From the IMG/VR virus record IMGVR_UViG_3300007541_004710, positions 1 to 24,973 of that record: a stretch of 24,973 nucleotides of DNA. The stretch is one strand, 5' to 3'. Of the stretch, positions 1-24,973 are shown piece by piece. Under the pieces are notes generated by a model. It was not told the DNA's origin, searched no databases, and worked only from the letters and a program-made list of their open reading frames with translations. The position numbers and the translations under genes were made by a program. The DNA is from a virus. Position 1 is the first letter of the stretch. Every line of letters begins with the position of its first letter.

Positions 1-25
1 ACTCCGGGCCAGTTGGACGGATTCT

Positions 26-3000
26 TTGACGAACGCACGGCTCCTTGAAATGCCAAACGGACTTCACCAACTCTGGCGGCAAGTCGAATCCGATCCGCGA
101 TTCGGCAAACTGGACACTGATGGCAAGCTGACGGTCCTCGCCCGGTTCGCGGACGGCTGGCGTGAAAAGCACGGCAACGTCTTCGGTTTGACCGGGCTGG
201 AGAACGCCGTGTCGCAACGGCTTCTCAACCCGCCCAAGGAGGAGGGTTTGGTGGCGTCGTTCGCCAATCAGGCCAGCGACGACTTCATCGCGCAGATGGA
301 CCCCGCCTTGTTCGCACAAGACCCGGAGTCTTTCCGCCCGATGTTCGACACACTCTACGAGCAGGAAGTCGAGAATGGTGCGCCGCAGCGTTCGTTCGTC
401 GGCAGCGTGGCCGGCAGTCTGGCGCAGTCCATTGGACAGGCTGCCCCGGTAGCGGCGGTCGCCTCGGCAGCAGGCCCGCAAGCTGGTGGGGCGGCACTGC
501 TGATTGGGTCCGCTGCTGCCGAGTCCGCCAAGGCGTTCGGCTATGCGTTCAAACAGAACTACTTTTCCGAACTGGACAAGGGGGCTGACCCGGACAAAGC
601 ATTCGACACGGCGAAGACTGCCGCGTTCGTCACCGCCGGTCTGACCGGGGCGGCCAACCTCGTCGCCCCAGTCGGTGCGGCCAACAAGATCGCTGGCGGG
701 GCGCTTGGCAAGACCGCCGCGAAGCTGGCGACTCCGATAGCGAAAGCAGTCAACCGACTCCCCGGTGCGACGACTGGTGGTGCGGCTCGGTTTGTCCGCG
801 ACGACGTGCTGATCGCCGGTGTGGACGATGTCGGCTTTGAGGCGTTGGACGTGGCGCAAGAGCGGCTACAGGGCTTGGATACCAGTGAACGCAAGGGCGG
901 CCTGCTTGAGCGCATGGGCCTTGCGTTCGGCATGGGTTCTGCCATTCGCGGCTCGGCTGGTGCGGCGACCAAGGGGTTTGCCGGTGTGCGGAACGTGTTT
1001 GAGGGGCGGCGTTTTTCGCAGGGGTTGTTCGATGAAGAGAACATCCGAGGCATTTTCGGCAGCATTCAACAACGGATGAGGTCCGACGAACGAGGTGGTG
1101 CCGGTGGGCTTGACTTGACCGATCTTCGCTCCGGGGAGCGTCTGACAGACAGGATCACGCAAGGCGAACGCGATTCGGTGATGCGCTTGTGGAGCATCAT
1201 CACTAACGACACCAAGCCGCTGGATGTGTCCTTTGTGAACCGGGAGGGCGAAGGTGGGGCGGACGCGGCCTACAGTTCTGCGGCGCGGGCGATTTCGGTC
1301 TTCAACGGCATGTTCACATGGCGCGGAGACAAAGTGAAGCGGGTGACGTTGTTGCACGAAGGGGCGCACGGACACTTCGACACGTTGCCGGATGACATCC
1401 AAGTCGCGCTCCGCGCACTCTACGAGAAGGAGCTTGAGACGAAGACCGGCATCCTCTTCGACAAGGACGGGAAGCCGCGTGCCGTTTCGGACGACATCCG
1501 CAACAACCCCGATCCCGAGGTGCGATTCAAAGAGTGGTATGCCGACACGATGGCATTCCACCAAGACCGATGGGCCAAGCGCGACGTGGACCCGGAGGGC
1601 GGGTTCTGGAACAACCTCGCATCTGACTTCCGCGTCAAGGCGGAGCGTGTCGGCCGCGCACTTGGTTTCGGGGACGGACTCAACAACACGTTTAGGGACT
1701 TCCTCGACGCTGGCAACAGATACCAGTTTGACCGGCAGAAGGGGCGGCCAGTTCGCGGCGCATTGGTAGCGGCGAACCCGGTTGCGCTTCGGAGCCAGCA
1801 GGAACTTGAGGCCAGTGGCAACGCACCGGCCAAGCGGGAATCATATCACCCGGTCCTGATCGGAGGAGGCGACCCGCTGAACCCGAACGCCAAGGTGCTG
1901 ACGCCAAACGAGGTGAACGCAGTGACTCGCGGCGAAATCGTCGGGCCGAACAGCCCGACCGAACGGACCGCGCCGCTGGTTCTCCCGCACTCCGTCGTGC
2001 GGCAGCAGATCGAGGAGGCACTCGCCAACATAGAGACGGAAGCTGAAGCGCGGGAGCGGCTCCGGGTGGACCTTGGCGTCGCGGACGTCGTGGCACAGAA
2101 TGAAGCTGCGCGTCGTCCGGGAGGAGGGCCGACCGCTACTCGTCTTCGCGCCGCACAGAACGCCCGTGAACAACTGGCGATCCGACCGGCGCAGGAATCT
2201 CCCGTGGAAACGGGACAGCCAACACCACCACAACCCGAGCCGCCGGCTACGCAACCGGCGGCCCGACCCACGGAGGCGGGGGCGACCGTGACGGCGTCCC
2301 CGTCTCCCACCGCCCCGGTGCGGCTTGGGTTTCGGTCTGACCGAGGCGACGTCGAGACTCGGCGAGCGGAGTTGCTTACGTCGCTGCCGGCGAAATTTCC
2401 GAAGGCGGCGAAGTATGTGCCGGCCGCCGTGAACCGGGCGCTCACCCACAAAGCTCTCGACGATGTGGTGCTTCGCATGGAGCAGCTTGAATCCACGCTG
2501 CCCGACACGGCGGCACCCCGCAAGTCGGGTCAGACACGACCCAAGTCGGGTCAGACAGAACCGGCACCCCCGAAGTCGGGTCAGACAGAACCGGCGGAGC
2601 CACTCACAGCGCAGGCCAAGGCGATGCGCAACGCGCTCCGCGAGCGTGGTGCCGGCGCTTCTTCGGCGGAAGAGTTCCGCAGAAAGCTGGCGCAGGCCCG
2701 CGCCGAGCGTGACATCCGTGAAGGCTTTGAATCCGACCCGACTCCGCCGGAACCGGAGCAGTTCGATCTCTACTCTCGGCGTGGGAAGGTGGACGTCAAC
2801 GAGGTTTTACCACTGTCTGCCGAACAGGTGAGTGCCGAGTTGCGCGTTCGCAGAAGCAAGGTGAGAACCGCATTGGTGACGGAACAGCCGACCCGTCATG
2901 CCCTGTCTGATGCGGGTATGGCATACGAGGACGCGACCGGACTCAGATTTTCGAGCCGCATTATTGAGCGGAACGAGAATGATCCGACCTCGCCCGTAGA

Positions 3001-6000
3001 CGTGCGGATTGAGTTATTCGATCCGAACGATACAAGTGACGACCGTTTGAAGTTGCGGATGCTTGCCTCTGTGGACCCGCTGCTGAACAGCTTCTACGTA
3101 GAGATCATGCAGGACAAGTCTTCGGCTTTCTCGCTCATCAATCAGACTCACCGGGCGTTGGAGAAGTCAATGTGGAACACTGCCTCCGCGTTTGAGATGC
3201 TGCGCAAAAACCCGGAATGGGTCAGGAATCTGGCGGACAACTACCGGGGCTTAGTGAGTGCGGAAGCTGTGGCCCGGGTGGCGCAGGACGCCGGACTCTC
3301 GCCAGATGTCCCGCGCCTGTCGCCCGGAGTGGCGATTTACTCCGAGGCGGCAACGATTGCGCAGGCGCTCAAGGTCAACACGATAGAGGGTGGCATCGTT
3401 GGTGCCGGTGCCTTGGGGGTGCGGAACAAACTCTTCGGAGAGACTGTGATCGACAACGTGCCTGCCTCCGCCGAAACGGTTGCACGCATCTCGGATCAAC
3501 TTCGCGTTGCGGACGGTCAAGCAATGGTCAACACGACCAACCCGATTCGGGGCGACGTGCTGTATTCCCGGCGCTCTGACAAAGTCACGGAGGTTCCGGT
3601 CAACAAATCCCTCTGGATCATGCCGGACGGGCGAGTTGTTGACGTGGAGCTTGAGGGGGCGCTCCCGGATGGAAGTGCTTTCTCTCACGGGATATTCGTC
3701 AAGCAATGGGTTTCTGCCCGTCTGAACGCCGGCTTCTGGCCGGATAAGCGTGAGGTTGAGTTGGCGCTCAAGTTGGATCGCCGTGCCAAACAGTTGATGG
3801 AGGAAGATCCGACGCTTGCAGATTTTGACGCAGAAGACGTCGAAGTCCGGTCCGGTGAGTTTGAATCCTTGTCCGACGATCCCGAGATCCAGATGATGCT
3901 TGAAGGCGAGTCTGGCGAAAATCCTTTTGCTGGAGACCTCGCATACAATCAGGCGGCAGTTGAACAAGGCTGGGTCAGAGTCAAGCCGGCGGCGTTTGCC
4001 ACCGAAAAGACTCTCTTCGCGGACACCGTGAGCGGGCGGTTGCCTGCTGCGGTCAGTAAAGTGCTGCAAGAGTCTGTCAAGAAAAACGGATACACGTTGA
4101 ACGTGCTTCGGGGTGGCCCGGCCAACAACCGTGTAGCGTTCACCCGACCCGCTTCCGGGGTGCAATTTATGCGGATGCTTCCCGGACAAGACGAGTGGAA
4201 GAGCCGCCGCTCGGTTCCCCAAGACCCGAACCAACCACTGCCCGCACCTGACCTGCCTACGCGGCGTTTCGCTGACCGGGCGGCCGAGGCAGATGCGCGG
4301 CTTCGGGAAATTCGGGACCGCCGCCCTGACATCGCTTTCCGCGAGCCGCAGTCGCTCGACGACCTGACCGATGTGGCAAGCGGCAAAACGGACGCGCAAC
4401 TGGATGCCCGCCTCGACGAGATGCTGGACGCCACGACGGAGTCCGGCATCAACTCGTTGGTGGTGGACGGCATCGAGGCGCTGCGACGGGCGCAGGACGC
4501 GGGCGACAATGCCCGGATGGAACTGGTGCTGGACCGACTGGCGAAGTTCGGGACCAGTATCGGCCAACTGCTGCGTCAGTTCGCGTTGTTTGGGGACAAG
4601 ATCAAGCCCCGTAACCGACTGGAGATTGTCAAGCTGTGGGTGCAGCGGGACGGGCGCAAGCTGACGCCGCAGATGGAGGCTGATCTCAAGACCTTGATTG
4701 ATGCGGAGGACGCGGCCCGACTGGCGCATGAATCGGCAGTCAAGGCAGCCATCGCAAACCCGTCTGACAGGACTGGCATCAAGGCGGCATTCGTGGCCGA
4801 ACAGGCGCACGACCGGGCATTCCGGCAGATGCAGGCCCGCGTCCGGTCGATGCTGCCCCGCACCAAGGTCAGTCAAGTTCCGGCCGACCTGCTGACGCTC
4901 ATTCAAGGCAACCTCCTGACCCCGCTGTCCACGCTGCGGAACGTGTTCGGTAACTACGTCAGCTATCCACTGCGGCTGGCATCCCGCGTCGTCGGCAGCC
5001 CGCTTGACTGGGCGATCAGCAAAACCACCGGGCGGGACCGGAAGATCATGGCTCCGTCACTGCGCGAACTGGGCTGGTTCGTTCAAGGCTCCGTGCGCGG
5101 TCTGACCAAGGCCAAGGATGCGTTCCTGATCGGTGCGGCGGAGGACGTGATTGTCGGGGAAGCCATCCGTGGGTTCAACCCGGTCCAGTCGTTTGTCGAT
5201 GCGTTCTCGGGGAACCTGCCGGTTGACCCGAACACTGGGCGCGTCCCGAAACGTGACCGGGTCGCCAAGCTGCTTGAGGCGGTGGTCGGCGCTGCCCCGG
5301 AGATGATGCTCCGCTCGTTGTCAGCGTTGGACGAACTGGCGAAGGAAGGCTTCCGCGCGGCGCGACTGGCGGAGGAGACGAAGCTCCGTGGGTTGGAGCG
5401 CGGCACGACGGAGTTCGCCTCCGTCGAACTGGCGGGTGCTCGCAATCTGCGCAAGGGACTGGTGGACGAGGACGCCCGGCAGGCGGCAGAAGCCTCGGCG
5501 TTGCAGCAGACATACCAAGACCTGTCCACCGCCGCGAAGCTGCCGCAAGCCGTCGATAACGCCCTTGCCGGCCTCGGTAAACTCGGACCGGCGATCCGCT
5601 TTGCGTATCGTGTCGGAACCAGTGTATACCAGCGAACCCCGGCGAACCTGTTCGTCGAGGGCTTGAAGTTCGCCATGCCGTCGTTTGGGCTGGCACACGC
5701 TGCGGTCAAGGCCGGGCAGGGTGATCGCCGGGCGGCGATTCAGTCGGCGGGCTACGCGATGATCGGTGCGATGATTCACGCGGCGTTTGACGAACTCGTC
5801 GATGAGGGTGTGGTCTCCGCCGGACCGGAGGAGTCTGACAAGCTGCGCCGGCTGCAAAGCGAGACCGGCATGGGCTACTTCCGGCTGAACGTCTCCGCGT
5901 TGCAGCGCCGCCTTTCTGGCGACGCCGCTGGCGCGGCATTCCGCGACGGCGATGAAACGGTCCGGTTGGACACGCTCGGCGTTCTGGGCTTCACGCTGTC

Positions 6001-6874
6001 CTTGCAGGCGGAACAAAAGCGGCTTGCGGCCAAAGACCCGAAGGCGGTGCCGCCAAGTCTCATGGGGGCTGACTTCCACTCGGCAATGACCGGGATTATG
6101 GCAAGTGGACGATTCGCAATGAACTACACCATGCTCGGTGGCGCGGCCGATCTGCTTGCTGCTGTCGAGCGGGGCGGCGGCGCGATGAACAAATGGGCGG
6201 CTAACGTGTGGAACCAACTCACAGCGATTCCGGTTCCGAACACGCTAGTATCGTTTGCACGCACCGAACATGACGCACGCAAGCAAACCTACATCCCGAA
6301 CGAACTTGGCGCGACCATGCGGAACATTGGCAGCGAGAAGGTGCAGGCGTTGCCGCTGCCGGGCGATTTGAAGCAACGGGTTCTGGATGCAATGGACCTG
6401 CCGGCAAACCTGCCGAACCGGCTCAATATCTGGGGCGAGCCGATGAAGGCGACACCGGAGGGCCAAAACCCGCTCTACTACCACCTGTTCGACGTGTTCA
6501 AGACGCAACAGGTTCAGTCGGATGCCAGCGAAGCACTGTTCCGGCTTCACCGTCTGACCGGCAGCACGGACATGATCCCGCCGGACGTCGGCCGGGAGGT
6601 CACGCTCAAGGGCGTCAAGTTTGCCGTGCCGAACGACCTGTGGGAAAAGCGTGTCAAAGCAATCCAGCCGCTACGCAAGGCGGTGTTTGAGCAGTATCTG
6701 TCTGACCCTCGCTGGCGGGAGATGCTCGGCCGGCGACCAGACGTGGCACTCAACACCTTGAGCCGCGCTTATGCGAAAGTCGGGCAACGTGGTGAACTGC
6801 TCTGGCGACGCGACAATGCCACACAGCTTGACAAGCTCCGGTCCGACCTGACGACTTACCTTGGCTCCCGCTGA
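26..6874 (+). CDS. Giant phage polyvalent-type protein with HExxH zinc-peptidase motif
   Basis: This frame of about 2282 residues is uninterrupted and open to the window edge, so the gene may begin further left; TTG at 26 and ATG at 50 are only the first internal candidates. Visible features in order: a Gly/Ala-rich, partly hydrophobic stretch at about 125-235; a zincin-like HEGAHGHFD motif near 444-452; a Pro/Ala/Glu-rich low-complexity stretch with three KSGQT repeats at about 833-855; two YSRR motifs near 915 and 1178, which in phage polyvalent proteins often mark processing boundaries; and a helical C-terminal third with hydrophobic segments near 1628-1660 and 1895-1915. Size and mosaic structure match polyvalent proteins that ride in the virion and act on the host after DNA injection. 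The role is inferred; the peptidase and any effector domains are unproven. The 3' end overlaps the convergent small gene by 19 bases. Confidence 0.8.
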   Translation: MTNARLLEMPNGLHQLWRQVESDPRFGKLDTDGKLTVLARFADGWREKHGNVFGLTGLENAVSQRLLNPPKEEGLVASFANQASDDFIAQMDPALFAQDPESFRPMFDTLYEQEVENGAPQRSFVGSVAGSLAQSIGQAAPVAAVASAAGPQAGGAALLIGSAAAESAKAFGYAFKQNYFSELDKGADPDKAFDTAKTAAFVTAGLTGAANLVAPVGAANKIAGGALGKTAAKLATPIAKAVNRLPGATTGGAARFVRDDVLIAGVDDVGFEALDVAQERLQGLDTSERKGGLLERMGLAFGMGSAIRGSAGAATKGFAGVRNVFEGRRFSQGLFDEENIRGIFGSIQQRMRSDERGGAGGLDLTDLRSGERLTDRITQGERDSVMRLWSIITNDTKPLDVSFVNREGEGGADAAYSSAARAISVFNGMFTWRGDKVKRVTLLHEGAHGHFDTLPDDIQVALRALYEKELETKTGILFDKDGKPRAVSDDIRNNPDPEVRFKEWYADTMAFHQDRWAKRDVDPEGGFWNNLASDFRVKAERVGRALGFGDGLNNTFRDFLDAGNRYQFDRQKGRPVRGALVAANPVALRSQQELEASGNAPAKRESYHPVLIGGGDPLNPNAKVLTPNEVNAVTRGEIVGPNSPTERTAPLVLPHSVVRQQIEEALANIETEAEARERLRVDLGVADVVAQNEAARRPGGGPTATRLRAAQNAREQLAIRPAQESPVETGQPTPPQPEPPATQPAARPTEAGATVTASPSPTAPVRLGFRSDRGDVETRRAELLTSLPAKFPKAAKYVPAAVNRALTHKALDDVVLRMEQLESTLPDTAAPRKSGQTRPKSGQTEPAPPKSGQTEPAEPLTAQAKAMRNALRERGAGASSAEEFRRKLAQARAERDIREGFESDPTPPEPEQFDLYSRRGKVDVNEVLPLSAEQVSAELRVRRSKVRTALVTEQPTRHALSDAGMAYEDATGLRFSSRIIERNENDPTSPVDVRIELFDPNDTSDDRLKLRMLASVDPLLNSFYVEIMQDKSSAFSLINQTHRALEKSMWNTASAFEMLRKNPEWVRNLADNYRGLVSAEAVARVAQDAGLSPDVPRLSPGVAIYSEAATIAQALKVNTIEGGIVGAGALGVRNKLFGETVIDNVPASAETVARISDQLRVADGQAMVNTTNPIRGDVLYSRRSDKVTEVPVNKSLWIMPDGRVVDVELEGALPDGSAFSHGIFVKQWVSARLNAGFWPDKREVELALKLDRRAKQLMEEDPTLADFDAEDVEVRSGEFESLSDDPEIQMMLEGESGENPFAGDLAYNQAAVEQGWVRVKPAAFATEKTLFADTVSGRLPAAVSKVLQESVKKNGYTLNVLRGGPANNRVAFTRPASGVQFMRMLPGQDEWKSRRSVPQDPNQPLPAPDLPTRRFADRAAEADARLREIRDRRPDIAFREPQSLDDLTDVASGKTDAQLDARLDEMLDATTESGINSLVVDGIEALRRAQDAGDNARMELVLDRLAKFGTSIGQLLRQFALFGDKIKPRNRLEIVKLWVQRDGRKLTPQMEADLKTLIDAEDAARLAHESAVKAAIANPSDRTGIKAAFVAEQAHDRAFRQMQARVRSMLPRTKVSQVPADLLTLIQGNLLTPLSTLRNVFGNYVSYPLRLASRVVGSPLDWAISKTTGRDRKIMAPSLRELGWFVQGSVRGLTKAKDAFLIGAAEDVIVGEAIRGFNPVQSFVDAFSGNLPVDPNTGRVPKRDRVAKLLEAVVGAAPEMMLRSLSALDELAKEGFRAARLAEETKLRGLERGTTEFASVELAGARNLRKGLVDEDARQAAEASALQQTYQDLSTAAKLPQAVDNALAGLGKLGPAIRFAYRVGTSVYQRTPANLFVEGLKFAMPSFGLAHAAVKAGQGDRRAAIQSAGYAMIGAMIHAAFDELVDEGVVSAGPEESDKLRRLQSETGMGYFRLNVSALQRRLSGDAAGAAFRDGDETVRLDTLGVLGFTLSLQAEQKRLAAKDPKAVPPSLMGADFHSAMTGIMASGRFAMNYTMLGGAADLLAAVERGGGAMNKWAANVWNQLTAIPVPNTLVSFARTEHDARKQTYIPNELGATMRNIGSEKVQALPLPGDLKQRVLDAMDLPANLPNRLNIWGEPMKATPEGQNPLYYHLFDVFKTQQVQSDASEALFRLHRLTGSTDMIPPDVGREVTLKGVKFAVPNDLWEKRVKAIQPLRKAVFEQYLSDPRWREMLGRRPDVALNTLSRAYAKVGQRGELLWRRDNATQLDKLRSDLTTYLGSR
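2522..2587 (+). repeat. Three spaced copies of a 15-base coding repeat (KSGQT)
   Basis: The 15-mer AAGTCGGGTCAGACA occurs at 2522-2536, 2543-2557 and 2573-2587 without a mismatch, giving KSGQT three times in a Pro/Glu-rich linker of the giant protein. Each copy contains the window-wide 7-mer GTCAGAC. Exact nucleotide identity, not just peptide identity, suggests recent duplication or selection on the DNA word. Confidence 0.9.
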
Positions 6875-7101
6875 TTTTCGCTATTCGTGCTACTGTCCCA
6901 CCGGTCGAACAGTCGGCGCAGGACGTAGCTCCGCGTCAGACTGATTCCTGTGAACAGCAGTGTGATGCGGAGGTTTGTCCCCAACGACACCTCAATCCCG
7001 AACCACGGAAAGGCGACGACCTGCACTGTCAGGTTTATTGCTGCGCCTACCATGAGGTTGCCAATGGACTCAAGCAGGCTGCGGTGTCTCGGTTGTGCCA
7101 T
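6856..7101 (-). CDS. Small two-helix membrane protein, DUF7220-like
   Basis: The 81-residue product has two hydrophobic segments (about 15-35 and 44-66) separated by a short loop with SLGTNLRI, followed by the basic SYVLRRLFDRW motif. This matches my memory of the phage DUF7220 family of small membrane proteins, whose function is unknown. It starts at an ATG inside the 3' end of the preceding small gene and ends 19 bases inside the convergent giant gene. It is the last gene of the leftward replication operon, with no room for a separate terminator. Confidence 0.72.
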   Translation of the reverse strand: MAQPRHRSLLESIGNLMVGAAINLTVQVVAFPWFGIEVSLGTNLRITLLFTGISLTRSYVLRRLFDRWDSSTNSENQREPR

Positions 7102-7339
7102 CGTGGACGGGGCGTGTCAGTAGTCGTTTAACGGAAGCCATGTCGGCGTCTTTGACGTCAACTCGCTTGGTGATGTATGTGACTCGGTCTCCCTCGAAGT
7201 GGACCGCCTCGACGTCGTCTAGGTCGATGGTGACAAGGTGGAAGGTGGAGGCCGGCGACACCCTCATATCGCCGACCTCCGTTTCGTCCGGGGCCGCACA
7301 CCCGCCCCGGACAAATTCGCTGATGCTCCCGCAACTCAA
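7070..7339 (-). CDS. Small protein of unknown function
   Basis: I do not recognise this protein. The conserved-looking core is a short acidic beta-rich stretch (TFHLVTIDLDDVEAVHFEGDRVTYITKRVDV) followed by a helix. The start is uncertain. I prefer TTG at 7339, which overlaps the helicase stop as TTGA, like the ATGA junctions elsewhere in this operon, and has GGAGG 11 bases upstream; GTG at 7357 or 7384 would add 6 or 15 residues. It overlaps the downstream DUF7220-like gene by 32 bases. Tight coupling on both sides supports a real gene, although its composition gives no functional clue. Confidence 0.6.
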   Translation of the reverse strand: MSCGSISEFVRGGCAAPDETEVGDMRVSPASTFHLVTIDLDDVEAVHFEGDRVTYITKRVDVKDADMASVKRLLTRPVHDGTTETPQPA

Positions 7340-8676
7340 TCCGGTATTATCCTCCACACCTGCTGCCCTTTCACTTTTTTCCACCGCACAACATTGGCTG
7401 GCCTAAGTTTCGACAGCCGGCCGAGGTAAGTGCCGCAGGCTCCGGGCCAGTTGAGGATGCGGTCTGCCTGTGCGTGACTCGGCATCGTGCGGTCTGACAG
7501 CAGGCGCTCCAAATCCGTCGCAGCGCCGGTCCATTCCGTTGCGCTTTCCAGCACTACCGGCAGGTCATGCTGGATGATCGACCAGAACACCGACTCTACT
7601 GAACTCTCAGCGTCGTGCGCAACCAGTTCTGGATCAAGCCAGCTTTTGACGCCGAATCGTGGCGCTTTAATGCAGTCTGGTATGGCGAAGTTGTCGATGG
7701 CGTGGAGGAACGCAGGCATCTCTCCGTCCACTATGGCGGACCACTTCGGCCATGCGTCTTCCTCTGAAAAGTCCACCGGGAACCTACCCTCGCCGCATGA
7801 GAACAGCATTAGTTTGTCCGTGATGGAGTCGTCCAGCGGAGGCAACATGGCTAGGTTCTCCTGTTCGGGGTTAAGCGAGAGCGTTACCCGCCATTTCGGC
7901 GGCAGGTTGATCGCCTCCTGCCCCTTCCCGTGGCAATGGTGCGTGTGGTTGACCACCAGTTCCTTGAGCTTGGCTCCGAGCTTACGCCGGTTGCCCCGCC
8001 CCCAATCAGCTAGTGCGTCCTCCACCATCAGGTGCGTCGCCTTGAACAGATCGGCGTTGAACGGAGTAGACCCGGACAGGTAGGGGAATGGGTTGGCATC
8101 CGCCGCGCCGAGAATCCGCGTTGTCAATGTCTGGAGGTAGGACTTGCCGGCGTTGCGTGGACCGACGTAGATCATCACCTGACCGGGCAGACGCTCCGTG
8201 CCGAACAGAGACTTCCGTGCCCACTTCCACCAAGCCATGTGATGCTGTAGGGGGCGAGCACCCAGCAACGACTCCAGATAAGTGTGAATGTGCGGCCAGT
8301 CTCCGGGTGTTCCGGTTGGCGGCAGAGTGGCGCGTGTGACCAGCACACGCAGCTTGTTCACGGCGATTGGCCCGACCGGGTAACCAGCCAGCGGGAAGGC
8401 AAAGTCAACGGCATGGTGGTCCTGTATGTGGACGAGCATCGCCTCGACGTCAGACACGTTCTGCCCTTTCTGCCGTTGCCCGTCCAACCCGGCGTGTCGC
8501 AACCGCAGCTTGATGCCGCTCTCACCCAGCTTCTGCCAGTATTCGAGTTGTCGAAGGTAGTAGCTCTGGTCAGGCGTGTTGTAGGCTATCTCCAGCGGGA
8601 CGCCTTTGTGCAACAGCGGAACGCCTTCGTGCATGACAGTAAACGGTGTCACAGTTATCGACGTGTCGGCGCTCAT
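7336..8676 (-). CDS. Phage replicative helicase, SF3/D5-like AAA+ ATPase
   Basis: The 446-residue product has a Walker A motif GPRNAGKS near 172-179, a Walker B-like hydrophobic strand ending in VEDALADW near 212-222, and a sensor-type SLNPEQEN near 265, the arrangement of superfamily 3 or D5-like phage helicases. It should unwind DNA ahead of the polymerase as a ring. The start is ATG at 8676: it overlaps the primase stop as ATGA and is preceded by AAAGGAG seven bases upstream, the clearest ribosome-binding site in the operon. A longer frame from 8697 lacks such support. Lying directly after the primase gene, it probably forms a split primase-helicase. Confidence 0.85.
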   Translation of the reverse strand: MSADTSITVTPFTVMHEGVPLLHKGVPLEIAYNTPDQSYYLRQLEYWQKLGESGIKLRLRHAGLDGQRQKGQNVSDVEAMLVHIQDHHAVDFAFPLAGYPVGPIAVNKLRVLVTRATLPPTGTPGDWPHIHTYLESLLGARPLQHHMAWWKWARKSLFGTERLPGQVMIYVGPRNAGKSYLQTLTTRILGAADANPFPYLSGSTPFNADLFKATHLMVEDALADWGRGNRRKLGAKLKELVVNHTHHCHGKGQEAINLPPKWRVTLSLNPEQENLAMLPPLDDSITDKLMLFSCGEGRFPVDFSEEDAWPKWSAIVDGEMPAFLHAIDNFAIPDCIKAPRFGVKSWLDPELVAHDAESSVESVFWSIIQHDLPVVLESATEWTGAATDLERLLSDRTMPSHAQADRILNWPGACGTYLGRLSKLRPANVVRWKKVKGQQVWRIIPD

Positions 8677-9617
8677 TGGGCGTCTCCTTTCAGCCATAGC
8701 AGGTGCTGGACTGCTCCGTTGTCACGGAATGCGCCGGGTGCGCGGACGGGTTGGGTCAACCGCATTGTGGCGGGGTCAGCCCCGAGTGCCGGGAGGACGG
8801 CTTTGGCCCAGCTATATACCTCTTCACACGGATACTCGAACCACCCGTGCAAGCTCTTGTTCCCCGAGTCCACGACGGCAGCCAGTCGCATGAGTGGCTG
8901 GACCCGCTCCGCGTATCTGAACACCGCGCCGCAGCGTAACCGGTTCTCCTCCGGGTTCTCGGAGGCGGTGTCGCACTCGACGACGAAATACTTCCGGTCA
9001 GACAGGTTTTCTGTCTTCCGAGCGTAAGTGTCTGGTTGGAATGGGTTGGGCGCAATAAACTGCGCAGACGGAGGGCAGGTTGCCAGACGTCCAGCGACGT
9101 CAAATTGCATGACGTTGTCTGCGTGCCCCGACTGGAATGGCTCGCCGTGCCAGAGGTTGTCGTCCGGCTCAAACAGGTGGTTGAGAAAGGCTCGCCATTG
9201 GTGTGCCGGACGCATGATTCGATAGGCTTCGGCAGTGAGTGAGTTTTCGACGTCCCACAACATTGACTCGTAAACGAAGTTTCGGGCGGTCGGGTCAGAC
9301 AGGCGCTTCGCCTGCAACTCCCAGTGTCGTTCGCGCCGGGCGCGGGCGCGATATTCCGGGGTCATATCCGGCGGGTTCCACCCCATTGCCTTGAGCGCCT
9401 TGCGCAGATTGGCGTTGGTTTGGTCTACCAATTCCCGGCATTGCTGGTGCAGGCAGAAAATGGTCGGCGCTCCTTCTAGGTAGAGGAGCGTATCACGCCT
9501 GCCTGTGCGCGTGGTGTGCCGGTCGTGTCCGGGGCAGCGGACATAGACTTTGGTTCCGCAATCAGCCCATTCGTGTGGGCCGACTAACGCTTCGAGGTCG
9601 AGTTCATTTGCGTTCAT
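8673..9617 (-). CDS. DNA primase with CHC2-like zinc finger and AEP-type catalytic domain
   Basis: The 314-residue product starts with a zinc-binding module (C28-x2-H31, then C55-x-H57-x2-C60), as in phage primases. A later domain has FVVECD near 210-215 and DSGNKSLHGWF near 249-259, the acidic and basic/His motifs of archaeo-eukaryotic-type primases, then RLTQPVRAPGAFR near the C-terminus. It should make primers for the neighbouring family A polymerase. It begins 11 bases after the polymerase stop, has no Shine-Dalgarno sequence (ACCCTCCA sits directly before the ATG), and overlaps the helicase start by four bases. Confidence 0.82.
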   Translation of the reverse strand: MNANELDLEALVGPHEWADCGTKVYVRCPGHDRHTTRTGRRDTLLYLEGAPTIFCLHQQCRELVDQTNANLRKALKAMGWNPPDMTPEYRARARRERHWELQAKRLSDPTARNFVYESMLWDVENSLTAEAYRIMRPAHQWRAFLNHLFEPDDNLWHGEPFQSGHADNVMQFDVAGRLATCPPSAQFIAPNPFQPDTYARKTENLSDRKYFVVECDTASENPEENRLRCGAVFRYAERVQPLMRLAAVVDSGNKSLHGWFEYPCEEVYSWAKAVLPALGADPATMRLTQPVRAPGAFRDNGAVQHLLWLKGDAQ

Positions 9618-9628
9618 TGGAGGGTATT

Positions 9629-11392
9629 TTACTTGGCGTAATGGTTCTCAATCCCGCCTTCCGCCGCCAACGGAAGGTCGGAAATCCAATCTGGTGGAGT
9701 TGACATGATGCGGGTGACGGTGTCGAGTGCGTCGTCCGCCTGATCCTCTGGCACCTCGCAGATGACCTCGTCGTGGACCGTCCATAGCACCCGGATGCCG
9801 TTCGCCTCGATCCGCATGACGCAGTCGGCGAACACATCGCGGGCGAGTGCCTGCACGATGTTCTCCGTCATCTTTCCGCCCCACAAATAAGTCCACCCCT
9901 TGCCGTTGAAGGCGTTGGCTCCGGGGTTGGTGCCTGTCTCGTCGATGCGGAGACGTGGTTGCCACCACCGGACCGGTCGGCCGGACGGCAGGCCGAACTC
10001 AATATGGTCTGCCTGACTGTTGACGCCGCATCCCAGCTTGCGGGTCAGCGAAAGCCAGAACTTGCATATGCGTTCGTTGCCTGACCTCCACTGTCTGACC
10101 GTATCCTCACACTGCGCGGCGTCCAACGTCACGCCGGCCAACGCCTGCGCAACATGCTGGAACTTGCCCGGCCCGCAGCCGTAGCCCAGCCCGAGAACGC
10201 GGGCTTTCGCCAGTCGGTAAAGGTCGGGTGCTTCGTCCTTCATCTTGCCACCAGTCCAGCCCATCGTGGCGCGGGCGTGGGCCTCGTAGAGCGGGACGCC
10301 GGACCGGATCGCGTCCAGCATCGGCGCATCGCCGGTCAACCAATAGAGGACACGCGGTTCGATCTGCGACAAGTCCACGATTACAAACTTGTGGCCGGAA
10401 CGAGCCATGAACATCGGGCGAACATTCACGTTGAACATCTCACTGCGGGGGAGGTTCTGCATGTTGACGCCGGCATCTCCGCTCCATCGCCCGGTGTGCG
10501 CCCCCCAATACTTGAGGTTGACCGGCATCGTGCCGTCTGCCCGGCGGCGCACGTCGATGGCTTGTAGCTTCTGGAGAAGTATGTTGGTCCGCCTATAATC
10601 GCGTAGCGCGGCGATCCACTCGAACCGGTCTCCGTATTTGTCCTCCCACGCTATAGCCTCGTCTGAGTCCTTGGCCAACGACTTCGGGGCGGGGATGCCG
10701 AGCGTCTGACAATAATCGCGCAGCACCGGCAGTGACAGAATCGCCCCGTCGCCAGCCCACGGGATCTTGTCAGCGGCGGCGGCGTTGAGTTCCGCAAGGT
10801 GCGTGATGCCGGTGCGCAGTTTATCTGCTTCCACATTGACGCCGCGCCATTGCAGCGTCCGGGTGTGGGCTGAGAGGCGGCGCTCATGGATCGGCCACTG
10901 CGGGGCCAGCTTCTCCCACAGCTTGAGGCACCAGCGGGAGTCGTTGAGCGCGTATTCCAGAAGCTGCCCAGCCTTACCCTTGTCCTGCGCCCACTGCCAG
11001 CTTTTTCCGCTCATTACCTGCCGCATGACCTTCGGCAGTTCGTGGCCGAACACCGCCTTGACGGCGTCAGCAAGCGATCGTGGCTGGCCGCAGTAGGCGG
11101 CGAGGTCAGCCGAGCAGGACCAGCTTTTCGGCACGAACGTCTGCTTGATAGTGCCCTTGCTGATGGCGGCGCGGGCAACGACCGAGTCGAACGCCGCGTT
11201 GTGACTGACGAGGTCGCGCCCGGTCAGACGAGAAAAGTCGAAGTCGGAGGGGTCGCCGACGAACTCGATGCCCTCGCCGACAACCGACACCATGTAGATG
11301 TCCGTCTTTGGGTGGTGCGCGTATGCCCACGGGCCGAGCGTGCTGACGGTGTGCGTCCGTGAATAGTAGGTTTCAAAATCAACTGCGATCAT
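9629..11392 (-). CDS. Family A DNA polymerase with 3'-5' exonuclease domain
   Basis: The 587-residue product has the proofreading motifs Exo I (DFETYYS, residues 5-11), Exo II (SHNAAFDS near 63) and Exo III (YALNDSRW near 147), followed by polymerase motif A (VDLSQIEPR near 338), motif B (KARVLGLGYG near 395) and motif C (VHDEV near 538). All key acidic residues are present, so this should be an active phage replicative polymerase. It lacks the 5'-nuclease domain of bacterial Pol I, as is usual in phages. The ATG at 11392 has no Shine-Dalgarno sequence; the leader holds two AACCCTCCC-like words and follows a strong hairpin, suggesting a sub-operon with its own control. Confidence 0.94.
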   Translation of the reverse strand: MIAVDFETYYSRTHTVSTLGPWAYAHHPKTDIYMVSVVGEGIEFVGDPSDFDFSRLTGRDLVSHNAAFDSVVARAAISKGTIKQTFVPKSWSCSADLAAYCGQPRSLADAVKAVFGHELPKVMRQVMSGKSWQWAQDKGKAGQLLEYALNDSRWCLKLWEKLAPQWPIHERRLSAHTRTLQWRGVNVEADKLRTGITHLAELNAAAADKIPWAGDGAILSLPVLRDYCQTLGIPAPKSLAKDSDEAIAWEDKYGDRFEWIAALRDYRRTNILLQKLQAIDVRRRADGTMPVNLKYWGAHTGRWSGDAGVNMQNLPRSEMFNVNVRPMFMARSGHKFVIVDLSQIEPRVLYWLTGDAPMLDAIRSGVPLYEAHARATMGWTGGKMKDEAPDLYRLAKARVLGLGYGCGPGKFQHVAQALAGVTLDAAQCEDTVRQWRSGNERICKFWLSLTRKLGCGVNSQADHIEFGLPSGRPVRWWQPRLRIDETGTNPGANAFNGKGWTYLWGGKMTENIVQALARDVFADCVMRIEANGIRVLWTVHDEVICEVPEDQADDALDTVTRIMSTPPDWISDLPLAAEGGIENHYAK

Positions 11393-11416
11393 GGGAGGGT
11401 TTCATGGGAGGGTTGA

Positions 11417-11466
11417 ACGTAGGTTTAAGGTAGAAGGCCCGTCCCGGCGGCCAGACCGGGACGGGC
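11417..11466 (-). promoter_or_regulatory. Strong hairpin plus leader motif before the DNA polymerase gene
   Basis: A perfect 11-base inverted repeat (GCCCGTCCCGG at 11437-11447, CCGGGACGGGC at 11456-11466) with an 8-base loop lies between the DUF1599-like gene and the polymerase gene. On the minus strand it is followed by ACCTTAAACCTACGT (11431-11417). The same pairing of a CGTCCCG/CGGGACG hairpin with a nearly identical 15-mer occurs at 18056-18104. There is no U-tract, so this is not a classical terminator; attenuation, RNA processing or protein binding are all possible. Confidence 0.6.
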
Positions 11467-11489
11467 TTGCGGTTACTGGCGGCGGCGAC

Positions 11490-11852
11490 TCATGCTCGAT
11501 CCCCCTCCGCCAACATGCCGAGCGCCAGCAGCGAGTAGCCGATCAGGTCACGGTAGGCATCGGCGACCGACTCTCCGGGCACCCGGAGCTTCCCGTCAGA
11601 CGAGAACGCTTTGATGCGCTGGAACTTGTCGCCCATGCGAATGTTCAGCCCGACGAGCGGGTCAACCCCGAAGTCGGCTGCCTGCCGGAAGTTGGCGAAC
11701 GGGTCATCCGCTGCACTGCCTCCGGTGTAGTCGTTGTTTTTGGCGGCGATCAAGTCACGCATCATTATCAGTTCGCGTTCGACCGCCGCCATGTATTCCG
11801 ACTTCGTCATACGCATGTCGATGCCCGGCAGCGTCAGTGGTTCGGCGCTCAT
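11490..11852 (-). CDS. DUF1599/Nmad1-like (MazG-related) protein
   Basis: The 120-residue product carries the DUF1599 pattern: KNNDY (38-42), DPFANF (50-55), IRMGDKFQR (71-79), then PGESVADAYRDLIGYSLLAL (92-111). This family, also called nucleotide-modification-associated domain 1, is related to all-alpha NTP pyrophosphatases and occurs in phages with DNA-modification or nucleotide-metabolism genes. It may hydrolyse or sanitise nucleotides for the polymerase encoded next. I chose ATG at 11852 because it overlaps the upstream stop as ATGA; a longer frame reaches 11870. A strong hairpin follows the stop. Confidence 0.78.
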   Translation of the reverse strand: MSAEPLTLPGIDMRMTKSEYMAAVERELIMMRDLIAAKNNDYTGGSAADDPFANFRQAADFGVDPLVGLNIRMGDKFQRIKAFSSDGKLRVPGESVADAYRDLIGYSLLALGMLAEGDRA

Positions 11853-12595
11853 ACGAGGTTGCTGGCCCACGACTGGAAGGCGTCAGAGGTTGCAGCGCCA
11901 CGAAGGAGCGCGGGCACTCGGATCTTCTTCCCGGTCTTCTGAACTGAGAACTCCTTGCTGGTCAGCATGAATTCGCGAGCGCAGAAGCGGGGCAGATACA
12001 TGGTGCGGGCGGTGAGGAGCGGACGAGCGACGGCGTCGTAAGCCCGATAGCCGCTGATGGTGTAGACGACCAGCGCATAGCGGACGCCGTCGTGCGACAA
12101 ACAGAACTCAGGTGCGTCCACGTCGCCTCGTATGAGTGCTAGGAGAGTAAGAGACTCGTCAATCTGCGGCGCGAGCCGCTCGCCGTTGAGTTCGTCCCAG
12201 TCGATTCGCAGCCCAGCGGCGGCGGCGTCGTCACGGGTGCGGAAGACCCGGCCAATGTCGTCAGAGTCATAGTCAGTGCGTTCCCGATAGGTCTTCGTTG
12301 CCTTCACGACGGTCATCGGGAGTTCGTCATCCTTGGCCGCGACAGCCAACGACTTGTTAAGCACCCAGCTTCCGACGGGGAAGTCGTCCGCGAGCGGGGA
12401 CTGGCTGCTGCCGACGAACGACATGCGCGGCGTCAGGATGTCTGACCGCTGGAACTCACCCTCGAAGTCGTCCATCTGGTTGATGTGCTTTGCCATCTCG
12501 GCAGCCGGGCGCGGACTCATTGAGGCGGCGGTGTGGGGTTCTGCGTCCTCGGCTACTGCCGCGACGCCCGCATCGAACGATTTGGTATCACTCAT
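11849..12595 (-). CDS. Unknown protein in the position of a phage ssDNA-binding protein
   Basis: The 248-residue product has an acidic, disordered-looking N-terminus (first ~45 residues), then a mixed beta-rich region with SWVLNKSLAV, TVVKATKTYRER, YALVVYTISGYRAYD and LTSKEFSVQKTGKKIRVPAL. No catalytic motif is visible. In phage operons with a family A polymerase and a Cas4-like DUF2800 nuclease, this position is often held by an ssDNA-binding protein (DUF2815 type). That role is inferred from position and fold impression only. It starts at ATG overlapping the nuclease stop as ATGA and ends overlapping the DUF1599-like start in the same way. Confidence 0.72.
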   Translation of the reverse strand: MSDTKSFDAGVAAVAEDAEPHTAASMSPRPAAEMAKHINQMDDFEGEFQRSDILTPRMSFVGSSQSPLADDFPVGSWVLNKSLAVAAKDDELPMTVVKATKTYRERTDYDSDDIGRVFRTRDDAAAAGLRIDWDELNGERLAPQIDESLTLLALIRGDVDAPEFCLSHDGVRYALVVYTISGYRAYDAVARPLLTARTMYLPRFCAREFMLTSKEFSVQKTGKKIRVPALLRGAATSDAFQSWASNLV

Positions 12596-13653
12596 TTTCG
12601 TTGTAGGTATTTTTGTTTTTCTGGTGCGCTTTCAATCAGGTCAGCGGTGCGCAGCCGCTTGACCAATTCTTGTTCGGCCTCGTCCTTCTTGCCCTTGGGG
12701 TGGGCATCCCGGACAGCCTTCCTCAGTTGACTGACCGACAGTGAGCAACACGGGAGGAACTCCTCCAGCGTCACCAGCCCGTTGGCGTGGTCCCATGCGT
12801 CATTGACGCTGCCGTTCAGCTTGGTAGGCGCGGCCCGCTCTCCGAGCTTGTGGTGCGCCAACTCTACTCCGTCGGTCAGTAACTGCTTCGCCCGCTCCTT
12901 GACCGCCGCCGCCCACTTCTCCGCGACGCGGGCGAAGGGGAGTGCTGCCTCGTCCAGCACCTCTGGCGTCAGAGATTTTGGGTCTGCGAGGCTGACCACG
13001 TCGAGCGGAGACGGGTGCGCTACCTGCACCAGTGCTGTCATAGCGGTGGGGCAGTCAGCTAGATGGACGCAGTATTCACACGCCTTGCAGGCACGGCGCT
13101 CCGGGTTCTCCTCGGTGACGCTTGTGAGCAAGTCGTCGATAAGTTTGACGTAAGTGGGCAGGCAGTCCCGGTGGAAGGTGCCGGCCATCAGTTCGTTCCG
13201 CCGGGCCAGCAGCAGCACTGCGTTGATGACGTTCAGCTTCGGCCAACGCTGGAACGCGCCGACAACGTAGGCGATCACCTGCAAGTTGCTCTGCGGTTCG
13301 GGCACGGCTAGACGGCCGAACTTGTAGTCGATCAGCCAGCCTTCGCCGTTTCGCACGCCGAAGAGGTCGCACGTCCCAAACACGTCCGTGTGGTTTGGTA
13401 AGTTGATTTCTAGTCGCACCTCCCGATGAACTTCGGTCATGGTGGTCAGCAGACGCTTGGTCTGCTCACGCACCCAGCCCACGGCAGCAGCCTGCTCGGC
13501 GTCGAGCGCGTCGTCGTATCCGATCTCCAGCGCCCGGTGGCAGAGTTCCCCCTCGGTCGCGGCGTCGCTCGTCTCGTTGCGGTTCTCCCACCCGTGGCAC
13601 TGCGCACGGTAGTTGTATGAGGACGGGGAGTAGCGTGCGTGGTCAGTCGGCAT
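12592..13653 (-). CDS. Cas4-like PD-(D/E)XK nuclease, DUF2800-like
   Basis: The 353-residue product contains the RecB/Cas4 nuclease motifs: H39 in GELCHRALE, D96 in VFGTCD, D109-x-K111 in LIDYKFG, and Q125/Y129 in LQVIAYV. An N-terminal C19 with C192-x2-C195-x5-C201 matches the four-cysteine Fe-S cluster pattern of Cas4/AddB nucleases; an extra C189 is present. Such DUF2800-type proteins act in phage recombination or end processing. I chose ATG at 13653, with GGAGG five bases upstream; ATG at 13665 has no good ribosome-binding site. It starts 30 bases after the SNF2-type gene and overlaps the next gene as ATGA. Confidence 0.85.
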   Translation of the reverse strand: MPTDHARYSPSSYNYRAQCHGWENRNETSDAATEGELCHRALEIGYDDALDAEQAAAVGWVREQTKRLLTTMTEVHREVRLEINLPNHTDVFGTCDLFGVRNGEGWLIDYKFGRLAVPEPQSNLQVIAYVVGAFQRWPKLNVINAVLLLARRNELMAGTFHRDCLPTYVKLIDDLLTSVTEENPERRACKACEYCVHLADCPTAMTALVQVAHPSPLDVVSLADPKSLTPEVLDEAALPFARVAEKWAAAVKERAKQLLTDGVELAHHKLGERAAPTKLNGSVNDAWDHANGLVTLEEFLPCCSLSVSQLRKAVRDAHPKGKKDEAEQELVKRLRTADLIESAPEKQKYLQRK

Positions 13654-13683
13654 TGACGCCTCCATTCTTTCTGCGTTGTTTTG

Positions 13684-14940
13684 TCATAGTAGGGTTGTGT
13701 CTTTCAGTGTTTCGAGATTTTTGGCCGCAGCTTGGACCTTCGGCATGACCGAATGCTCTTCAACGCTTCCCGCCGCAAATAGTATGCGGCAGATCGCCGG
13801 GTGGTGAGCGCCAATGCGGTGCGTCCGGCCGATGACCTGCAACAAGGTGCGTGCGTCATACGGCGGCGAGATCAGGCTGACGGTTGGGAATGGTGATAGT
13901 AGGTCAATGCCCTCGCCGCCGGCCTGCGAGTTTATCGCCACGATGCGTGGGTGGTCGGTGCGCTGGAATTGCTCCACAACATGCGCCCGCGCTGCCACCG
14001 GAGTCTTTCCGTGTATGACATGCGCGTCGAAGGTTTCCGCGTATTCGAGGAGCGGGGCAGTGAAGTTGAATGCGGCGACGACAGAGTGTCCGGTCGCCAA
14101 CAGGTCGCGTGTCATGTCCACCATGCTGGCCACCCTCGCCTGCTCCAGCCGGACACGCTCCTGCGTGGTGGCCCCGAGTCCGCGCTCCTCAACTGCTGCC
14201 CGCAGTTCGTTGATGGCGGCGGGCTTGATGGACGTCGTTACCGCGACCGGCTGGACGGTCCGACTGGCAAAACCGTCTACCTCAGTCCACCGCGTCGCCA
14301 CCATGCTGTCTGACAGTGCGTCGCGGATGCTGGCAATGACGGCGGGGTTGTTGTCCCACAACCACGGGCGACCCTTGAGACTCTTGTGACGGTAACATCC
14401 CATCTCAGGCAGTGCGTCATACCATGCGGCCCAGCGGGTAATGCCGGCGGCGTGGAGGAACCACCGGGTCTTTAGCGGCGTGGAGAAGGGCGTCGCTGAC
14501 GCGGCCAGCACAGGGACGCCGAGGTCCACGATGCGCTTCGCCAGCTTTGCGGTGAGCGTGTCTGGCGCAGACACTCGGTGCGCCTCGTCCAAAATGACGA
14601 GGTCGTTGTCGGGGTCAATGGCGCGGATGAAAGCCTCCGCTTTTTTGTTCGGCCGAACCCGCTCGTAGTTGATCCAGTCAACACTGGAGGAACCGCCTGC
14701 CCGGGAGGCTGCGGCCGAATCGTCGGCGGCAGTGGACATGCTGTTGGCTTTCGCAACCCATGCGGGTCCGACCGAAAGGGGGCAGATGACGACCGGGCGA
14801 CGGCGCATCTCACGGGCCACTGCGAGCGCCGTGATCGTCTTGCCAGTGCCGGTATCGCTGGCGTCAAGGCCGAAGCGCCGGTCAGTCAGTGACCGGATTA
14901 AGCGGGTGACGTTGCGCGTCTGGTGAGGGAGCAGTTCCAT
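13684..14940 (-). CDS. SNF2-type (superfamily 2) DNA helicase/translocase
   Basis: The 418-residue product has an N-terminal LLPHQ Q-motif-like start, Walker A DTGTGKT (29-35), DEAH box (118-121), SATPF near 150, and a C-terminal motif VI QVIGRTHRIGA near 367-377, the hallmarks of SNF2-family ATPases. It is short for the family but typical of phage versions that sit in replication operons next to a VRR-NUC or Hjc-like nuclease. It should use ATP to translocate on or remodel DNA. Its ATG lies 59 bases inside the upstream nuclease gene, with no Shine-Dalgarno sequence but an ACCCTCC word 13 bases upstream. Confidence 0.88.
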   Translation of the reverse strand: MELLPHQTRNVTRLIRSLTDRRFGLDASDTGTGKTITALAVAREMRRRPVVICPLSVGPAWVAKANSMSTAADDSAAASRAGGSSSVDWINYERVRPNKKAEAFIRAIDPDNDLVILDEAHRVSAPDTLTAKLAKRIVDLGVPVLAASATPFSTPLKTRWFLHAAGITRWAAWYDALPEMGCYRHKSLKGRPWLWDNNPAVIASIRDALSDSMVATRWTEVDGFASRTVQPVAVTTSIKPAAINELRAAVEERGLGATTQERVRLEQARVASMVDMTRDLLATGHSVVAAFNFTAPLLEYAETFDAHVIHGKTPVAARAHVVEQFQRTDHPRIVAINSQAGGEGIDLLSPFPTVSLISPPYDARTLLQVIGRTHRIGAHHPAICRILFAAGSVEEHSVMPKVQAAAKNLETLKDTTLL

Positions 14941-15253
14941 GTGCGAGTGCGTGGAGGGTCAAGAAGTCGTCGAGGCGGAGGATCGCCAGCCACGGCTGGC
15001 CGTTTCGGCGGTGGCAGACCAAAGGGGTCTGCTCTGGACCAGCATCCGCAGTCGCCTGCGATAGCCAGCGGTATGGGTTGCCGGCCTCCACCCGCTTGCA
15101 TTCGAGGTGGAACGGGGTGAGGTCGGGGGCGACGACATCGGGGGAGTCTGGTGATCCTGCGTATTGCTGGCCCCGGCGGGCGGGGTAGCCCCGCTCGGTG
15201 AGAAAGCGGGCGAGTTCTAGCTCGCCCCGTGCTCCTTTGGCCCGGGAGTTCAT
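14882..15253 (-). CDS. Hjc-like PD-(D/E)XK endonuclease (possible Holliday junction resolvase)
   Basis: The 123-residue product fits the small Hjc-type resolvase layout: E11 in GARGELELARFL, RRGQQ (26-30), D39 in SPDVV, and E51-x-K53 in HLECKRVE. These residues form the PD-(D/E)XK active site. It may cut branched or junction DNA during phage replication. It starts at ATG overlapping the HTH gene stop as ATGA, with GAGGT just upstream, and its 3' end overlaps the SNF2-type gene by 59 bases. The two probably act together on recombination intermediates. Confidence 0.8.
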   Translation of the reverse strand: MNSRAKGARGELELARFLTERGYPARRGQQYAGSPDSPDVVAPDLTPFHLECKRVEAGNPYRWLSQATADAGPEQTPLVCHRRNGQPWLAILRLDDFLTLHALAHGTAPSPDAQRHPLNPVTD

Positions 15254-15444
15254 TTTACCTCGGTCATCCAGCGGTCCCAGTCAGACCGGCGGATTCGGAC
15301 CGTGCGGCGGGTCAGCCTGACCACCGGGAGTGGGTTGGTTGTGCCGTCGGCGGTCTGCCGCCCTGCCCTAATCCACCGCCGAACGGTTTCGGGGTGGACG
15401 GCTACCTCCTTGGCGGCCTCGACGATTGACAAAAATTTATCCAT
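15250..15444 (-). CDS. Small HTH protein, MerR/excisionase-like
   Basis: The 64-residue product begins FLSIVEAAKEVAVHPETVRRWIRAGR, a helix-turn-helix of the MerR/excisionase (HTH_17) type, then a short wing with VRLTRRTVRIRRSDWDRWM. Such proteins are phage excisionases or small regulators. It is the first gene of the leftward replication operon and lies near the integrase gene, so either an Xis-like role or control of the operon is plausible; the sequence does not decide. The ATG has no Shine-Dalgarno sequence. Confidence 0.75.
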   Translation of the reverse strand: MDKFLSIVEAAKEVAVHPETVRRWIRAGRQTADGTTNPLPVVRLTRRTVRIRRSDWDRWMTEVK

Positions 15445-15504
15445 GCGCTTGAGGATAGCGCAACGTGGCGAAGTGTCTATACCCCAAATGGAGTATCGAA
15501 ACGA
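15445..15504 (-). promoter_or_regulatory. Possible leftward promoter of the replication operon
   Basis: This 60-base gap precedes the first gene of the leftward operon. On the minus strand it contains GGGGTATAGACAC, with TATAGA as a possible -10 box and only a poor -35 match 17 bases upstream (TCGTTT). The local AT-rich patch supports a promoter, but consensus agreement is weak. Confidence 0.3.
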
Positions 15505-15807
15505 TCACCACTTGACCTTGTGACTCCAGTATTTCGCCGAGAGTTTATCGCCGTTGGGTTTGCCCTGCGCGTCGTGCCGGGCGTAGTAGGACCGGCGACG
15601 GGCCTTGTCCTTGGCGCTGGTTGGGTTGGCTCCGGCACCTCGGACACCCTGCTGGCCGAATCGGACCAGCTTCACCTGTTCGCCTTGCTTGGCGAGGACG
15701 GCGTGGCTTTTCGTTTTGTGGGAGGGGGTGCGCTTCGGTTTGTTGTAGCCGGCGAAAGTCTCGCCCCGGTAGTTGATCGACATGCGGCGATAGTAGGGCA
15801 CTGTCAC
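15505..15807 (-). CDS. Small basic conserved phage protein, DUF6321-like
   Basis: The product of about 92-100 residues is very basic and has the pattern GYNKPKRTP, KSHAVLAKQGEQVKLVRFGQQG, a RRRSYYARHD segment and a C-terminal KLSAKYWSHKVKW. This resembles a small conserved phage family I recall as DUF6321, seen in many environmental phages and of unknown function. The start is either GTG at 15807, overlapping the integrase stop as GTGA, or ATG at 15783; neither has a Shine-Dalgarno sequence. It is probably co-transcribed with the integrase. Confidence 0.72.
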   Translation of the reverse strand: MTVPYYRRMSINYRGETFAGYNKPKRTPSHKTKSHAVLAKQGEQVKLVRFGQQGVRGAGANPTSAKDKARRRSYYARHDAQGKPNGDKLSAKYWSHKVKW

Positions 15808-16976
15808 ACAGATTCCAAGGGTGGAGGAGACAGCCGGATCGCCCAGTATTCGGTAGCCTGCTGGCGAGACACCGCCCGGCGATAGGCGGCGAATGTCTGG
15901 AGAGGGGAGGCGTGGCCCATTGACATCGCGGTGCGTGGGGGATCGTTGAATTGGACGAGGTGGTGGCTGCCGTATGAATGCCGCAGTGCGTTGACCGGGT
16001 AGCGGCCACCTGCGGCGGCAGCCGTGACGAGGTTCTTCCGGCGCTGGATGGCTGACTCAGAGAGACCGAGGAGGACTGGACCGGAGGCGGGGGGACGCCA
16101 GCCGGACCGGACTAACTCCACCAGTGGGGGCGTGAACGGAACCCACCTCTCGGCGTTTTTCGTCTTGCCAGCAGAAACGTAAAGCTCGCAGCGATCAGGT
16201 TGCTCGGTGTCGATGCGAATGTCTGACCAGTCGAGGCGCTGGACCTCGGAGGTGCGCAGCCCGGCGAAGGCGGAGAAGGCGAGGAACCAGTAGGTCGCCG
16301 AGTCGTTGAGCCGGGCGGCGGTCTGGATCAGGTCGTCGAGTTGCTGCGGCTTGACGATGTGGGTTGGCGGGGATGCTTTCGGGAGATGCAGTGGACCAGA
16401 TGGGTCAGGGAGGTTGACCGGTAGGGTGCCGGTCCTACGTGCGTGGGACAGTGCAGCCCGGAGGGTGTGTAGGAAATTCAGTTTCGTCCGGGGCGAGCCG
16501 GGCAGTTCGTCAACCCACTGCTGGAGGTCGGCGGTCGTCAGGTCAGCAGCGGACAGACCGCCGATGGCGTCGGTGATCTTCGGCAAACGTCGGCAAACGT
16601 CCCGGTGATGTAGCTCGCCAACGGTCCCGCGTGTGAACGCCGCCTCGATATGCGAGCGGTATCCCGCGAGCAGGTCGGCGACCGAGCCAGTCGTCCGGGA
16701 CTTGGCGTCGTAGGCGACGCGAAGGGCGTCGGCCATCTCCTGCGGCGTCAGCTTGCTGCGATACTGCGCGATCACCAGCGACTCTTCGTGCGTGACGACG
16801 GCGGTCTGCGCCTTGAGCCGGCGAACGAGGTCGGACCGGTATGCCGCAGCGGCGGTCCGGCTGTTGAAAAACTTTCGCACGCGGCGGCCGAACACCCGCT
16901 GCGGGACGTCTATGACGTATTTGTAGCGGGGGTGGCTGGCGTTGTGAATGGCGAGTGAGGTGATGTGCGTGTCCAT
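15804..16976 (-). CDS. int: Tyrosine-type site-specific recombinase (phage integrase)
   Basis: The 390-residue product has an N-terminal arm-binding-like region (1-90), a SAM-like core-binding domain (about 95-180) and a catalytic domain. Catalytic residues are the Arg in AGLRTSEV near 239, a Lys in the KTKNAERW beta-hairpin near 270, NALRHSYGSHH (box II, with Asn in place of the usual first His), MGHASPL, and the Tyr nucleophile in FAAYRR near 363. It should integrate and excise the phage. I chose ATG at 16976 because the N-terminal 50 residues of the longer frame from 17126 are low-quality and overlap repeat-rich DNA. The upstream region (17017-17468) is the expected place for attP arm sites. 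Confidence 0.93.
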   Translation of the reverse strand: MDTHITSLAIHNASHPRYKYVIDVPQRVFGRRVRKFFNSRTAAAAYRSDLVRRLKAQTAVVTHEESLVIAQYRSKLTPQEMADALRVAYDAKSRTTGSVADLLAGYRSHIEAAFTRGTVGELHHRDVCRRLPKITDAIGGLSAADLTTADLQQWVDELPGSPRTKLNFLHTLRAALSHARRTGTLPVNLPDPSGPLHLPKASPPTHIVKPQQLDDLIQTAARLNDSATYWFLAFSAFAGLRTSEVQRLDWSDIRIDTEQPDRCELYVSAGKTKNAERWVPFTPPLVELVRSGWRPPASGPVLLGLSESAIQRRKNLVTAAAAGGRYPVNALRHSYGSHHLVQFNDPPRTAMSMGHASPLQTFAAYRRAVSRQQATEYWAIRLSPPPLESV

Positions 16977-17016
16977 GTTGGTCAGCAAGAGGCTGCGTCG
17001 AGCAAATGTCAAGCGC

Positions 17017-17468
<452 letters not shown>

Positions 17469-17487
17469 CCACCCCCTTGGCACTGGG

Positions 17488-17532
17488 CCGAAACGAAAAT
17501 AGGCCGCGCCCCCGATGGCGGAGACGCGGCCT
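17488..17532 (-). terminator. Rho-independent terminator for leftward transcripts
   Basis: A perfect 8-base inverted repeat (AGGCCGCG at 17501-17508, CGCGGCCT at 17525-17532) reads on the minus strand as a GC-rich stem followed by TATTTTCGTTT. It would end transcripts coming from the 21.5-17.7 kb module and insulate the integrase region from them. Confidence 0.7.
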
Positions 17533-17713
17533 CGTGTTGATGGCGGTGGCTGGTGTCAGCCATCCGGAAGACTGTCTGGCGAGAATGCCTCGTGCTTGCG
17601 CGAGGATCGCTCCTGACGCGGCGGACGGACAATCTGGTGTCCGTCAGGCACCCGGCGGGTCCGATGCGTTACAGGGCGTTCTGGAGCGGCAGCGGTTCTG
17701 CGGTAGGTGCGGC
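17533..17713. other. Intergenic stretch with no supported gene
   Basis: About 180 bases lie between the terminator and the end of the small gene at 17714. Open frames across it look like chance frames: they run into the GA repeat or lack a family resemblance. I see no further clear element. Confidence 0.5.
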
Positions 17714-17938
17714 TCACCTTTGGATGTTCTCTCTAAGATTCCTTAGCGCGGCCTCAATTGCTGAGGCCTCCGCATCTGCGTTGAAGTCCACGGAACCGTA
17801 ATGGGTTGGCATGTGGACCATCATTTCCCGCCGCATTTCCCGGTTGCGCTCCAGCCGCTTTTCAGCCTCTGCGCGGGTGACCGTCAGAGCTCGCCTTGTT
17901 CCGTCCTTTGTCGTGTATTGGTATGTGATGTTCGTCAT
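17714..17938 (-). CDS. Small charged protein of unknown function
   Basis: The 74-residue product begins with a short beta-rich segment (ITYQYTTKDGTRRALTVT), followed by a long, highly charged helix (RAEAEKRLERNREMRREMM) and a second helix near the C-terminus (AEASAIEAALRNLREN). I do not recognise it. The ATG is preceded by CAAAACACC, almost the same context as the short peptide gene just upstream (GTAAACACC), and the two genes are 17 bases apart. The shared start context and orientation support a real gene at the end of the accessory module. Confidence 0.6.
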   Translation of the reverse strand: MTNITYQYTTKDGTRRALTVTRAEAEKRLERNREMRREMMVHMPTHYGSVDFNADAEASAIEAALRNLRENIQR

Positions 17939-17955
17939 GGTGTTTTGTCAGACGG

Positions 17956-18048
17956 TTACAGGATGATGAGTGCCAGCAGCGTGCTGCCCGCGATGATGAC
18001 GACGGCAATGACGTCGCCCCAGATAGGGTGGTTCGTGTCTTTGTGCAT
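17956..18048 (-). CDS. 30-residue single-pass membrane peptide
   Basis: A short frame starting at ATG 18048 encodes a polar N-terminus (MHKDTNHPIWGD) followed by one hydrophobic helix (VIAVVIIAGSTLLALIIL) that ends at the stop codon. The size and layout are those of a small membrane peptide, such as a toxin, holin-like or regulatory peptide. The leader has a 15-mer nearly identical to that before the polymerase gene, and a large hairpin just upstream. It lies between the VWA gene and the 74-residue gene, both minus strand. No function can be assigned. Confidence 0.5.
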   Translation of the reverse strand: MHKDTNHPIWGDVIAVVIIAGSTLLALIIL

Positions 18049-18055
18049 GGTGTTT

Positions 18056-18104
18056 ACGTAGGGTTAAGGTTCGCGTCCCGACCGCCGTCAGACGGCCGGG
18101 ACGC
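18056..18104 (-). promoter_or_regulatory. Large hairpin plus leader motif, second copy of the cassette
   Basis: Arms GCGTCCCG (18073-18080) and CGGGACGC (18097-18104) enclose an inner GCCGTC/GACGGC stem, with GTCAGAC at the apex. On the minus strand ACCTTAACCCTACGT (18070-18056) follows. This differs by one base from the 15-mer before the polymerase gene, which also follows a CGTCCCG/CGGGACG hairpin. It lies just after the VWA gene stop and could act as a terminator, attenuator or RNA-binding site. Confidence 0.6.
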
Positions 18105-18111
18105 TGCGGGA

Positions 18112-19677
18112 TCAGTGGGCCAGTGTGTAAGTTACAAGTTGCGAGGCGAGTTCGTCGCCGCTAAGGGCGAGGGCCGCTCGGCCGAAGTGCCGTGCCATGA
18201 TCGGACGACGCCGCTCTCGATCAGCCTCGTTGTCGCAGACCAGTGCGCCGATCAGATCGACGCCTTTCCGGCGTAACTCTCCAGCGTCAACAGTCCCATC
18301 GGTCAGATCGCCGTCCGTGTAGACAACGGTGACGTCAGACGAATGCATGTGTTCCCGCACCCCGGCGTGCTCTAGCGTGGCTTTCACACCCTCTGATGAG
18401 GAGAAATGGTGGATGGGTATAATCCAACTAGCCGGCCAACAAGGATTGACGTAGGTCGTTTTTCCCTGCCCGGTGAGCCATATATTTACTACCAGAAGCC
18501 CCCTTCGGTGAAGGGCCATGAGTGCCAGCATGAGTTCGAGCGCCTCCCCCATCCGTAGGGGTGATGCCATCGAGCCGCTCATATCCATGACGAGTGTCAG
18601 ACAGCGCCGTCCGGCGTCTGCCTTGATCGACCGGAACGATTGGGCGGCCCCGACCATGATTCCCGGAATGTGCAAGTGGCTCCCACTAGTGGATAATTGC
18701 GTCCGTCGATGTCCTGCCCGGTGGACCAACCCGGTCAGCCGGGTTATCAGGCCTCTCACGTTGCGAACAGACCATTTCTTACGCTCACCGCCCGGTCGAT
18801 ACCAATACCGCACGTCGCGTTCTTCATCTGCCGTCAGCGACGGACCGGATTCAAGATCCGCCGGCAGCGGCTCCGGCTCCGCGTCGGACGGATCGCTTCC
18901 TCCGGTGGAGTATCCGCTGCCGGCCGTCCCAGTCGTGGACGGATCGGCGGTTCCGCCGATATTGTCAGACCCCCTGACCGTCACGGACGGCCGGCCGAAA
19001 AGCTCGAGCCACTTCGCGCAGAGGGGCAGCAGATCCGTCGGTTTCGCGGCTTTACATGCCTTACGATAAAAGTCAGCGATGACACTCTTGTTGGCCGGGG
19101 TGCCGGCCCATTTGCAGTCCGGCGGATATACCCGGCTCCGGTGTGACGTCTCCGCATTTATCATTGCCCAGAAATACACCTCTGGAAGCGAGGTATGCGA
19201 AGGGGCCGGCGTCCAGTTGCGCCAGCGAAACCACTTGGTCGGCTTGTGGGGGTGCGTTCGCTTGTGCTCCTCCCGGTCGAGGTGCTCGATGCGGGCATCT
19301 TCAAACAGATTGAACAGCCGGAACGGGACTCCACAATCTTGCAACCACCGGCAAAGATCAGGCATTGATTGCGGGAAGGTGAACAACGCATGGTCTGCTT
19401 CGTGTCGAAGCAGCGATTGAGCATACTCGACCCGCTGTCTATCACTGATGCCAGCAGCACAAGGGGCGTCGAAGTCCAGCCCGAGGGTGATGACGTGCTT
19501 GTTATCAATAAAGGTCCACGACACCTCTGTAGATGGCGGGTTTTCCATCCTTGCTGGTTTACGGGTTCGCTCCACCGCCGTCCTTACCCGACCGGGTTGC
19601 TGGCGGCTAGTTTTTCGGCGACGCTGGTTTCTCCATGCTGCGGCGATTATTGCTTCTTTAGTCATAGTCATAGTCAT
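18112..19677 (-). CDS. CobT-like protein: zincin-type motif plus VWA domain
   Basis: The 521-residue product has a basic N-terminus, a RHEADHALF HExxH motif near 91-99 followed by LFNLFEDARIEHL near 123-135 (a likely third zinc ligand region, as in CobT-type VWA proteins), a Ser/Gly/Pro-rich acidic linker near 240-285, and a C-terminal von Willebrand factor A domain with MIDAS motif DMSGSMAS near 364-371 and TDGDLTDG near 451-458. VWA proteins of this kind work with MoxR/CobS-type AAA+ ATPases, here encoded directly upstream, in metal insertion or protein remodelling. No cobaltochelatase CobN is present. ATG repeats at 19677, 19671 and 19665 leave the exact start open. Confidence 0.82.
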   Translation of the reverse strand: MTMTMTKEAIIAAAWRNQRRRKTSRQQPGRVRTAVERTRKPARMENPPSTEVSWTFIDNKHVITLGLDFDAPCAAGISDRQRVEYAQSLLRHEADHALFTFPQSMPDLCRWLQDCGVPFRLFNLFEDARIEHLDREEHKRTHPHKPTKWFRWRNWTPAPSHTSLPEVYFWAMINAETSHRSRVYPPDCKWAGTPANKSVIADFYRKACKAAKPTDLLPLCAKWLELFGRPSVTVRGSDNIGGTADPSTTGTAGSGYSTGGSDPSDAEPEPLPADLESGPSLTADEERDVRYWYRPGGERKKWSVRNVRGLITRLTGLVHRAGHRRTQLSTSGSHLHIPGIMVGAAQSFRSIKADAGRRCLTLVMDMSGSMASPLRMGEALELMLALMALHRRGLLVVNIWLTGQGKTTYVNPCWPASWIIPIHHFSSSEGVKATLEHAGVREHMHSSDVTVVYTDGDLTDGTVDAGELRRKGVDLIGALVCDNEADRERRRPIMARHFGRAALALSGDELASQLVTYTLAH

Positions 19678-19740
19678 AGTGAGTGAGTGAGTGAGTGAGT
19701 GAGTGAGTGAGTGAGTGAGTGAGTGAGTGAGTGAGTGAGT
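19660..19740. repeat. (GAGT)15 tetranucleotide repeat and (AGTCAT)3 filling the ATPase-VWA gene gap
   Basis: Fifteen uninterrupted copies of GAGT run from 19681 to 19740, the last base being part of the ATPase stop codon. They are followed by three copies of AGTCAT (19660-19677) that supply three alternative in-frame ATG starts for the VWA gene. The whole intercistronic gap is thus repeat, with no Shine-Dalgarno sequence. Long pure tetranucleotide tracts are hypermutable in bacteria and typical of phase-variable loci. Confidence 0.97.
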
Positions 19741-21128
19741 TACACCTTCAAGGCTTTGGCCCAGCCGCTGATCGCGGCTTTGGACTCGCTCACCATATCA
19801 CCCGTGTCTCCGTCCCACAGGGCGAGGCTGTCTGTCAGACAGTCGGCGAGCGCGGCCTTCACGGCGGGAACCGTAGGCTCCGCCGCATGACCACACGCCC
19901 GGCGTAGGATGCGGAACGAACACGGGAAGGCGATCCGCCCGGCCTTCACCGCTTCCCGGCTTTCGCCGACCAGCATAGCGAAAGCCTCGGCGAAACCCGG
20001 CACGTTTCCGCTCACGCCGAAAGAGTTGACAATATCTGCCGCGATGCTCGCGGCAGTGTCCTTGTCCCAGTCGATGCGAACATGGTGCCAGCGGTCCCAG
20101 AACGCCTCGACCGGGCGGTGCATTGTGAGGTTTGTGGCCCCTACAATGTGGAGGTGAGTCATCGGGGATTCGATGACTTCAAGCGCCCCGCTGGCGTCCA
20201 TCTTGCGGGTTCGCATCCGGTAAACCCTGCCTGACGGGGTGTTCACCCCGGTCAGGAACGTGAGCAGCCACTCTTGCGCCTTTGGCGAGAGCCGGAGCAC
20301 TTCATCGAGGAGGAGCAGGACTGTCTGCCCAGACCCTGCGGCACGAACCGCCTCAGCCATAACGCCGTCTACGACGGCGAACGATCCCTTCCCGTCCGGG
20401 ACGGGATTTCCCAGCAGGGTCGAGACTTCGTCGATGTCATCCGAACAGCCGTGTTCGAGATACCGGTCGTAAGACCGGCCGAGTAGCCGGATGGTGTGGC
20501 TCTTGCCGAAGGACGGCGGACTGCAAAGCAGCACCGGGTCCACGTATGACTCGACCCCGGCCTTGTAGAGCGGGGCGAGCTTGTCCATGATTGCGTTACC
20601 GCTTGCGGCAGCGGCGATCACCGGGATGCGAGCCGCCGTGGCTTTGTCTTTAGCGACGAGGTCGATCAAGGCTTCTGCCGCCTTGGTCTGGTCGTAGATG
20701 TCCCGGATTTCATCCGCCATTGCCTCCAGTGCCGGATCGACCGTGGCCGCGAGGATGCTCTTGACGGCATCCTCGTCTACGCCAGCCGGATTCGACGCCA
20801 GTTTGGCGTCTACGACGGCGGCAATCGCCGCCTCAAAGATCCCCAGAGCGGGAGCCGGGGCAGCCGGGGCAGCCGGGGCAGCCGGGGCAGCCGGGGCAGC
20901 CGGGGCGATTTTGAACCCCTTGGCATCGACCTTTCCGGCGACCCAATCCCGGAGGATCGTGTCAGACTCGTCTTGCCAGACGACATTGAGGTTTTCCATC
21001 ACGGCGTTCGCCACGATGACCCCGTCAACACCGGCAGCAGTTAGCCACGCTCGGACAGCGCCTCGATTGGCGCTTGTGATTGGGGTCGAACGGTCACCGA
21101 TGATTGCGATTGCTTGTGCAGTAGTCAT
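19740..21128 (-). CDS. MoxR/CobS-like AAA+ ATPase
   Basis: The 462-residue product has an N-terminal domain (1-70), an Ala-Ala-Pro repeat linker (about 75-92), a helical region, then a AAA+ module with Walker A PPSFGKSHT near 203-211, Walker B LLLLDE near 271-276, sensor 1 VGATN near 327-331, an arginine-finger candidate in WDRWHHVR and a sensor 2-like SFRILRRACGHA. This is the MoxR/CobS type, which partners with VWA proteins. The partner gene lies directly downstream across the GAGT repeat. The start has AAAGGAAG about five bases upstream, one of the few clear ribosome-binding sites here. Likely a chaperone-like remodelling motor; the substrate is unknown. Confidence 0.87.
   Translation of the reverse strand: MTTAQAIAIIGDRSTPITSANRGAVRAWLTAAGVDGVIVANAVMENLNVVWQDESDTILRDWVAGKVDAKGFKIAPAAPAAPAAPAAPAAPAPALGIFEAAIAAVVDAKLASNPAGVDEDAVKSILAATVDPALEAMADEIRDIYDQTKAAEALIDLVAKDKATAARIPVIAAAASGNAIMDKLAPLYKAGVESYVDPVLLCSPPSFGKSHTIRLLGRSYDRYLEHGCSDDIDEVSTLLGNPVPDGKGSFAVVDGVMAEAVRAAGSGQTVLLLLDEVLRLSPKAQEWLLTFLTGVNTPSGRVYRMRTRKMDASGALEVIESPMTHLHIVGATNLTMHRPVEAFWDRWHHVRIDWDKDTAASIAADIVNSFGVSGNVPGFAEAFAMLVGESREAVKAGRIAFPCSFRILRRACGHAAEPTVPAVKAALADCLTDSLALWDGDTGDMVSESKAAISGWAKALKV
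20854..20907 (-). repeat. Six tandem copies of a 9-base repeat encoding Ala-Ala-Pro
   Basis: GCCGGGGCA is repeated five times exactly, with a sixth copy differing in its last base, encoding an Ala-Ala-Pro linker between the N-terminal domain and the AAA+ part. The unit is a multiple of three, so copy-number change would alter linker length without breaking the frame. Confidence 0.95.
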
Positions 21129-21146
21129 TCTGTCTTCCTTTCATTT

Positions 21147-21159
21147 TGAGGGTTTACGG
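21147..21159 (-). promoter_or_regulatory. Leader motif before the ATPase gene
   Basis: On the plus strand TGAGGGTTTACGG lies 18 bases before the ATPase start. Nearly the same word, TGAGGGTTACGG, lies at 21533-21544, 15 bases before the next minus-strand gene. Both follow strong hairpins. The role is unknown; a translation-initiation or promoter signal is inferred from position only. Confidence 0.4.
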
Positions 21160-21168
21160 AGCATGATT

Positions 21169-21217
21169 ACTCCCTGCTGGACACTGTCTGTCAGACAGTG
21201 CCCAGACGGGAGGAGTC
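21169..21217 (-). promoter_or_regulatory. Long imperfect hairpin with a perfect 19-base palindrome core
   Basis: CACTGTCTG (21182-21190) and CAGACAGTG (21192-21200) form a perfect palindrome around one T. Outer arms (ACTCCC on the left, GGGAGGAGT on the right) extend the pairing. It lies seven bases after the small basic gene and about 40 bases before the ATPase start. A terminator-like or operator role is possible. The core contains the GTCTGTCAGAC word also found at 19830 and 22036. Confidence 0.6.
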
Positions 21218-21223
21218 ATTGGC

Positions 21224-21517
21224 TTACTTCGACTTCGGCGAGAAGATCACAGTCACCGAACCGGACTTTTCCGTATGGCGGAGCGATTTCAGAGTATGTG
21301 TTTTAAGCAGTTCCCGGGTGACTTCCCGGCCGGCCACGGCGAGGTATTTGCGGAACGTCCGCTTGAGGTCTTGACCTTTTAGGCCGGTTGCCTTTCCGAA
21401 TTCCCGTTGGGACAACACTTGCCCCTTTGTTCCAGTTTTGAGATGGCTTGCCTTGTGGCATACTTTGTCGGTGAAGAACAGTGAAGCGGCGTTGACGAGT
21501 AGTGTGGACTTTTTCAT
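21224..21517 (-). CDS. Small basic protein with possible HTH, unknown function
   Basis: The 97-residue product is strongly basic. A central stretch (LSQREFGKATGLKGQDLKR, about 35-53) could form a helix-turn-helix, followed by a helix with RKYLAVAGREVTRELLK and a beta-rich C-terminus. I do not recognise the family. It is the first gene of the leftward accessory module, behind a leader with three or four hairpins, so a DNA-binding regulator of the module is a reasonable guess. The ATG is preceded by GAAAACACAC, similar to the start context of the two short genes near 18 kb. Confidence 0.65.
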   Translation of the reverse strand: MKKSTLLVNAASLFFTDKVCHKASHLKTGTKGQVLSQREFGKATGLKGQDLKRTFRKYLAVAGREVTRELLKTHTLKSLRHTEKSGSVTVIFSPKSK

Positions 21518-21542
21518 GTGTGTTTTCTTTCGTGAGGGTTAC

Positions 21543-21636
21543 GGGATGGGCGGTTCCACCCCCGTCTGACCAGTCTTTCGACTGGCCAGAAGGGGATGCC
21601 CCGACGTGGCCGGGGCAGATCCGACGTGGCCGGATC
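21543..21636 (-). ncRNA. Structured leader with tandem hairpins, possible cis-regulatory RNA
   Basis: In the leftward transcript four hairpins precede the 97-residue gene. Two are adjacent: GATCCG/CGGATC (21618-21636) and TGCCCCG/CGGGGCA (21597-21617), with different stems but the same 7-base loop (ACGTGGC on the plus strand). Next is a 10-pair stem (21566-21589) that pairs fully only on the minus-strand RNA, with one G-U pair and a GAAA tetraloop. Last is a 7-pair stem near 21543-21562. Conserved loops on changing stems suggest an RNA or DNA hairpin recognised by a protein. No known riboswitch class is recognised. Confidence 0.5.
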
Positions 21637-21644
21637 AGAAGGGG

Positions 21645-21667
21645 TTGACGGTTGACGGTTGAGACGG
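21645..21667. repeat. Short tandem TTGACGG repeat
   Basis: TTGACGG occurs twice in tandem (21645-21651, 21652-21658), followed by the related TTGAGACGG. TTGACG resembles a -35 box, but I see no good -10 box at the right distance on the plus strand. It could be an operator repeat at the edge of the control region. Confidence 0.5.
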
Positions 21668-21727
21668 TGAGTAATGGTTGCCCGGCGTTCGCCCCGGGTG
21701 CAGCTTCTGTCACAAGCCAATGCGGTT

Positions 21728-21862
21728 ACCCTCTGTGAGGGTCGGAGCCGGCAGTCCCTCTGCTAATCGGCCCTCGCTCGGATTCGGGCAATTCCCCTCG
21801 GGGAACGCTGGTCTTTGGCTCCGGTGGTTTCCCTCGTTAAATACTCATCTACGGATGAGTAT
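21728..21862. other. Hairpin-rich intergenic segment, candidate structured RNA
   Basis: ACCCTC/GAGGGT (21728-21742) is followed by a 7-base long-range stem CGGAGCC (21743-21749) with GGCTCCG (21817-21823). Inside are GCAG/CTGC (21751-21763) and TTCCC/GGGAA with loop CTCG (21792-21805). Just beyond is a perfect 9-pair stem ATACTCATC/GATGAGTAT with a TACG (UNCG-type) loop (21841-21862). The nested layout recalls a multi-branch RNA, but it is not a tRNA: no T-arm or anticodon arm fits. Open frames across it look spurious. Confidence 0.4.
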
Positions 21863-22099
21863 AGAACGTTTGGGCTGGCACACGGCTACGGCACCCTATC
21901 CTGTCCGTCTGACGGGGCTGACGTTTTCCCGCTCGGCAGACTGACCAGATCGTCCGGGACGCTGGTGAATTTTTGTTGTCGCCTTGTCATCGACGACGCC
22001 AACCATTGAGCCACAAGAGACAACATTTGTCAACAGTCTGTCAGACAACCTAAAGGTTGAAATGTTGATTTCGCCAAATTTTCCGCGTTTTATGTGTGC
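21863..22099 (+). promoter_or_regulatory. Upstream region of the terminase operon, weak promoter with palindrome
   Basis: No gene is visible. TTGTCA (22027-22032) could be a -35 box, with a weak TAAAGG at about the right spacing. The palindrome GTCTGTCAGAC (22036-22046) would then lie between the two boxes, where a repressor could block transcription of the packaging operon. The -10 match is poor, so this is tentative. Confidence 0.3.
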
Positions 22100-22630
22100 A
22101 TGGCAGCAAAGAAGAAGGCTGCGGCACGCAAACGCAATGGCGAGAGCCGCCGTCCAGCACGAAACCAGACCGTCAGGAAGGCGCACGCTGCCGTGCGGAC
22201 CGCTGGCGGTGATTCGCACGCCGTCGGCAGACCCAAACGACCGTTTGATCCGAAGATTGGTGCTGAGATCGCGTCAATCATCACGCGAAACCAACTACGA
22301 GTTGGTCCGGCGTGTGATGGCGTGGGAATCTCCCGCGATCTTTGCGCGAGATGGCTGGAGGAGCACGAAGACTTTGCCTTGCAAATAAAAAAAGCGGAAT
22401 TCGAGCTTCAACGGGATCTTGTGCGAGAGTTGAGCGAAGGAGGCGCGGGACTCTGGCAGCGTGCGGCGTGGAAGCTGGAACGCATGTTCCCGGAGACCTT
22501 CGGTCAACGCGCTCAGATGACGCTGAAAGCGACCCATAAAGTTGAGGTTTCTGCCCAAATCTGCCAACAGCTTGTTGCAAGCTGGGCCGAGTTCGAACGG
22601 CACCATGTCATCGACGTTGATGCCGGCTGA
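22100..22630 (+). CDS. terS: Phage terminase small subunit
   Basis: The 176-residue product has a Lys/Arg/Ala-rich N-terminal tail (1-45), then a helix-turn-helix region (IITRNQLRVGPACDGVGISRDLCARWLEEHEDFALQIKKAE) typical of small terminase DNA-binding domains, and a helical oligomerisation-like part with LWQRAAWKLERMFPETFGQRAQ. It should recognise the packaging site and load the large terminase encoded next. I chose ATG at 22100 rather than GTG at 22094; neither has a Shine-Dalgarno sequence. A terminator follows its stop at once, so it may be made as a separate transcript. Confidence 0.82.
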   Translation: MAAKKKAAARKRNGESRRPARNQTVRKAHAAVRTAGGDSHAVGRPKRPFDPKIGAEIASIITRNQLRVGPACDGVGISRDLCARWLEEHEDFALQIKKAEFELQRDLVRELSEGGAGLWQRAAWKLERMFPETFGQRAQMTLKATHKVEVSAQICQQLVASWAEFERHHVIDVDAG

Positions 22631-22638
22631 CGGCAACA

Positions 22639-22661
22639 GGTGGATACAATCCACCTTTTTT
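22639..22661 (+). terminator. Rho-independent terminator after the small terminase gene
   Basis: GGTGGAT (22639-22645) and ATCCACC (22649-22655) form a 7-pair stem with a 3-base loop, followed directly by TTTTTT. It begins nine bases after the small terminase stop. It would separate small from large terminase transcripts, or tune their ratio by partial readthrough. Confidence 0.85.
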
Positions 22662-22840
22662 CAATGTTTACGGGCTTTGACGAAGGGAACGAAACCCTCC
22701 GTCGCCGACGGCGCGACGGTTCACGGGGTCGGGGCCGGGGCCGGGGCGCGTGTGCGTCTGACCACGGGGGGAGGGGGGTAGAGGGGGAGGCTCCCCACGT
22801 ATAGGGGGTTTTACATCGGACCAATTTCAAAAGGCTTTTC
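22662..22840 (+). other. G-rich intergenic region before the large terminase, G-quadruplex candidate
   Basis: This gap has repeated GGGGCC units near 22729-22746 and G-runs of 6, 6 and 5 bases at 22766-22771, 22773-22778 and 22783-22787, with another at 22804-22808. A GGGGA/TCCCC hairpin lies at 22784-22796. Just before the large terminase ATG is AAAAGG, about six bases upstream, a weak ribosome-binding site. The G-runs may form a quadruplex. A promoter is expected because of the upstream terminator, but none is clear. Confidence 0.45.
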
Positions 22841-24346
22841 ATGGACGACACTGAACCATCACCAGAACCGAAGAAGCGCGGCCGGCCGCCCAACATGCGC
22901 GACAAGCCGGCTGATCGGGAGCGCCGCCGCAACATCCTCAAGCTGGCCGAGCAGGCAATCCCACCCGAGCGGTTGATCGGCACGCCGATCTGGTTCGCCC
23001 GGCAAGTCCTCAAGCTGGAACCCTACCCGTGGCAGGAGAAGGTTCTGTGGGACGTGGCGGCTGGCAACAAGGCGGTGGCGGTCTGCGCCGCAAACGGGTC
23101 CGGCAAGACGCAGAACGTGGCGCTGCCGCTGGTGCTGTGGCACGCCGCAGTCTACCCCAACAGCCAATGCGTCACGACGGCTGGCGTATACCGGCAGGTC
23201 AAGGAGCAGTTGTGGGGCAACATCCGCAGCCAGCGAGACAAGCTCGGGGAGTCGTGGAACATCAACTTGACGGATCTGGAGTCACCAATCGGCGGGCGGG
23301 CAATCGGGTTCTCGACGGACGATCCCGGCAAGTTTGAGGGTTGGCACAACCGGAACCTACTGATGATTATCGACGAGGCCAAGTCGGTGCCGGACGAAAT
23401 CTTCCACGCCATCGAGCGGTGCCAGCCCACCCGACTGTTGCTGATGTCCTCTGCCGGCAGTCTCGACGGCGAGTTTGCCGCCGCGTTCACGCATCGCAAG
23501 CAGTTCTTCTCGTCTCACCGGATTACCTCATACGACTGCCCGCACCTGACAGATGAGTGGATTCAAGGAATGATCGACAAGTGGGGCAGGAATCACCCGC
23601 TGGTGCGGTCAATGATCTTCTCTGAGTTTTCCGACACGGGCGGCATCGACTACGTCATTCCGAAAAGCCACTGGCTTTCTTGCGTGGAGCAGCGAGACAG
23701 CATCCCACACAAGCCAACGCAGTTGCTTGCGTTCATCGACTGGGCTGCTGGCGGCGACGAGAACGTCATCAGCGTAGTGTCTGGAAACAAAGTGGAGCAT
23801 GTGCTGGCGTGGACGGAGTCTGACACGATGTCTGCCGCTGGAAAGGCTGCTGCCGAACTTAAACGCCTAGGCGTGCCCAACTCTCGGATTTTCGCGGATG
23901 ATGGCGGACTTGGGCGGCCGATCAACGACTACCTGCAACAGTGCGGGTTTTCGGTCAGGCGGGTGCTGAACAACTCGCCGTCAGGGCAACCAAACCACTT
24001 CGCCAACTTCGGAGCAGAGCTTTGGTTCACGGCGTCCCGGTTGATCGAGAAACAGGAAGTCATCCTGCCAGACGATGATATTTTGATGGAGCAGGCAACG
24101 AACCGTCGGACCGTCTACACGGCAGCCGGCAAGCTGGCGCTGGAGAAGAAGAAGGACATGCGTGACCGTGGCGTGACGTCACCAGACCGTGCCGATGCGG
24201 TTTTGGCGTCGCTGGCGCTTGCCAGCGTCATGGGTGCAACGAGTGAAATGTTCCTCGACAACGCACTTGACGGGAACGGAACTCTGTCAGACAGTCAGAT
24301 AGCTGCAATCGAAAATGAACAAAGCGGCTGGTTCGCAGGCTTATGA
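22841..24346 (+). CDS. terL: Phage terminase large subunit
   Basis: The 501-residue product has a basic N-terminus, an ATPase domain with Walker A AANGSGKT near 84-91 and Walker B LLMIIDEAKS near 172-181, and an RNase H-like nuclease domain with acidic motifs in FIDWAAGGDEN near 297, FADDGGLG near 350 and SPDRADAVL near 447. It should power DNA packaging into proheads and cut the concatemer. The length is normal for the family and no key residue is missing. It overlaps the next gene by four bases (ATGA). Confidence 0.93.
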   Translation: MDDTEPSPEPKKRGRPPNMRDKPADRERRRNILKLAEQAIPPERLIGTPIWFARQVLKLEPYPWQEKVLWDVAAGNKAVAVCAANGSGKTQNVALPLVLWHAAVYPNSQCVTTAGVYRQVKEQLWGNIRSQRDKLGESWNINLTDLESPIGGRAIGFSTDDPGKFEGWHNRNLLMIIDEAKSVPDEIFHAIERCQPTRLLLMSSAGSLDGEFAAAFTHRKQFFSSHRITSYDCPHLTDEWIQGMIDKWGRNHPLVRSMIFSEFSDTGGIDYVIPKSHWLSCVEQRDSIPHKPTQLLAFIDWAAGGDENVISVVSGNKVEHVLAWTESDTMSAAGKAAAELKRLGVPNSRIFADDGGLGRPINDYLQQCGFSVRRVLNNSPSGQPNHFANFGAELWFTASRLIEKQEVILPDDDILMEQATNRRTVYTAAGKLALEKKKDMRDRGVTSPDRADAVLASLALASVMGATSEMFLDNALDGNGTLSDSQIAAIENEQSGWFAGL

Positions 24347-24654
24347 TAGAACACATCCTTTTGAATGCGGTGACGGCCAACACGGATGGCTCCGTGACGC
24401 AGCTTCCGCACAACAGCGGCAAGCTCGACATCTTTGTCAAGGCCACTGGCGTCACAAGCGGGGCGACCGTGCAAGTTCAAGTCAAATCCCCGACCGGCGA
24501 CTGGCACGATCTACTGTCCTCTGACCAAGCTGGCATCACCGCCGACGGAAACTTCGGACCATTCCACTGCCCTATCGGCTATCCGGCAGTGCGCGGTCGG
24601 GTGACGGCCCTTACGGACGGAACCTACACGGTCAGCATCATCGCCCGCGACTGA
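24343..24654 (+). CDS. Small beta-rich protein after the large terminase, unknown function
   Basis: The 103-residue product alternates short hydrophobic strands with turns (KLDIFVKATG, ATVQVQVKSP, VRGRVTALTDGTYTVSIIARD), suggesting a single beta-sandwich domain such as a decoration, fibre-associated or other structural protein. I do not recognise the family. It starts at ATG inside the large terminase stop (ATGA) and ends at TGA sharing one base with the next ATG, so it is translationally coupled on both sides. Confidence 0.72.
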   Translation: MIEHILLNAVTANTDGSVTQLPHNSGKLDIFVKATGVTSGATVQVQVKSPTGDWHDLLSSDQAGITADGNFGPFHCPIGYPAVRGRVTALTDGTYTVSIIARD

Positions 24655-24973
24655 TGATCGCGCTACCCGACAATGCCAAGATCGTCGGGTTGCCGTCGGC
24701 AACATCCGGTTTGCGTCGGACCGGGTCGTTCGACGCACCAAACGGTCTGACGCACCTTGGGCACAACGGGGAGTCGCAGAACTTCGACGTCATTCCAGGA
24801 TTGCCGGTGACTGCGTCGCCCTCGCCAGCCCCGTCAGACCCATACTTTGGCGATGTTGTCCTGCTGATGCACTTCAACGGTGCTCAGGGAGGCACCGTCT
24901 TCACTGACGACAGCAAATACGACCACAGCTTCACTGCGGTTGGGAATGCGGTAACTGACACAAGCAATCCTAA
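24654..24973 (+). CDS. LamG/ConA-like domain protein, 3' part outside the window
   Basis: A frame from ATG 24654 (overlapping the previous stop by one base, TGATG) stays open for 106 codons to the window edge. The first 65 residues are low-complexity, followed by a Pro/Ser linker and then DPYFGDVVLLMHFNGAQGG and TVFTDDSKYDHSFTAVG. This is the typical start of a LamG-like jelly-roll domain in phage structural or tail proteins that bind carbohydrate. The rest of the protein is missing, so total length and other domains are unknown. Confidence 0.78.
   Translation, partial: MIALPDNAKIVGLPSATSGLRRTGSFDAPNGLTHLGHNGESQNFDVIPGLPVTASPSPAPSDPYFGDVVLLMHFNGAQGGTVFTDDSKYDHSFTAVGNAVTDTSNP

Follow-up and report, generated by a model that had tools for sequence, protein, structure and literature searches.

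A 63-nt perfect tetranucleotide repeat fills the gap between two genes of a viral DNA record, a MoxR/NorQ-like ATPase gene and a VWA gene, and the best reading, held with slightly less than even confidence, is that a slippage-born, unstructured repeat lacking an SD makes up the whole mRNA leader of the VWA gene. The stretch analysed (the window) is a complete IMG/VR record of 24,973 bp, which is the whole contig and possibly a genome fragment. The features concerned are as follows.

18112-19677, minus strand: VWA (NorD/CobT-like) gene, 521 aa, with a DxSGSM MIDAS motif and an N-terminal HExxH ... FEDARIE region; the tract is its putative leader
19659-19680, minus strand: hexanucleotide repeat (TAGTCA)3.7, with three in-frame ATGs
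19678-19740, minus strand: perfect tetranucleotide tract, (AGTG)15.8 on the plus strand and (CTCA/ACTC)n on the coding strand
19740-21128, minus strand: MoxR/NorQ-like AAA+ ATPase gene, 462 aa, with the tract beginning at its stop codon
21224-21517, minus strand: 97-aa gene upstream of the ATPase gene, its order kept in the related locus L009 (42% identity)

The tract as a leader

Read on the plus strand, the 63 nt contain fifteen perfect GAGT units (60 nt, 19681-19740), as the original prediction had it, and the predicted identity of repeat and intergenic gap also stood: both genes lie on the minus strand, and the 62 nt that separate them (19678-19739) are repeat throughout. The first base of the tract on the coding strand, 19740, is the final A of the ATPase TAA stop (19742-19740), in agreement with the claim that the repeat begins at that codon. 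At the other end the tract runs on the coding strand into the hexanucleotide, which there reads ATGACT three times and thus supplies the three alternative VWA starts that had been proposed, in-frame ATGs at 19677, 19671 and 19665, each 6 nt apart. The encoded protein begins MTMTMTKEA, and the distance from tract to start is 0 nt. Units can be gained or lost without change to either protein, as had been noted, and a chance origin of the tract is excluded.

On the coding strand the tract lacks G, any SD-like motif and, in every frame, start and stop codons; no G-free run in the window is longer than the one found there (67 nt). At the VWA start the anti-SD duplex is worth only -0.3 kcal/mol, with no G in 30 nt, and the region from -30 to +30 folds at -0.4 kcal/mol, the weakest value among 12 window genes; all of 200 dinucleotide shuffles of the leader region folded better (z 2.97). 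An SD is also missing at the primase, polymerase, helicase and ssb-like genes and at orf74 of the window, so that SD-less starts look usual for this virus. Genes without an SD are generally marked by weak structure around their starts, which favours non-SD initiation, and in low-SD groups, Planctomycetes and Bacteroidetes included, there are signs of leaderless initiation or of starts that depend on S1 (PMC5397173).

In the mechanism that would follow from the leader reading, a simple repeat born by slippage becomes the whole VWA mRNA leader, and ribosomes would start the VWA gene without an SD by landing on the open single-stranded leader, probably using the first AUGs of the three. Orientation would be kept, (ACTC)n being harmless or helpful before a start and (GAGT)n bringing GUG starts and UGA stops. 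Copy number would drift via 4-nt slippage with both proteins untouched, and any influence on VWA level would presumably be slight and graded, not on/off. A search near the tract gave no promoter-like site, and a model based on promoter spacing was rejected for lack of such an element.

The ATPase-VWA pair and its variable gap

The gene names ATPase and VWA given earlier are upheld by motifs and by fold matches. The ATPase carries SFGKS (P-loop) and LLLLDE (Walker B), and the VWA protein combines its MIDAS motif with invariant HExxH and FEDARIE elements, a region whose sequence hints at a metal site or at a part resembling a metallopeptidase. Pfam and PHROG scans with the single sequences of the two window genes gave no match, and the proteins of relatives match Pfam AAA_5 and VWA weakly. 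AlphaFold models of both proteins have a mean pLDDT of about 77 each; the best PDB fold matches of the ATPase model are the NorQ/CbbQ MoxR ATPases (E down to 1e-10), and that of the VWA model is NorD (E 8.5e-5). With a MoxR-type AAA+ fold and a MIDAS-bearing VWA protein, the pair is more precisely a NorQ/NorD-like MoxR-VWA pair.

With known NorQ-NorD pairs it has in common the order, ATPase then VWA, and best fold matches to NorQ and NorD complexes. It differs from them in identity (just 16-20% to the NorQ matches and 14-19% to NorD), in long extra N-terminal regions, and in its neighbours, which are viral (integrase, DNA polymerase, helicase, terminase); no nitric oxide reductase or other cellular metalloenzyme is associated with it among the window neighbours. 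The pair is present in many uncultivated viruses; when the region, the ATPase and the VWA protein were searched against 50,697 phage records at the DNA and protein levels, nothing matched. A profile of the ATPase matched nothing in genome contigs or in 392 genomes of one Planctomycetota-derived group, and an integrase profile matched nothing in the 392 genomes. The MoxR-VWA pair is conserved across many uncultivated viruses, where it has no known role, and did not turn up in isolate phages. Within the ATPase gene, six perfect 9-nt repeats (20853-20906) encode an (AAP)n linker.

The closest relative, L009, has a 106-aa gene, an ATPase (44% identity in the best segment), a VWA gene and, further on, an integrase; the three-gene block of the window at 18112-21517 (97-aa protein, NorQ-like ATPase, NorD-like VWA) is in the same order there. 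Its gap is 49 nt long, pyrimidine-rich and free of the repeat, and has an ordinary SD (gaaaggaa), from which it follows that the repeat is not required for the gene pair. The tetranucleotide tract was found in none of 26 related ATPase-VWA loci, and no close relatives sharing it were found for a length comparison, in searches that may not have covered near-identical records. Gaps across these loci range from overlap (L047) through 1 nt (L030, L031) up to about 106 nt (L040), with a small gene inserted in the gap of two of them. Some have few Gs and carry repeats of their own: that of L037 is CCAATACCAATACCAATATG, without an SD, and that of L027 has (CA)6 plus an SD. Spacing is therefore not conserved, and the tract is to be seen as a recent, lineage-specific filling of a gap that is free in length.

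These comparisons bear on the proposal that repeat number would alter gene spacing and with it translational coupling. As in termination-reinitiation systems, there are two co-directional genes, whose products likely form one complex, on one probable transcript; the difference is a gap of 62 nt instead of an overlap or fewer than about 20 nt (PMC10666635). In some relatives the two genes do overlap or are 1 nt apart. Experiments with native gene pairs in E. coli and Haloferax showed that stop-restart coupling is all but lost once the gap reaches about 20 nt (PMC10666635), so gain or loss of 4 nt within 62 nt should hardly matter to it. Spacing-dependent coupling across the gap is unlikely, and with the gap unconserved in 26 loci this part of the original prediction is not supported.

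A repeat that simply grew by slippage in an unconstrained gap, is tolerated there and does nothing would also be absent from relatives whose gaps vary so widely, and the perfect (GA)15 at 17413-17442 together with the sixfold 9-nt repeat in the ATPase gene would fit general repeat growth. Such a neutral product is unlikely on balance, though it retains a real share of the probability. Since the leader stands in the place of the relative's SD and the gene is intact, it must at least permit initiation; the strand on which similar tracts occur before viral starts, described below, is a second point against neutrality.

Recurrence and length variation in other viruses

The claim that long pure tetranucleotide tracts are unusual was confirmed for viruses: in 2.9 million IMG/VR contigs, at least 8 copies occur in just 16 other stretches and at least 6 in 33. 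The window tract is the second longest perfect one in these scans (L016 has 85 nt; L018 has 59 nt at a contig edge). Among 27 independent viral tracts of at least 6 units, the C-strand (ACTC) ends no more than 15 nt before a same-strand ATG in nine and the G-strand (GAGT) in one, small numbers that include among the nine a doubtful ORF (L065). A start was counted here as an ATG ORF of at least 40 aa, for which the background is 5.4% per strand. The bias is significant by sign test (p = 0.02; 0.04 without the window) and stable over thresholds. In 99 bacterial tracts there is no asymmetry (4 C-strand, 5 G-strand before starts).

Clear leader cases with unrelated downstream genes are L022, where 45 nt end on the ATG; L014, with 45 nt, TT and ATG; L020/L024, with 34 nt, TT and ATG; and L016, L010, L064 and L070. 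The leader anatomy of the window tract is also that of L016/L061/L067 and L010/L015/L021, and is shared by the shorter tracts of L195 and L197. Within the 6 nt after (CACT)4, ATG occurs in 15 stretches and the control GTA in five, at least two of which are themselves leaders with the ATG slightly further on. Viral gaps always lie near a start, and enrichment over random positions was therefore not taken as main evidence; the strand comparison alone was used.

The viral strand bias may reflect selection for a good leader, or just selection against (GAGT)n placing GUG or UGA before a start. Purifying selection of the latter kind could produce the bias around a neutral repeat as well, and the bacterial tracts, with no start-codon preference, also suit that view; the asymmetry of nine to one before viral starts nevertheless speaks against a purely neutral product. 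The wider proposition, that viruses have repeatedly evolved G-free, slippage-prone leaders, mainly (ACTC)n, which act as SD-independent ribosome landing strips before starts, with length polymorphism giving cheap, protein-neutral expression variation, is put forward as a doubtful generalization, with perhaps a modest chance of being correct. Two further patterns were seen: long (ACTC)n tracts recur in Bacteroidetes genomes (loci L074-L192), for example in Rufibacter and Hymenobacter, and in all tracts analysed the GAGT strand follows gene ends in 24 cases and the ACTC strand in 10, unlike the viral-leader pattern.

The same recurrence bears on two explanations in which translation of the VWA gene plays no part. 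Long purine/pyrimidine-biased repeats can bind proteins or adopt unusual DNA forms, and a second such tract, the (GA)15, lies near the integrase; the repeat might then be a protein-binding site, a recombination hot spot or the source of an antisense transcript. This is very unlikely, given that no Rfam family, tRNA or promoter-like site was found at the tract and that the recurrent position is set by start codon and coding strand, which an element acting at the DNA level would not require. The sequence comes from a metagenome contig, and assemblers easily misjudge the length of repeats, so this one could have been made or lengthened during assembly; but an ordinary short read would exceed its 63 nt, both flanking genes are undamaged and arranged as in L009, and equivalent tracts occur in independent samples and contigs. 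An assembly artefact is the least probable account of all, and barely credible.

Length variation was seen directly in one case. L061 and L067, from different IMG data sets, agree at every position of a 4068-nt alignment apart from a single 4-nt gap, which falls within the (ACTC)n tract that forms the leader of a 96-aa gene (coordinates about 150-230 and 3740-3825). This difference of one ACTC unit means that slippage happens in nature and that such leaders mutate there by whole units. L016, about 96% identical to both, has its pure 85-nt tract where theirs is degenerate. The tract of L010/L015/L021, in contrast, is constant at 36 nt, though 9 SNPs over 10 kb part two of them; whole-unit change is therefore real but not always fast. 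Length variation of the window tract is plausible.

A phase-variable rheostat was raised as a possibility by the original prediction; in such a reading frequent slippage would tune VWA output and give a mixed virus population. The tract is a long perfect repeat beside a gene, as contingency loci are, and its 15.8 perfect units are within the range known for them; in the 5' leader of Moraxella uspA2, 6-23 AGAT copies give number-dependent expression (PMC4679880, PMC7302503). The one-unit polymorphism in the equivalent L061/L067 leader and the pure versus degenerate tracts of L016 and its relatives point the same way. The constant 36 nt of L010/L015/L021, the improbable coupling across 62 nt (PMC10666635), the lack near the tract of a promoter-like element whose spacing could shift, and the related loci without any tract all count against it. 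A rheostat is accordingly judged improbable; of the underlying phase-variation idea, the slippage part is possible and the coupling part unsupported.

Known repeat leaders and other repeats of the window

Cellular pathogens are well known to tune expression by means of repeats. Two known repeat leaders resemble the window tract. TAACTGA direct repeats precede start codons in Beggiatoaceae, some Cyanobacteria and Bacteroidetes (MacGregor 2015, PMC4679880); a translational role has been proposed for them, and related strains differ mostly by whole units (PMC4679880). They too are short tandem repeats, lie mostly between genes with one orientation preferred, commonly stop a few nt short of a start codon and usually lack an RBS (PMC4679880), and the corresponding features here are the strand preference of nine to one, the tract end at 0 nt from the start codon, and the anti-SD duplex of -0.3 kcal/mol. 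The unit is a different one, CTCA/ACTC: the TAACTGA repeat is a heptamer with G and stop codons, present in many sets per cellular genome (PMC4679880), whereas the window has one copy of a G-free tetramer, in a virus.

The AGAT repeat of uspA2 in Moraxella catarrhalis is likewise a pure tetranucleotide of similar copy number, variable, and located in a leader outside the CDS (PMC7302503). It belongs to a monocistronic surface-protein gene of a cellular pathogen with its own promoter, has a graded effect at the mRNA level, and lies 132 bp upstream of the ORF (PMC7302503), whereas the window tract fills an operon gap. A literature search turned up no virus in which a repeat makes up a gene's entire leader. 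Repeat leaders such as TAACTGA and the uspA2 AGAT are thus already known, and the viral, G-free, gap-filling form is new. If (ACTC)n leaders do drive initiation, they would provide a minimal natural model of SD-independent initiation together with a slippage-tunable part.

Other repeats of the window lie upstream of the integrase. The 8-mer GGTGGACC / GGTCCACC forms a cluster there in both orientations, at 17066-17467 of the window and at 6290-6621 of L009. In the window, 8 of 10 copies fall within 402 bp, where about 1.5 would be expected in the whole window; the corresponding place of L009 has 4 copies in 332 bp. Some copies are paired as inverted repeats, and the cluster could possibly represent operators, integrase arm sites or replication iterons. 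The (GA)15 run lies within this cluster, and the corresponding region of L009 has (AG)10.5 at 6449-6469, on the other strand relative to the integrase.

Follow-up and report, generated by a model that had tools for sequence, protein, structure and literature searches.

A three-hairpin array in the predicted 5′ leader of a leftward AAA+ phage operon is probably a selected RNA element

Gene content and features of the locus

The window, meaning the whole stretch of DNA that was analyzed, is a virus record of 24,973 bases with open reading frames cut at both ends. A leftward block contains genes for a 97-aa protein, a 462-aa AAA+-like protein, and a 521-aa protein, and then integrase, helicase, exonuclease-like, and DNA polymerase A genes; a rightward block contains the small and large terminase genes. 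Twin hairpins occupy the gap between the two blocks, adjoining the 97-aa gene and beside terS. Two overlapping relatives, L020 and L019, were read by eye as a single phage with the gene order of the window. The features considered below, all on the minus strand, are as follows:

22004..22033, minus strand, predicted leftward promoter TTGACA-N18-TCAATG, matched in form ahead of the leaders of L020 and L039
21518..22003, minus strand, long 5′ leader of the leftward operon (~480 nt), between the predicted promoter and the ATG at 21517
21618..21636, minus strand, hairpin a, GATCCG-GCCACGT-CGGATC in leftward RNA, in which inner G-U and C-G pairs leave a CAC triloop
21597..21617, minus strand, hairpin b, TGCCCCG-GCCACGT-CGGGGCA in leftward RNA, 9 pairs, CAC triloop, −15.9 kcal/mol
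21557..21598, minus strand, hairpin c, 18 pairs, GAAA loop, one internal mismatch, sharing two bases with hairpin b; L020 counterpart at 1005–1051
21518..21541, minus strand, A-rich start-site stretch TAACCCTCACGAAAGAAAACACAC immediately 5′ of the ATG, similar to TAACCC stretches
21224..21517, minus strand, 97-aa gene that opens the leftward operon, ATG at 21517; 42% identical to a 106-aa protein of L020
21163..21219, minus strand, a second hairpin, of three parts, in the gap separating the 97-aa gene from the 462-aa gene; 22 pairs, internal loops, folding at −33.5
19740..21128, minus strand, 462-aa AAA+ ATPase-like gene, weak Pfam AAA match; 44% identical to its L020 counterpart
18073..18104, minus strand, hairpin after the 521-aa gene and before a small ORF, 14 pairs, 2 of them G-U

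The 97-aa protein had no Pfam or PHROG match, and its structure model was too poor for a fold search (mean pLDDT 56); by eye, it reads as basic with a helix-turn-helix-like stretch. The Pfam AAA match of the 462-aa protein (E 0.007) was below the cut-off, and this protein had no match among phage records. A scan of a genome collection with the AAA+ alignment yielded no relative, and the corresponding scan with the terminase alignment yielded three contigs from Verrucomicrobia MAGs, so the terminase relatives of phages with this operon include these contigs. The leftward operon is probably the early operon of a tailed phage.

Several other sequence features of this block were recorded. Within the AAA+ gene, a gcagccgggg tandem repeat at ~20855–20907 encodes an Ala-Pro-rich stretch. 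Upstream of the integrase gene, GGTGGACC/GGTCCACC sites are clustered in both orientations in the region 17060–17470: seven of the window’s ten lie at 17066–17382 and an eighth at 17460. These are possible recombinase or regulator sites. A 14-pair hairpin on the minus strand at 17501–17532 is followed by TATTTTCGTTT and, as judged from sequence, resembles a terminator for the leftward segment.

Strand and structure of the leader

The original prediction placed the hairpins in leftward RNA, as part of a leader for the leftward gene module, and both points agree with the arrangement of the predicted promoter. L020 shares the promoter block in both position and sequence and L039 shares it partly, and looser forms were found in L035 and L036; a scan of viral contigs with the block recovered only the already known relative. 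A sigma-70 scan did not list this promoter because its −10 element departs from TATAAT. In the window and L020, the pieces TGGCGTCGT and GCGACAACA are also common 3′ of the promoter, at nearly equal offsets. The three-hairpin array is ~360–440 nt downstream of the predicted promoter and ~40 nt upstream of the 97-aa ATG, and on this arrangement the leader itself would be transcribed.

In the leader, folding was stronger on the sense strand than on the antisense strand. A 489-nt piece of the leader had a z-score against shuffles of −3.9 for the sense strand and −2.1 for the antisense strand, and the 170 nt leading up to the ATG scored −4.2 to −4.3 and −0.1 to −0.5, respectively, in two runs. For the array alone, sense z-scores were −6.5 in the window and −6.4 in L020, and the antisense strands also folded better than shuffles (−4.7 and −3.9). 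Hairpin c in leftward RNA has G-U at 2 of its 18 pairs and one U·C mismatch, and folds at −33.1 kcal/mol versus −24.2 kcal/mol for the other strand; thus, the predicted stem at 21566–21589, with its GAAA loop and G-U pair, does favor minus-strand RNA, but it is longer than had been described (21557–21598), with a second G-U pair and the mismatch. G-U pairs fell on the sense strand in 10 of 11 listed hairpins, which had themselves been chosen by sense folding.

A long, structured leader might be expected of a ligand-sensing riboswitch or an attenuator, and ligand binding had been among the original suggestions; however, the searches gave this reading no footing. Rfam returned no match above cut-off on the window, and nothing on the leader or on L020 reached cut-off; at E up to 10, the sole match on the array was a chance-level one to nhaA-II (RF03038; E 0.88, 22.2 bits where the cut-off is 70.4). 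No intrinsic terminator (GC stem plus U run) was found on the minus strand within 21518–22003, and the leader has no conserved single-stranded core. A riboswitch and an intrinsic attenuator were rejected on the Rfam result and the lack of a U-tract terminator in the leader, and we consider this class of explanation extremely unlikely. A literature search covering titles and the openings of abstracts recovered no paper on this leader.

Compensated differences between the twin hairpins

The plus strand reads TGCCCCG-ACGTGGC-CGGGGCA (21597–21617) and GATCCG-ACGTGGC-CGGATC (21618–21636), exactly the two adjacent hairpins with an identical 7-base loop that had been described, and both stems are perfect. 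Together they form a 20-nt tandem repeat with a spacing of 20, GCCCCGACGTGGCCGGGGCA and GATCCGACGTGGCCGGATCA, whose copies agree at 16 of 20 positions and are identical over the inner 13 bases. All four differences amount to exactly two base pairs, both compensated, as the earlier claim of compensating stem changes had it; by our own arithmetic, random placement of four changes would give such compensation with a probability of ~3e-4 (C(6,2)/C(20,4)/9). Plain tandem duplication explains the similarity of the copies but leaves the pairing-up of all four differences unexplained.

The 7-mer ACGTGGC was not itself enriched in the window (7 observed versus 6.2 expected), and adjacent hairpins sharing an identical loop of at least six bases were absent from 200 first-order shuffles of the window. 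No other such twin was present in 916 kb of collected loci, where the match in L001 is a copy of the window. A search of viral contigs for the twin loop matched 17 loci, all of which were inspected 60 bases to either side; by eye, all 17 looked like unrelated, mostly coding repeats, and none was the twin element. The twins fold better in leftward RNA (−15.9 and −7.4 kcal/mol) than in the opposite strand (−12.8 and −4.6 kcal/mol) because the loop GCCACGU closes by a G-U and a C-G pair, leaving CAC (ViennaRNA).

The array in a relative

The leader of L020 contains three hairpins within ~80 nt followed by a start-site stretch, in the same place as in the window and with different letters; the last 170 nt before its ATG had z-scores of −5.1 (sense) and −3.3 (antisense). 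The first two hairpins have neither loop nor stem letters in common with those of the window. The third is the top-scoring hairpin in a scan of the 34-kb L020 record; compared by eye with that of the window, it retains a GCCA/UGGU piece with one G-U pair, and about six other pairs are changed on both sides. The 97-aa gene and the array occur together in this one relative only, and the two sequences are too few for a formal covariation test. What is kept in the relative is the three-hairpin anatomy, not its letters or the common loop.

The loops of the L020 array are CAAA, UCUAC, and GGA, and the common loop of the window is absent, so the loop is not supported as a conserved recognition motif and was rejected as one. 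Because the L020 loops differ, the identical twin loops are better explained, in our inference, by a tandem duplication that happened recently than by binding. This difference also bears on an RNA operator, in which the twin hairpins would bind a dimer, for example of the 97-aa protein, and repress its own translation. The 13 inner bases common to the twins, the position just upstream of the 97-aa gene, and the basic protein with its helix-turn-helix-like stretch (a by-eye reading, beside a poor structure model) would all suit such an operator. However, L020 differs in both inner sequence and loops in spite of a 106-aa homolog with 42% identity, and the start codon lies outside the hairpins; we regard an operator as unlikely.

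Hairpins recur elsewhere in the operons of both phages, in the slot before the AAA+ gene and in that after the next gene. In L020, the former is filled by a hairpin that is again in three parts but differs in sequence (20 pairs, −32.1), and a hairpin at 4700–4752 lies directly 3′ of the gene matching the window’s 521-aa gene. TAACCC stretches resembling TAACCCTCACGAAAGAAAACACAC come after hairpins at 1058 and 1497 in L020 and at 18066 in the window. On the minus strand of the window, a TAAACC/TAACCC..ACG stretch and then an ATG come after each of two hairpins, that at 11437–11466, just 5′ of the polymerase gene, and that at 18073–18104, just 5′ of the small ORF.

The twins might alternatively be a DNA-level feature or mutational by-product, arising by tandem duplication and templated quasi-palindrome repair, or forming an operator or packaging site by the terminase gene, with no selection on RNA. 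The units are nearly identical, 20 bp apart, and beside terS, and templated repair can produce paired changes in a single event. Against this stand the sense-strand folding bias, the G-U pairs, the equivalent array in L020, and the hairpins 5′ of other leftward genes, and we judge a DNA-level origin improbable. Because L020 keeps the anatomy with changed letters and sense folding exceeds that of shuffles, the array is probably a real RNA element, a selected, structured 5′ leader element of the sense strand; the earlier claim of selected hairpins thereby gains from both the compensated stem changes and the shared three-hairpin anatomy.

Folding and hammerhead cores among AAA+ relatives

Relatives of the AAA+ gene were collected in 21 contigs, several of them near-duplicates. 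Among the 18 start-site slots tested, a set without L028, L033, and L040, sense folding was lower in z-score than antisense folding in 13, and six had a sense z of −2.5 or below. L038, L041, L031/L034, L032, L039 (by z), and others had z-scores near zero or positive, with no unusual folding, and the stretch immediately 5′ of the AAA+ gene in L029 was likewise unremarkable. Sense folding is not general among the relatives, since only these six slots reached −2.5 and several relatives were near zero or positive. Two short hairpins occur just 5′ of a start codon in L026, L126/L136, and L127; between L026 and L126, the hairpin pairs preceding the AAA+ gene show compensated differences, a comparison made by eye as MAFFT could not align these hairpins. 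A long C run beside the AAA+ phage operon in L026 (~1705–1755) is possibly an assembly artifact.

A hammerhead or hammerhead-like core was present in the leftward AAA+ operon of 8 of the 21 contigs, perhaps representing three independent groups; all Rfam hammerhead scores were below gathering cut-offs. A type III core on the minus strand of L039 (~2680–2765; L128 2108–2165, plus strand) lies ~20 nt before the AAA+ ATG, and L040, a near-copy of L039, has it too; the L039 descriptor match comprises the core, a cleavable NUH, and stems I–III-type pairing in three helices (6, 3, and 5 pairs). The L128 copy scored 25.1 bits against RF00008 (E 0.0012 in 141 bases; gathering cut-off 48.5), and the L039 core was not reported by whole-record Rfam searches at E up to 1. 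In L035 (1–59, minus strand; the end of L134), a type II match cut by the contig end falls directly after the AAA+ gene, at 33.1 bits versus a cut-off of 37 (E 2.6e-6 per record). A Hammerhead-II-like three-way junction lies upstream of the AAA+ gene in L027 (3419–3484), L029 (841–905), L030 (3192–3256), L131 (1931–1992), and also L132, with a bulged base in stem III and its GAAA and CUGANGA elements ordered as in type II; 2 of its 16 pairs co-vary across four sequences, and Rfam gave no match to it in L027, L029, L030, or L131. A bulge-allowing descriptor, written after these sequences had been seen, matched three times when both strands of the loci were scanned (1.8 Mb), in L027, L030, and L039 and always within a leader of this kind; four shuffled sets gave no match.

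Proposed role of the array

The array points to post-transcriptional control of the AAA+ operon in little-studied phages. Transcription would start near 22.0 kb and run leftward through the array, which would end ~40 nt before the first start codon. The array most likely acts structurally: the long third hairpin may be a processing or protection site, for example for an RNase III-type cut, by which the mRNA 5′ end would be fixed or shielded. The two short hairpins may reinforce this shielding and prevent the A-rich start site from pairing. On the sequence evidence, we give about an even chance to this mechanism, that is, mRNA processing or stability together with an open start site.

That relatives carry hammerheads suggests that the message of this operon is cut. 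A broader and improbable reading is that the leader and junction slots of the AAA+ operon dock interchangeable RNA-processing devices, the window array being an undescribed class of processing or self-acting RNA that does the same job; if this were true, self-cleaving ribozymes would serve in some phages and hairpin arrays in others.

Comparison with known systems

The mRNAs of T7-type phages carry RNase III processing hairpins in intercistronic regions and leaders. As in the window, they sit shortly before start sites within an operon of several genes and consist of a long, nearly perfect stem interrupted by internal loops; an RNase III-type reading is suggested because the third hairpin and the intercistronic hairpins fit in length and internal loops, with extended hairpins of about two helical turns at 21557–21598 (18 pairs) and 21163–21219 (22 pairs). 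In the window, however, twin short hairpins precede the long one, and cleavage is putative.

The put RNAs of HK022, as described in PMC9378689, are ~70 nt long, have two stem-loops, and lie downstream of early promoters, putR being ~270 nt from its transcript start. In shape, putL and putR resemble the two adjacent stem-loops downstream of the window’s predicted promoter, and a put-like element in the early leader would act through nascent hairpins that bind RNA polymerase and allow read-through of later terminators. The window differs in its third, long hairpin and in the hairpins before later genes. To our knowledge, neither of these has a put counterpart, and a put-like role is considered very unlikely. 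The nhaA-II RNA resembles the array in its two-hairpin shape, on a weak match of 22.2 bits versus 70.4.

Hammerheads in phage intergenic regions are already known (Perreault 2011, PMC3088659). Matches to types II and III are present in the same operon of the related phages L035 and L039, respectively. The window differs in that neither its leader nor its array contains a CUGANGA/GAAA core. The cores in the relatives raise the question of whether a ribozyme can replace the hairpin array in cutting or shielding the message.
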